This document shows positions 1 through 48,239 of a stretch of 48,239 nucleotides of DNA, in pieces (position 1 is the first letter of the stretch; the number at the start of each line of letters is the position of its first letter). The position numbers and the translations under genes were made by a program. Origin of the DNA: Caryophanales bacterium (GTDB lineage: Bacteria; Bacillota_I; Bacilli_A; RF39; UBA660); the NCBI GenBank assembly GCA_016282155.1, contig JAEEJY010000012.1:1-48239 (forward strand), written 5' to 3'. The notes under the pieces are model-generated. The model ran no database searches and was not told the origin of the DNA. It saw nothing but the letters and a program-made list of their open reading frames with translations.

Positions 1-949
1 CCCATGATCTAAATAAATCAACTGGTAATTTCCACATCTTATGAGACCAATCCATAGAATCACTTGGTTCACAGATAACTATCATTTGTTGTTTTTCAAA
101 TTGCAGAACACGATATAAACCTCTTTCTTCTAGACCGTGAGATCCACCTTCTTTTCTAAAGCAAGGTGAATATGAAGTCATATTAATTGGAAGTTCATCT
201 TGTTTTAACATTTGTCCTTTAAATTTACCAATCATTGAGTGTTCACTTGTACCGATTAGATATAAGTCTTCACCTTCTATTTTATACATCATTGCTTCCA
301 TTTCCGCAAATGACATAACACCATTTACAACATCACTTCTAATCATAAATGGTGGGATTGCATAAGTAAATCCATGATCAATCATGAAATCTCTTGCGCA
401 TGCTATCATAGCTTCATGTAAACGAGCAATATCTCCTATTAAATAGTAGAATCCTTCTCCTGAAGTACGTCCAGCAGCTTCCTTATCTAATCCATTAAAA
501 CTATTAATGATATCAGCATGATATGGTATTTCATAAGTAGGAACAACTGGATCACCAAATTTTTCTACTTCGACATTTTCACTATCATCTTTTCCTACAG
601 GAACAGATGCATCAATAATATTAGGAATAACCATCATAATATCTTTAATTTGTTTATCAAGTTCTACTTTCTTATTTTCATCTTCTTCAATAGTTTCATT
701 TAAAGTATTGATTTTAGCTTTAATAGCTTCGGCTTCATCTTTTTTACCTTCACGCATTAAATTACCAATTTCTTTAGATAATTGATTCTTTTCGGCTTTC
801 ATATTATCAACACTAGTTTGAACATTACGAACTTCAATATCCATGTCATATACTTTATCTACTAAAGGTAATTTTTCATCTTGGAATTTCTTTTTAATAT
901 TTTCTTTTACTAAGTCTTTATTTTCTCTAATTAATTTTATGTCTATCAT
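1..949 (-). CDS. serS: Seryl-tRNA synthetase, C-terminal part cut off by window edge
   Basis: Class II aminoacyl-tRNA synthetase that charges tRNA-Ser in the cytoplasm. The reading frame is open from an ATG at 949-947 to the window edge, giving about 316 residues. The N-terminal part is the long antiparallel coiled-coil arm typical of SerRS (about residues 25-105, rich in Lys/Glu). The catalytic core follows, with TSGEGFYYL, GTSEHSM and motif 2 around CFRKEGGSHG and QFEKQQM. Motif 3 lies beyond the edge. The start overlaps the 3' end of the upstream acetyltransferase gene by 23 bases, so the two are translated from one mRNA that begins at the serine T-box at 1377-1565. Identification is firm; only the missing C-terminus cannot be judged. 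Confidence 0.96.
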   Translation of the reverse strand, partial: MIDIKLIRENKDLVKENIKKKFQDEKLPLVDKVYDMDIEVRNVQTSVDNMKAEKNQLSKEIGNLMREGKKDEAEAIKAKINTLNETIEEDENKKVELDKQIKDIMMVIPNIIDASVPVGKDDSENVEVEKFGDPVVPTYEIPYHADIINSFNGLDKEAAGRTSGEGFYYLIGDIARLHEAMIACARDFMIDHGFTYAIPPFMIRSDVVNGVMSFAEMEAMMYKIEGEDLYLIGTSEHSMIGKFKGQMLKQDELPINMTSYSPCFRKEGGSHGLEERGLYRVLQFEKQQMIVICEPSDSMDWSHKMWKLPVDLFRSW

Positions 950-1361
950 TTTCTTTTCCTCCTATACTCCATTCATATATATTTACAAATCTATCTCCTT
1001 GTTTATAAAGGATATTATCTTTCGGAACTTTCTTTACTTCTAAGTATTTTACTCCCAGTTTTTCAATTGTTTTAATTGAAGGTATGTTAGATGGTCTTGA
1101 TGTTATTACTAGTTTAGTAACACCTTTGCTCGCCGCGAAATCACCTAATAATAAACATGCTTGATAAGCATAATTATTTCCACGATAATCATTAAATATC
1201 TCATATTCAATATTACCTAGAATATAATTAGTCTCATTATTATCTAGTCTTAGACCACAATTACCAATATGAGTATTATCACTCTTACGATAAATATGGT
1301 AATAATAAGCATTATTTATATTTATCGATAAATCAAGTCTTATTTCTTTACCTTCTAGCAT
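927..1361 (-). CDS. GNAT-family N-acetyltransferase
   Basis: A 144-residue GNAT-fold protein, expected to transfer acetyl from acetyl-CoA to an amine; the substrate is unknown. The pattern of a RimJ/RimL-like GNAT is visible: IGNCGLRLD (strand 2-3 turn), IEYEIFNDYRGNNYAYQA (strand 4 and the acyl-CoA binding turn, residues about 50-68), and VITSRPSNIPSIKTIEKLG (the asparagine/serine helix). It starts at the ATG preceded by AAGGTG. It lies between the serine T-box and serS and overlaps serS by 23 bases, so it shares serine-starvation control. The role may relate to Ser-AMP, seryl substrates or a ribosomal protein, but nothing in the sequence decides this. Confidence 0.8.
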   Translation of the reverse strand: MLEGKEIRLDLSININNAYYYHIYRKSDNTHIGNCGLRLDNNETNYILGNIEYEIFNDYRGNNYAYQACLLLGDFAASKGVTKLVITSRPSNIPSIKTIEKLGVKYLEVKKVPKDNILYKQGDRFVNIYEWSIGGKENDRHKIN

Positions 1362-1376
1362 TTTTCACCTTCTAAC

Positions 1377-1565
1377 AAAAAAAGAATGGTATTAAGGAGT
1401 CATATAGACGGTACCATCCTTTATTTAACTTAATTTGATAACGGTTTTACCCGGGAAGTATTGGTTCCTCTTAGAAGTAGATTCATAAAACTATATTACT
1501 TATTTCCACCAAACATAAGCTCTCTATAAATCATCATTTTATTACTAGTCTTCCTCATTGATTTA
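1377..1565 (-). promoter_or_regulatory. T-box riboswitch, serine type
   Basis: Leader RNA that senses uncharged tRNA-Ser and controls the GNAT-serS mRNA by antitermination. Read on the minus strand it contains the T-box core AAGGATGGTACCG (1421-1409). This is followed by a terminator whose arms are 1421-1412 and 1391-1384, with a run of seven Ts (1383-1377). Upstream are Stem I landmarks: AGTA, an AGAGAG bulge, a GGTG distal loop, and GAATCTAC. In the last motif TCT (1481-1479) fits as a UCU serine specifier, closed by GAAG/CTTC pairing. Position directly before serS supports the serine assignment. The class is near certain; the exact specifier codon is inferred. Confidence 0.88.
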
Positions 1566-1572
1566 TGTATTT

Positions 1573-1578
1573 ATTATA
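1573..1578 (-). promoter_or_regulatory. Extended -10 promoter of the T-box/GNAT/serS unit
   Basis: On the minus strand this reads TGTTATAAT (extended -10), with a weak TTTCAA 17 bases upstream as the possible -35. Transcription would begin near 1565, just before the T-box Stem I, and after the stop of the 143-residue gene at 1593. Confidence 0.6.
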
Positions 1579-1592
1579 ACATATATTTTCTT

Positions 1593-2024
1593 TTATTGAA
1601 ACATATTATTTTTATATCTTGTTAGAACTAATTCTTTATTTTTAGTTCTTTTAAAGTCTGCTTTATGATGTTTATAATCATAAGCTCTTTCTGGATCAAA
1701 ACCATATAACTGACTAACAATATAGGAGTATTTAAATACTCTTTGATCTGTTAATTCTTTAAAATCTTCAGGATCAATATAACATTCTTTAACTAAAGAT
1801 ACATTTTTACCCATACGAGCAAGTTTATTAGTTAAAGTCATTATTGTTCCATTAACATATTCAAATTCAGGATTTGGTTTTATTTTAACACTTCGGATAA
1901 GATGTGGTTCTTTTTCAAAACGAAAATAATATTGATTATCTATTTTAACAATATTTAAATCATAAGCTCTACCATCAAATGTCTCTAAGCAGATAAAATT
2001 ATATCCTTTTAAATCAAATAACAT
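1593..2024 (-). CDS. Conserved-looking hypothetical protein, 143 aa
   Basis: I do not recognise this family. The protein is soluble-looking, with a beta-rich first half (alternating hydrophobic strands, residues 1-60) and a basic tail (YKHHKADFKRTKNK, then a Tyr/Lys-rich end). No signal peptide, membrane segment or cysteine motif that would bind metal is visible. The start has a clear GAGGTGAT site five bases upstream, and codon use matches its neighbours, so it is likely a real gene. It sits 42 bases downstream of nothing obvious, between addA (which is co-directional and ends at 2067) and the serS promoter, and could be transcribed by read-through from addBA. Confidence 0.7.
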   Translation of the reverse strand: MLFDLKGYNFICLETFDGRAYDLNIVKIDNQYYFRFEKEPHLIRSVKIKPNPEFEYVNGTIMTLTNKLARMGKNVSLVKECYIDPEDFKELTDQRVFKYSYIVSQLYGFDPERAYDYKHHKADFKRTKNKELVLTRYKNNMFQ

Positions 2025-2066
2025 CTTATCACCTCACAAAGTAGTTTTAATTATACAATAAAATAA

Positions 2067-5000
2067 TTATTTGTCAATTTTTCGGTATTTAGAATCAATT
2101 ATTGAATATAAATATCCTTCTACTTTTTTATTTGTGATGCTTCTTATATATTCCATATATTTAGATACCTGTAAGTCATAATAATCATGATCAATATCTT
2201 TAAGTTTATAGTCAACAACAATATATTTATCTTTATCTTCAATTAATAAGTCAATAATACCTATCTCATCACTATAAAACTCAAATTCTTTAAATACTCT
2301 CTTATTCTTAATATCTTTCATAAAAGGCATCTCAAATAATTTAAGTATCTTATCTTTTAAATAATCATTAAGACCATATTTATTAATATCTATTTCTGGA
2401 TTATTAAAATCTAAATATTCGAGAACTTCATGAAGATTAAGTCCTTCACTAGCGTCTATCTTCTTGATTTCACTTCTTGTATGTGAATAACTTTTAGTTT
2501 CTTTCTTTTTACTGTGGATATCTAAGTATTTTTCGGTAAATTTATATTCTTTCTTAGGAATATTACTTATATCTAACTCTTTTACTGTGGATTTTTTTAC
2601 TTCCACATCTTTTAAAACTATATATTTATCAAGAATAGTTTTAATGCTTTCAAAGATATTCATAAAACTACTATATTTAACACGTACTAGAGTATTTACT
2701 TTCGTATCAATAGGTACTGGTAAATAACTAGAACTACTAAAAGGCGCAAGTAAAATAATCTTTTCTTTTGCTCTTGTTAAAGCAACATATAAGGTTCTAA
2801 TTCTTTCAGATACTTCTTCATATAAATATTTATTTACCGCAAGTTTCTTTAAAATAGTATCTTTCTTACCCTCTTTAAAGATAGGTAAAATAAATCCATA
2901 ATTATCATCATATAAGAAACTTCCTTTTATATCTTGAATGTTAAATTTCTTAGTAAGTTCCGGAAAATAACAATAGCTAAATTCTAGTCCTTTTGAAGCA
3001 TGAATACTCATAATACGAACAGCATTCATACTACTATCAGGTTTCTCACTAAAATCAATATCTTCTTTTCCATTATAAATATTATCTAAGTAAGCTAATA
3101 CTTCTTCAAAATCATAATCTAATTCTTCTAAAGATTTAAAGACATCTACTAAATAATCTAATTTCTTATTAATTAAATCAATATTACCTAATCTAATTGA
3201 TTTAGAATACATATCAAATTCTTGGTATATTGATAAAAGTAAATTACTTAGTGATTCTGTATTACTTAAAGTAACTAAATTATTAATCTTAGTAAATAAT
3301 TCTTTGAAGATAGGATTATCTTCCATATTATTATCTGTGACTGCTTTAAAGATATCATTATCCTTATAATCAAATAAATAACTTCTTGCGATAGATATAA
3401 AATTATATCTAATATCAGGATTATTTAATCTTTTTTTATTTATTAAAGCCAAAATATTTTTAATAACATATATCTCATTAGAAGAAGCAAAAGATGTAGC
3501 AGAATATAATAAACTTGGAATACCATATTCTTCAAATACTTTCTTATAAATATCAAAGTTAGACTTAGTAGCTACTATAACAGCAATATCTTGATATGTA
3601 ATATCTTCTAAGTTTTTATCTTTTACTACTTTAATTTTATTATCAATTTTTTCTCTAATATCTTTAGCTATTAAAGTTGCTTCTAGTTCTACATTATTAA
3701 TATTAGGTTTCTTTTCATAATCAAATATTTCTAAATGATAGTCATTATCTTCTCTTAATTCATTATAAATAGAATTACCAAATTGCATAGCGTGTCCGTT
3801 AGTATAATCCGCTCCCCCTATTTCGTTATCAAATATTGGTGAGAAGATCATATTAATATCATCTAACACTTCACTTCTTGAACGGAAATTCTTAATTAAA
3901 TCAATAGCGTATCCCCCATTATTTTTCTTATAGTTATCATATTTTTCCATAAAAATAGTTGGATTAGCATTACGGAAACGATAAATAGATTGTTTAACGT
4001 CACCTACTGTATAAACATTATTATGACTCATCTTAGATACAAAGTATTCTCCAATATCATTAGTATCTTGGAATTCATCAATCATTATTTCATTAATTAG
4101 CGCAAACTCTTTTTTAGGTTCCTCTTCTTCAAGAATTTGGATTGCTAAACGAGTTATATCTGTGAATGTATAAGCATTAATACTTTTCTTATATCTATCT
4201 AAACGAACAAATAATTCTTTTAAGATATCTCTAAATACTAAAGCATATTTCTTTGTATCTCTTATTTCATCAAGTGCTTCATTTATATCACTATAAATAG
4301 TAGCATCTTTAATCTCTTTAATTAATTTTGCTATTTTATCACGGTACTTTTTAATTACAGCTTGTTCTTCTTCACTATAATCATCCTTCTTAACAGTAGG
4401 AGATTTATAATTATCAAAAGCAGTCTTATAGTCATTATATGTTTTAGCATAGTTTAATACTTCTAATTTTTCTAAATAACTATCGATAATACTTGGATCT
4501 AACTCTGTTAGATGAAGAGCATCTACCGTATTAAAAATTGCTTCTTTTAAATTACTTAAAATATTTAAATAATCATTTTCAATATTTTTAAAATATTCTT
4601 CACTATAATAATTATTAAAATAGTTATCTAAGTATCCGATAGGATTACCCATAATATCAACTTTATCATAAAAATTCATTACATATTCAGCTATTTTATT
4701 ATCATCTTTAACTGTATAAGTATCAATCATTTCTCTAAAGTCAGCATTATTTAAATAGTATTCTTCAAAGATATCTTTAATAATATCCTTTTCCTTAATA
4801 TTTAAATCTAACTTATCTACAACATTAATATTACGATCTATTCCTAGTAGATAGTGATACTTTTCAACAATATATAATGCTAAACTATCGTAAGTAGTTA
4901 TCATCGCTTCTTCTAGTAAATCTATTTCTTCTTTATAACTACTATCTTTTTCTACTAGTTTAATTAACTTATCTTTAATTCTTGTTTTCATTTCAAAAGC

Positions 5001-5195
5001 AGCTGCTTTTGTGAAGGTAATAATAATTAATTTATTAATATGAATACCACTTTTTATCTTTTCAATAACTCTTTCAGTTAAAACAGCCGTTTTACCAGAA
5101 CCAGCACCGGCCGAAACAATAATATTTTCGTTATCATGAACTATTGCTTCCCACTGACTATCGGTAAATATAGAGTTACTCGGTTTCATCTTCAT
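2067..5195 (-). CDS. addA: ATP-dependent helicase/nuclease subunit A (AddA)
   Basis: UvrD-family helicase with a C-terminal PD-(D/E)XK nuclease, part of the AddAB double-strand-break end-processing enzyme. It has an N-terminal Q-motif-like FTDSQWEAI, Walker A SAGAGSGKT (residues 28-36), Walker B MIDEFQDTN, motif IV-like GDVKQSIYRFR, motif VI RTLYVALTRAKEK, and a nuclease site with DLLIEDK and VVDYKLK near the C-terminus. At 1042 residues it is somewhat short for AddA (often about 1200). I place the start at the ATG at 5195, because AGGAGGTGAT lies just upstream; an in-frame GTG at 5204 lies inside that ribosome binding site. The first 20 bases overlap the end of the addB-like gene, implying coupled translation. 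Confidence 0.93.
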   Translation of the reverse strand: MKMKPSNSIFTDSQWEAIVHDNENIIVSAGAGSGKTAVLTERVIEKIKSGIHINKLIIITFTKAAAFEMKTRIKDKLIKLVEKDSSYKEEIDLLEEAMITTYDSLALYIVEKYHYLLGIDRNINVVDKLDLNIKEKDIIKDIFEEYYLNNADFREMIDTYTVKDDNKIAEYVMNFYDKVDIMGNPIGYLDNYFNNYYSEEYFKNIENDYLNILSNLKEAIFNTVDALHLTELDPSIIDSYLEKLEVLNYAKTYNDYKTAFDNYKSPTVKKDDYSEEEQAVIKKYRDKIAKLIKEIKDATIYSDINEALDEIRDTKKYALVFRDILKELFVRLDRYKKSINAYTFTDITRLAIQILEEEEPKKEFALINEIMIDEFQDTNDIGEYFVSKMSHNNVYTVGDVKQSIYRFRNANPTIFMEKYDNYKKNNGGYAIDLIKNFRSRSEVLDDINMIFSPIFDNEIGGADYTNGHAMQFGNSIYNELREDNDYHLEIFDYEKKPNINNVELEATLIAKDIREKIDNKIKVVKDKNLEDITYQDIAVIVATKSNFDIYKKVFEEYGIPSLLYSATSFASSNEIYVIKNILALINKKRLNNPDIRYNFISIARSYLFDYKDNDIFKAVTDNNMEDNPIFKELFTKINNLVTLSNTESLSNLLLSIYQEFDMYSKSIRLGNIDLINKKLDYLVDVFKSLEELDYDFEEVLAYLDNIYNGKEDIDFSEKPDSSMNAVRIMSIHASKGLEFSYCYFPELTKKFNIQDIKGSFLYDDNYGFILPIFKEGKKDTILKKLAVNKYLYEEVSERIRTLYVALTRAKEKIILLAPFSSSSYLPVPIDTKVNTLVRVKYSSFMNIFESIKTILDKYIVLKDVEVKKSTVKELDISNIPKKEYKFTEKYLDIHSKKKETKSYSHTRSEIKKIDASEGLNLHEVLEYLDFNNPEIDINKYGLNDYLKDKILKLFEMPFMKDIKNKRVFKEFEFYSDEIGIIDLLIEDKDKYIVVDYKLKDIDHDYYDLQVSKYMEYIRSITNKKVEGYLYSIIDSKYRKIDK

Positions 5196-7518
5196 TAGTA
5201 TCACCTCCTAAGAATGTTTTCTTTAATTCAGGATCAAGTTCTACAATATCATCATTTGTCATATAACAAATATCTTTAAATGGACAAAATTCACAAGATA
5301 TATTATCATTTTTCAATTTCTTAGGATTAATTGTAAAATCTAAATTATTAATATCTTTAATAGCGTTTTCAATGTTGCTTGAGATTACTTCCATTACTTT
5401 ATTAAAAGTATCTTCATCTAGTAAACGTTTACTATCTTTAAGTTCCCCATCTTTTCTAATAGTTACTCCTCCAAGATAAGAAACACTATCATCAATATTA
5501 TTAACAACATCAATATCTTTAAAAGTATAACCTGTTAGAGAACTATTTTCCTTTAATAAATCACTATAAGTCTTACCATTTTTACTATTAATTAAATCAG
5601 GCATAATTTGTTCTAAATACATACCTGCAAATTTAGGATTCTTTATTAATTTAGAGTTATAGATTAAATACATATAAAAAGCAAGTTGCATATTTATTCC
5701 ATATACAGCATTCTCTAAACCATGTAATACTCCTGTCTTATAATCAATTACAATAACATAAGTATTATCTCCATCTTCAAGAGTTAATATTTTATCTATT
5801 TGACCTTTTATCTTAATATTTAAACTATTATCATTATCAATAATAATTGTTTTTTCAAAATAAGATTGTTTAAATTTAGTATGACTTAGTTGTTCTTCAA
5901 TTATATTAATTAAGTCTTTTAAGATACGTTTATATTTTTCAATATAAAACTTATCTTTATTAGTAAGAATCTCAATATTCTTATCAATTTCCTCATCAAT
6001 AATTAAATCTAAATTACCTTTATCTTTAAAATATCTACATAAAACAGCATGATATAAAAGACCTATCTTTTGACTTATAGTTTCTTCAAAAGTATCTAGT
6101 TTATATATATGTTTTAATAAATAGTTAAATTTACATTTGTAAAAATCATTACTTGAAGTAGCCGCTAAATTGATATTACTATTTTGTTTTTTAACTACTT
6201 CTAAATCAATACCCTTAAATTTATTAGAGTAATCTTTATAGTTAGTTTTATAATTATTTAATATTTCTAAATCACTAGCTTTTTCATTATATTTTATAAA
6301 ATTATCTAATCTTTTACCTAATAAAATTTCATTTATCTTTTTATTATCATATTTGTAATTACCTTTAATAATATTAATATTATCTAAAGCATCATAAATA
6401 GAATTTTTTACATACATATCAGCATTATGTTTTAACTTATAAGATAAATATATATTTTTAACATTATTAATATAATATTCAAAATAATCTTTAATATTAC
6501 TATTTAATTCTTTGTAAGTACTTATTTCTAATTCTTTAGCTTCATCCTCTTTTAAGTAGCTATCATCTACTAAAGTCTTAGGTACTTCTCCTTCATTAGT
6601 ACCTAGAATAAAGATATATTCATCATCTAAAGGAATATAACTCTTATAATCTTTTTCATTAATAGCGTCTTCTAAAGTATTTAAATTAATACTTGTATGT
6701 TTAAGATCATAAATAACTTCTTTCTTAATATCTTTAAATTCTTCATAATCAACATATTTATTAAAAATACTTACTATTTTATTAGCGACAGTTTCTGGAA
6801 GTTCTCCTAATCTTTCATTAACATCAACTATCTTTGTATCTAAAGAAATACTATTAATAAACTTTTTAACGCTTAATAATTCATATAAAGTATTTGTTTT
6901 AAAGTTATTAGGAATATTATAAAAATTAAATACTCTAATCATAACTTTACGATAATCTTCACTTAACGTATTAACAAATATCTTATTAATAGAAACACCT
7001 TCATTAATTAAATCACATATTTTAGAAGCTACTAAAATAACTTCTTCTTCTAAAGTATCACACTCTAAAACATCTATCTTATCTTTAAAGATAGTTTCTT
7101 TATCTTGGTATGTAAGATTATTTACTTTTTCTAACTCTTTAATTATTTTAGTAATTCTTTTATCAAAGAAATTATTTAATACTAAAATATCTTTATCTTT
7201 AAGATATTCTTTAAACTTAGGATTATAAATAATATATCCTTTTCTAATTAAATCATTCTTAATATCTCTTAATTTATTTAATTTAGGGCTAGTATATTCT
7301 TTATCTTCAACATCATATAAATTATCTAAGATAATTTTAGATATTCCAATATCATAAGTTTTATCTAAATAAACAATAGTATCATCTCTATAAGCATAAA
7401 GATACTTATCCCTTAATTCATACTCATCAATATATTTAATACTATATTTTAAACTATTCTCTTTTAATACCCTTCTTTTTAAATAAGATGGACCTATTAT
7501 GATTAGATTATCTTTCAT
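5176..7518 (-). CDS. addB: AddB/RexB-like nuclease subunit, shortened
   Basis: Partner of AddA in recombinational repair, carrying a RecB-type nuclease. The nuclease core is seen as QIDKIL and VIDYKTG (about residue 590), then QLAFYMYLIY. An iron-sulfur cluster motif typical of AddB is complete: Cys462 in FYKCKFNYL and CEFCPFKDIC at 742-751. The protein has 780 residues, against about 1150 for Bacillus AddB, and its N-terminus (IIIGPSYLKRRVL) has no Walker A, so like lactic-acid-bacterial RexB it probably binds no ATP. The start follows TTAGGTGATTTT; a TATAAT at 7535-7540 gives only a very short leader. It precedes and overlaps addA. Confidence 0.85.
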   Translation of the reverse strand: MKDNLIIIGPSYLKRRVLKENSLKYSIKYIDEYELRDKYLYAYRDDTIVYLDKTYDIGISKIILDNLYDVEDKEYTSPKLNKLRDIKNDLIRKGYIIYNPKFKEYLKDKDILVLNNFFDKRITKIIKELEKVNNLTYQDKETIFKDKIDVLECDTLEEEVILVASKICDLINEGVSINKIFVNTLSEDYRKVMIRVFNFYNIPNNFKTNTLYELLSVKKFINSISLDTKIVDVNERLGELPETVANKIVSIFNKYVDYEEFKDIKKEVIYDLKHTSINLNTLEDAINEKDYKSYIPLDDEYIFILGTNEGEVPKTLVDDSYLKEDEAKELEISTYKELNSNIKDYFEYYINNVKNIYLSYKLKHNADMYVKNSIYDALDNINIIKGNYKYDNKKINEILLGKRLDNFIKYNEKASDLEILNNYKTNYKDYSNKFKGIDLEVVKKQNSNINLAATSSNDFYKCKFNYLLKHIYKLDTFEETISQKIGLLYHAVLCRYFKDKGNLDLIIDEEIDKNIEILTNKDKFYIEKYKRILKDLINIIEEQLSHTKFKQSYFEKTIIIDNDNSLNIKIKGQIDKILTLEDGDNTYVIVIDYKTGVLHGLENAVYGINMQLAFYMYLIYNSKLIKNPKFAGMYLEQIMPDLINSKNGKTYSDLLKENSSLTGYTFKDIDVVNNIDDSVSYLGGVTIRKDGELKDSKRLLDEDTFNKVMEVISSNIENAIKDINNLDFTINPKKLKNDNISCEFCPFKDICYMTNDDIVELDPELKKTFLGGDTNEDETE

Positions 7519-7534
7519 AAAATCACCTAAAATT

Positions 7535-7540
7535 ATTATA
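7535..7540 (-). promoter_or_regulatory. -10 box for addB-addA
   Basis: TATAAT on the minus strand, 16 bases before the addB ATG, with the GGTGAT ribosome binding site in between. The predicted leader is only about 10 bases. Confidence 0.5.
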
Positions 7541-7544
7541 TCAT

Positions 7545-7568
7545 AAAAGGAGCAATGTTATTGCTCCT
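7545..7568 (-). terminator. Intrinsic terminator after the alarmone synthetase gene
   Basis: On the minus strand, AGGAGCAAT and ATTGCTCCT form a 9-bp stem with loop AAC, followed by TTTT. The stem overlaps the end of the coding region at 7558. Confidence 0.85.
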
Positions 7569-8172
7569 CATAGTCTTTTATTAATTCTTTTAGTTCCAAC
7601 ATTTTTTCATCAATATGTTGAATATCTACGGAACTACGATATAATTCATCCTTAATGTTTTCTGGGACTTCTTCTACAAATTTATATTGTAATTTATGAT
7701 CGATACTTGCCCAGAAATCCATTGCCATTGTTCGTACTTGGATTTCCGCTTGAATATTTTCTAATTTTCCTCCGATAGGTACAGGTACTAAGACAACTAA
7801 ATGATAACTAATATATCCTGTATCCTTAGGATTCTTAATATAATCTTTTTCTTCAATAATTTTAAATAATTCACTAGATTTAATTAGTTCTACGACTTCA
7901 TAGACATCTGATAAAAATGGACATACAATTCTTAGTCCTACAATGTCATGAACATGTTTATCAAAATTATCTAATGTTTGCTCATATCCTTTTCTACTTA
8001 GTTTCTTTAAGGAACTTTCTTCACTTTTAATACGAGTTTTAATATGGTCTACTACACTAGTTTTTGTATTACGTTCATATTCACTTAATAATATTCTTAT
8101 ATTAGTTTCTAATACTTTTAAAGCATAATTATATTTAAGTAAAAATTCATTATATTCTTCTTTAGTATACAT
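7558..8172 (-). CDS. Small alarmone synthetase, RelQ/RelP type (GTP pyrophosphokinase)
   Basis: Makes (p)ppGpp from ATP and GDP/GTP in the cytoplasm. The 204-residue length and the single synthetase domain without hydrolase or regulatory domains identify a small alarmone synthetase. Visible motifs are RIKSEESSLKKLSRKGYE (ATP-binding basic stretch), DIVGLRIVCPF, KDYIKNPKDTGYISYH, AEIQVRTMAMDFWASIDHK. The C-terminal helix resembles the RelQ tetramerisation helix. Two positions differ from the forms I know: GYRSLH is GYISYH here, and WASLEH is WASIDH. I cannot judge whether this lowers activity. It has its own terminator and a GGGAGGGAT ribosome binding site. Confidence 0.88.
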   Translation of the reverse strand: MYTKEEYNEFLLKYNYALKVLETNIRILLSEYERNTKTSVVDHIKTRIKSEESSLKKLSRKGYEQTLDNFDKHVHDIVGLRIVCPFLSDVYEVVELIKSSELFKIIEEKDYIKNPKDTGYISYHLVVLVPVPIGGKLENIQAEIQVRTMAMDFWASIDHKLQYKFVEEVPENIKDELYRSSVDIQHIDEKMLELKELIKDYEEQ

Positions 8173-8230
8173 ATTATCCCTCCCTTTTTGTGTTTATATA
8201 ATATATCACAAAAAGAGAATTTTTACAAAT

Positions 8231-8262
8231 AAAAAGGAGAACTAATAACTTTGTTCTCCTTT
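8231..8262 (-). terminator. Intrinsic terminator of der
   Basis: AAAGGAGAAC and GTTCTCCTTT form a 10-bp stem with a 10-base loop, followed on the minus strand by a T-rich stretch. The upstream arm contains the last codons of der. Confidence 0.85.
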
Positions 8263-9561
8263 ATTTTTAAATTGTATAACGATTGGTGTTCCTTCAAAAT
8301 CAAAGTTCTCTCTTAATTTATTTTCAAGATATCTTTCATATGAGAAGTGAACTAATCCTTTAGAATTTACTTGTAAATCAAATGTTGGTGGACAAGTAGC
8401 TACTTGACTAGCAAAATATATTTTTAAACGTTTACCACGATATGTAGGTGGTAAATTTAAATTATAAGCATCATTAATTACATCGTTAAGTAAACTTGTT
8501 TTTACTTCACGACGAGCATTTTCCGCTACTTTAATTATCTCTGGCATTAAAGTATGAATTCTTTTATGCGTTTTAGCTGATAAGAAAACAATTGGTGCAT
8601 AAGTCATAAATTGGAAATTATTTCTAATTTCTTCTTTAAACTTCTTCATTTGTTCATCTTTTTCATCAATTAAATCCCATTTATTAACAACTATAACGAC
8701 AGCTTTTCCAGCTTCTAAAGCATAACCAGCGATATGTTTATCATGTTCAATAATTCCTTCGTTAGCATCAATTACAATACAACATACATCTGAACGATCA
8801 ATTGCTTTTAAACTACGAAGTAAACTATACTTTTCAACATTCTCCCATACTTTACCTTTTTTACGCATTCCCGCTGTATCAATAACAACATATTCTTCAT
8901 CATGATATTTAAATACTGTATCAATAGCGTCTCTTGTAGTACCCGCTACATCAGAAACGATAACTCTTTCTTCATTTAAAATAGCATTTACTAAAGAGCT
9001 TTTACCTACGTTAGGTCTACCAATAACTGAGAATTTAATACGAGGATCTTCTTCTTCCTCTCCTATCTTATCAAAATCTTCAGTAATAGCATCTAATAAA
9101 TCATAGATACCAAAGTTTTGTTCTCCTGAAATTTCAATAAAATTATCAAATCCTAAAGCATAGAAATCATATTTATTATCTTCTGCTTCTTTACTATCAC
9201 ATTTATTTATAGCAACTATTGTTTTCTTATTAGATTTCATAAGAATATCTTTAACAACATAGTCATTAGTAGTTAATCCTTCTTTACCATCAACGATAAA
9301 TACAACTACATCTGCTTCTTCAATAGCTATTTCGGCTTGGACTTTAATTTCATCATTAAAGTGTTCATCACCAATATCAATACCACCAGTATCGATTAAA
9401 TGAAAACTATAATCGCCATAGTTAACAGTTCCGTAGATACGGTCTCTTGTAATACCTGGCGTATCTTCAATAATGGATATTTTCTTTCCTACTAGTCTAT
9501 TAAATACAGTTGATTTACCTACATTAGGTCTACCTACTAAAGCAACAACAGGTTTTTTCAT
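8242..9561 (-). CDS. der: Ribosome biogenesis GTPase Der (EngA)
   Basis: Tandem-GTPase assembly factor for the 50S subunit. Two complete G domains are present: GRPNVGKS at residues 9-16 with DTPGIT, DTGG and NKCD, and a second GRPNVGKS with DVAGTT, DTAGM and NKWD. A C-terminal KH-like domain follows ([13 protein letters not shown] through the end). The length of 439 residues is normal. The ATG follows GAGGTGATATT. The promoter is an extended -10 (TGTTATAAT on the minus strand, 9582-9587), about 20 bases before the start codon, in a region shared with the divergent glycosyltransferase gene. Confidence 0.98.
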
Positions 9562-9581
9562 AATATCACCTCTTCAAACTA

Positions 9582-9587
9582 ATTATA
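9582..9587 (-). promoter_or_regulatory. Extended -10 box of der
   Basis: TGTTATAAT on the minus strand, placing the transcription start about 14 bases before the der ATG. It is back to back with the glycosyltransferase promoter at 9663-9668. Confidence 0.6.
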
Positions 9588-9662
9588 ACATAATAACTTA
9601 TTTAAAATGCCCGTATATTATAACATATACTTTTAGTTTACACAATTATATTATTAATATGT

Positions 9663-9668
9663 TATAAT
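9663..9668 (+). promoter_or_regulatory. Extended -10 box of the glycosyltransferase gene
   Basis: TGTTATAAT ends 15 bases before the ATG at 9684, with GGGAGTGGTGAT between. A TTTACA lies upstream but with a long 20-base spacer, so the extended -10 probably carries most of the signal. The mRNA leader would be under 12 bases. Confidence 0.55.
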
Positions 9669-9683
9669 GGGAGTGGTGATTTT

Positions 9684-11159
9684 ATGGATACTATTTTAAA
9701 TGCGATAGGATATGGTTATCCTGTTGGTAAAATTATATATAATGCCTTAGGAGTTGCGGTATCAATATTCTCTTTTCATAAATTAGCATACGCAATTATT
9801 GGTTTATTCTTTACAAGAAAATTTAAAGAAGCTAAAAACAAACATAAATATGCGATTTGTATAGCCGCAAGAAATGAAGAACAAGTAATTGGTAACTTAA
9901 TTGATAGTATAGATAAACAAGACTATCCTAAAGACTTATTAACAATTTTTGTTGTTGCTGATAACTGTACTGATAAAACAGCAGAAATTGCGCGTAAAAA
10001 AGGTTGTATCGTTTATGAAAGATTTGATGATAAACATAAAACTAAGGGATATGCCTTACAATATCTATTTAAAAATATTGAAAAAGATTATAAAACTAAT
10101 TCTTTTGAAGGATACTTTATCTTTGATGCCGATAACTTACTTAAAGAAGACTATGTAAGTCGTATGAATGACGCATTTGATAGTGGTGAAAAACTTATCA
10201 CAAGTTATCGTAATACTAAGAATTTTGATGAGAACTATATGGCATCAACATTTGCTATTCACTGGATTCGTTCAATAAGACAAAACCACCGTGCTAGATC
10301 ATTCTTACATTTAGCGACTAATATTCAAGGTACTGGTTTCTTATTTAGTAATGAAATTGTAGCTGATGGTTGGAAATACACAAGTTTAACAGAAGATAGA
10401 GCCTTAACTGCCGATGCAGTATCGCAAGGATATCAAATATCATATCAAGATAAAGCAATGTTCTATGATGAACAACCTACTAAGTTTAGTGTTGTATGGC
10501 GTCAACGTGTTAGATGGCGTAAAGGACACTTACAAGCATTTGTTGAGACTGGTCCACAATTATTCTTAAATATCTTCTTTGGTAAAAAGTTTGTTAAAGT
10601 TAACTGGAATAAAAATAAAAAGAAAGAAACTAAATTATATAAACGAATCTTAGAATCTATAAGACATAGATTTGCTAGTTTTGATACTTTTGGTCAATTA
10701 ATTCCTGGATCAGTTATATCTATATTTAAATGGTTGATTGTAAGTATTATTATGTATAGTTGTTACTGTTATGGTAATGGACTTAACAAACCTCTTATCA
10801 CAACATCTAACTATTTAGGAAAAGCCTTAGTATATTTATTTGGTAATAAAATAATTAATTTAAATCCTGGATATCAAGCTTTATATATGAGTATTTTAGT
10901 TACTATATTAGCTCGAATTATCTACCGTTTATCAGAGTACTTTAAAAACTGTTTATACGCTGTTTATATCTTCATCATTGAAAGAAAAAATATAATTAAG
11001 ATTAAATGGTACAAGAAAGTTCTATATACCTTTACCTGGCCATTATTTGACGCCATAACAAGATATGCAACAGTAGTAGCTTTATTTAAAAAAGTTGAAT
11101 GGGATAGAATTCCACATGAATCTAAAGTAACTATAAATGATATTAACTTAAAAAGATAA
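9684..11159 (+). CDS. Membrane-bound family 2 glycosyltransferase (processive type)
   Basis: A 491-residue enzyme of the GT2 group that includes poly-N-acetylglucosamine, hyaluronan and cellulose synthases; it probably builds a surface polysaccharide or glycolipid. An N-terminal membrane segment (about residues 15-42) precedes the GT-A domain: CIAARNEEQVIGNLI, VVADNCTD, FDADN (metal-binding DxD), GTGFLFS, TEDRALTADAV (catalytic ED) and QRVRWRKGH (the QxxRW product-binding motif). Two to four hydrophobic helices follow (about 345-460). The acceptor and sugar cannot be read from sequence. It is convergent with the LTA-synthase-like gene, another envelope enzyme, and the two share a terminator. 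Confidence 0.88.
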   Translation: MDTILNAIGYGYPVGKIIYNALGVAVSIFSFHKLAYAIIGLFFTRKFKEAKNKHKYAICIAARNEEQVIGNLIDSIDKQDYPKDLLTIFVVADNCTDKTAEIARKKGCIVYERFDDKHKTKGYALQYLFKNIEKDYKTNSFEGYFIFDADNLLKEDYVSRMNDAFDSGEKLITSYRNTKNFDENYMASTFAIHWIRSIRQNHRARSFLHLATNIQGTGFLFSNEIVADGWKYTSLTEDRALTADAVSQGYQISYQDKAMFYDEQPTKFSVVWRQRVRWRKGHLQAFVETGPQLFLNIFFGKKFVKVNWNKNKKKETKLYKRILESIRHRFASFDTFGQLIPGSVISIFKWLIVSIIMYSCYCYGNGLNKPLITTSNYLGKALVYLFGNKIINLNPGYQALYMSILVTILARIIYRLSEYFKNCLYAVYIFIIERKNIIKIKWYKKVLYTFTWPLFDAITRYATVVALFKKVEWDRIPHESKVTINDINLKR

Positions 11160-11160
11160 T

Positions 11161-11188
11161 AAAAAAGATATGTTTTACATATCTTTTT
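11161..11188. terminator. Bidirectional terminator between convergent genes
   Basis: AAAAGATATG and CATATCTTTT form a 10-bp stem with loop TTTTA, flanked by A and T runs, so it can end both the glycosyltransferase mRNA and the opposing sulfatase-type gene mRNA. Confidence 0.85.
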
Positions 11189-13025
11189 ATTTTTTCTTAA
11201 AATAGTCATATTTTAAAGCTAAATCATTTTTCTTAGTAATATAACTAATATATTCATTATTTGTATTTATACTATCATTCATAGTAGTTACTGTACTATC
11301 ATAATATGTTTTACCATCATACCAAGAATAATCACTAAAGAAAACAATTTCTTTATAGTTAGGATCAAAGATATCTTCCCCGATATAATTATTCTTATTA
11401 TATTCATAACCATACATATTTAAGATTGTAGGTAAAATGTTTAACTGTGATGTTACCTTATACACATCATTATGTTTAATACCCTTACTCCAAATAAACA
11501 TAGGAGTACGATTAATTAAATTATTTGACGTATTTTTATATTTATCTAAAATAGTTTTATCAGAAATAGTATATAAATAATGGTCTGTTACTACTAGAAT
11601 AGCGGTATTATCTAATTTATCATTAGCTTCTAACTTATCAAGTAATAAACCGATAAAGTCATCAGTTTCTTTAGCTTGACGGTAAACACATTCTTCTTCC
11701 GTATGCGGATTAGTATCTCCATCCATATCTAGAAGCATCTTACATACCCCTTTACTACTACTAAAAGGTAAATGTCCTGAGTATGTAATAATATAATCAA
11801 CAAACTTATCTTCCATCATTAAATCAGAAAATTCTGTATTATTAATTAACTCTGTATCTAATTCATATTTATCATCAGTATAGTCATACATATCAGCTAA
11901 ACCATAATAATTATCATAGCCCCAGTTTTTATAGTTAATTGTACGGGAATAGAATTCTCCGGTGTTCATGTGGAAAGCATTTACTTTATAGCCATCATTT
12001 TTAAAGATATTAGCTAAAGAATATTTAAAATTATTCTTATTAAAAGTATAAGCATTCTTTGTATAACTTAATGGAGTTATAAAACCTGTGTTAATTGCAA
12101 ATTCTGAATTAAAAGTAGATCCTCCTCCATTATAATAACTATAATGATTATTAAAATTAATACCTTCATTCATTAAACGATAAATATTTGGTGTATGTTC
12201 TTTAGAAACTATCCAGCTATCTAAACCTTCAAGTTGAATGATAATTAAATTCTTATCTTTAAATATACCTGTATAAGAATTAGTTGTATTCTTTTCTTCT
12301 TTATATGCTTCATTTAAGAAATCTAATTCTTCTTTAGTTATCTTAACACTAGGTTTTAAGTAATTAACATAGAAGTTTCTTATATTGTATTCATAGAATC
12401 CGGCGATTCTAAGGCACTTATTACTATCATTAAAATTATAATATATATTTCTTTCGTTCTTCCAGCTAGACCATTTTAATGATTTATTAGCTTTTCCTAA
12501 TAATAATGGTGTGATAGCATGAACTAAAGTAAATATTACAAGTACACCGACAATGTATTTATAATTATTTTTCTTATTTTTAGGGAAAAATTTAACCGCT
12601 ACTATTAAATTGATTACTAATACGATAAAACATATATAAACAAATGGATTACAGTTTAAGATTGTATCTAAGAAGTATCCACTTCCTTCTTTAGCAGATC
12701 CAAGTAATACATAATCAAATACTGTTTTTGTCATCGAAAAATATATATTATTTAATAAAAATATAAATAACCAGAAAGACGTTAAAACTATATAGATAAT
12801 TTTACCTATCTTTTCTTTAAAAGATACACTTAATCCAAATATTAAGAATATATAACATATATCAAATAATATAGGTACAAAGAAAGCCTTAACATTATAG
12901 TTTATCGTATACATTAATAAACTATTAAAGATTGGTATAAAAAGTAATGGTACTAGCATTAATATATATCTACCATACTTAAGAACAAACTTTATTTGTT
13001 TAATACGATTCATTAATTTTTTCAT
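11187..13025 (-). CDS. LTA synthase family sulfatase (LtaS-like)
   Basis: Membrane enzyme of the alkaline phosphatase/sulfatase superfamily that probably adds glycerol-phosphate units to lipoteichoic acid or a related lipid. Five N-terminal membrane helices (about residues 15-180) precede an extracellular domain. Catalytic features of LtaS are visible: IIQLEGLDSW (metal-binding Glu), GGGSTFNSEFA (nucleophile Thr), HMNTGEFYSR, and VVTDHY (metal-binding Asp-His). Its 612 residues match the family. The ATG has GGGTGATAAA upstream and a TATAAT at 13050-13055. Primase versus synthase function cannot be told apart here. Confidence 0.9.
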   Translation of the reverse strand: MKKLMNRIKQIKFVLKYGRYILMLVPLLFIPIFNSLLMYTINYNVKAFFVPILFDICYIFLIFGLSVSFKEKIGKIIYIVLTSFWLFIFLLNNIYFSMTKTVFDYVLLGSAKEGSGYFLDTILNCNPFVYICFIVLVINLIVAVKFFPKNKKNNYKYIVGVLVIFTLVHAITPLLLGKANKSLKWSSWKNERNIYYNFNDSNKCLRIAGFYEYNIRNFYVNYLKPSVKITKEELDFLNEAYKEEKNTTNSYTGIFKDKNLIIIQLEGLDSWIVSKEHTPNIYRLMNEGINFNNHYSYYNGGGSTFNSEFAINTGFITPLSYTKNAYTFNKNNFKYSLANIFKNDGYKVNAFHMNTGEFYSRTINYKNWGYDNYYGLADMYDYTDDKYELDTELINNTEFSDLMMEDKFVDYIITYSGHLPFSSSKGVCKMLLDMDGDTNPHTEEECVYRQAKETDDFIGLLLDKLEANDKLDNTAILVVTDHYLYTISDKTILDKYKNTSNNLINRTPMFIWSKGIKHNDVYKVTSQLNILPTILNMYGYEYNKNNYIGEDIFDPNYKEIVFFSDYSWYDGKTYYDSTVTTMNDSINTNNEYISYITKKNDLALKYDYFKKK

Positions 13026-13049
13026 TTTATCACCCTTCTACCATAAAAT

Positions 13050-13055
13050 ATTATA
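13050..13055 (-). promoter_or_regulatory. -10 box of the LtaS-like gene
   Basis: TATAAT on the minus strand, 24 bases before the ATG at 13025, giving a leader of about 17 bases that holds little besides the ribosome binding site. Confidence 0.5.
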
Positions 13056-13071
13056 TCATAATTAGAAATAA

Positions 13072-13122
13072 AAAAACATAAATTACTACTTGCTAGAAGC
13101 ATATAGTAATTCATGTTTTTTC
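13072..13122 (-). terminator. Terminator of the 190-aa gene, long stem
   Basis: On the minus strand ACATGAATTACTA pairs with TAGTAATTTATGT (one wobble) around a loop of about 15 bases, followed by seven Ts. The upstream arm lies inside the last codons of the gene. Confidence 0.75.
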
Positions 13123-13658
13123 TCTTTAACACTTACTTTTTCTAAACCTGTTATTAATAAAGCTTCTTTATAATAACTATTTAATTTATCAAAATCATAA
13201 TCAGAATTATCTTTATATTCATCAATAGAAGTACGTAAATCTTCTAGTACTTTTTTCTTTGTTCTAATAGTTATATCTGGGATAAAACCGGCTGTTTTAG
13301 CTAGTATATTAATTCTTCTTTCAAAAGGAACTAATTCTAAATCTCTTTCATAATTTCTTAAGTCAACAAGAGCAGTATTATCACCATCAATAATTCTATT
13401 TAAAATGTCTACTAATTTTGGACTTCTTTTCTTTTTAATACGCATTGTAACAATAAATGGAGCTCCCACAAATATTCCTTGTTTATATACAGGTTCTTCT
13501 AATAATTCATAAATAGGTTCCCCTAATTCATTTTTCTTAGAAAAATATTCTCTATCTAGATCATATCTTGTGTACGCAAAAGCCTCCATAGTTTCATAAC
13601 TATAGATAGGACAATTCATAATAATATTATTTCTTAATTTTATTAAATTTTTAGTCAT
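13086..13658 (-). CDS. Hypothetical protein, 190 aa
   Basis: I do not recognise this protein. It is soluble, slightly basic and without membrane segments. Visible pieces are ALVDLRNYERDLELVPFERR in the middle and a charged helical C-terminal third (TIRTKKKVLEDLRTSIDEYK), together with conserved-looking Pro/Gly turns (GEPIYELLEEPVYKQGIFVG). It starts after GGAGTGATATT, has its own extended -10 (TGTTATAAT at 13680-13685) and its own terminator, so it is probably a monocistronic real gene. Its place between an envelope enzyme gene and engB does not reveal a function. Confidence 0.65.
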   Translation of the reverse strand: MTKNLIKLRNNIIMNCPIYSYETMEAFAYTRYDLDREYFSKKNELGEPIYELLEEPVYKQGIFVGAPFIVTMRIKKKRSPKLVDILNRIIDGDNTALVDLRNYERDLELVPFERRINILAKTAGFIPDITIRTKKKVLEDLRTSIDEYKDNSDYDFDKLNSYYKEALLITGLEKVSVKEKKHELLYASSK

Positions 13659-13679
13659 AATATCACTCCAAGGCCTAGT

Positions 13680-13685
13680 ATTATA
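13680..13685 (-). promoter_or_regulatory. Extended -10 box of the 190-aa gene
   Basis: TGTTATAAT on the minus strand, 21 bases before the ATG at 13658. Confidence 0.5.
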
Positions 13686-13711
13686 ACATATATTTAATAA
13701 AATGCAAATTA

Positions 13712-13740
13712 AAAAGAACTAGATAGTTCTTTTAATTTTT
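13712..13740 (-). terminator. Terminator overlapping the end of engB
   Basis: AAAAGAACT pairs with AGTTCTTTT around ATCT on the minus strand, followed by a T-rich stretch. The stop codon of engB lies within the hairpin. Confidence 0.75.
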
Positions 13741-14300
13741 TTGGATATATCTTCTTTACCTAGCTTAGTAACATTAGAGAACATTACAAAGTCATCTCCT
13801 ACTACTAAGTCAAGACTATCAACTAGCATAGCTCTTTGAGCTTGTTGCTTTGTTACTCCTATTTTATCAGTCTTAGTAGCAACGATAGTTACAGGTATTT
13901 TATAATGTTTTAAGTATTCATACATTTGAATATCGTCATTAGTTGGTTTATGTCTAAAATCAATAAGCATGAAAACATTTTTTAAATTTGGTCTTGTTGT
14001 TAAATAATCTTCCATCATTAAACCAAATTTCTTTTGTTTTGTTTTACTTAGATTAGTAAAACCATATCCCGGAGCATCTACTAAATAAAACTCATTATTT
14101 ATTAAATAAAAATTAATAGTTTGGGTTTTACCTGGATTAGCTGATGTACGAGCATAATTTTTACGATTAATTAATGTATTTATAAAAGAACTTTTACCTA
14201 CATTACTTCTCCCTACCATTAAAAATTCAGGTTTATTATCTGTAGGATATTGGCTTCTTCTTACAGCACTTATTTTTAATTCTACTGAAGTTATCTTCAT
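13719..14300 (-). CDS. engB: Ribosome biogenesis GTP-binding protein EngB (YsxC/YihA)
   Basis: Essential GTPase for late 50S assembly. The order of motifs is diagnostic: GRSNVGKSSFIN (G1), KTQTINFY (G2), DAPGYGF (G3) and ATKTDK (G4). Its 193 residues match the family. The start follows TAGGTGATAGT and a TATAAT at 14316-14321 only 15 bases upstream. In many Firmicutes engB follows lon or clpX; here it stands alone with its own promoter and terminator. Confidence 0.97.
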   Translation of the reverse strand: MKITSVELKISAVRRSQYPTDNKPEFLMVGRSNVGKSSFINTLINRKNYARTSANPGKTQTINFYLINNEFYLVDAPGYGFTNLSKTKQKKFGLMMEDYLTTRPNLKNVFMLIDFRHKPTNDDIQMYEYLKHYKIPVTIVATKTDKIGVTKQQAQRAMLVDSLDLVVGDDFVMFSNVTKLGKEDISKKIKRTI

Positions 14301-14345
14301 ACTATCACCTACTTAATTATATCATATATTCACTACATTTAAGAT

Positions 14346-14370
14346 AAAAAATAGCAGTTACCCGCTATTT
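14346..14370 (-). terminator. Terminator of the prepilin-like gene
   Basis: AAATAGC and GCTATTT form a 7-bp stem with loop GGGTAACT, followed by TTT on the minus strand; it overlaps the stop codon of the gene at 14365. Confidence 0.75.
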
Positions 14371-14739
14371 AACTAAACTAGTTCCTTTAGTTTCATCATA
14401 ATTGAAACTCATATCCCATGATGGGTTTGTACAGTTAGTTGCTTTTTCTACCATACCATTTTCAATTACATAGCTATCACATACTATTTTATCTTTAGCT
14501 GGTAGTGTAAGACCTGTGATATCTCCACCATCATACATTTTTAAATTATTACCAGAATTAAATGCTTCTTCCGTAATTGCACTTTCTATATTTTTAATAT
14601 GCGCTTCAACGCTTCGAGCGTTTGATCCAATCTTTGAATCCGCAATTGAATTATTAACAATAGGAGTTATTATTAAAGCTATTACCGCTAGTATTATAAT
14701 AACTGCCATTAATTCGATTAATGTAAAACCCTTTTTCAT
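14365..14739 (-). CDS. Type IV pilin-like prepilin (class III signal), 124 aa
   Basis: A small pseudopilin-like protein. Its N-terminus, MKKGFTLIELMAVIIIL, is the textbook prepilin-peptidase site: cleavage after Gly4, Glu at +5 of the mature chain, then a hydrophobic helix to about residue 28. The mature domain is short, with two cysteines (CDSY and CTNPSW) that may form a disulfide outside the cell. No comG/pil ATPase, membrane platform or prepilin peptidase gene is present in the window, so the machinery must be encoded elsewhere if the protein is assembled. It is not in a visible operon. Confidence 0.85.
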   Translation of the reverse strand: MKKGFTLIELMAVIIILAVIALIITPIVNNSIADSKIGSNARSVEAHIKNIESAITEEAFNSGNNLKMYDGGDITGLTLPAKDKIVCDSYVIENGMVEKATNCTNPSWDMSFNYDETKGTSLVK

Positions 14740-14783
14740 ATTTACCTACCTTCTTCTAATATAATAATATCATAAGAAAATAA

Positions 14784-14810
14784 AAAAGCAAACTTAATTA
14801 GTTTGCTTTT
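14784..14810 (-). terminator. Terminator of the 275-aa gene, near-copy of the ssrA terminator
   Basis: AAAAGCAAAC and GTTTGCTTTT form a 10-bp stem around a 7-base AT loop, with a T run on the minus strand. The first 13 bases of this element on the plus strand (AAAAAAGCAAACT) and the second arm match the ssrA terminator at 15697-15724. Confidence 0.85.
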
Positions 14811-15637
14811 TACTTTCTTATTATTGCTTGCTTACTTTCACCTGAATTTTCGGATAACCATAAATACAAATCAATCTCTTCTATTTTAAAAGTTCCATTT
14901 ATTTTTTCATATCTTGCGGCTACTTCTTCTTTAGATACACTTAATATTTTTAATAACCTATTAGCCATAACTGATAAATCTACCTTTGGATCTAACATAT
15001 CAATAATAGCATCTAATTGATAATCATATTCCATTGCAATTTTAGGGTCTTGACCAAGCCACTCAATTATATGTCTCGGAAACATTCTTTCTTTAGCTTT
15101 GTCAAAAAATGCAACACACTCATTAATTTTATTCATAAGAGTTGTTATAAATTCATAAACATCTGAAGCCTCAAATCCCTGTAATTCTTTTTGATATTGG
15201 TTTATAAAATATTTCTGAGTTTGCCCTCCTAAAAAACTAATATAAGATAAAAGAAAAACATAAATATCCCTCCAATCAGCAATTACAATTTGACCATTAA
15301 CAAGCATATCATAAGGATCGCCATGTTTCACCTGCAATATATCAACTCTGTTTGATAATTCAACTAATTGTTTTAAACTAAATCCTTGAAAAGGAATCGG
15401 CAATCTACCATTAACACTTTCATATTCTTCCCTAATTGCATCTACTAATTGTACTGAAGGCACATGATTTTCTACACCCATTATGTTGTAATTTTCATCT
15501 AAAAAAACAGCATTATTTTCCTTTAACGAAGTTAAAACTATTACATTTCCTAATAATTCAAAATTATCTGGATCTAATTTAAGTAAACGACATCTTTGCC
15601 TAAAATTAAAGTCATTCCATAAATCATTTTTAGTCAT
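14810..15637 (-). CDS. Unknown 275-aa protein encoded just downstream of ssrA
   Basis: I do not recognise this protein. It looks mainly alpha-helical and soluble, with a beta-rich N-terminal section (NFELLGNVIVLTSLKENNAV), a helical core with aromatic residues (WRDIYVFLLSYISFLGG) and the sequence FPRHIIEWLGQDP. No known catalytic motif, signal peptide or DNA-binding motif is obvious. It has its own signals: TGCTATTAT at 15659-15664, GAGGTG before the ATG, and a terminator. It lies between ssrA and a prepilin gene and is flanked by near-identical terminators, which suggests insertion behind ssrA, a common integration site. No integrase is present, and its base composition is not clearly different by eye. 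Confidence 0.65.
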   Translation of the reverse strand: MTKNDLWNDFNFRQRCRLLKLDPDNFELLGNVIVLTSLKENNAVFLDENYNIMGVENHVPSVQLVDAIREEYESVNGRLPIPFQGFSLKQLVELSNRVDILQVKHGDPYDMLVNGQIVIADWRDIYVFLLSYISFLGGQTQKYFINQYQKELQGFEASDVYEFITTLMNKINECVAFFDKAKERMFPRHIIEWLGQDPKIAMEYDYQLDAIIDMLDPKVDLSVMANRLLKILSVSKEEVAARYEKINGTFKIEEIDLYLWLSENSGESKQAIIRK

Positions 15638-15696
15638 ACTAACACCTCATAGTAATTTATAATAGCACATTTTATTTATATTTAAAACATTTTTAT

Positions 15697-15724
15697 ACAA
15701 AAAAGCAAACTATTAAGTTTGCTT
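15697..15724 (-). terminator. Terminator of ssrA
   Basis: On the minus strand AAGCAAAC and GTTTGCTT pair around TTAATA, followed by six Ts, starting 13 bases after the mature tmRNA 3' end. Confidence 0.85.
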
Positions 15725-15737
15725 GTAATTACATATA

Positions 15738-16082
15738 TGGTGGAGTCGAGGGGAATTGAACCCCTGTCCGAAAATACCACAACAGAAACGTCTACAAGTT
15801 TAGTTAATTGATTAAGTGTCCTAATATCTAAGTCAATTAACAAACAAATATTAGTAATCCTATAAATCTTCATTATTGCTTATAGGAATCACAATAATAT
15901 ATCCTACTATGTCGAGCCTCTTATAATCCCCGTAGGAAAAAGACTAAAAGAAGCAGCCTTCTAAAATTCTATTAAGCGAAAGCTAATTGAGTTCTGTTTC
16001 CAGTTATTTTTTTGTGTACTTGAGGCGTTACATACCACTTGCAGTTTAAGCATTAATATTCCCGTCGAAGCCAAGCGACCCC
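15738..16082 (-). ncRNA. ssrA: tmRNA (SsrA)
   Basis: Transfer-messenger RNA that rescues stalled ribosomes with SmpB. The 5' end GGGGTCGC.. and the 3' end ..GCGACTCCACCA-type sequence (here ending CGACTCCACCA, with CCA encoded) form a 7-bp acceptor stem with one G-U pair. The T-arm GGGGTTCAATTCCCC is intact. The tag frame ends at a TAA (15974-15972) followed by TAG. Its last codons give TGNRTQLAFA, and reading further back gives VHKKI before that. The resume codon is uncertain. The tag ends AFA instead of the common ALAA. About 345 bases is normal. smpB lies directly upstream and RNase R is in the same cluster. Confidence 0.96.
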
Positions 16083-16095
16083 GAAAAACATAAGT

Positions 16096-16124
16096 ATTAT
16101 ATAACTTAATAATACCTATGTCAA
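16096..16124 (-). promoter_or_regulatory. Consensus sigma-A promoter of ssrA
   Basis: On the minus strand the -35 is TTGACA (16124-16119) and the -10 is TATAAT (16101-16096) with a 17-base spacer, a perfect consensus. Transcription would begin about 7 bases before the mature tmRNA 5' end. The -35 sits immediately after the smpB stop codon. Confidence 0.88.
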
Positions 16125-16125
16125 A

Positions 16126-16563
16126 CTAACGATATTTATATTCTTTTTCAAGATTTCTCTTAATATCTCTTTCTTTCATAGTCTCACGTTTATCATAGTT
16201 TTTCTTACCTCTTGCAAGACCGATTAATACTTTAGCTTTATTCTTTTTAAAGTATAGTTTTAAAGGTACTAAAGTTAAACCTTGAAGTTTTATCTTTTCA
16301 TCTAGTTTTAAAATTTCTTTTTTATGAAGAAGAAGTTTTCTTGTACGTGTTTCATCATGATTAAATATATTTCCTTCTTCATAACGACTTATATGCGTAT
16401 TTAATAAGAAGATCTCATTACCTCTTATAATCGCATAACTATCTTTTAAATTAACTTGTCCATTACGTACAGATTTGATTTCTGTTCCTGTTAGGACAAT
16501 ACCCGCTTCATATTCTTCTAGTATTTCATAATCAAATCGAGCTTTTCTATTTAATACTTCCAT
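16126..16563 (-). CDS. smpB: SsrA-binding protein SmpB
   Basis: RNA-binding partner of tmRNA in trans-translation. Family features are present in order: [20 protein letters not shown] at the start, [40 protein letters not shown], and the basic tail [15 protein letters not shown] that enters the mRNA channel. Its 145 residues are slightly short for the family but complete. It follows capA by 8 bases, with TAGGTGAT before the ATG, so it is probably co-transcribed with rnr and capA, while ssrA has its own promoter. Confidence 0.97.
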
Positions 16564-16571
16564 AAAATCAC

Positions 16572-17795
16572 CTAATTAATAAAACCCACTTGGATTCTAC
16601 TATCATTCTTTGGGTTTAAATAAGCCTTATATTGAGCATATACACTTTGATAATTACTTAATATAGAATTATTTAATTTAGAAAATGGCATTACGCGATA
16701 GTTTTTATGGTTAACATCATGCGTATATACTAAATCAACTTTAGGATTTTCTATCTTTGTAGTTGTTTTACCATCTTCAACTTTCTTAACAATATCGAAA
16801 GCCGCAACTCCACCGATAGCACCCTTTAAGCCTTGCGAATATCTTTGATTTGATACCATGTTACCTAGCGAATATATTACCAACGTATCGCCTACATACT
16901 CAACTGGTTGGACAACGTGAGGATGAGTACCAATAATTACATCTACACCTAAACTATTTAAATATTTAGCTGCTTCTCTTTGATAATTATTAGTTTTACC
17001 TAGTTGATATTCTTCTCCCCAGTGCATTGCTACCATGATAATATCAACTTGATCTTTTACTTTCGCAATATCATTTGCGATAGTTTTCTTATAATTTTCG
17101 AAGTTTCCTTCACCCCATACATTTACAAGATAACTTTTAGGAACATTAATTCCATTAGTTCCGTATGTATAATTTAAGAAAGCAAATTTAATACCATTTT
17201 TTTCATAAACCATAACTTTATCTCTTTCAGCTTGAGATGTATAGGTACCTGCTTTAATAACATCAGTCTTACTATTCCAATAACTCATTGAGTGAAGAAT
17301 TCCTTTTTCTCCTTGATCCATAGCATGGTTAGTAGCTAACGATACCATATTATAACCAGCATCAATCATCGCATCCCCTACTTCGTCAGGAGAGTTAAAA
17401 TGTGGATAACCCGATAATCCCAAGTTTTTCCCACCTATAATTGTTTCTTGATTATAATATTTTAAATCATAACCTTTGGAAAATTCTTTAACATAACTAA
17501 ACATAGGTTTAAAATCATAAATATTATAGCCATCACTACCTTTTCTTCCAGTATCGGCATCCATATATAAATATCCATGAATTAAACAATCTCCTAATCC
17601 GATAAATGATAAACGATATACTTCATTTATTTCTTCCGGATTAGTTGTTTCTAGCATAATACTAGGTTTATTATTACCTAATGTAGCTTTGACAGTGTAA
17701 ATTGATAAAGCTATTAATAATACTACATAAAATAATATCACTAATTTTTTATGCTTCTTTTTTGTTTTTCTTCTTGTTGGCATATCTTTATCCAT
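16572..17795 (-). CDS. CapA family protein (poly-gamma-glutamate/capsule-type metallophosphatase fold)
   Basis: A 407-residue membrane-anchored protein of the CapA/PgsA family. A basic N-terminus ([10 protein letters not shown]) leads into one membrane helix (about residues 19-38), so the main domain is outside the cell. The calcineurin-like metal sites are visible: [40 protein letters not shown] and YSLGNMV. CapA homologues take part in poly-glutamate export or tethering, but no capB/capC lies nearby, so the substrate is unknown. It starts 13 bases after rnr, with AAGAGGTGG upstream, and is followed closely by smpB. Confidence 0.87.
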
Positions 17796-17808
17796 ATTCC
17801 ACCTCTTT

Positions 17809-19926
17809 CTACTTAATTTCGTTTTCTTCTTTTACACATATTTCAAAATCAACAGTCTTATTAAGTTTAGAAGCACCTACACATTTAACGTGTACAGGGT
17901 CACCTAAACGATAAATATGTTTATGTTTCATACCTACTAAGGAGAACATTTCTTCATTATATACATATTTATCATCTTTTAGACTATCTATTTTTACAAG
18001 TCCCTCAATTAAATTTGGAAGCTCAATAAACATACCAAAATTAGTAACAGTGTTAACAACACCATCATATTCTTCACCGATATGTTCTTCCATATATTCA
18101 GCAATTTTCATATCGTCTACTTCTCTTTCACAATCAGCAGCCGCTCTTTCTCTTTCACTTGATTGTTCACCAATAACAATTAATTTATTATCCCAATATT
18201 CAATTGTTTCATGATCCATTTTATGTTCAAATAAATACTTTCTAAGTAAACGATGAACTGTTGTATCAGGATAACGTCTTATTGGTGAAGTAAAGTGTGT
18301 ATAACATTTACTTCCTAAACCAAAGTGTCCAATATTATTTTTATCATATACAGCTTTTTGCATACTTCTTAAAAGAACATTCGATAACATATGGAATTCT
18401 TTTTTATCTTTTAATTGCTCTAGAATAGCTTGCATAGCAAGTGGCGTAATATTCTTAACTTTACCTTCTACTTTATATCCTAAAACACCAATAAATTTTA
18501 AGAAACTTTGAATCTTTTCTTCTGATGGAACACCGTGAATACGATATAAGAAAGGTAATTCCATAAAGAAGATAGTAGTTGCTACTGCTTCATTAGCAGC
18601 AATCATAAAGTCTTCGATAAGTTTTTCTCCGACACCACGTTCTCTTTTAGTTATATCTACGACTTTAGCATTTTCATCAATTATAAGTTTAACTTCATCT
18701 AAATCAAAATCAATATAACCCCTAGCTATCTTATTTTTTCTTAATAAATCGGCACATTCCTTCATTAAACGAAGTTTGTCAGCAAATTCTTCATATCCTT
18801 CAGGAACGATATTTTCTTCTAATATTTTATTAACATTTTTATATGTCATTTGTTTTCTAGAACGAATAACACTCTCAAATATTTCTGGTTTAGTTACATT
18901 ACCTTTAGTGTCTATTTCCATAACACAAGATATCGCTAAACGATCAACATTTGGATTTAATGAACAAATACCGTTAGATAACTTATGTGGGTACATAGGT
19001 TCAACACGGTCCGCTAGATAAACACTTGTTCCTCTTGTAAAGGCATTTATATCAAGTGGTGATTCTTCCGTTACATAATATGAAACATCCGCAATATGTA
19101 CACCTAATTTAAATCCACCATCAGCTAATTTTTCAATACTAATAGCGTCATCGATATCTTTAGTATCATCTCCATCAATAGTAAAAATCACTTCATCTCT
19201 TAAATCAGTACGACCTTTTAAATCACTTTCTAGTACTTCTTCCGGTTTACTCATAGCGTCCGCCATAACTTCATCAGAGAATCCTGAATCGAAATTATAC
19301 TTAGCCATAACTGATAAAATATCTACACCCGGATCATTTTTATGCCCTAGTACTTTTACTACTTCTCCACGATAATCATTACCCTTAAGTTTATTAGTTA
19401 CTTTTACTACTACTTTAGTTCCATCTACAGAACCCATAGTTTTATCTTTATCAATTAAAATATTTATTTTAATTTTATCATTATCAAGAATAACAGTTCT
19501 TACATTATCTTTAACAACAAATTCACCTACTAAAGTATCAAAATTACGTTCAACGATTCTTAAGATTCTTCCCTCAGTTTCTTCACCTTTACGGGATGTA
19601 ATTTCTACTACTACTTTATCGCCGTGAATTGCGCCATTCATATCTGTTGGTGGGATAAAGATATCATCTTTTTCTCCTTCAACATTTACGAAACCAAACC
19701 CTTTACGATTACCTATCAATTTACCTATTTTTAAATTACTATTATTAAAAGGCATATAGTTATCCTTCTTAGTACGATAAATAGTTAAATTATCTTCCAT
19801 TTCATTTAGAGTTTTCATTAATTCTTTTAAACTATCAACACCATCTAAATTTAAAGCATGGTATATTTCATCGACAGTTAAAGCCTTCCCACTATTATTC
19901 ACTATTTCTAATATCTTATCTTCCAT
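17809..19926 (-). CDS. rnr: Ribonuclease R (canonical copy)
   Basis: Processive 3'-5' exoribonuclease that degrades structured RNA and, with SmpB-tmRNA, non-stop mRNAs. Order: N-terminal winged helix (about 1-60), two cold-shock OB domains (FGFVNVEGEKDDIFIPP), RNB catalytic domain with the Asp cluster TIDGDDTKDIDDA (about 245-257), the signature YTHFTSPIRRYPD (about 535-547) and HRLL, and C-terminal S1 domain (EEYDGVVNTVTNFGMFIEL). 705 residues. I use the ATG at 19926, with GGTGAT just upstream; the in-frame start at 19962 would lie before the likely promoter. Upstream is a second RNase R-type gene, separated by a terminator. Confidence 0.96.
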   Translation of the reverse strand: MEDKILEIVNNSGKALTVDEIYHALNLDGVDSLKELMKTLNEMEDNLTIYRTKKDNYMPFNNSNLKIGKLIGNRKGFGFVNVEGEKDDIFIPPTDMNGAIHGDKVVVEITSRKGEETEGRILRIVERNFDTLVGEFVVKDNVRTVILDNDKIKINILIDKDKTMGSVDGTKVVVKVTNKLKGNDYRGEVVKVLGHKNDPGVDILSVMAKYNFDSGFSDEVMADAMSKPEEVLESDLKGRTDLRDEVIFTIDGDDTKDIDDAISIEKLADGGFKLGVHIADVSYYVTEESPLDINAFTRGTSVYLADRVEPMYPHKLSNGICSLNPNVDRLAISCVMEIDTKGNVTKPEIFESVIRSRKQMTYKNVNKILEENIVPEGYEEFADKLRLMKECADLLRKNKIARGYIDFDLDEVKLIIDENAKVVDITKRERGVGEKLIEDFMIAANEAVATTIFFMELPFLYRIHGVPSEEKIQSFLKFIGVLGYKVEGKVKNITPLAMQAILEQLKDKKEFHMLSNVLLRSMQKAVYDKNNIGHFGLGSKCYTHFTSPIRRYPDTTVHRLLRKYLFEHKMDHETIEYWDNKLIVIGEQSSERERAAADCEREVDDMKIAEYMEEHIGEEYDGVVNTVTNFGMFIELPNLIEGLVKIDSLKDDKYVYNEEMFSLVGMKHKHIYRLGDPVHVKCVGASKLNKTVDFEICVKEENEIK

Positions 19927-19960
19927 TAGTATCACCATTATAATTATACTAGAAATAAAC

Positions 19961-19990
19961 AAAAAAATATAGCACTTAGCTATACTTTTT
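19961..19990 (-). terminator. Terminator of the second RNase R gene
   Basis: GTATAGC and GCTATAT pair around TAAGT, followed by six Ts on the minus strand, between the two RNase R genes; rnr therefore needs its own promoter (TATAAT elements lie at about 19936-19950). Confidence 0.78.
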
Positions 19991-22039
19991 TACCTTTTCT
20001 CTTTCTTTAGAAACCGCGAATGCGATATTGCCTTCAGTTCGATCAATTCCACGAACTTCAACATCTATTTTATCTCCTAAAGCATATTTTTTCTTTGAAT
20101 GAGCTCCTACTAAAGCGTAGATATTTGGATTAAATGTATATTTATCATCAGTTAAATATACTCTATCAACATATCCTTCAATTAAGTTAGGAAGTTCAAC
20201 ATAGAAACCATTCTTTTCTACTTTAGTTATTATACCAGTGAATGTCTCGCCAATAAATTTTTCCATATATTCCGCTTTTTTACTACGTTTTACTTCATCC
20301 TCAATCTTAGCAGCTCTTCTTTCCGTACTTGATAAATTTAGGGCAAATACTCTTAATTCATTTAATGAAAGTGGTCGAACACAACCATATAAATACGCTC
20401 TTAATTGAGTTTCATTAGCAAGGTCTCCACCTCTTCTAATTGGTGAAGTTACTTGGCAGTTTGATTCAATTGCGGAAGCAAAGTGTCCTTTATTAACTAC
20501 GGAATATATCGCTCTTTGCATACATTTAAGTATTTCACGTGAAATAATTAAATAATCTTTATGTTCCTTAGCACCTTTTAATAATCTTTGAATTTCAAAT
20601 CCTGATGCTTTAGCAACCTTACCATCATATCTTAGAACATGGAATAAGTTATTTAATTCAATCAATTTAACTAAATCTGGTTCTTCATGGACACGATATA
20701 CATGATTAATATTATTTTCATCCATATAGATAGATGCTTGTTCACCAGCTAAAACCATGAAATCTTCAATTAGTTTTTCACTAGTTCCTCTTTTTTCTAA
20801 AACAACATCTGTTGGTTTATAGTTATCATCAACAATAACTTTTTCATCAGGTATTTCAAAATCGATATATCCTTTAGCAATCTTAATTCTACGAAGAATA
20901 TGGTGTAATTCTTCACATAATTTTAAATCACCAACATAATCTTCATAACCTTCAACAATATTACCGTTTTCTAAGATTTCATTTACATCATCATATGTCA
21001 TACGTTTTTTAGAATTAATAACACTATCATAGCATCTAAAAGCTAGTACTTCTCCTTCTGGAGATACTAACATTTCATAAGTAAATACTAGACGGTCAAC
21101 GTTTGGATTTAATGAACAAATACCATTTGATAATTTACGAGGTAACATTGGGTTATTTGACCCCGGTACATAAATACTTGTACCTCTTCCCATAGCATCT
21201 TTAAAAGTAGCCATGCCTGGTTGTACATAGTTAGATACATTCGCAATTGATACCTTTAAATCATAATTATCGCCAATCTTTTTAATAGAAATAGCGTCAT
21301 CATAATCTTTAGTACTATTACCATCTATAGTAAATGTTTTTTCATCTCTTAAATCTATTATTTCATCTTTTCTTGGATCATTTTCATAATCATAAGTATC
21401 AGGAATATCAATCATTTCCTTTTCTACTTCTTCAGGGAAATCGATTTCCACATTATATTTCTTCATAACACTTATAACGTCAACATTAGGATCATCTTTA
21501 TGACCAATTACTTCTACTACTCTTGAATTATAAGTATCTTTATCTATTTTACTATCTAATTCTAATACTACTTTAGTTCCATCAACTAAATCAGTAACAG
21601 GAGTCACTATTTTAAAGTCAACATCACCATCAGGTTTAATGTAATATTTTGAACCTTTTCTTACTACTTCGCCAACAATACGTTTATTAGTTTTCTTTAT
21701 TTTAACAACACGTCCAACAATTTTTGAACCTATTTTACCTATTTGTTCAATAGCTACTACATCACCATTACGAGCACCATGAATTTCTCTAGTTGGGATA
21801 GTTATTTCTTTACCATCTACAAAAACTACACCTTCTGTATCAAAAACTGTAATCTCACCTTTATACATCTTAGAATTTATAAATAAACCGTATTTACCTT
21901 TTCTTGTTGTATATAAGTCTAATCTATCAACTAATTCATCTAAAACTTTTTTAGTCTCATTAACTGGTAGATTTAACTTGTTTGCTATCTCATTAGCTGT
22001 ATAATTATTCTCTTTTAAAAGTTCTACAATATTATCCAT
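19976..22039 (-). CDS. Divergent RNase R/VacB paralogue
   Basis: RNase II-family exoribonuclease, 687 residues, directly upstream of rnr and with the same layout: winged helix, cold-shock domains, RNB domain, S1 domain (GETFTGIITKVEKNGFYVELP). The catalytic Asp cluster TIDGNSTKDYDDA (about 237-249) keeps all four acidic positions. The later signature is altered: where rnr has HFTSPIRRYPDTTVHR this copy has QVTSPIRRGGDLANET. It is therefore a diverged paralogue whose substrate range or activity may differ. Start at the ATG at 22039 (AAGGTGATTTT upstream); the in-frame start at 22069 precedes the extended -10 at 22058-22063. Confidence 0.88.
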   Translation of the reverse strand: MDNIVELLKENNYTANEIANKLNLPVNETKKVLDELVDRLDLYTTRKGKYGLFINSKMYKGEITVFDTEGVVFVDGKEITIPTREIHGARNGDVVAIEQIGKIGSKIVGRVVKIKKTNKRIVGEVVRKGSKYYIKPDGDVDFKIVTPVTDLVDGTKVVLELDSKIDKDTYNSRVVEVIGHKDDPNVDVISVMKKYNVEIDFPEEVEKEMIDIPDTYDYENDPRKDEIIDLRDEKTFTIDGNSTKDYDDAISIKKIGDNYDLKVSIANVSNYVQPGMATFKDAMGRGTSIYVPGSNNPMLPRKLSNGICSLNPNVDRLVFTYEMLVSPEGEVLAFRCYDSVINSKKRMTYDDVNEILENGNIVEGYEDYVGDLKLCEELHHILRRIKIAKGYIDFEIPDEKVIVDDNYKPTDVVLEKRGTSEKLIEDFMVLAGEQASIYMDENNINHVYRVHEEPDLVKLIELNNLFHVLRYDGKVAKASGFEIQRLLKGAKEHKDYLIISREILKCMQRAIYSVVNKGHFASAIESNCQVTSPIRRGGDLANETQLRAYLYGCVRPLSLNELRVFALNLSSTERRAAKIEDEVKRSKKAEYMEKFIGETFTGIITKVEKNGFYVELPNLIEGYVDRVYLTDDKYTFNPNIYALVGAHSKKKYALGDKIDVEVRGIDRTEGNIAFAVSKEREKVKKYS

Positions 22040-22057
22040 AAAATCACCTTGTTCCAT

Positions 22058-22063
22058 ATTATA
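22058..22063 (-). promoter_or_regulatory. Extended -10 box of the RNase R paralogue
   Basis: TGCTATAAT on the minus strand, 18 bases before the ATG at 22039. It decides the start codon, because the alternative ATG at 22069 would not be in the mRNA. Confidence 0.55.
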
Positions 22064-22080
22064 GCACATCTAACCCAAGA

Positions 22081-22105
22081 AAAAAAGGATTATTTTAATC
22101 CTCTT
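22081..22105 (-). terminator. Terminator of rmuC
   Basis: AGGATTA and TAATCCT form a 7-bp stem followed by TTTTTT on the minus strand; it overlaps the rmuC stop region. Confidence 0.75.
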
Positions 22106-23285
22106 TACTTTCTTCTAATTCTAAAGGTTCTTCATATTTAATTATCTTACCAGAACTAATTCTATTAAACTTACTTGTTATCTTATCAGTAGTTGTATTA
22201 ATATCTTTTACATCCTTTGTAACAGTATCAATACTACGAGATAATTTATCCCATCTTTCTTTATATCTTCTAAAGTCTAAAGCAAGTCCTTCTAATTCTT
22301 CACGAATAATAGAAGCATTCTTATCTCTTTCAATATTTTTAAGAACAATTTGAATTGTTGTTAAAGTACTCATTAAAGTAGTTGGCCCCGCAATCCAAAC
22401 GTGCTTCTTATAAGCATATTCTATTAAATCATTATAATAAGCATTAACTTCTGCGAATATAGCTTCCGCAGGTAAGAAAAGAATAGCTTGTTCACTTGTA
22501 ACATTAGGAATAATATATTTTTCTGCGATGTCATTAATATGTTTCTTCATATTAATCTTAAAATCTTTTTCAGCTTGTTTTCTAACTTCTACACTATTTG
22601 ACTTATCCATCATCTTTTGATAGTTTTCAAGTGGAAATTTTGAATCAATAGCGATTGTTCCTAAAGGTTCTGGAGCAAATAGTACGCAGTCCGCAATACG
22701 TTCATTATCAAAACCATATTGAAGTTTATATATTTTATCATTACCTTCCCCAAATACATTAGCCATTATATTTGTAAGTGTTACTTCCCCAAAGATACCT
22801 CTTGTTTTCTTATCAGTCAATACTCCTTGTAAAGAAACAATATCATTTGATAAAGAATCAATTTTCTTTTGAGCTTCATCAATTTTAGTAAGACGTTCTA
22901 AAATATTATTAAATGTCTTATTTGTTTTATCAAAATTTTGATCAAGACGTTCATTAACTCGATCACTAATAAGCGCAAGTCTTTCTTCCATAGACTTATT
23001 TAATTTGATAAAATCATCATTCATATTACGACTTAATGAGTTTTTAAATTCTCCTAGTTCCTTAATATTCTTTGCTAAATCTTCAGAAACATTCTTATCT
23101 ATTTTACTAGCGTTATCATTTAATTCTTTACTTAAAGAATTTTTAAATTCCCCTAGCTCTTTAATAGTATTTGTTTCTAATTTACCTAGTCTTTCTGTTA
23201 TATTAGATTCATTTATATTCTTTGTTAAAGAAATAATTGAAATTATTATTAATATAACAAGAAGACCTATAGTTACATACTCCAT
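22095..23285 (-). CDS. rmuC: DNA recombination protein RmuC family
   Basis: RmuC homologues limit inversions and rearrangements and have a PD-(D/E)XK-like nuclease fold. Here an N-terminal membrane helix (about 4-22) precedes a long coiled coil (about 25-150) containing three related repeats of the form ELGEFKNSL. The RmuC core follows: TRGIFGEVTLTNIM, CVLFAPEPLGTIAIDSKFPLENYQ, AILFLPAEAIFAEV and AGPTTLMSTL. 396 residues, normal. Eight bases separate it from the upstream VTT membrane protein gene, so the two are probably co-transcribed. Confidence 0.9.
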   Translation of the reverse strand: MEYVTIGLLVILIIISIISLTKNINESNITERLGKLETNTIKELGEFKNSLSKELNDNASKIDKNVSEDLAKNIKELGEFKNSLSRNMNDDFIKLNKSMEERLALISDRVNERLDQNFDKTNKTFNNILERLTKIDEAQKKIDSLSNDIVSLQGVLTDKKTRGIFGEVTLTNIMANVFGEGNDKIYKLQYGFDNERIADCVLFAPEPLGTIAIDSKFPLENYQKMMDKSNSVEVRKQAEKDFKINMKKHINDIAEKYIIPNVTSEQAILFLPAEAIFAEVNAYYNDLIEYAYKKHVWIAGPTTLMSTLTTIQIVLKNIERDKNASIIREELEGLALDFRRYKERWDKLSRSIDTVTKDVKDINTTTDKITSKFNRISSGKIIKYEEPLELEESKED

Positions 23286-23292
23286 ATTTCAC

Positions 23293-23880
23293 CTACTCTA
23301 TACGATATTTTTTCATTACTACTTTAGATATTATATAGGCACCTAACATCATTAAACATATTTTAATAATTACCCATATATCTGTAACAGATTGTAAGAA
23401 ACTTGTTCCAATATATCCCCAGAATAAAACAATAAATACCTTCGCTATTAAAATAGCGATAATAAATTTCTTATAAGACATATTAGATAAACCAGCCGCT
23501 ATATTAATAGCAAATGCGGGTGTAAATGGAAGAGTTATAATTAAAACTAGACTAGATAGTTCTAATTTATCTATTCTTTTTAATATATTATGAATCTTTC
23601 CATCTTTTTTAAATTTTCTTTCTAACTTTTTATTAAATAATTTTCTTACGATAAAAAATGATAGCGAACAACCAATTGAAGTTGCTACCCAAGACATTGT
23701 AAAACCTAAAACATTACCAAATAAATGAACATTTAAAGCAATAAATATTCCTAAAGGTAGTTCAGGGATAATTGACTCTATTACAATAATAAGCATACCT
23801 AGGAAAATACTTATTCCTATAGGTGTACTACTTACTAGATTTTGAAGCCATATTATTATTTCATTAATAATATTTTGCAT
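23293..23880 (-). CDS. VTT-domain (TVP38/TMEM64, DedA-like) membrane protein
   Basis: A 195-residue polytopic membrane protein with five or six helices. The VTT core can be read in GMLIIVIESIIPELPLGIF, ATSIGCSLSFFIVRK, and TLPFTPAFAINIAAGLSNMS followed by a helix with Gly-Tyr-x-Gly (WGYIGTS). Family members act in lipid scrambling or envelope homeostasis, with no specific substrate known here. It starts after GGTGATATT and is followed within 8 bases by rmuC. Confidence 0.82.
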   Translation of the reverse strand: MQNIINEIIIWLQNLVSSTPIGISIFLGMLIIVIESIIPELPLGIFIALNVHLFGNVLGFTMSWVATSIGCSLSFFIVRKLFNKKLERKFKKDGKIHNILKRIDKLELSSLVLIITLPFTPAFAINIAAGLSNMSYKKFIIAILIAKVFIVLFWGYIGTSFLQSVTDIWVIIKICLMMLGAYIISKVVMKKYRIE

Positions 23881-23912
23881 AATATCACCATAATTATTTT
23901 ACCATAATAGAG

Positions 23913-23937
23913 AAAAAAATTACATATAATGTAATTT
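23913..23937 (-). terminator. Terminator of the HAD-like gene
   Basis: AAATTACAT and ATGTAATTT form a 9-bp stem with a 3-base loop, then TTTTT on the minus strand, overlapping the gene's stop codon. Confidence 0.75.
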
Positions 23938-24454
23938 AATCTTGTAATATATCTAAGTCTAACAACTCATCTAATTTATCAATAACAGGGAATCCTTTAC
24001 CATCAAGTTCCGTAGAAAACTTAATTGAAATACCTCCCATATTTTTCCATTCTTCAAGATTACCAGCATAGTCATCTACTAAGACAGCATCTTTAGTTTG
24101 AACCATTTCTGTTTTAGATGTATCTCGTGGAACAGGAATTATTGTTATATCCTTTAAATATTTTCTTAAATATTCAACTTTTTCCATAGCTTCATGTAAT
24201 GAATTAACATGGGATAAAATAGCCATATTAAATCTGTTTGAAGCATCTATCTTCTTAATACATTCAATTGCATCATTAATAACACTAGCTTTATCATTTA
24301 AAAGTTCATGCCAATCAATATTTGTATAATAATCTCTTATTTGTTCTTGATCTTCTAAATTTTTACTATCAAGGTTTCTTTCTCTTAATTCAGAGTAAGT
24401 AATTTCAATTGTATTCATTATTACTCCATCAAAATCAATATATAAATTTCTCAT
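23936..24454 (-). CDS. HAD-superfamily phosphatase-like protein
   Basis: A 172-residue HAD-fold protein. Motif I is YIDFDGVIMNT (nucleophile Asp7, acid Asp9), motif II probably the Ser in AILSHVN, and motif IV AVLVDDYAGNLEEW. The layout is like 5'(3')-deoxyribonucleotidase or small hydrolase HADs with a helical cap between residues 20 and 75. The substrate is unknown. A strong AGGAGGTAAC site precedes the ATG. It lies upstream of the VTT gene but has its own terminator. Confidence 0.78.
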   Translation of the reverse strand: MRNLYIDFDGVIMNTIEITYSELRERNLDSKNLEDQEQIRDYYTNIDWHELLNDKASVINDAIECIKKIDASNRFNMAILSHVNSLHEAMEKVEYLRKYLKDITIIPVPRDTSKTEMVQTKDAVLVDDYAGNLEEWKNMGGISIKFSTELDGKGFPVIDKLDELLDLDILQD

Positions 24455-24532
24455 ATGTTACCTCCTAGTATGCTAATTTTATCACAAACATTTGTTCTAG
24501 TCAACTACTCTTTTCTTTAATTTATTATAAAA

Positions 24533-24562
24533 AAAAATAAGGCTTTTTACAAGTCTTATTTT
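24533..24562 (-). terminator. Terminator of the infC-rpmI-rplT operon
   Basis: AATAAGACTT pairs with AAGCCTTATT (one mismatch) around a GTAAA-type loop, followed by eight Ts on the minus strand; it begins within the last codons of rplT. Confidence 0.82.
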
Positions 24563-25107
24563 AATGCATCGATTAATTCAGCTTTTTTCATTGTAGCAGC
24601 ACCTTTAACATCTTTAGCTTTAGCCATTTCTCTTAATTCTGCTACTGTTTTTTTAGATAAATCTTCTTTTTCTTCTTTAACTTCTTTTTTAGCAGTTTCT
24701 TTTTTAACTGTTTCTTTTTTTGCTGGAGCAGCTTTAACTTCTTCTAATTTTCCTTCTAAAGCAGCTTTAGCAACATTTACTAATTCAGTGAATGCAGCAG
24801 CGTTGTCAATTGCAACTTCTGATAACATTTTTCTGTTGATTTCGATTCCAGCTTTTGATAAACCACTAATGAATTTAGAATAACTGATTTCGTTTAAACG
24901 ACATGCAGCGTTAATTCTTGTAATCCATAATTTTCTGAAGTCTCTTTTCTTTTGTCTTCTATCTCTGTATGCATATTTTCCAGCATGCATTACTTGTTCG
25001 TTAGCTGATTTAAATAATCTATGTTTTGAACCAAAGTAACCTTTGGCTTGTTTCATTACTTTTTTATGACGGGCACGACTAATTGTACCACCTTTAACTC
25101 TTGTCAT
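24556..25107 (-). CDS. rplT: 50S ribosomal protein L20 with a C-terminal Rho_N/SAP-like extension
   Basis: Residues 1-118 are ordinary L20, which binds 23S rRNA early in 50S assembly and represses its own operon ([49 protein letters not shown]). Standard L20 ends near residue 119. Here 65 further residues follow in frame: a Lys/Glu/Ala linker (about 119-148) and a 35-residue unit [20 protein letters not shown]...[10 protein letters not shown] (149-183), which has the helix-turn-helix pattern of Rho_N/SAP domains that bind nucleic acid. The frame, codon use and terminator position show the extension is genuine. It is the last gene of infC-rpmI-rplT. Confidence 0.95.
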
Positions 25108-25137
25108 ATGTTCTTCCTCCTATACTATAATTTTTAA

Positions 25138-25326
25138 TTAGATTAATGATTTAATTCTCTTGTAATCAGTTTTGTTTAATCCTGAAGCACTTCTACCAGC
25201 TCTGTTAGAAGCAGCATTCTTTTTACCAGTATTATGTCTAGTTCCTGGATGACCTATTTTAATAGATCCACTTTGTCTTACATTTAAAACTTTTTTAGTT
25301 CCTTTATGTGTTTTTAATTTTGGCAT
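25138..25326 (-). CDS. rpmI: 50S ribosomal protein L35
   Basis: A 62-residue basic protein with the L35 pattern KLKTHKGTKKVLNVRQSGSI and HNTGKK, and a basic C-terminal helix. It lies between infC (12 bases) and rplT (30 bases), the standard Firmicutes operon order, and is under the same L20 feedback. Confidence 0.97.
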   Translation of the reverse strand: MPKLKTHKGTKKVLNVRQSGSIKIGHPGTRHNTGKKNAASNRAGRSASGLNKTDYKRIKSLI

Positions 25327-25338
25327 AAATAATTCCTC

Positions 25339-25869
25339 CTATTTTTGTTTTGGCATTAGTATCATTGTCATAAAACGCCCTTCAAGTTTAGCTTGTTGTT
25401 TAACATCCGCAATACTTGAAACTGCATCGCTAAAGCGAAGTAATACATCTTTCCCTAATTCAGGATGAGCCATTTCTCTACCTTTAAATCTGATAGAAAT
25501 TTTAATTTCATGTCCCTTTTCTAAATATTTACTAGCATTTCTAACACGAGTATTAAAGTCAGCAACATCGATAGTAACAGATAAACGATATTCTTTCATT
25601 TCTAAGTTAGCTTCTCTTTGTTTCTTTAAATTCTCTTTAGTTTTCTTTTTAGCTTCATATTTATACTTATTGTAATCCATTATCTTACATACTGGTGGAT
25701 TACTATTAGGACTAATAAGTACTAAGTCAAATCCTGCATAATTAGCTAAAGTTAAAGCATCTTTAATTCCTTTTAACCCTAGTTGTTCTCCATTAGGTCC
25801 AATTACTAATACTTCTTGTGCTCTAATTTGTTCATTAATGAATAAATCTTTTTGTTTTTGCGCTGCGAT
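25339..25869 (-). CDS. infC: Translation initiation factor IF-3, probable AUC start
   Basis: IF-3 checks start codons and keeps ribosomal subunits apart. The protein has KDLFINEQIRAQEVLVIGPN (N-domain), LVLISPNSNPPVCKIMDYNK, a linker rich in Lys/Glu, and the C-domain KISIRFKGREMAHPELG. No ATG or GTG suits the N-terminus: GGAGGTG (25882-25876) is followed six bases later by ATC (25869-25867), giving 176 residues beginning x-A-A-Q-K-Q-K-D. infC commonly starts with AUU or another rare codon that lets IF-3 repress itself; AUC fits that rule. The in-frame GTG at 25911 lies inside the leader terminator and has no ribosome binding site. Confidence 0.93.
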   Translation of the reverse strand: MAAQKQKDLFINEQIRAQEVLVIGPNGEQLGLKGIKDALTLANYAGFDLVLISPNSNPPVCKIMDYNKYKYEAKKKTKENLKKQREANLEMKEYRLSVTIDVADFNTRVRNASKYLEKGHEIKISIRFKGREMAHPELGKDVLLRFSDAVSSIADVKQQAKLEGRFMTMILMPKQK

Positions 25870-25885
25870 ACAAAACACCTCCAAT

Positions 25886-25911
25886 AAAAAAGTGAATACA
25901 ATAGTATCCAC
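25886..25911 (-). terminator. Regulated terminator in the infC leader
   Basis: GTGGATAC (25911-25904) pairs with GTATTCAC (25899-25892) around TATT and is followed by six Ts. An upstream leader segment, GTATCCCAC (25991-25983), can pair instead with the first arm, so the hairpin is one of two alternative structures. Confidence 0.85.
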
Positions 25912-26010
25912 CCAATAAACTAATATAAAAATTATAATAATTTTAATATTGGCTTATACCCATGACTATGGTCATCAGGTGAGTGGGATACACTTCTTCC
26001 TTTTCATTAC
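25886..26010 (-). promoter_or_regulatory. L20 leader (autoregulatory attenuator of infC-rpmI-rplT)
   Basis: About 125 bases between the predicted transcription start and the infC ribosome binding site. It contains a compact hairpin (ATGAC CATA GTCAT), a pairing CCAATA...TATTGG around an AT-rich stem, a long-range pairing GTATCCCAC with GTGGATAC, and the terminator at 25886-25911. This is the arrangement known from the Bacillus L20 leader, where L20 binding favours termination. Family assignment is from layout and position, not from a model search. Confidence 0.82.
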
Positions 26011-26016
26011 ATATTG

Positions 26017-26044
26017 ATTATACTATAAAACTAGTAAAAGTCAA
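26017..26044 (-). promoter_or_regulatory. Promoter of infC-rpmI-rplT
   Basis: On the minus strand TTGACT (26044-26039), a 16-base spacer, and TATAAT (26022-26017). Transcription would start near 26010. Confidence 0.75.
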
Positions 26045-26045
26045 C

Positions 26046-26076
26046 AAAAAAAGCAATTTTAACGTGTAAAATTACC
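26046..26076 (-). terminator. Terminator of the coiled-coil protein gene
   Basis: AATTTTA and TAAAATT form an AT-rich stem across the stop codon of the gene at 26059, followed by GC and seven Ts. The infC -35 box begins immediately after. Confidence 0.6.
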
Positions 26077-26697
26077 ATTTTCTTCAACATTTTCTCTTTT
26101 TAAGGAACCAATTAACTTTTCATAAGCATTTTTATACTTAATTAAGGCTAATATTTGAGCTTCTTGTTCATGAATTAGTTCTTTCATATTTTGATATTCA
26201 ACTAGTTTTTCTTTTAATTCTGCATTTTCTTTACGAAGAGAATGTAATTCATCATTTAAAGAATCAACCTTAGAGCTTTCACTAAATAATTTTTCTATTT
26301 TACTTATTGCTTCACTAGTTTCTTTTTCTACTAGATCTTCTTGATTTAAATAATTAGAACTATTTCTTTCTTCTCTTGTTTTTGCAGTTTGATATTTACT
26401 TATCTCCGTAACACGAGCTACTACTATATCTAATGGTACATTTAAAATTTTAGCAACAACATTCGCTATTTTACCATTTTCTTTATATAGTCTAATAAAT
26501 TCTTCATCATTAGGAATTAATAAATGTGATGTATAACATAATAATTCTTCAGTACTATTTAATTTTAATTCTTTTACACGATCAGCTATGAATATATCTC
26601 TTTCATTTAAGGGCATACTTTTTATTTTATATTTTTTATAATCATCATTTGCTTGATCTACAATTTTAAAGTAATCCCTAGCAGCCATTGTTTCCAT
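26059..26697 (-). CDS. Coiled-coil protein with an IrrE/ImmA-like core lacking the zinc motif
   Basis: Unknown 212-residue protein. Residues about 50-100 (TEELLCYTSHLLIPNDEEFIRL, then a helix with IANVVAKILNVPLDIVVARV) resemble the end of ImmA/IrrE metallopeptidases, where a helix with LL(M/I)P is followed by an IA..F.VS..VV..R segment. The HExxH zinc motif that should precede it is absent. The C-terminal half (about 120-205) is a strong coiled coil. It may be a non-catalytic regulator or scaffold; the relationship to IrrE is only a resemblance read by eye. It has its own terminator. Confidence 0.6.
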   Translation of the reverse strand: METMAARDYFKIVDQANDDYKKYKIKSMPLNERDIFIADRVKELKLNSTEELLCYTSHLLIPNDEEFIRLYKENGKIANVVAKILNVPLDIVVARVTEISKYQTAKTREERNSSNYLNQEDLVEKETSEAISKIEKLFSESSKVDSLNDELHSLRKENAELKEKLVEYQNMKELIHEQEAQILALIKYKNAYEKLIGSLKRENVEENGNFTR

Positions 26698-26740
26698 ACA
26701 TATTCCTCTATTCTAATATAAGTATACTATAAAATAAAGC

Positions 26741-26764
26741 AAAAAAAAAGCATAAAATTATGCT
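26741..26764 (-). terminator. Terminator of efp
   Basis: AGCATAA and TTATGCT form a 7-bp stem followed by nine Ts on the minus strand, overlapping the efp stop codon. Confidence 0.85.
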
Positions 26765-27315
26765 CTTGAATCATATTTACCATCTTTTGTAGATACTATG
26801 ATATTGTCTCCTTCTTCAATAAATAAAGGAACTTTTACCATTAAACCATTATCCATAAAGGCTTCTTTTAAAGCATTGTTTGTTGTGTTACCTTTTACAG
26901 CAGGTTCAGTTTTAGCAACTGTGAATTCAACTTTATCTGGTAATTCGATACCTAACATTTCTCCTTCAAAGAAAGTTACATATACATTGATACCTTCTTT
27001 TAAGAATTTAGCATCTTCACCAATTTGATCTTTAGTTAAATCAAGTTGTTCATATGTATCCATATTCATGAAGTTATAATCATCACCATTTGCATATAAA
27101 TATTGCATTTGTTGTTTAGTGATCATAGCTTTCTCTAATTTAACACCTGAGTTAAATCTTTTTTCAACGATAGAACCAGTTCTTAAGTTTTTTAATTTTG
27201 CTTGTACGAATGCTGCTCCCTTACCTGGTTTTACGTGTGAGAATTCTAAACATACATATAACTGATCTTCAAAAATTAATGTCATTCCGTTTTTTATATC
27301 ATTAACGTTAAACAT
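26758..27315 (-). CDS. efp: Translation elongation factor P
   Basis: EF-P relieves ribosome stalling at proline runs. Three beta-barrel domains: residues 1-62 with the tip loop VKPGKGAAFV (Lys at the tip, the site modified in other bacteria), MNMDTYEQLDL (domain II) and a C-terminal OB domain ending TKDGKYDSRA. 185 residues, normal length. It is preceded by the 68-residue gene (17 bases) and rpmG, and probably shares their promoter. No modification enzyme gene (epmA, ymfI type) is visible in the window. Confidence 0.97.
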   Translation of the reverse strand: MFNVNDIKNGMTLIFEDQLYVCLEFSHVKPGKGAAFVQAKLKNLRTGSIVEKRFNSGVKLEKAMITKQQMQYLYANGDDYNFMNMDTYEQLDLTKDQIGEDAKFLKEGINVYVTFFEGEMLGIELPDKVEFTVAKTEPAVKGNTTNNALKEAFMDNGLMVKVPLFIEEGDNIIVSTKDGKYDSRA

Positions 27316-27331
27316 ATTCTACCTCCTCGGT

Positions 27332-27538
27332 TTATTTTCTTCCTCTTTTGAAATTACATCTTTTTACTTTAAGTTTTTGTAAAGAAGAGGAATTTACTGG
27401 TCTTTCACCAACTAAATGTTTTGTGTCCACTACTTTAGCATATTCATTATCTCTACTAGCTACTAAAATCATATTAGCATAGTCTGGGCGATATTGAAAT
27501 TGCATAAGAAAATCTGGATTTAAAATTAATTTTTTCAT
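27332..27538 (-). CDS. Unknown small basic protein, 68 aa
   Basis: I do not recognise this family. It is a short protein with a mixed N-terminal half (LILNPDFLMQFQYRPDYANM) and a strongly basic end (KLKVKRCNFKRGRK) that suggests RNA or ribosome contact. It lies 6 bases after rpmG and 17 bases before efp in the same direction, so all three should be on one mRNA. Codon use matches the neighbours. A translation-related role is only a guess from context. Confidence 0.6.
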   Translation of the reverse strand: MKKLILNPDFLMQFQYRPDYANMILVASRDNEYAKVVDTKHLVGERPVNSSSLQKLKVKRCNFKRGRK

Positions 27539-27544
27539 ATTCTA

Positions 27545-27712
27545 CTACTTCTTTTCTCTATGAGTTGTTGTTTTTTTGCATCTTGAACAGTATTTATTTA
27601 ATTCTAAACGTTCAGTTGTATTCTTTTTATTCTTTTCTGTACGATAATTTTCTTCTTTACATTCAGTGCATTGAAGAGTTATTCTTTCTCTATTTTCGCC
27701 TTTTTTAGCCAT
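27545..27712 (-). CDS. rpmG: 50S ribosomal protein L33, zinc-binding form
   Basis: A 55-residue L33 of the C+ type with CTEC and CSRC knuckles that bind zinc, plus [14 protein letters not shown] and the end TTTHREKK. The start is the ATG at 27712, with GGAGGGAT upstream; the in-frame ATG at 27742 would add ten residues foreign to the family. It heads the rpmG-68 aa-efp set. Confidence 0.93.
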
Positions 27713-27793
27713 AATATCCCTCCTTCTTAAATACGCATACATATTATAGCAAATAATTTTTAAAATGTAAAAGTTTTTTTACTATTTTAATAC

Positions 27794-28702
27794 TTATTTA
27801 TAATATGCGCGAATATCATTTAATAATGATGCATTCATTATCTTATTTTTTATCATTTCTATTTCGAATTTATATGGTGGATAAATTCTCTCTTTACTAT
27901 CATCAGTATCCCCGATATAAGGTGTTTCTAAAATCATTGGAATACCTTTTAAACGCTTGTTGTAAATAACTTTTAATAAATTATTAAAACCTATTGTTCC
28001 AAGACCTATATTTTCATGTCTATCTTTATGCGAATTTCTTACGTTTTTACTATCATTTATATGGACACAGCCGATTTTGTCAATACCAATTATTTTATCA
28101 AATTCATCTAGTACTGCATCAAAATTACTTATATCATAACCTGCATCATTTAAGTGGCATGTATCTAAACATACCTTAATATGCTCTTTATATAGGACTC
28201 CATCAATAACTTTCTTTATTTGGGAGAAATTAGTACCTATTTCACTACCTTTACCTGCCATTGTTTCAATACAAATATCTACTTTTGTATCACTTAAAAC
28301 AACAGCATTTAAAACATATATTAAGTTATTAATTGCGATTTCTTCACCTAAACCAACATGACTTCCAGGATGAAGAACAATTTTAGTTACTCCTAAGTTT
28401 TCCACTCTTTCAATTTCTTGTCTTAAAAATGATATAGCAAAATCCATTTTTTCAGTATTACAAGGATTTACTATATATGGAGCATGAACAACAACATTTC
28501 TTAAATCAATATCAGTTTCTTTCATTAATTTTAATGCTTCAATAGTTAAATCATCTCTTATTGGAGCACGACTAGTATTTTGAGGTGCCCCGGTATAAAA
28601 CATAAAAGTATTAGCCCCATAACTCAAAGCTTCTTTTAAACTTCCTAGTAGTTGTGTATCACTTTTAAATGATACATGACATCCTATTATTATATCTTCC
28701 AT
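27794..28702 (-). CDS. nfo: Endonuclease IV (AP endonuclease Nfo)
   Basis: Base-excision repair enzyme that cuts 5' of abasic sites using three metal ions in a TIM barrel. Signature stretches are IGCHVS (metal/DNA contact), FYTGAPQN, VVHAPYI, VLHPGSH, CIETMAGKG, VCLDTCHLNDAGYD (family signature), CVHINDSKN, HENIGLG and LETPYIG. At 302 residues the length is right. MutM, also for damaged bases, is encoded some 7 kb away; the two are not in one operon. Confidence 0.96.
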   Translation of the reverse strand: MEDIIIGCHVSFKSDTQLLGSLKEALSYGANTFMFYTGAPQNTSRAPIRDDLTIEALKLMKETDIDLRNVVVHAPYIVNPCNTEKMDFAISFLRQEIERVENLGVTKIVLHPGSHVGLGEEIAINNLIYVLNAVVLSDTKVDICIETMAGKGSEIGTNFSQIKKVIDGVLYKEHIKVCLDTCHLNDAGYDISNFDAVLDEFDKIIGIDKIGCVHINDSKNVRNSHKDRHENIGLGTIGFNNLLKVIYNKRLKGIPMILETPYIGDTDDSKERIYPPYKFEIEMIKNKIMNASLLNDIRAYYK

Positions 28703-28715
28703 ATTTCACCTACTA

Positions 28716-28738
28716 AAAAAGGATATTTCTATCCTAAT
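28716..28738 (-). terminator. Terminator of the DUF1292-type/213-aa operon
   Basis: AGGATA and TATCCT pair around GAAA, followed by six Ts on the minus strand, overlapping the stop codon of the 213-residue gene. Confidence 0.75.
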
Positions 28739-29370
28739 TTTTTCCCTTGATGTTCTTGAATCATTTCTCTTGTAATTCCAGAACTTCTAACAAGATTAAC
28801 CATTTGCTCTTTAACTGAACTTAATTCTTCTTCAAGAGCTAATCTCTTAGCATCTAATTCTAAGTAATATTCAACTGGATTTTGATAGTTAATAGTTGTT
28901 GATTTTGGTTCTTCAACTTTAACTTCTTCATCTTCATATCTTTTACTTGAATTAGTTATTAACTTTTGAAGGAAAACAGTACTTATAAGTAGTCTTCTTG
29001 GAGCTTCAATAGTTTTATTAAATTTATTTTCTAAATGCTTAATACTTTTTGCTAAAACATATTTCTTTAATGTTGCTTCTACAGAATTATTTCCTCTTAA
29101 TGCATCATATTGATCAATTTTTGCATCACGTTTTGCTTCTATTTGATCAGCACGAGCATCATTAGCAGCATCTCTTGCAGCAATTGCTTGTTCTTTAGCA
29201 ACAGCTACTTCTTCAGGACTAGGTCCATATTCTGCAGTTAATTTAGCGAAACCTGATTTAATTCTTAAAAACATATTTGGAACTAAATAAGCAACCTTTT
29301 TACCTTTTTCAGCAATCTTAGTTGAACCTAATTCACTAATATTTTTAACATCATAATTCTTCATAAACAT
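28729..29370 (-). CDS. Unknown coiled-coil protein, 213 aa
   Basis: I do not recognise this family. An N-terminal section (residues 1-50) is followed by an alanine-rich helix (about 55-95; VAVAKEQAIAARDAANDARA) and a central helical part with KKYVLAKSIKHLENKFNK. After a Pro/Glu linker comes a C-terminal coiled coil (about 170-205). No signal peptide or membrane segment is visible. Its start codon overlaps the stop of the DUF1292-like gene (TAATG), so translation is coupled and the two proteins probably work together. The in-frame ATG at 29364 is an alternative start. Confidence 0.65.
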   Translation of the reverse strand: MFMKNYDVKNISELGSTKIAEKGKKVAYLVPNMFLRIKSGFAKLTAEYGPSPEEVAVAKEQAIAARDAANDARADQIEAKRDAKIDQYDALRGNNSVEATLKKYVLAKSIKHLENKFNKTIEAPRRLLISTVFLQKLITNSSKRYEDEEVKVEEPKSTTINYQNPVEYYLELDAKRLALEEELSSVKEQMVNLVRSSGITREMIQEHQGKKLG

Positions 29371-29636
29371 TACTCCCCGTCTTTTGCAATATCAAGCATT
29401 ACTTTTTTAATTTCTACCCATACAGCATCATCATTAACACCAGCAAGTTCAACTACGCCATCTTTATTTACTACTTCTGCTGTACATACTTCGACGTTTC
29501 CACTAGCGTCAGTCTTATTTTCTGTATAAATTAAGTAATCTTTACCGTTTGTTTTTAAAGTAAAATATGCTACTACTTCTACTTCTTTTTCAACACCAGC
29601 TTCATCAATTACCTTAATCATTTTTTTTGCGTCCAT
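29370..29636 (-). CDS. DUF1292-like small protein
   Basis: An 88-residue acidic protein with the beta pattern of DUF1292 proteins (KKMIKVIDEAG, VAYFTLKTNGKDYLIYTE, VEVCTAEVV, then a C-terminal helix DAVWVEIKKVMLD). The role of this family is unknown; in other Firmicutes such genes lie near cell-division or ribosome genes. It is the first gene of a two-gene unit with the 213-residue coiled-coil protein. Promoter TTGAAT-18-TATACT and a 6-bp inverted repeat lie directly upstream. Confidence 0.75.
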   Translation of the reverse strand: MDAKKMIKVIDEAGVEKEVEVVAYFTLKTNGKDYLIYTENKTDASGNVEVCTAEVVNKDGVVELAGVNDDAVWVEIKKVMLDIAKDGE

Positions 29637-29656
29637 AATTATGCTCCCTTCTAATT

Positions 29657-29671
29657 CTTGTTCAAAACAAG
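29657..29671. promoter_or_regulatory. Inverted repeat at the DUF1292 promoter, possible operator
   Basis: CTTGTTCAAAACAAG: a perfect 6-bp inverted repeat with 3-base centre, immediately downstream of the TATACT -10 (29675-29670), where the mRNA should begin. It could be a repressor site or a 5' stem-loop. Confidence 0.4.
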
Positions 29672-29699
29672 TATATCATAAAAAACCTTTGATATTCAA
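29670..29699 (-). promoter_or_regulatory. Promoter of the DUF1292-type/213-aa unit
   Basis: TTGAAT about 18 bases upstream of TATACT (29675-29670) on the minus strand. The remaining part of this 190-base divergent region holds the rpsT promoter and no gene. Confidence 0.6.
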
Positions 29700-29766
29700 T
29701 AAAATTAAAATATATTTTTATTTATTTCGAAATTGGGGATAAATTTAGTAAAAATGCTTATTTATA

Positions 29767-29795
29767 TTGATTTTTCATAAGTTTTTTGTTAGAAT
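29767..29795 (+). promoter_or_regulatory. Promoter of rpsT
   Basis: TTGATT (29767-29772), 17-base spacer, TAGAAT (29790-29795). Transcription would start near 29802, 26 bases before the ATG; the strong TTGGAGGTG ribosome binding site lies in between. Confidence 0.72.
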
Positions 29796-29827
29796 GTATA
29801 GTGTTAAGTTGACTTGGAGGTGAAACT

Positions 29828-30091
29828 ATGCCAAATATGAAGAATGCTAAAAAAGCAGTAAGAGTAAATGCTAAAAGAACTGTAGATAATAATAATTACG
29901 GAGCAGCTATGAAAAACGCTATTAAAAATGTAGAAAAAGCTGTATTAAGTAAAGATAAAGAAAAAGCTACTGCTACATTAAAAGTTGCTATAAAGAGAAT
30001 TGATAAAGCTGTTGCTAGCGGAGTTACTACTAAAAATGCTTCAGCTCGTAATAAATCACGTTTAACTAAAAAAGTTAACACTATGGAGTAA
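29828..30091 (+). CDS. rpsT: 30S ribosomal protein S20
   Basis: An 87-residue, very basic three-helix protein that binds 16S rRNA. The pattern MPNMKNAKKAVRVNAKR and the C-terminal KNASARNKSRLTKKVN are characteristic of S20. It is monocistronic, with its own promoter and a terminator directly after the stop. Confidence 0.96.
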   Translation: MPNMKNAKKAVRVNAKRTVDNNNYGAAMKNAIKNVEKAVLSKDKEKATATLKVAIKRIDKAVASGVTTKNASARNKSRLTKKVNTME

Positions 30092-30111
30092 TTTAATTAC
30101 TTCTTTTTTTT
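30085..30111 (+). terminator. Terminator of rpsT
   Basis: GAGTAA and TTACTT pair around TTTAA, followed by an 8-base T run. The stem includes the rpsT stop codon. Confidence 0.75.
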
Positions 30112-30122
30112 GGCTTTTATGT

Positions 30123-30128
30123 TATAAT
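30123..30128 (+). promoter_or_regulatory. Extended -10 of the transglutaminase-like gene
   Basis: TGTTATAAT, 21 bases before the ATG at 30150, right after the rpsT terminator. Confidence 0.5.
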
Positions 30129-30149
30129 TTTATTAGAGTAGGTGATTAT

Positions 30150-31082
30150 ATGAAACGCTTAGGGAAAATACTTTCTTTTATCTTTCTTATCGCAAATATA
30201 GGTCTCATTGTTTATTTCAACAAAGATATAAATAAGTATATTGTTGATAATTATATTTATACAAGGGTTTCATCTAATTATACTTTTAATGAGTATGCTA
30301 AAAAAGAGGATTACGAATTTGCTCAAATAGTCACAGATTTTACTGCTGATAGTAAACAAGACTTAGTAAATATTTTATATACAATTATTGATAGTGGTAC
30401 CGATAATTTTACTTTCTATTGTAGTGAAAATTATCATTCTTGTTTAAATGATGTAACTGATTTATCTAATGATGTAAATGTTTTAGCAGCTTTAAATAAT
30501 TTTGTTCATCCTTTCAATAGTTATAGCAAACTTTATTTATCAACTAATAAATCTGGAAAAATAGAAGTTGAAATCGAAAAACTATATACTAAAGAGGAAA
30601 TAACTTATATCAATAATGAAATTAATGAAATAGAAAAGAAAACTATAAATTCTGCTACTAGTATTAAAGATAAAATAAAAGCCTTCCACGACTATATAAT
30701 TAATAATACGAAATATGATAGTAAAAGAGCTGAACTTATCAAAAATAATATCTTCACAGATAATACTTTAGCTAGTCATAAAGCAAATGGTGTTTTAAAA
30801 AACAAACTTGCTATTTGTAGTGGATATACAGATATAATGACAATCTATTTAAATAAACTAGGTATCAATAATTATAAAATATCTAATATTTCCCATATAT
30901 GGAATCTTTTATATATCGATTCTGCTTGGGTACATTTAGATTTAACTTGGGATGATCCCGTTACATCTAACGGTGATAATATCTTACTACATGAATTCTT
31001 CTTAATTGATACAGATACCTTAAAAAGTTTTAATACAATTCAACATATATATGATGCTGATATATATCAGGAAGCAAAATAA
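30150..31082 (+). CDS. Transglutaminase-like protein, membrane-anchored
   Basis: A 310-residue protein with an N-terminal membrane helix (about residues 5-24), so the rest is probably outside the cell. The papain-like transglutaminase core is at about 175-275: KIKAFHDYIINNTKYD, then catalytic Cys in LAICSGYTD, His in NISHIWNL and Asp in VHLDLTWDDP. Bacterial members often act as proteases or cross-linking enzymes on the cell surface; the target is unknown. It is convergent with the EIIB-like gene and shares its terminator. Confidence 0.85.
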   Translation: MKRLGKILSFIFLIANIGLIVYFNKDINKYIVDNYIYTRVSSNYTFNEYAKKEDYEFAQIVTDFTADSKQDLVNILYTIIDSGTDNFTFYCSENYHSCLNDVTDLSNDVNVLAALNNFVHPFNSYSKLYLSTNKSGKIEVEIEKLYTKEEITYINNEINEIEKKTINSATSIKDKIKAFHDYIINNTKYDSKRAELIKNNIFTDNTLASHKANGVLKNKLAICSGYTDIMTIYLNKLGINNYKISNISHIWNLLYIDSAWVHLDLTWDDPVTSNGDNILLHEFFLIDTDTLKSFNTIQHIYDADIYQEAK

Positions 31083-31108
31083 AAAACAAGTTTATAACTT
31101 GTTTTTTT
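31081..31108. terminator. Bidirectional terminator between convergent genes
   Basis: AAAAAACAAGTT and AACTTGTTTTTT form a long stem with a 3-base loop and A/T runs on both sides. Confidence 0.85.
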
Positions 31109-31421
31109 ATTTTAATTCATCGATATATTTTTTTAATGTCTCAGCTTGTTCTCCTAAGATAATTTTTAATTGATTATCTATTTCAACAATACCTTGCGCA
31201 CCCATTCTTTGGATACCTTCCTTATTAACAATTGAAACATCATTTAATGTAACCATAAATCTTGATTTATTAGCTTCGTAACTAACAATATTCTTTTTTC
31301 CACCTAAGTAATCTACTAATTTATTTACTTCTATTTTAGCATCTTTTTTTGTCGCTCTTGTAATAGCAATAGCGATAAATAAAAGTCCTATAATTATTAA
31401 TATATATTCTAATATTTCCAT
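31107..31421 (-). CDS. Membrane-anchored PTS EIIB-like domain lacking the active cysteine
   Basis: A 104-residue protein: one membrane helix (about 4-21), then a domain with the fold pattern of glucose-family EIIB (LVDYLGGKKNIVS, RFMVTLNDVSIVNKEGIQRMGAQGIVEIDNQLKIILG). In active EIIB the phosphorylated Cys is in a D-A-C-x-T-R motif; here the matching stretch is EANKSRF, with Asn at the Cys position. It cannot carry the phosphate by that route. It may be a sensor, an adaptor or a structural protein. No EIIC or EIIA gene is nearby. Confidence 0.78.
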   Translation of the reverse strand: MEILEYILIIIGLLFIAIAITRATKKDAKIEVNKLVDYLGGKKNIVSYEANKSRFMVTLNDVSIVNKEGIQRMGAQGIVEIDNQLKIILGEQAETLKKYIDELK

Positions 31422-31467
31422 TTAAATCACCTTATTAATTATACTATATTAATATATACTGGTCAAA

Positions 31468-32979
31468 TTAAGATATTTTTAAAACATATGGATTTTGGTA
31501 TGTTCCATTACCTGATGTAAGAATATTATCCTTAGAAATAACACCCACATAATTAAGATGAGATGTTTCTGTTGTCTCTATCTTATTAACTCCATCTGGA
31601 CATATTTCATAAACTTCTTCATAATTTGCTTGAGTTGCTGTCATATAACAATTAGTTTGGCCAATAAATGGTGCTGTAAATAAATCTGTTACTTTAGGTA
31701 AAGCTAACTTAACATCAAATACAACTCCAGATTTAGCTTGGGCAGAATTCATAAACGAATCATAATAACTACTATAACTATATCCTGTATAGAAGTTTGT
31801 TCTTTCAAACACATCCGGCACAGAAAGATTATCAAGAACTCTACCTGCTCCGCCTAATAGGTTAAATTGACCATAAGCACCATTATAAGCACCTGTTAAA
31901 TCCGTATTAGAAGTTAATAATACTCTTATATTATTACTGTCATCACCAATAATACGATATAGTTTATTAGCAATACTAATATATGAACCTACTGATATTT
32001 TCTTTTGTTTAATAGACACATTATTTGCATCTATTAATTTTTCTACTAAAGTGTATGGGTTACTTGCGGTACCATTTCCCCCAGTCACAGCAGTTAAAGA
32101 ATAAATTGGTACTACTGGATATACATAGTCAATACCATCAGATACATATTCATGTTTTTCTGAAGGAACAATTTCAACAGGTAAGAAGATAATATTGTTA
32201 AAACTTAACTTGCTAGCTAAAAAAGTTCCCCAATATGGTTCAAACTCACCATCTTGATAGTAAATACTTGAAACAGGTTCAGCTGCTTCTAAGTATATAA
32301 ATGGTTCTTCAGGGTCTTCACCTTTAATAGGACCTACTACCCTTAATTTACTTACACTATATTCCTCATCCGGATTTGCATATTGTACTGACGCTGAGTA
32401 TGTATTACTATATGGATTACTATATGGGCTACTATATGGATCTTCTTCCTCTTTTGGAGGAATATAAACCTTCCATGTTATACCACTATAATATACATAA
32501 TCTCCATCTTTTAATTCATATGCTGGTTTAAGACCTTCTTTATCAAGATCTTCTATATAATCATATTTATATCTATTACCTACAACAGATATTTTCATAT
32601 AAGAAGAAGCCATGAAATTAGCTATTCTACCTTCTGGTAACGGATAAAATATGGGTTTTTTAACATTATTTAAACGATCTTGTGGAAACTGAACTTGCTT
32701 TCTTCCAACTAGTCCCATTCCGTCATCTATAATTCCACTATAATATAATTCCAATAAAGAAACGTAATATACACTACCTGCTGTCTTAGGATAATTAGTT
32801 ATATTTGCGTCTACATACTCTTCCGCAGCAGCTTTTAATACTTCTATTTGAGAATCTTCTAATCTTTTTTGTTGTTTAGAAATTTGTGCTAACATAGGTG
32901 ATGCTACTGCTATTAAGACAGCGCCAAAAAGAATAATTACACCAATTAACTCGACCAAAGTAAATCCTTTCTTATCCAT
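31468..32979 (-). CDS. Large prepilin-like surface protein, 503 aa
   Basis: N-terminus MDKKGFTLVELIGVIILFGA is a class III prepilin signal (cleavage after Gly5, Glu at +5). A very large extracellular region follows. It contains a low-complexity stretch with repeated PYS units (SPYSNPYSNTYS, coded near 32395-32445) and two copies of a GNGTxxNPYxL motif, one mid-protein and one at the C-terminal end. Several Tyr/Ser/Pro-rich stretches suggest an exposed adhesin-like pseudopilin. The start at 32979 has AGGAAGTG upstream; an in-frame start at 33033 lies before the TATAAT at 33005-33010. No pilus assembly gene is in the window. Confidence 0.8.
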   Translation of the reverse strand: MDKKGFTLVELIGVIILFGAVLIAVASPMLAQISKQQKRLEDSQIEVLKAAAEEYVDANITNYPKTAGSVYYVSLLELYYSGIIDDGMGLVGRKQVQFPQDRLNNVKKPIFYPLPEGRIANFMASSYMKISVVGNRYKYDYIEDLDKEGLKPAYELKDGDYVYYSGITWKVYIPPKEEEDPYSSPYSNPYSNTYSASVQYANPDEEYSVSKLRVVGPIKGEDPEEPFIYLEAAEPVSSIYYQDGEFEPYWGTFLASKLSFNNIIFLPVEIVPSEKHEYVSDGIDYVYPVVPIYSLTAVTGGNGTASNPYTLVEKLIDANNVSIKQKKISVGSYISIANKLYRIIGDDSNNIRVLLTSNTDLTGAYNGAYGQFNLLGGAGRVLDNLSVPDVFERTNFYTGYSYSSYYDSFMNSAQAKSGVVFDVKLALPKVTDLFTAPFIGQTNCYMTATQANYEEVYEICPDGVNKIETTETSHLNYVGVISKDNILTSGNGTYQNPYVLKIS

Positions 32980-33004
32980 GTACACACTTCCTATTCTAAG
33001 AAAA

Positions 33005-33010
33005 ATTATA
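33005..33010 (-). promoter_or_regulatory. -10 box of the large prepilin-like gene
   Basis: TATAAT on the minus strand, 25 bases before the ATG at 32979, directly after the rpmF terminator. Confidence 0.5.
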
Positions 33011-33020
33011 CTAGAAAGAA

Positions 33021-33046
33021 CAAAAAAAAACAACTATTTAGTTGCT
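33021..33046 (-). terminator. Terminator of rpmF
   Basis: CAACTA and TAGTTG pair around AA and are followed by nine Ts on the minus strand; the upstream arm lies in the last codons of rpmF. Confidence 0.75.
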
Positions 33047-33243
33047 TCTTCTTTATTGATTACAGTTTTTCCTTTATATGTTCCGCAGTTTTCACAAACT
33101 CTGTGTGGTCTTACATCAGCACCACATTTTGGACATTTAGTTGTAGCGTTAGCTTCAATTTTGTAGTGAGTTCTTCTCATTCTACTTGAAGTTTTACTCA
33201 TATGTCTTGCTGGTACTGCGAATAATTGAATATTTAATTTCAT
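33034..33243 (-). CDS. rpmF: 50S ribosomal protein L32
   Basis: A 69-residue L32 with AVPARHMSKTSSRMRRTHYK and the four-cysteine zinc motif CPKC...CENC. The usual protein starts with M-A-V-P-A-R; here a short extension MKLNIQLF precedes it, read from an ATG with GAGGTG upstream, and no start codon lies at the family's normal position. It follows the DUF177 gene by 17 bases, the standard pairing. Confidence 0.95.
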   Translation of the reverse strand: MKLNIQLFAVPARHMSKTSSRMRRTHYKIEANATTKCPKCGADVRPHRVCENCGTYKGKTVINKEEATK

Positions 33244-33260
33244 ACATTACACCTCTTTCC

Positions 33261-33743
33261 CTATAATAGATCTTTCAACTTGTCAAAAGCTGAATTTGTC
33301 TCTCCTACAGATTCCTCAGTTACTAATTTCCAACCATCACCAGATAGCTTCAAATCAGTAGCTTCTGGACAAGTAACCTTTATAGGAATTTCCATTAAGA
33401 TATTTTCCCATATAATAGGAAAAATATCAAGTGAATTTTCTATTTTTTTACTGAAATTTTCAATTTCTTGCATCATTTCAGTATATACACCACTGATTTC
33501 TGTATTAAACTTATAATCAGTAGGTTTTAGTGTTAGTGAACATGGTAATACCATTACGCCGTCTAGAACTAAATTTAGTTCATAATCTTCTTCACCGTAA
33601 CGATATATTTCCCCTTTTACTCTTACATCTTTAAGTTCTATAATATCTGTATTTTCTAAATCTTCTTTAGGTATAGAAACTACTTCATCTACCTTAACTA
33701 CAGATTCTTTATTATATTTTAAACTTGTTATATCAATTTCCAT
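33261..33743 (-). CDS. DUF177/YceD family protein
   Basis: A 160-residue acidic protein of the DUF177 family, which is linked to 23S rRNA or L32 maintenance by its constant position before rpmF. Recognisable stretches are LKDVRVKGEIYRYG, GVMVLPCSLTLKPTDY and the C-terminal NSAFDKLKDLL. The start is the ATG at 33743 with TTGGTGATATT upstream; a TATAAT lies at 33767-33772. The in-frame ATG at 33761 would sit at the transcription start itself. Confidence 0.85.
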   Translation of the reverse strand: MEIDITSLKYNKESVVKVDEVVSIPKEDLENTDIIELKDVRVKGEIYRYGEEDYELNLVLDGVMVLPCSLTLKPTDYKFNTEISGVYTEMMQEIENFSKKIENSLDIFPIIWENILMEIPIKVTCPEATDLKLSGDGWKLVTEESVGETNSAFDKLKDLL

Positions 33744-33766
33744 AATATCACCAACTTGCATATAAA

Positions 33767-33772
33767 ATTATA
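33767..33772 (-). promoter_or_regulatory. -10 box of the DUF177-rpmF unit
   Basis: TATAAT on the minus strand, 23 bases before the ATG at 33743. Confidence 0.5.
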
Positions 33773-33806
33773 CTAAAAAAGGCATAAAAAAGCAAGTAAA
33801 ATATGA

Positions 33807-33812
33807 TATTAT
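33807..33812 (+). promoter_or_regulatory. -10 box of tmcAL
   Basis: TATTAT on the plus strand, 19 bases before the ATG at 33832, in a short region divergent to DUF177-rpmF. Confidence 0.45.
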
Positions 33813-33831
33813 AGAAGTAGAGGTGGGACAT

Positions 33832-34977
33832 ATGAATATAGGTATAATTTGTGAATATAATCCCTTTCATAATGGGCATAAATATCATATCGATAAGATA
33901 AAAGAAATGTATCCAGATAGCAATATTATCTTAGTTATGAGTTCTTTATTTTTAGAGCGAGGCGAAGTTAGTATTATTGATAAATGGAGTAAAACTGACA
34001 TTGCTTTAAATATGGGTGTTGATGTTGTTATTGAATTACCATTTATTTTCTCCAGTCAAGGAGCAGATATCTTTAGTAAGGGTGCTATTGAAATACTAAA
34101 AAATATGCATGTTGATAAATTAATCTTTGGTAGTGAATTAAATGATATAGATAAACTTAAATTAGTAGCGGAAACTCAAATAAATAACAAAGAATTCGAT
34201 AACAAAGTTACAGCTTATTTAGAAAAAGGCGTTAATTACCCAACTGCTTTATCTAATTCTTTAAAAGATATTTTAGGTTTTACTGTGGAAAACCCTAATG
34301 ATTTACTTGGAGTTAGCTATATCAAAGAGATAATTAAGCAAAAAGCAAATATTACTGTGGAAACCATTAAAAGAACTAATGACTTTAATTCTAAAAAAAT
34401 AGTAGGCAAAATAACAAGCGCGTCTAGTATTCGTGAAGCTTTAAAAAATAAAAAGAATATTAAAAAATATGTTCCTCGTATTACTTATAAATATTTAAAA
34501 GACTTACATTTTAATGAAGATTATTTTAATTTATTAAAATATAAAATTATTAGTGAAATAAATAATCTTGATATTTATCAAACTGTCGATGAAGGAATTG
34601 AATCCCGTATTAAAAAATATATTTATGAATCTAATAGTTTTGAAGAATTAGTAAATAATATTAAAACTAAAAGATATACTTATAATAAAATTAGTCGTAT
34701 GCTTATTCATATCCTATGTAGTTTTACTAAAGAAGAAGCTTTACTTACTAAGAAAAGTGAATATATCCGTGTATTAGGATTCAATGATAAAGGAAAAGCA
34801 TACTTAAATAAAATGAAGAAGATAAGTGACTTACCTATTATCACAGGTTATTCGAATATCGATAGTAAAATACTTGATATTGAATACCGTGTTAGCAATA
34901 TATATTACTTAACAAGTAAAGAAAAAAATAAGACTAATCTAATGAATAGAGAAAAATCTTCTCCTATCATTAGATAG
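33832..34977 (+). CDS. tmcAL: tRNA(Met) cytidine acetate ligase (TmcAL, YlbM family)
   Basis: Makes N4-acetylcytidine at the wobble base of elongator tRNA-Met using acetate and ATP. The nucleotidyltransferase start GIICEYNPFHNGHKYH (HIGH-type HNGH) is diagnostic, followed by VMSSLFLERGEVSIIDKW, VIELPFIFSSQGAD, FGSELNDI, DLLGVSYIKEI and TSASSIREALKN. 381 residues, within the family range. The ATG at 33832 follows AGAGGTGGG; an in-frame GTG at 33823 is part of that site. Confidence 0.94.
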   Translation: MNIGIICEYNPFHNGHKYHIDKIKEMYPDSNIILVMSSLFLERGEVSIIDKWSKTDIALNMGVDVVIELPFIFSSQGADIFSKGAIEILKNMHVDKLIFGSELNDIDKLKLVAETQINNKEFDNKVTAYLEKGVNYPTALSNSLKDILGFTVENPNDLLGVSYIKEIIKQKANITVETIKRTNDFNSKKIVGKITSASSIREALKNKKNIKKYVPRITYKYLKDLHFNEDYFNLLKYKIISEINNLDIYQTVDEGIESRIKKYIYESNSFEELVNNIKTKRYTYNKISRMLIHILCSFTKEEALLTKKSEYIRVLGFNDKGKAYLNKMKKISDLPIITGYSNIDSKILDIEYRVSNIYYLTSKEKNKTNLMNREKSSPIIR

Positions 34978-34986
34978 TCTTTTTAT
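34937..34986. terminator. Long terminator between tmcAL and mutM
   Basis: TCTAATGA and TCATTAGA form the base of a stem of about 16 bp with internal mismatches inside the last tmcAL codons, followed by a T-rich stretch on the plus strand. On the minus strand it is followed by TTAGTCTTATTTTTTT, so it may serve mutM as well. Confidence 0.65.
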
Positions 34987-35804
34987 TTTTGACATTTAGG
35001 ACAGTAATAAGTCCCTCTACCATTTACTTTAATTTTTCTTATTATTGAATGGCATATAGGGCATTCAGTATTTACTTTTGTATGAACTAATAATTCTGTT
35101 TGATATCCCCCATGAACGTTCTTAGCTACCTCATATGTCTTAATAGTTGTACCACCCTTTTTAATGGCATTTTTAAGCACTTTAGCGGTATATTTAATGA
35201 TCTTGGCTAATTCATCGTCATTTAGATCTTTAGCCTTTTTTAAAGGGTTTAAGCCACATAAAAATAGTATTTCATCAGCATATATATTACCTATACCTAC
35301 TATTATATCTTGATTTAGTAAAGTTGTTTTTATAGGTAAAGAAATTCTTTTATATTTATCCTTTAAATAAGAAACAGTTAAATCTTTACTAAATGGTTCT
35401 AAACCTAAATCTTTTAATTCTTTAGAAGTATAAATATCATCTTTAGGATATAAAAACATACGTCCAAATTTTCTTGTATCTTTGTATCTTAACTCTTTTC
35501 CACTTTCAAAAGTAAAACATACATATTCATGTTTTTCAAGTTCATCTTTTGGAGTTTTTAAATAGTATCTACCTTCCATACGTAAATGACTTAACATATA
35601 ATTGTTTGTTAACTCAAATATTAACCATTTTCCACGTCTTTTAATATCTACGATAGATTGACCTATTAAGGTATTTATAAATTCCTTACTAGTAACATTC
35701 TCGATCATTTTAGGATAATATACTTTAACATCCTTAATTTTTTCGTTTAATACATCTTGTTTTAATCTCTCTTTTACAGTCTCAACTTCTGGTAGTTCTG
35801 GCAT
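34983..35804 (-). CDS. mutM: Formamidopyrimidine-DNA glycosylase (Fpg/MutM)
   Basis: Bifunctional glycosylase/AP lyase that removes oxidised purines. The mature N-terminus PELPEVET carries catalytic Pro1 and Glu2 after Met removal. Further signatures are LLNQDIIVGIGNIYADEILF, GGTTIKTY and the C-terminal zinc finger CPICH...GTYYCPKC. 273 residues, normal. The ATG has GAGGTGATA upstream and a TATAAT at 35827-35832. Confidence 0.96.
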   Translation of the reverse strand: MPELPEVETVKERLKQDVLNEKIKDVKVYYPKMIENVTSKEFINTLIGQSIVDIKRRGKWLIFELTNNYMLSHLRMEGRYYLKTPKDELEKHEYVCFTFESGKELRYKDTRKFGRMFLYPKDDIYTSKELKDLGLEPFSKDLTVSYLKDKYKRISLPIKTTLLNQDIIVGIGNIYADEILFLCGLNPLKKAKDLNDDELAKIIKYTAKVLKNAIKKGGTTIKTYEVAKNVHGGYQTELLVHTKVNTECPICHSIIRKIKVNGRGTYYCPKCQK

Positions 35805-35826
35805 ATTATCACCTCTTGTGAAATCT

Positions 35827-35857
35827 ATTATATCATTTAATGATAATATGTTATAAT
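35827..35857. promoter_or_regulatory. Overlapping divergent promoters of mutM and the lipoprotein gene
   Basis: TATAAT for mutM on the minus strand (35832-35827) and TGTTATAAT for the lipoprotein gene on the plus strand (-10 at 35852-35857) are only 19 bases apart, so each -35 region falls in or near the opposite -10. The two start codons are 22 and 15 bases away respectively. Simultaneous use is likely to be mutually exclusive. Confidence 0.55.
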
Positions 35858-35872
35858 AAAATTGGTGAAAAT

Positions 35873-36541
35873 ATGAAAAAAATAAGCTATGTAATTATGA
35901 TAATCTTATTATTATTTGTAAGTGGTTGTACCAAGAAAGAAAAAATCGAAACAACTACTCCCGAAGTAATAAAAGAAAATATATATACTGATGACAATCC
36001 TATTATCTTAAATTTCTATTTAAGAGAGAATAATGGATATAACATCATTGATAAAGAACTTCATACTCCGTGGGTAATATACCAAGATATGCCTTATCTA
36101 AGAGTTATTCCAACAGACTTAAAAAGAATAGATTCTTATTACATGCAGGATGTATTTCCAATGTACTGGAATAAATATGAAAATCACGAAAAATATAAAT
36201 TAGGATACAATCTTAAATATAACATTGGTGATAAAGAATATTCTTATAACATAATTAATCCGGAAGATAGAAAACAACAAGTATTTAACTATATGCAAAT
36301 ATATACTTATGATGATGTTACTGTTGGTAAAGGAGTATGGCATGATCATTTAGATAATAACGAAATTACTGAAGGTGTCTTAATGACAACTATTAAATTA
36401 TGTGTAAGTACTTTATATAAAGAAATTACAGGTCCTTTAAAATTAACTGTATTTTCTTATGATGATATGGATGATTTTGATCCCGATACAAAAGAATATC
36501 GTGGTAACAGTAAAACAACAATTCTAATTTATAATAACTAA
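35873..36541 (+). CDS. Predicted lipoprotein of unknown function, 222 aa
   Basis: Signal peptide ISYVIMIILLLFVSGC with a lipobox (Cys19), so it should be lipid-anchored on the outer face of the membrane. I do not recognise the mature part. It is beta-rich with many Tyr/Asp residues (NPIILNFYLRENNGYN, YLRVIPTDLKRIDSYY, a C-terminal LTVFSYDDMDDFDPDTKEYRG). The start at 35873 follows TTGGTGAAA; the in-frame ATG at 35840 precedes the promoter. It is convergent with aguC and shares a terminator. Confidence 0.8.
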   Translation: MKKISYVIMIILLLFVSGCTKKEKIETTTPEVIKENIYTDDNPIILNFYLRENNGYNIIDKELHTPWVIYQDMPYLRVIPTDLKRIDSYYMQDVFPMYWNKYENHEKYKLGYNLKYNIGDKEYSYNIINPEDRKQQVFNYMQIYTYDDVTVGKGVWHDHLDNNEITEGVLMTTIKLCVSTLYKEITGPLKLTVFSYDDMDDFDPDTKEYRGNSKTTILIYNN

Positions 36542-36568
36542 AAAAGAAGACTTAAGTCTTCTTTTTAT
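36541..36568. terminator. Bidirectional terminator between the lipoprotein gene and aguC
   Basis: AAAAAGAAGACTT and AAGTCTTCTTTTT form a perfect inverted repeat with A and T runs. It is the apparent end of the pot-agu block. Confidence 0.88.
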
Positions 36569-37488
36569 TTATGTATTTCAGTAACTCTTATACCTTTAAT
36601 AGCATTTTCTAAATTTGTTAGAGACGTAATCATTGCACGATTACCTGTATTCTCTACAAAGTTAATAGCTGCCTGTATTTTAGGAAGCATGCTACCTTTA
36701 GCAAAGTGTCCTTCTTCAATATACTTTTTAGCTTCTTCAACTGTAATACTACCTACCTTTGTTGCTTGAGGAGTATTATAATTTAATTCCGCTTGTTCTA
36801 TATTAGTTAATATAATAAGCAAGTCAGCATCTAAGTTAGTTGCCATTAAAGAACTTACTAAGTCTTTATCAATTACGGCATTAGCACCTTTAGCTTCGTT
36901 TTGAAGATATATAGGAATACCTCCACCTCCACCAGCAATGATAATGTGACCTGTTTTTAATAAATCTTTAATTGTATCAATTTCAACTATCTCAAGAGGT
37001 TTTGGACTAGCTACAACTTTACGCCATCCTCTACCAGCATCCTCCACATATTTTTCTCCACTTTCAGCCATTAATTTTTCAGCTATTCTTTTTGAATAGA
37101 ATGGGCCTACAGGCTTAGTTGGATTTTTAAATGAAGGATCATTTTTATCTACAACTACTTGCGTTACAATAGTAACTATTTTCTTTTCAATACCCTCTTC
37201 TTCAAGAACATCTCTTAATCCCTTTTGTAAGTGGTATCCAATATAACCTTGACTCATCGCAGTACACTCTGGGAACGGCATATATGGGATATCTTCATTT
37301 TCATATGAATCTTCAAAAGCTAGATTAATGATACCTACTTGAGGGCCATTTCCATGTCCAATAATTATTTGATGACCATCTTTAATTAACGGAACTAAAT
37401 TTTTAACCGCTTTTTTAATTAATGCTTGTTGCTCTTTGGGATTATTACCTAACGCATTTCCACCGAAAGCAATAACAATTTTACTCAT
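36565..37488 (-). CDS. aguC: Carbamate kinase of the agmatine pathway
   Basis: Transfers phosphate from carbamoyl phosphate to ADP, giving ATP, CO2 and ammonia: the energy-yielding step of the agmatine deiminase pathway. Motifs: VIAFGGNALG, IGHGNGPQVG, GRGWRKVVASPKP, IIAGGGGGIPI, GANAVIDKDL and FAKGSMLPKIQAA. 307 residues. The ATG overlaps the aguA stop by one base (TAATG). The name aguC, not arcC, rests on its place in the aguBDAC order. Confidence 0.96.
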   Translation of the reverse strand: MSKIVIAFGGNALGNNPKEQQALIKKAVKNLVPLIKDGHQIIIGHGNGPQVGIINLAFEDSYENEDIPYMPFPECTAMSQGYIGYHLQKGLRDVLEEEGIEKKIVTIVTQVVVDKNDPSFKNPTKPVGPFYSKRIAEKLMAESGEKYVEDAGRGWRKVVASPKPLEIVEIDTIKDLLKTGHIIIAGGGGGIPIYLQNEAKGANAVIDKDLVSSLMATNLDADLLIILTNIEQAELNYNTPQATKVGSITVEEAKKYIEEGHFAKGSMLPKIQAAINFVENTGNRAMITSLTNLENAIKGIRVTEIHK

Positions 37489-38597
37489 TATTTAACAACT
37501 CTCTTAGGAACTTGTTGAGTAATACAGTGGATATTTCCACCACCTAATAAGATTTCTCTAGCATATATTGGTTCAATTTTACGATCTGGATATAATTCTT
37601 GTAAAGTTTGAATAGCTTTTTCATCCATTGGATCATTAAATACTGGTAAAGCAATAAAACCATTACCTGTTAAATAATTAACATAAGATGCCGCCATTCT
37701 ATCTCCTTCATTACGAGGAAGAGTTCCTTCAACATAATCAATACCACCACTTTCTTCAGCAGTTATATATTGTGGTGAAGGGCAATATAATTTATGTACT
37801 TCTAATTTACGACCTTTAGCATCAGTTACACTTTCTAAGTAAGCTAAATCTTCTCTACTTATTGCATATTGAGGATCATTTTCATCATCACTCCATGCTA
37901 GTACTACAACACCCGGTCTTACAAAGTTACATATATTATCAATATGTCCGTTTGTATCTACATCGTTATATAAACCTTTTGGTAACCATAAAACTTTTTC
38001 AACATTTAAATATTTTTTAAATATTTCTTCAATTTGCTCTTTAGTTTTATCTGGATTTCTACCTGGTGACAGAATTGTTTCTTCTGTCACTAAAGCTGTT
38101 CCTTCACCATCAACATGGAAAGAACCACCTTCACATACGAAATCTCTAATTTGATAATAATCTACCCATTCAAGTTCAGCCATTTTTTGGCCTATACATT
38201 CATCTAAATCCCAAGGAAAGTAAATTCCATCATAGAATCCACCGTAAGCATTAAATCCCCAGTCAATTGCACGCATCTTACCTTCATCATTAACTAAGAA
38301 TGTAGCACCTGTATCACGGCACCATGAATCATTATTTGATACCTCAAGTACTCTTACATAATAAGGTAACATATTTCTTGCATTAGCATATTGACTATGA
38401 TTTACTAACATAGTAATTCTTTCATACTTTCCAATAGTGCTTGCAACTTGCACAAATTCTTCTTGTGCTGGTTTAGCCCCATTTCTCCAGTTGTCAGTTC
38501 TTTGAGGCCATAACATATATACACCAGCTTGAGGTTCGAATTCAGCAGGCATTCTAAATCCATCTTGCTTTGGTGTAGAATCTTTTATAATTCTCAT
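37488..38597 (-). CDS. aguA: Agmatine deiminase
   Basis: Hydrolyses agmatine to N-carbamoylputrescine and ammonia. Guanidino-modifying enzyme features: QPEF-like start (PAEFEPQAGVYMLWPQR), NDSWCRDTGATF, the substrate-binding GGSFHVDGEG, DTNGHIDN (catalytic His/Asp), and the nucleophile Cys in GGGNIHCITQQVP near the C-terminus. 369 residues, as in streptococcal and enterococcal AguA. It lies between aguD and aguC; a stable hairpin occupies the 62-base gap to aguD. Confidence 0.97.
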   Translation of the reverse strand: MRIIKDSTPKQDGFRMPAEFEPQAGVYMLWPQRTDNWRNGAKPAQEEFVQVASTIGKYERITMLVNHSQYANARNMLPYYVRVLEVSNNDSWCRDTGATFLVNDEGKMRAIDWGFNAYGGFYDGIYFPWDLDECIGQKMAELEWVDYYQIRDFVCEGGSFHVDGEGTALVTEETILSPGRNPDKTKEQIEEIFKKYLNVEKVLWLPKGLYNDVDTNGHIDNICNFVRPGVVVLAWSDDENDPQYAISREDLAYLESVTDAKGRKLEVHKLYCPSPQYITAEESGGIDYVEGTLPRNEGDRMAASYVNYLTGNGFIALPVFNDPMDEKAIQTLQELYPDRKIEPIYAREILLGGGNIHCITQQVPKRVVK

Positions 38598-38628
38598 AAT
38601 ATACCTCTTTTCTTCTTTTTACGACTTA

Positions 38629-38648
38629 AGAGGAGATTGCTCTCCTCT
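38629..38648 (-). promoter_or_regulatory. Intercistronic GNRA hairpin between aguD and aguA
   Basis: On the minus strand AGAGGAGA and TCTCCTCT form a perfect 8-bp stem capped by a GCAA tetraloop. It is not directly followed by a T run, so it looks more like an mRNA-stability or processing element than a terminator. Confidence 0.55.
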
Positions 38649-38659
38649 ATAAATCATTA

Positions 38660-40060
38660 TTATTTGTTTTCTTTTGGAATTCTTGCTACTAAAATCTCTT
38701 GAATAATTAATGAAGCAACAACACCATAGATAAGTGGTAAACTATCTACAATATATTCTTTTGTGAAATCACCAAAGATTGTAAATATAATACCTGCTAC
38801 TAATAATACAAATGGTACAACACCAAATAAGAAAGTCATAACTTTTCCACCTGGAACTTTGTATGGTCTTTCAGCAGCACCATCTGTTCTTCTTAATTTT
38901 AAGAATGCTAAGAACATTGGAGTGTATCCTAATAATAAAGTTATCCAACTTAAGTGGAAGAATAAATCAAATGCATCTGTAAAACTTGGAACAAGTTCAG
39001 CTACAACTACTCCTCCAATTGAGATAAGTGAAGCAACAATACCATTCATTATTGAAGCATTTGAAGCAACACCTTCAGCATTAGCTTTCTTGAATACTTT
39101 TGGCATAGATCCATCGTCAGCTGCATATTTAGCAACTTCGTCTACACCGAAACTCCATGAAGAAATATTAGCAATAAATGTATAAATTAACATTATTCCA
39201 AATACCCAAACAACTACGTTTAAAGCTGTTCCTGTTAATCCAACAGCACCAAAAATACCATTGAATACTTGAACCATATTTTCTGGATCAATATCACTAC
39301 CACCTAAAACAATATTAAATGCTGTAGCTGGAAGTACATAGAATATAGCCATGATTAATCCACCAATGATTAAGGCTTTTGGAATATCTTTTTTAGGGTT
39401 TTCCATATCCCCTACAAATGAACCAACAACTTCAAATCCTAAGAAGTTGAAGATAATAATTGAAATAAATGGTAAACCTGAATCTAGGTTACTAATACTT
39501 AAATTAGGAATTAAATCTTTAAAAGATTCAATTGGATTTTGACTTCCATTCTTAGCTAAGAATACAAATCCTAAAATACCAATAGTTCCTAAAACTAATA
39601 CTTTAAAGATAGTACCTAAATTAACGATAGTTTTTGATTCACCAACTCTCTTAGTTCCTAAGAAAGTAGTTAACCAAATATAAGCTAATTGAATTAGTAA
39701 TACTACCCACCAAGCTAATTCAACATTCATTAAGCTTGCAAGTACTGTTGTAATTGCAGTAGCTAATGAAGCTATCCAAAGTGGGAAGTTAATCCAATAA
39801 TTCCAAGCTACACGTCCAGCCCATTTTTTACCAAACGCTCTTTTTACCCAGTCATAAAGACCAGCTTCACTTGGATATGCAGTTGATAATTCAGCTGCGA
39901 TCATTCCGTAAGGTACACAGAATGCAACAATTAATAATAACCACCAGAAATATTGAGTATTTCCGATAGCAGCTGTTGGCATAACCGATTCAACAACTAA
40001 AGTAATACATGTAGTTGCTAAAATCGCGTCAACTAATTTGAACTTCTTTTTACTTGACAT
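38660..40060 (-). CDS. aguD: Agmatine/putrescine antiporter (APC family)
   Basis: A 466-residue amino-acid/polyamine permease with about 12 membrane helices. It swaps external agmatine for internal putrescine, which lets the pathway run without net cost for transport. Signs of the family: [19 protein letters not shown] near the start (helix 1), [44 protein letters not shown]. Its substrate is inferred from position in aguBDAC. The ATG lies inside the last codons of aguB (28-base overlap). Confidence 0.93.
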
Positions 40061-41061
40061 AATTTACTCCTCTTGCTACCAAGATTTTTCTTACAAATCT
40101 TAATAGTCTCATCTTTCTTATCTAAGAAATATACTAGAAGTGCCCTCATAGCTGTTAATCTGTTTTCGGCTTCATCATATACTAATGAAATATGTTCATT
40201 ATCCATTATTTCATCAGTAACTTCTTCACCTCTTGTTGCAGGTAAACAATGTAAGAACTTACAATCATTTCCTGTCTTTTTAATCATATCCATATTAACT
40301 TGGTATTTTGGATAGAAAATCTTCATTCTTTCTTCTTCAGGTAATTCAGATTCATATAATCCATACCAAACGTCAGTATAGATAAAGTCTGCTCCCTTAA
40401 GAGCTTCTTCCTCGTTATCAGTAACTAAGAAAGTACCGCCTGACTTCTTGCAGTTTTCACGACAAATTTCTTGAACGTCTTCCTTCATTTGGAAACCTTT
40501 AGGTCCAAATTGAACAAAGTGTGCTCCAAGCTTTGTTGTAACGATAGCAAGTGATGTACATACTTGGGTTGCATCACCAGCAAAAACGATTTTACAATCT
40601 TCAAAGTTTTTACCTTTTGGTAAATGTTCATAGATTGTAGTAATATCCCCTAATGCTTGAGTTGGATGATTATAATCACTCATACCATTAATGACAGGGA
40701 CAGATGCATATTCAGCAAGTTCAGCAATTGATTCATGTTTTATAACACGAGCCATTAAAATATCTGTTAAACGAGATAATACTCTAGCAGTATCTTTTAA
40801 TGATTCATGAGCTCCGAGTTGTATTTGCCCTGGTGCTAAATATTGCGCATGACCACCTAATTGTGTCATAGCTGTTTCAAACGAAACACGAGTTCTTGTC
40901 GACTTTTGTTCAAAAATCATACCTAAAGTTAATTGATTAAGTACATTTAAGTGATATCCAGCTTTAACATGAGCTTTGATAAGTAAACCTAAATCTACTA
41001 AATCTTGCATTTCCTCTTTGGTAAAATCTTGAACGTAGACATAGTTCTTAACTCTTACCAT
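40033..41061 (-). CDS. aguB: Putrescine carbamoyltransferase
   Basis: Uses phosphate to split N-carbamoylputrescine into putrescine and carbamoyl phosphate. Carbamoyltransferase motifs: [12 protein letters not shown] (carbamoyl-phosphate site), HPTQALGD and [14 protein letters not shown]. The [19 protein letters not shown] and [10 protein letters not shown] stretches are typical of putrescine, not ornithine, carbamoyltransferase, and the C-terminal extra helix ([12 protein letters not shown]) is in keeping with it. 342 residues. A strong AGGAGGACT site precedes the ATG. It follows potD by 65 bases. Confidence 0.95.
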
Positions 41062-41126
41062 ATAGTCCTCCTATTCTATACTTAAAATATATCACAAAAT
41101 TTTCTAAAATACTAGTCCATTAATTT

Positions 41127-42152
41127 TTACTTAATTTTGGCCCATAATTTATCATATTTTATAATATACTTACCCAAGTTCTTAACGAATGTTCCTGACA
41201 AAAATACTTCATCGGAAATATTTGCTGCAGGATTATTTAAGTATGTGTCATCAAGAAGTTTATTTGTTTCTTTATTAACACACTTATAAGGATAAGATTC
41301 AATAATCTTTTTCATTATATCCGGTCTCAAAATATAATCGATAAAGGCATATGCACCTTCTAAGTTCTTTGCTCCTACAGGAAGAACGAAATTATCAATA
41401 CTTATTCCAAAACCTTCTTCAGGATAAACTATTTCCATACTAGGATTATTATCTAAAGCAATCGCTGCTTCCGCATTCCACATAACCCCAATATTAGTTT
41501 CTTTTGATATCATGAATGTCTTAGGACTATCACTATCAAAAGCTTTAATATTTTTCTTTAATCTCTTAAACCACTTCTCAGCTTCGTCTAGTTTAAAGTC
41601 ATCAGTTTCATTCATATCATAATTCATAGCTTGTAAAGCCATTCCTATCATCATACGTTGATCATCTATTAAAACTATATCATTCTTATATTTAGGATTT
41701 AATAAATCGTTGTAAGAACTAATATTTTCTTTAATATTATCTTTGTTATAAACAATAAGAACAGACGCTGCTAGGAATGGTAGTGAGTATTCATTATCTT
41801 TATCATATTCAAGATTTAAGAAATTCTCGCTTAAATTACCAATATTTTTTAATCTAGTTTTATCTAACTTATCAATAATTCCTCTTGTCTTCATTAATTC
41901 AACCATATAATCACTAGGAAAAATTAAATCATAAGTTCCTTTTTTAGCAGAAGATATTTTAGCTAGTAATTCTTCATTGGAAGAATAAGTTCCATAATTA
42001 ACTTTAATACCAGTTTCATCTTCAAAATCACTAATTACTTCATCAGGAATATAAGAAGACCAGTTTAAGATATTAACAATCTTTCTTTCTTTTTTAGTAC
42101 ATCCCACTAATAAAACACATAATAGGAGTAAAATAATTAACTTCTTTTTCAT
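41127..42152 (-). CDS. potD: Spermidine/putrescine ABC transporter, substrate-binding lipoprotein
   Basis: A 341-residue solute-binding protein with signal peptide and lipobox LVGC (Cys18). The mature domain opens with VNILNWSSYIPDEVISDFE and contains FPSDYMVELM, WNAEAAIAL and FVLPVGAKNLEGAYAFID, all familiar in PotD/PotF proteins. It overlaps potC by four bases (ATGA) and ends 65 bases before aguB. Which polyamine is bound is not readable; putrescine is plausible given the neighbours. Confidence 0.95.
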   Translation of the reverse strand: MKKKLIILLLLCVLLVGCTKKERKIVNILNWSSYIPDEVISDFEDETGIKVNYGTYSSNEELLAKISSAKKGTYDLIFPSDYMVELMKTRGIIDKLDKTRLKNIGNLSENFLNLEYDKDNEYSLPFLAASVLIVYNKDNIKENISSYNDLLNPKYKNDIVLIDDQRMMIGMALQAMNYDMNETDDFKLDEAEKWFKRLKKNIKAFDSDSPKTFMISKETNIGVMWNAEAAIALDNNPSMEIVYPEEGFGISIDNFVLPVGAKNLEGAYAFIDYILRPDIMKKIIESYPYKCVNKETNKLLDDTYLNNPAANISDEVFLSGTFVKNLGKYIIKYDKLWAKIK

Positions 42153-42943
42153 GCTTTCACCTTCAACTTTCTAATTCCTCTTATTTGGACAAATGTTGAA
42201 ATGGCTAAAACAATAAATATTGTTAATAATATTAAAGTTGCTAAAGCATTAACATCAGGAGTTACTCCTGTCTTTATCATTGAATATAATTCAAGTGGTA
42301 AAGTATTACTTCCTGGACCGGCAGTAAAGTAACTAATTACAACATCATCTAAAGATAGAGTAAAGGCAAGTAAGGCTCCGCTTGTAATACCAGGCATAAT
42401 TGTTGGTAAAACAACACTTACAAAAGTACGAAGTGGCGATGCTCCTAAATCAGCAGCCGCATCTTCAATATTTGACCCCATACTATCAAGCACCGATCTT
42501 ACACTAATTACAACAAAAGGAATCGAGAATGCAATATGCGCTAAAATAATAGTCACAATACTTAATTCCATTTGGAATAATGTATACATTGAAAGTAATG
42601 CTATACCTAAAACTATTTCAGGAATAACTATCGGTACATATAATAATTCATTAACCGCATTTTTAAACGGAAATTTATATTTTTTTAAAGCATAAGCAGA
42701 TATTGTTCCAATAACCGTTGAAACAACTGTACTTATAACTGATACTATTAAAGTATTCTTTAAAGCTTCTAGTAATGTTTCATTACCAAATAACTCTTTA
42801 TACCATTTAAAAGTAAAATCCTCAAATAAAATATTTAATCTTGAACTATTGAATGAATATACAACAAGGACAATAATTGGAAGATATAGGAATAGGAATA
42901 CTAATGATATATAGAAATTTTTAAAAGTTTTACCTTTATTCAT
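42149..42943 (-). CDS. potC: Polyamine ABC transporter permease PotC
   Basis: A 264-residue inner-membrane permease with six helices and the EAA loop AAADLGASPLRTFVSVVLPTIMPGITSG that contacts PotA. It ends with TGA at 42151-42149, overlapping the potD ATG (ATGA), which confirms TGA as a stop in this genome. Its ATG overlaps the potB stop by one base. Confidence 0.95.
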   Translation of the reverse strand: MNKGKTFKNFYISLVFLFLYLPIIVLVVYSFNSSRLNILFEDFTFKWYKELFGNETLLEALKNTLIVSVISTVVSTVIGTISAYALKKYKFPFKNAVNELLYVPIVIPEIVLGIALLSMYTLFQMELSIVTIILAHIAFSIPFVVISVRSVLDSMGSNIEDAAADLGASPLRTFVSVVLPTIMPGITSGALLAFTLSLDDVVISYFTAGPGSNTLPLELYSMIKTGVTPDVNALATLILLTIFIVLAISTFVQIRGIRKLKVKA

Positions 42944-43800
42944 TAAAATCCCCCCAAATCATCCATATTACCACCAATCTTCTTATATAATTTAACAAGT
43001 CCGAAAGTAATAAGAAGTAAGAAGATTGATATTGCCGCTCCAAAAGGCCAATTTCTTGCTGTTAGGAATTGATTCTTTATCAAGTTACCTAATAGCATTA
43101 CTTTTCCTCCACCTAAAATATCTGAGATGAAGAAGAACCCTATAGCAGGCATAAATACCATTAAACATCCATTAAATAGTCCTGGTACCGTTTGAGGTAA
43201 AATTATCTTTAGGAAAGTTTGAAATCTATTAGCCCCTAAATCTCTTGATGCTTCTAAAACAGATTTTTCTATTTTTCCTACAGAATTCATTAAAGGTAGA
43301 ATCATGAATGGTAATAATGTATATACCATTCCAATAATTATACCTAAGTCATTATACATTAAAGCGAGTGGTCCTTTAGTTAAACCTACTCCTTGTAAAG
43401 CTGAATTAATAATTCCTTCCTTACGTAAAAGAATTATCCATCCATACATTCTAATTAAAGAATTAGTTAAGAATGGCACAATAACTAAAGTAGATAATAC
43501 TTTCTTTACTGTTTCACTCTTTTGATTAACATATATTGTAAAAGGATACGCTATTACAATACATAGAACTGTAGTTATTAAGGCTATTAAGAATGATTTT
43601 AAAAATACTTTAACGTAAACATCTTCAAAAATCATCGCATAATTTTGAAGAGTCAAATCATTAATCATTCCACCATAACTATCACTTCTAAAAAAACTTA
43701 TTAATAAAATATAACCTATAGGAATTAATATTAAGAATATAGCATATATAATTACAGGTAAAGTAATCGCTACTTTAAATACGCTAGTTTTGTTTTTCAT
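42943..43800 (-). CDS. potB: Polyamine ABC transporter permease PotB
   Basis: A 285-residue permease with six helices. The N-terminal helix (VAITLPVIIYAIFLILIP) is followed by the EAA loop LEASRDLGANRFQTFLKIILPQTVPG. It overlaps potA by 17 bases and potC by one, in the standard potABCD order. Confidence 0.95.
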   Translation of the reverse strand: MKNKTSVFKVAITLPVIIYAIFLILIPIGYILLISFFRSDSYGGMINDLTLQNYAMIFEDVYVKVFLKSFLIALITTVLCIVIAYPFTIYVNQKSETVKKVLSTLVIVPFLTNSLIRMYGWIILLRKEGIINSALQGVGLTKGPLALMYNDLGIIIGMVYTLLPFMILPLMNSVGKIEKSVLEASRDLGANRFQTFLKIILPQTVPGLFNGCLMVFMPAIGFFFISDILGGGKVMLLGNLIKNQFLTARNWPFGAAISIFLLLITFGLVKLYKKIGGNMDDLGGF

Positions 43801-44863
43801 CTTTAATTACAATAGCATCTACAATGTTCCATTCAACGAATGCTTTGTCACCTTTCGTTACATTTACTAAGTTGCTTAAAGTTTTAATCTGAATATTTTT
43901 TAATTTACCTGCGTTTGCTAATGTCTTAGTATAAAAACCATCATATATATTATCTTTTATTTCCACTTCAAAACTGTTAACTTTTGAAGATGATTTAACT
44001 ATTTTAAAGTTTTCTGGACGAATAATAACATTTACTTTATCATTTTTTGTAAAGTCATTATTAAATACTTTAATAACATCACCTAATGTTAAATCTACAT
44101 AGGCATATCTATCTTGAATCTTCGTTACTTTTCCTTCAAAAATGTTTGATTCACCGATAAAGTCTGCTACATAAACAGAACTTGGATGTTCATATATTTC
44201 ATCCGGTGGAGCTATTTGTTCAATTACACCATTATGTAATAAAACTATACGATCACTCATTGTTAAAGCTTCATCTTGATCGTGAGTTACATATATAAAT
44301 GTAATACCTAATTTTTTTTGTAAATTTTTAAGCTCTAAGCGCATTTGAATTCTAAGTTTTAAATCCAAAGCAGATAATGGTTCATCTAGTAGTAAAACTT
44401 TTGGTTTATTAACAATTCCACGCGCGATACTAACTCTTTGTTGTTCACCACCAGATAATTCTGAAGGCTTACGATTTTCATAACCTGTTAGCTGAACTAA
44501 TTCTAAAGCTTCTTTTATTCTCTTTTCACGTTCCTCTTTTGGAACTTTTTTCATTTTTAAACCGAATTCTACATTATCATGAACGGTCATAAGTGGGAAT
44601 AAAGAATAATTTTGAAATAATGTATTAACCTCTCTCTTAGTTGGATCTAAATCAGTTACATCCTCTCCATCAATATATACTCTTCCTGTAGTTGGAGTAT
44701 CTAACCCAGATATGGAACGTAAGATAGTTGTTTTCCCACAACCAGAAGATCCTAGAATAGTAACAAATTCTCCTTCATTGATTTGTAAATCTAAATCTTT
44801 AATTACAACTTTGTCACCATAACTCTTACTAAAATTTTTTAACTCAACTATTACTTTTTTCAC
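43784..44863 (-). CDS. potA: Spermidine/putrescine ABC transporter ATPase PotA
   Basis: A 359-residue ATPase with Walker A GSSGCGKT, Q-loop LFQNYSLFPLMTV, signature LSGGEQQR, Walker B VLLLDEPLSALD and switch His (VTHDQDEA), followed by a C-terminal TOBE domain (FEGKVTKIQDRYAYVDL onward). It starts with GTG (44863), preceded by GGTGGTAGT. First gene of the pot-agu block, with promoter TTGAAA-16-TATACT just upstream. Confidence 0.96.
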   Translation of the reverse strand: MKKVIVELKNFSKSYGDKVVIKDLDLQINEGEFVTILGSSGCGKTTILRSISGLDTPTTGRVYIDGEDVTDLDPTKREVNTLFQNYSLFPLMTVHDNVEFGLKMKKVPKEEREKRIKEALELVQLTGYENRKPSELSGGEQQRVSIARGIVNKPKVLLLDEPLSALDLKLRIQMRLELKNLQKKLGITFIYVTHDQDEALTMSDRIVLLHNGVIEQIAPPDEIYEHPSSVYVADFIGESNIFEGKVTKIQDRYAYVDLTLGDVIKVFNNDFTKNDKVNVIIRPENFKIVKSSSKVNSFEVEIKDNIYDGFYTKTLANAGKLKNIQIKTLSNLVNVTKGDKAFVEWNIVDAIVIKDEKQN

Positions 44864-44928
44864 ACTACCACCGCTTTATCTTTCTTATATTACATAGGCA
44901 CATTATCCCTATTATATTATCTATTATA

Positions 44929-44956
44929 AGTATAACATATTTAAATTTTTTTTCAA
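44929..44956 (-). promoter_or_regulatory. Promoter of potABCD (and possibly aguBDAC)
   Basis: On the minus strand TTGAAA (44956-44951), 16-base spacer, TATACT (44934-44929). The leader of about 65 bases before the GTG of potA is AT-rich; I see no riboswitch in it. The opposite promoter for the leader-ORF unit starts only 9 bases away. Confidence 0.65.
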
Positions 44957-44964
44957 TAAAATTA

Positions 44965-44993
44965 TTGCACTCCAACTTTTAAAATGATAAAAT
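44965..44993 (+). promoter_or_regulatory. Promoter of the leader-ORF/metallophosphoesterase unit
   Basis: TTGCAC (44965-44970), 17-base spacer, TAAAAT (44988-44993). Transcription would start near 45000, about 22 bases before the mini-ORF ATG. Confidence 0.65.
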
Positions 44994-45021
44994 GAAATAA
45001 AGATGATAGAGGTGCATACAT

Positions 45022-45063
45022 ATGGAAAAACAACTATTCAGCTTAAATAATATTATTTCTTAA
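45022..45063 (+). CDS. Putative leader peptide, 13 aa
   Basis: ATG GAA AAA ... TCT TAA encodes MEKQLFSLNNIIS. It has an AGAGGTG ribosome binding site at normal distance, and lies between the promoter and an intrinsic terminator whose stem begins within its stop codon. No single amino acid is strongly enriched (two each of Ser, Asn, Ile, Leu), so classical amino-acid attenuation is not obvious; a general translation-dependent attenuator fits better. Too short to judge by composition, so the call rests on the arrangement. Confidence 0.55.
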   Translation: MEKQLFSLNNIIS

Positions 45064-45090
45064 GAGTACAGGTTTTTGTGCTCTTTTTTT
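45062..45090 (+). terminator. Attenuator terminator overlapping the leader-ORF stop
   Basis: AAGAGTAC (45062-45069) pairs with GTGCTCTT (45078-45085; one G-U pair) around AGGTTTTT, followed by Ts to 45090. Its first two bases are the last two of the mini-ORF stop codon, so a ribosome at that stop would cover the 5' arm. Confidence 0.8.
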
Positions 45091-45110
45091 GTACTAAAGG
45101 AGGTTTGGAA

Positions 45111-47135
45111 ATGAAAAAGAATAAGGATATTATGAACAGTGATCTTGAGAAAAGATTAAATGAGTTTTTAGGTATTATTGATACTCCATGCACATTCACT
45201 GATATATGTGAAAAGATGGATATAACACCTATTGAAGCACTTAGTTTAAAACGTATCGCTAATGAAAAAGGATACTTAGTTGTATATGCTAAAAATGAAG
45301 ATGATGAAGAGCTTCTATATAATCAAGGAGAAATCAAGAGTAGTATTGGTGAAGAACCAAGATTCGTTACTGATAAAAACAAGGATTTCAAATTCATGGT
45401 TATATCTAATACTCTTCTTGGTAATACAGCTCAACAATTAACTATTTTACGAGATGTATATAAACAAGCTAGTGAACTAGGAATAAAACATGTATTTGTC
45501 TGTGGAAATCTAGCTGCTAAAGATTATGGTGTTAAGAGTCAATACTATACTTCAAATTTTATCGCTGATAAAGATAGTAGAATTGATTATATTATTAAAA
45601 ACTGGCCTAAAGACGATAACATAACAACTTACTTTATAACAAGTAAACTTGAAGATAAAGGTAAAACTAGTTTAGGTAATAGAATATCTGCTCAAAGAGA
45701 AGACATGGTTTTCTTAGGTAGAGGTGTTGGTAATATTAAGGTAGATGATCTTCTACTTAGAATAATTAGTTCTGACTTAGACCAACTATATACTATCTCA
45801 TATCGTGCAGAGCAGTATGCAAAAAGCTTCCGTAGTGAAGATAAACCGGATATTTTACTTTTAGGTGGAACTAACCACTGTGATAATCTTCAATACCGTG
45901 ATATTAACATCTTTACTATTCCAAGTTTAGCAGGAACTACTAAAGAGATGACAGAGAAGAGAAAAGATAATGTTGTCGGCGCTTATATTGTAGACGTTAA
46001 TACTAATACTAAAAAAATTAATAGTAAATTTACAGCCGAATCTATCTTAATACCATACTACAAAACTGATAAAGAAGATTACATCAAAGCAAATGCAAAA
46101 TCTGCTGATAAAACTATAATAACTGGTGATGAACTAAAAAATGAATATTCATTAAAAGAAGTAACAAGATTCTACAACATTATTAAAAATGGTACTAAGG
46201 TTGAAGATTATCTCGCCGAAAAACATATGAGTTTTGATGAATTAAGAGGATGGATGGAGTTAAGTAAAGGTTATGGTAAACTAATTGAAATAGTAGAAGA
46301 TAACAATAGAGATTTAGTATTTAGAAAAACATTACCAAAGAATATTAAATTGAATCATCCAAGTCTAAATTCTGATGACATTGTAGAAAATCAATTCTTA
46401 CTTGTTTCAGATACCCATCTTGGAAATATTCATCAACAACTACACTTATTAAATAAACTTTATAAAGAAGCCTATGAAAGAGGTATCACAACAGTTTTCC
46501 ACTTAGGTGACATTGTTGATGGTAACTATAAAATACGTACACCATTCCCAGCACAAAACTTTTTACAAGGATTTGATGATCAAGCAGAATACGTTATTGA
46601 TATGTATCCTAAAGTTAACGGAATGAAAACAATAGCAATTACCGGAAACCATGATAAAACACATTATGTAAATGGTGGTGCTACTTTAAATAAATGGGTT
46701 CCTAAATCAAGAAGTGATATTGAAATAATTGGTCAAGACCAAGCATTCTTAAATATCGATAAAGTTAAATATGAATTAAGACATCCTGATGATGGTTCAG
46801 CAGCGAGTCTATCATATAAAGCTCAACAAATGATTGATAAAATGAGCTCAGGTCAAAAACCAAATGTCTTTATGACAGGACATTATCATAAATGGTACAA
46901 TATGTTCTATCGTAATGTATTCGCCTTTGTACTTCCTTGTCTATGTACGCAAACTAACTTCGAATTAACACACGGATTAAAACCTATCTTAGGTGGTGTA
47001 TTCTTAACAGTATATTCAAATAAGAAAACTGGCCAAATTGAATACATAGATGTTGATGAAAGAATCTTTAATGAAAAAGACTTCTGGGAAGAAGCTGGCA
47101 AAGACAAGAGAAAAGTTAAACAATTAACAATATAA
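45111..47135 (+). CDS. Two-copy winged-helix plus metallophosphoesterase protein; first phosphoesterase domain degenerate
   Basis: 674 residues, no signal or membrane segment. It appears to be a duplicated unit. Copy 1: winged-helix-like segment (about 10-75), then a phosphoesterase-fold domain (about 93-310). Copy 2: a similar segment (about 345-408), then a complete calcineurin-like domain (about 427-650). The active copy has SDTH (433-436), LGD (465-467), TGNHD (511-515) and TGHYH (589-593). The matching positions of copy 1 are SNTL (99-102), CGN (131-133), TSKLE (177-181) and GGTNH (252-256), so nearly all metal ligands are lost. Substrate unknown, perhaps nucleic acid or nucleotide. I use the ATG at 45111 (AAAGGAGGTTTGG upstream); an in-frame ATG at 45078 lies in the terminator. 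Confidence 0.85.
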   Translation: MKKNKDIMNSDLEKRLNEFLGIIDTPCTFTDICEKMDITPIEALSLKRIANEKGYLVVYAKNEDDEELLYNQGEIKSSIGEEPRFVTDKNKDFKFMVISNTLLGNTAQQLTILRDVYKQASELGIKHVFVCGNLAAKDYGVKSQYYTSNFIADKDSRIDYIIKNWPKDDNITTYFITSKLEDKGKTSLGNRISAQREDMVFLGRGVGNIKVDDLLLRIISSDLDQLYTISYRAEQYAKSFRSEDKPDILLLGGTNHCDNLQYRDINIFTIPSLAGTTKEMTEKRKDNVVGAYIVDVNTNTKKINSKFTAESILIPYYKTDKEDYIKANAKSADKTIITGDELKNEYSLKEVTRFYNIIKNGTKVEDYLAEKHMSFDELRGWMELSKGYGKLIEIVEDNNRDLVFRKTLPKNIKLNHPSLNSDDIVENQFLLVSDTHLGNIHQQLHLLNKLYKEAYERGITTVFHLGDIVDGNYKIRTPFPAQNFLQGFDDQAEYVIDMYPKVNGMKTIAITGNHDKTHYVNGGATLNKWVPKSRSDIEIIGQDQAFLNIDKVKYELRHPDDGSAASLSYKAQQMIDKMSSGQKPNVFMTGHYHKWYNMFYRNVFAFVLPCLCTQTNFELTHGLKPILGGVFLTVYSNKKTGQIEYIDVDERIFNEKDFWEEAGKDKRKVKQLTI

Positions 47136-47166
47136 AAAATAACAGGTATTAACCTGTTATTTTTTT
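47134..47166. terminator. Bidirectional terminator between the phosphoesterase and GH13 genes
   Basis: AAAAAATAACAGGT and ACCTGTTATTTTTT form a perfect 14-bp stem with loop ATTA. Confidence 0.9.
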
Positions 47167-48041
47167 ATTAGTCTTTTATTAGCACACTCAATATTATGTG
47201 ATTTCCATGAATCATCAAAAGGTCGCGCATAAAATAATGTATTATTATAAATGTTCGTTAAATCCACATAGTTATTAACTATTTCCGAAGATGATTTATT
47301 CTTCGTAAAACCAAATCCCAAATATGTATCATGACTTTCAGCAAATTTAACAATACTATCTGGATTATAAGCATATCCATCAGTTAAGACACGCATGTAT
47401 TTAGCATATTTTTCTATTAAACTAGGATCACTATTTAATACTTCACCATATAGCTCAAGACCATATTTTTTTAAACAATATATTACACGGGGCCAAAATT
47501 CGCAATATTCTTCCGGTAAAGCGATACTTTTAGCCGCATCAAATCTGAACCCATCAACACCACAGTCAATTAGATCATTTAAGAAATCAATAATTATATC
47601 TTGCAACTCTCCATTCCAAACATTAAGGCCTGGTAACCCTATACTATAATGCGTTACCTGATAACGATCATCCCAGTTTGAAATACGTTTGTCTTCCTTC
47701 CAAAAATCCGCTCTCGATGTTAATCTAGAATCCACTTTTTCATGAGGTCTTAATTCTCCATTATCCTTACCTGCCATATGATTACATACAACATCCGCAA
47801 TTATACGAATGTTTCTTTTTCTCGCTTCATCACAAAGTCTCATTAAATCTTCTCTTGAACCAAATCGATTTCCGATATCAAACCTAATTGGTTGATAACT
47901 CATCCACCAATCACTTGCATCTTCATTTTTTAATGGCTGAATAGGATTAATCTGAATTGAATCAAAACCCTGACTAGATATAAGATCTAAATACGGAATA
48001 ATGTCTTGTAGTCTCCAATTAAATAAGTGTAGTATTCTCAT
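47157..48041 (-). CDS. Short cytoplasmic alpha-amylase family (GH13) glycoside hydrolase
   Basis: A 294-residue TIM-barrel enzyme for alpha-glucan or oligosaccharide cleavage. All four GH13 regions are present: DVVCNH, GFRFDAAKS (nucleophile Asp), LYGEVL (acid/base Glu) and FAESHD (third Asp). There is no signal peptide, so it works in the cytoplasm. Most GH13 enzymes have 400 or more residues with a C-terminal beta-sandwich; that domain is missing, and the chain ends after NIECANKRLIKK. The start at 48041 follows AGGAGCG; the in-frame ATG at 48080 precedes the TATAAT at 48069-48074. Confidence 0.85.
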   Translation of the reverse strand: MRILHLFNWRLQDIIPYLDLISSQGFDSIQINPIQPLKNEDASDWWMSYQPIRFDIGNRFGSREDLMRLCDEARKRNIRIIADVVCNHMAGKDNGELRPHEKVDSRLTSRADFWKEDKRISNWDDRYQVTHYSIGLPGLNVWNGELQDIIIDFLNDLIDCGVDGFRFDAAKSIALPEEYCEFWPRVIYCLKKYGLELYGEVLNSDPSLIEKYAKYMRVLTDGYAYNPDSIVKFAESHDTYLGFGFTKNKSSSEIVNNYVDLTNIYNNTLFYARPFDDSWKSHNIECANKRLIKK

Positions 48042-48068
48042 ATTCGCTCCTATTATTATTCTAAATAC

Positions 48069-48074
48069 ATTATA
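48069..48074 (-). promoter_or_regulatory. Extended -10 of the GH13 gene
   Basis: TGGTATAAT on the minus strand, 27 bases before the ATG at 48041, immediately after the 5S rRNA terminator. Confidence 0.5.
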
Positions 48075-48077
48075 CCA

Positions 48078-48103
48078 CAAAAAAAGAATAGAACCCTCTA
48101 TTC
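48078..48103 (-). terminator. Terminator after 5S rRNA
   Basis: GAATAGA and TCTATTC pair around GGGT, followed by a run of Ts on the minus strand, about 20 bases after the 5S 3' end. Confidence 0.85.
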
Positions 48104-48124
48104 CTTAAAAAAATACAAAAAAAA

Positions 48125-48228
48125 ATTGGCAACTTGCTATCTTAGCTTTCACTATTTTCGCCGTTAATGAGCTTAACTTCTGTGTTCGGGATGGGAACAG
48201 GTGTACCCTCATTGCTATCGTTACCAAT
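48125..48228 (-). rRNA. rrf: 5S ribosomal RNA
   Basis: On the minus strand ATTGGTAAC at the 5' end pairs with GTTGCCAAT at the 3' end (stem I). The conserved core is present: ACACCTGTTCCCATCCCGAA, CACAGAAGTTAAGCTC. About 104 bases, slightly short but complete. 23S and 16S should lie beyond the right edge. Ends are placed from the stem, so they may be off by a few bases. Confidence 0.95.
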
Positions 48229-48239
48229 TTAATTATGAG

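Follow-up and report, generated by a model that had tools for sequence, protein, structure and literature searches.

Why would a bacterium keep a dead copy of an enzyme joined to an intact one? The question is raised by a 674-aa open-reading frame (ATG at 45111; 45111–47135) in a 48,239-nucleotide contig of a Caryophanales bacterium (JAEEJY010000012.1, assembly GCA_016282155.1), the whole of which we refer to as the window; features described below are on the + strand unless stated otherwise. The protein consists of tandem units of a winged-helix-like segment and a phosphoesterase domain, the first dead and the second ligand-complete. The superfamily itself, that of the calcineurin-like metallophosphoesterases, is known; what is new is the pairing of an active with a dead phosphoesterase, together with an unexpected, putatively regulatory leader. 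None of the families in the libraries that we searched fits such a pair, and a literature search found no paper on one.

The sequence-only reading had proposed that the two halves of the protein are homologous along their whole length, including the segments before each domain, and this was borne out. BLASTP between the halves gave 28% identity over 226 aa (E 1e-28), and a profile-profile alignment extended over 306 columns with the pre-domain segments included (probability 100%, E 9.5e-51), values which rule out a chance likeness. An assembly or frame artefact as the source of the fusion is likewise ruled out by 18 named MAG loci sharing the fused form. The first unit comprises a winged-helix-like segment of three helices and a two-stranded wing (residues 2–74; 45114–45332) and a pseudo-enzyme phosphoesterase domain (residues 92–298; 45384–46004), identified by its ligand tally and its fold. 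A low-confidence linker (residues 299–347; 46005–46151; pLDDT <50 over much of 300–344), which is the position of the gene boundary in two-gene (split) species, leads to the second winged-helix-like segment (residues 348–407; 46152–46331), delimited from the AlphaFold2 model and from its profile alignment to the first. There follow a phosphoesterase domain predicted to be active from its Pfam matches, invariant ligands and DP1 fold match at Z 19 (residues 424–653; 46380–47069), and a conserved C-terminal tail (47070–47132) with the consensus DxWDExGKD..KV.L in the alignment of relatives. The sequence immediately 5' contains a ribosome-binding site, read as AAAGGAGG (45096–45103), and the terminator scan placed a bidirectional terminator at the 3' end (47134–47165).

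The metal-ligand motifs of the second copy are SDTH (433–436), LGD (465–467), TGNHD (511–515), LRH (556–558) and TGHYH (589–593). For all but LRH the sequence-only reading had named a degraded counterpart in the first copy, and the motifs are where it placed them; the first copy has SNTL (99–102), CGN (131–133), ITSKLED (176–182), ISSD (219–222) and GGTNH (252–256). All seven ligand positions are altered in the first copy and all seven are retained in the second. The domain-profile search of each half that had been proposed as a check agreed, with the Pfam families Metallophos and Metallophos_2 (PF00149, PF12850) above cut-off in the second half and without a match in the first.

AlphaFold2 models were moderate overall (pLDDT 74–77, shallow alignments), that of the whole protein being built from 54 sequences with a pLDDT of 76.5. 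It contains two units, in each of which three helices and a two-stranded wing precede a phosphoesterase-like alternation. Among solved structures it comes nearest to archaeal PolD DP1 (Z 19.1), followed by Mre11 and the Pol delta and epsilon B-subunits. The first copy was also modelled separately from first-copy sequences alone, to keep the second copy from lending it a phosphoesterase fold; DP1 was again the best match (Z 15.8, 220 residues aligned), with the human Pol epsilon B-subunit at Z 14.6. In this model the dead copy has the phosphoesterase fold, one of the two points on which the sequence-only reading had beforehand been declared open to refutation. The HHH-beta-hairpin topology of the model fits the winged helix that this reading had placed before each domain, but the Pfam HTH/WH profile matches, obtained for some relatives, are weak.

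To survey relatives we scanned a contig collection with an alignment-based profile, which yielded 53 named loci where an earlier single-protein query had found none. All 53 are in MAGs of Bacilli/Firmicutes type, many titled ruminant-gut or 'Lapin' (presumably rabbit). Every locus contains both copies, 35 as adjacent gene pairs and 18 fused, always with the first-type copy 5' of the second-type, and none of these gut-Bacilli loci is single-copy. The full pair is patchily distributed within the same order, occurring in 27 of 288 sampled genomes by hand count, some of which possess two copies and many of which have adjacent genes in place of one. Some small-genome gut bacteria thus have a predicted DNA nuclease that is always encoded with a catalytically dead twin, as adjacent genes or as a fusion. 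The same bacterial family also has three divergent chromosomal relatives (L160, L161 and L162) that are single-copy and keep their ligands; a gene near L160 and L162 was read by eye as uvrA, and a uvrA homologue is also near the pair in one further genome (G008, locus L155). One genome encodes a third divergent copy of 260 aa, with its ligands mostly lost, 3' of the fused gene (L236:5069–5848). A search of relatives for the flanking potA-like gene, intended for an empty-site comparison, gave no match at E 1e-60.

In a tree that included viral and other single-copy relatives, and for which no root was inferred, first copies and second copies each grouped as a clade of their own (SH-aLRT 100 and 99, respectively). 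As each copy type is a single clade, one duplication preceded the spread of the pairs, judging from this tree, in agreement with the proposal that one ancestral unit was duplicated. The fused or split state changes about six times on the second-copy tree, at least three of these changes being forced by well-supported branches, which suggests that the two copies form a physical complex.

Across relatives the contrast in ligands between the copies is maintained. No first copy is ligand-intact, so that the earlier reading also withstood the second of its two stated refutations: the motif-I His is present in 0 of 75, and the motif-II Asp and the first His of GHxH in 7 of 76 each. Eight early-branching first copies retain three or four of the seven ligands, consistent with gradual decay. 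In second copies each ligand is retained in 70 or 71 of 71 (the motif-I His, motif-II Asp and motif-III His in 70 each) with the exception of the motif-III Asn. At that position 62 of 71 have Ser, a substitution that could change the activity of most second copies; the window protein has Asn. Median dN/dS was 0.18 for first copies and 0.13 for second copies, indicating purifying selection on both, and the pairwise identities of first and second copies are correlated (r=0.87). Given this selection and correlation, the dead first copy is very likely functional; that it was retained for binding or regulation is what we infer.

What, then, might the intact copy do? Its best fold match is to archaeal DP1, the small subunit of family-D DNA polymerase and a 3'-5' proofreading exonuclease, with which it shares the phosphoesterase motifs; DP1 is also the best named sequence match for 19 of 24 second copies. 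These 19 matched the PolD small-subunit model NF003118 locally and below cut-off (best E 2.3e-12), the matches, where displayed, sitting around the GHYHK region, and among the matches listed the DP1 family models of NCBIfam (PRK04036) gave local matches only, at 22–28 bits against a cut-off of 445. A direct PDB sequence search with the window protein returned unrelated matches only, whilst a profile query returned a weak match to DP1. DP1 differs from the pair in that it is single-copy and has DP2 as its partner, and it contains an OB fold. The window protein has two copies, in its model the HHH-beta-hairpin precedes the phosphoesterase domain, and the DP2 partner (PF03833) was not found in the organism's own genome (92% complete), archaeal controls being positive. 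Mre11/SbcD resembles the pair in its phosphoesterase nuclease fold and, Mre11 being a homodimer, in setting two units next to each other. In the pair one of the two units is dead, and no SbcC-like/Rad50 gene adjoins the window open-reading frame. The SbcD model TIGR00619 was matched by 2 of 24 second copies (best 0.023) and was absent from the NCBIfam matches (up to E 1) for the window protein. Looking at whether the pair might replace SbcD, we found SbcD above cut-off in only 2 of the 288 genomes sampled. Mre11 and DP1 have common metal ligands and a common nuclease mechanism, in which a conserved His (H85/H451) is the proton donor (PMC4996933). Second copies keep the motif-III His (70 of 71). 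Our best guess, from sequence and model, is that the second copy acts like a DP1/Mre11-type nuclease, rather than being a DP1.

For the dead copy, the eukaryotic polymerase B-subunits are, by analogy, the closest functional parallel. These are relatives of DP1 in which catalysis has been lost and a scaffold role assumed (PMC4996933, PMC6355029, PMC2669801), and those with lost ligands are kept as indispensable subunits (PMC4996933, PMC6355029). The B-subunits of Pol alpha, delta and epsilon share with the first copy a phosphoesterase fold with lost ligands, but they serve a polymerase, whereas here the dead copy pairs with an active paralogue of itself and has no known polymerase partner. The catalytic subunit of Pol epsilon likewise combines active and inactivated tandem polymerase modules, the inactive part being thought a fusion of a distinct polymerase (PMC2669801); it resembles the window protein in that a single chain holds two homologous modules, one active and one inactive, but has another enzyme fold, and the pair arose by duplicating one gene.

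Single-copy relatives were also found in viruses. We identified 80 uncultured viral contigs in IMG/VR with one relative each, at 30–45% identity to the second copy; the sole relative in named phages was ORF43 of Halorubrum tailed virus BLv36. The viral proteins share the winged-helix-like and phosphoesterase layout of the second copy, and 58 of 70 have the full canonical ligand set, but they differ from the pair in being single, with ligands mostly intact, and when the viral contigs were scanned with a pattern derived from first copies no dead copy was confirmed. Among the gene families around them are DNA polymerase, terminase, anaerobic ribonucleotide reductase and dUTPase. A viral-type source of the pair is plausible from these sequences. 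A prophage origin of the window copy itself was rejected, its neighbours being, on inspection, a spermidine/putrescine-type transport operon and an amylase-like gene. The top viral Foldseek match across nearly the whole model, a 660-aa Hint-named protein (BFVD A0A8S5P6X8, Siphoviridae sp. ctsUY14), looked tandem, though it may be a single copy bearing an intein. In three contigs (L083 and L086, both rumen viral, at ~6001–6915, and L130) an in-frame TGA occurs where a related phage has Trp, for example GNHDD-TGA-WY against GNHDDWWY, which suggests that TGA is a Trp codon in some of these viruses.

No conserved operon surrounds the pair among the 53 loci, but a HAD-type gene lies directly 5' of it in about 20 of them. 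These HAD/NT5C-like genes encode 157–209 aa on the same strand as the pair and fall into at least two distinct subtypes (L134, L141, L144, L145, L156, L187–L190, L195, L204 and L206–L209; further L215, L217, L224, L226–L229, L231, L232 and L238). When eight upstream genes were tested against the NT5C 5'-deoxynucleotidase family, four were above cut-off, three matched weakly and one did not match, and one upstream HAD-type gene matches a solved putative deoxyribonucleotidase structure. As genomes encode about one NT5C gene each, its adjacency to the pair in several lineages, themselves non-independent, is unlikely to be due to chance. No NT5C/HAD-like gene adjoins the pair at the window locus, where a row of genes at 38660–44863, divergently oriented to the 674-aa gene, encodes, on inspection, an amino-acid permease, a putrescine/ornithine carbamoyltransferase-like protein and a spermidine/putrescine-type ABC transporter. 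Elsewhere, one pair is directly 5' of a gene read by eye as uvrB.

The region upstream of the 674-aa gene contains a short open-reading frame, MEKQLFSLNNIIS*, of 13 codons (45022–45063), which ends at an intrinsic terminator detected by the terminator scan (45062–45091; hairpin 45062–45085 and T-run), a putative attenuator that adjoins the ribosome-binding site of the gene. A candidate promoter, TTGCAC-17-TAAAAT with a weak -35 (44965–44993), was read by eye 5' of this leader and is not in the scanner list. The same layout, a leader open-reading frame ending at an intrinsic terminator, is present in 35 of 52 loci compared with 3 of 149 control genes from the same loci (Fisher p 8e-23, computed on related sequences with kinship uncorrected), which suggests attenuation of the pair genes. 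Ribosome-mediated attenuation is known for translation-stress genes (PMC4191407, PMC10314930), and it is in sequence layout that the leader resembles these attenuators. Pairing of the leader ribosome-binding-site region with the end of the leader open-reading frame, which would hide the former, was significant in 14 of 35 loci; the window leader as a whole folded no better than shuffled sequences, and an Rfam scan of it gave nothing near the gathering score. As the leader peptides are not conserved in sequence among relatives, the leader would more likely sense translation generally than one amino acid.

On balance, we lean towards reading the pair as an obligate complex of active and pseudo-enzyme winged-helix phosphoesterases, probably a DNA nuclease, of which the window protein would be the fused form. 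An old, single duplication of a winged-helix phosphoesterase of the kind now found in tailed viruses would have produced two copies that pair as a heterodimer, either within one chain or between subunits. At its active site the second copy would cut nucleic acid, most likely DNA, via the two-metal mechanism of Mre11 and PolD DP1, with the dead copy and both winged helices positioning the substrate. Translation of the leader would govern read-through of the terminator, such that disturbed translation switches on production of the complex, and in many species the adjoining NT5C/HAD-like phosphatase could dephosphorylate the released nucleotides.

The likeness of the models to DP1 and Mre11 is compatible with other substrates, as LpxH and the RNA-debranching enzyme Dbr1 share the fold. 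The same active and dead pair might act on RNA, as an RNase or RNA-processing phosphodiesterase of the stress response, which stalled ribosomes would induce by way of the leader. The resemblance of the leader to the attenuators of translation-stress genes (PMC4191407, PMC10314930) and the use of the phosphoesterase fold by RNA enzymes such as Dbr1 would fit such a role, but we consider it unlikely, as the nearest sequence and fold neighbours, DP1 and Mre11, are DNA enzymes, the genes beside the viral relatives are mostly those of DNA metabolism or packaging, and the NT5C family is named for deoxynucleotides. More improbable still is that the second copy is a phosphatase or phosphodiesterase of small molecules or proteins, with the first copy as its regulatory subunit and no nucleic acid substrate: the breadth of the superfamily, the Z scores of 13–14 for LpxH-type structures in the fold comparison and the motif-III Ser of most relatives would fit, but winged-helix-like segments on both copies, the DP1 sequence matches and the DNA-gene context of the viral relatives argue against it. 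We give least credence to a defence or nucleotide-depletion module, in which the pair and the NT5C-like phosphatase degrade invading DNA or dNTP pools with phage-disturbed translation as the trigger, for although the patchy distribution (27 of 288 genomes, occasionally with two copies), the NT5C neighbour in several lineages and the abundance of viral relatives are compatible with it, PADLOC gave no meaningful match of the window protein to a known defence system and the neighbours read by eye are housekeeping genes, not defence islands.

A further and more tentative possibility is that bacteria have here a counterpart to the evolution of polymerase B-subunits: a DNA nuclease, obligately heterodimeric or fused into a pseudo-dimer, half of it dead, of virus-type origin and induced by ribosome stalling on its leader. 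Living species display the stages together: the viral single active gene, the two-gene pair of active and dead copies and the fused protein, with partly decayed first copies as intermediates among them. Because these stages coexist, the use of a dead nuclease copy, an old question for eukaryotic polymerase B-subunits, becomes testable in a small system. To this the leader would add a switch responsive to translation stress, and the B-subunit-like reading, if true, would tie translation stress to DNA processing in these bacteria.
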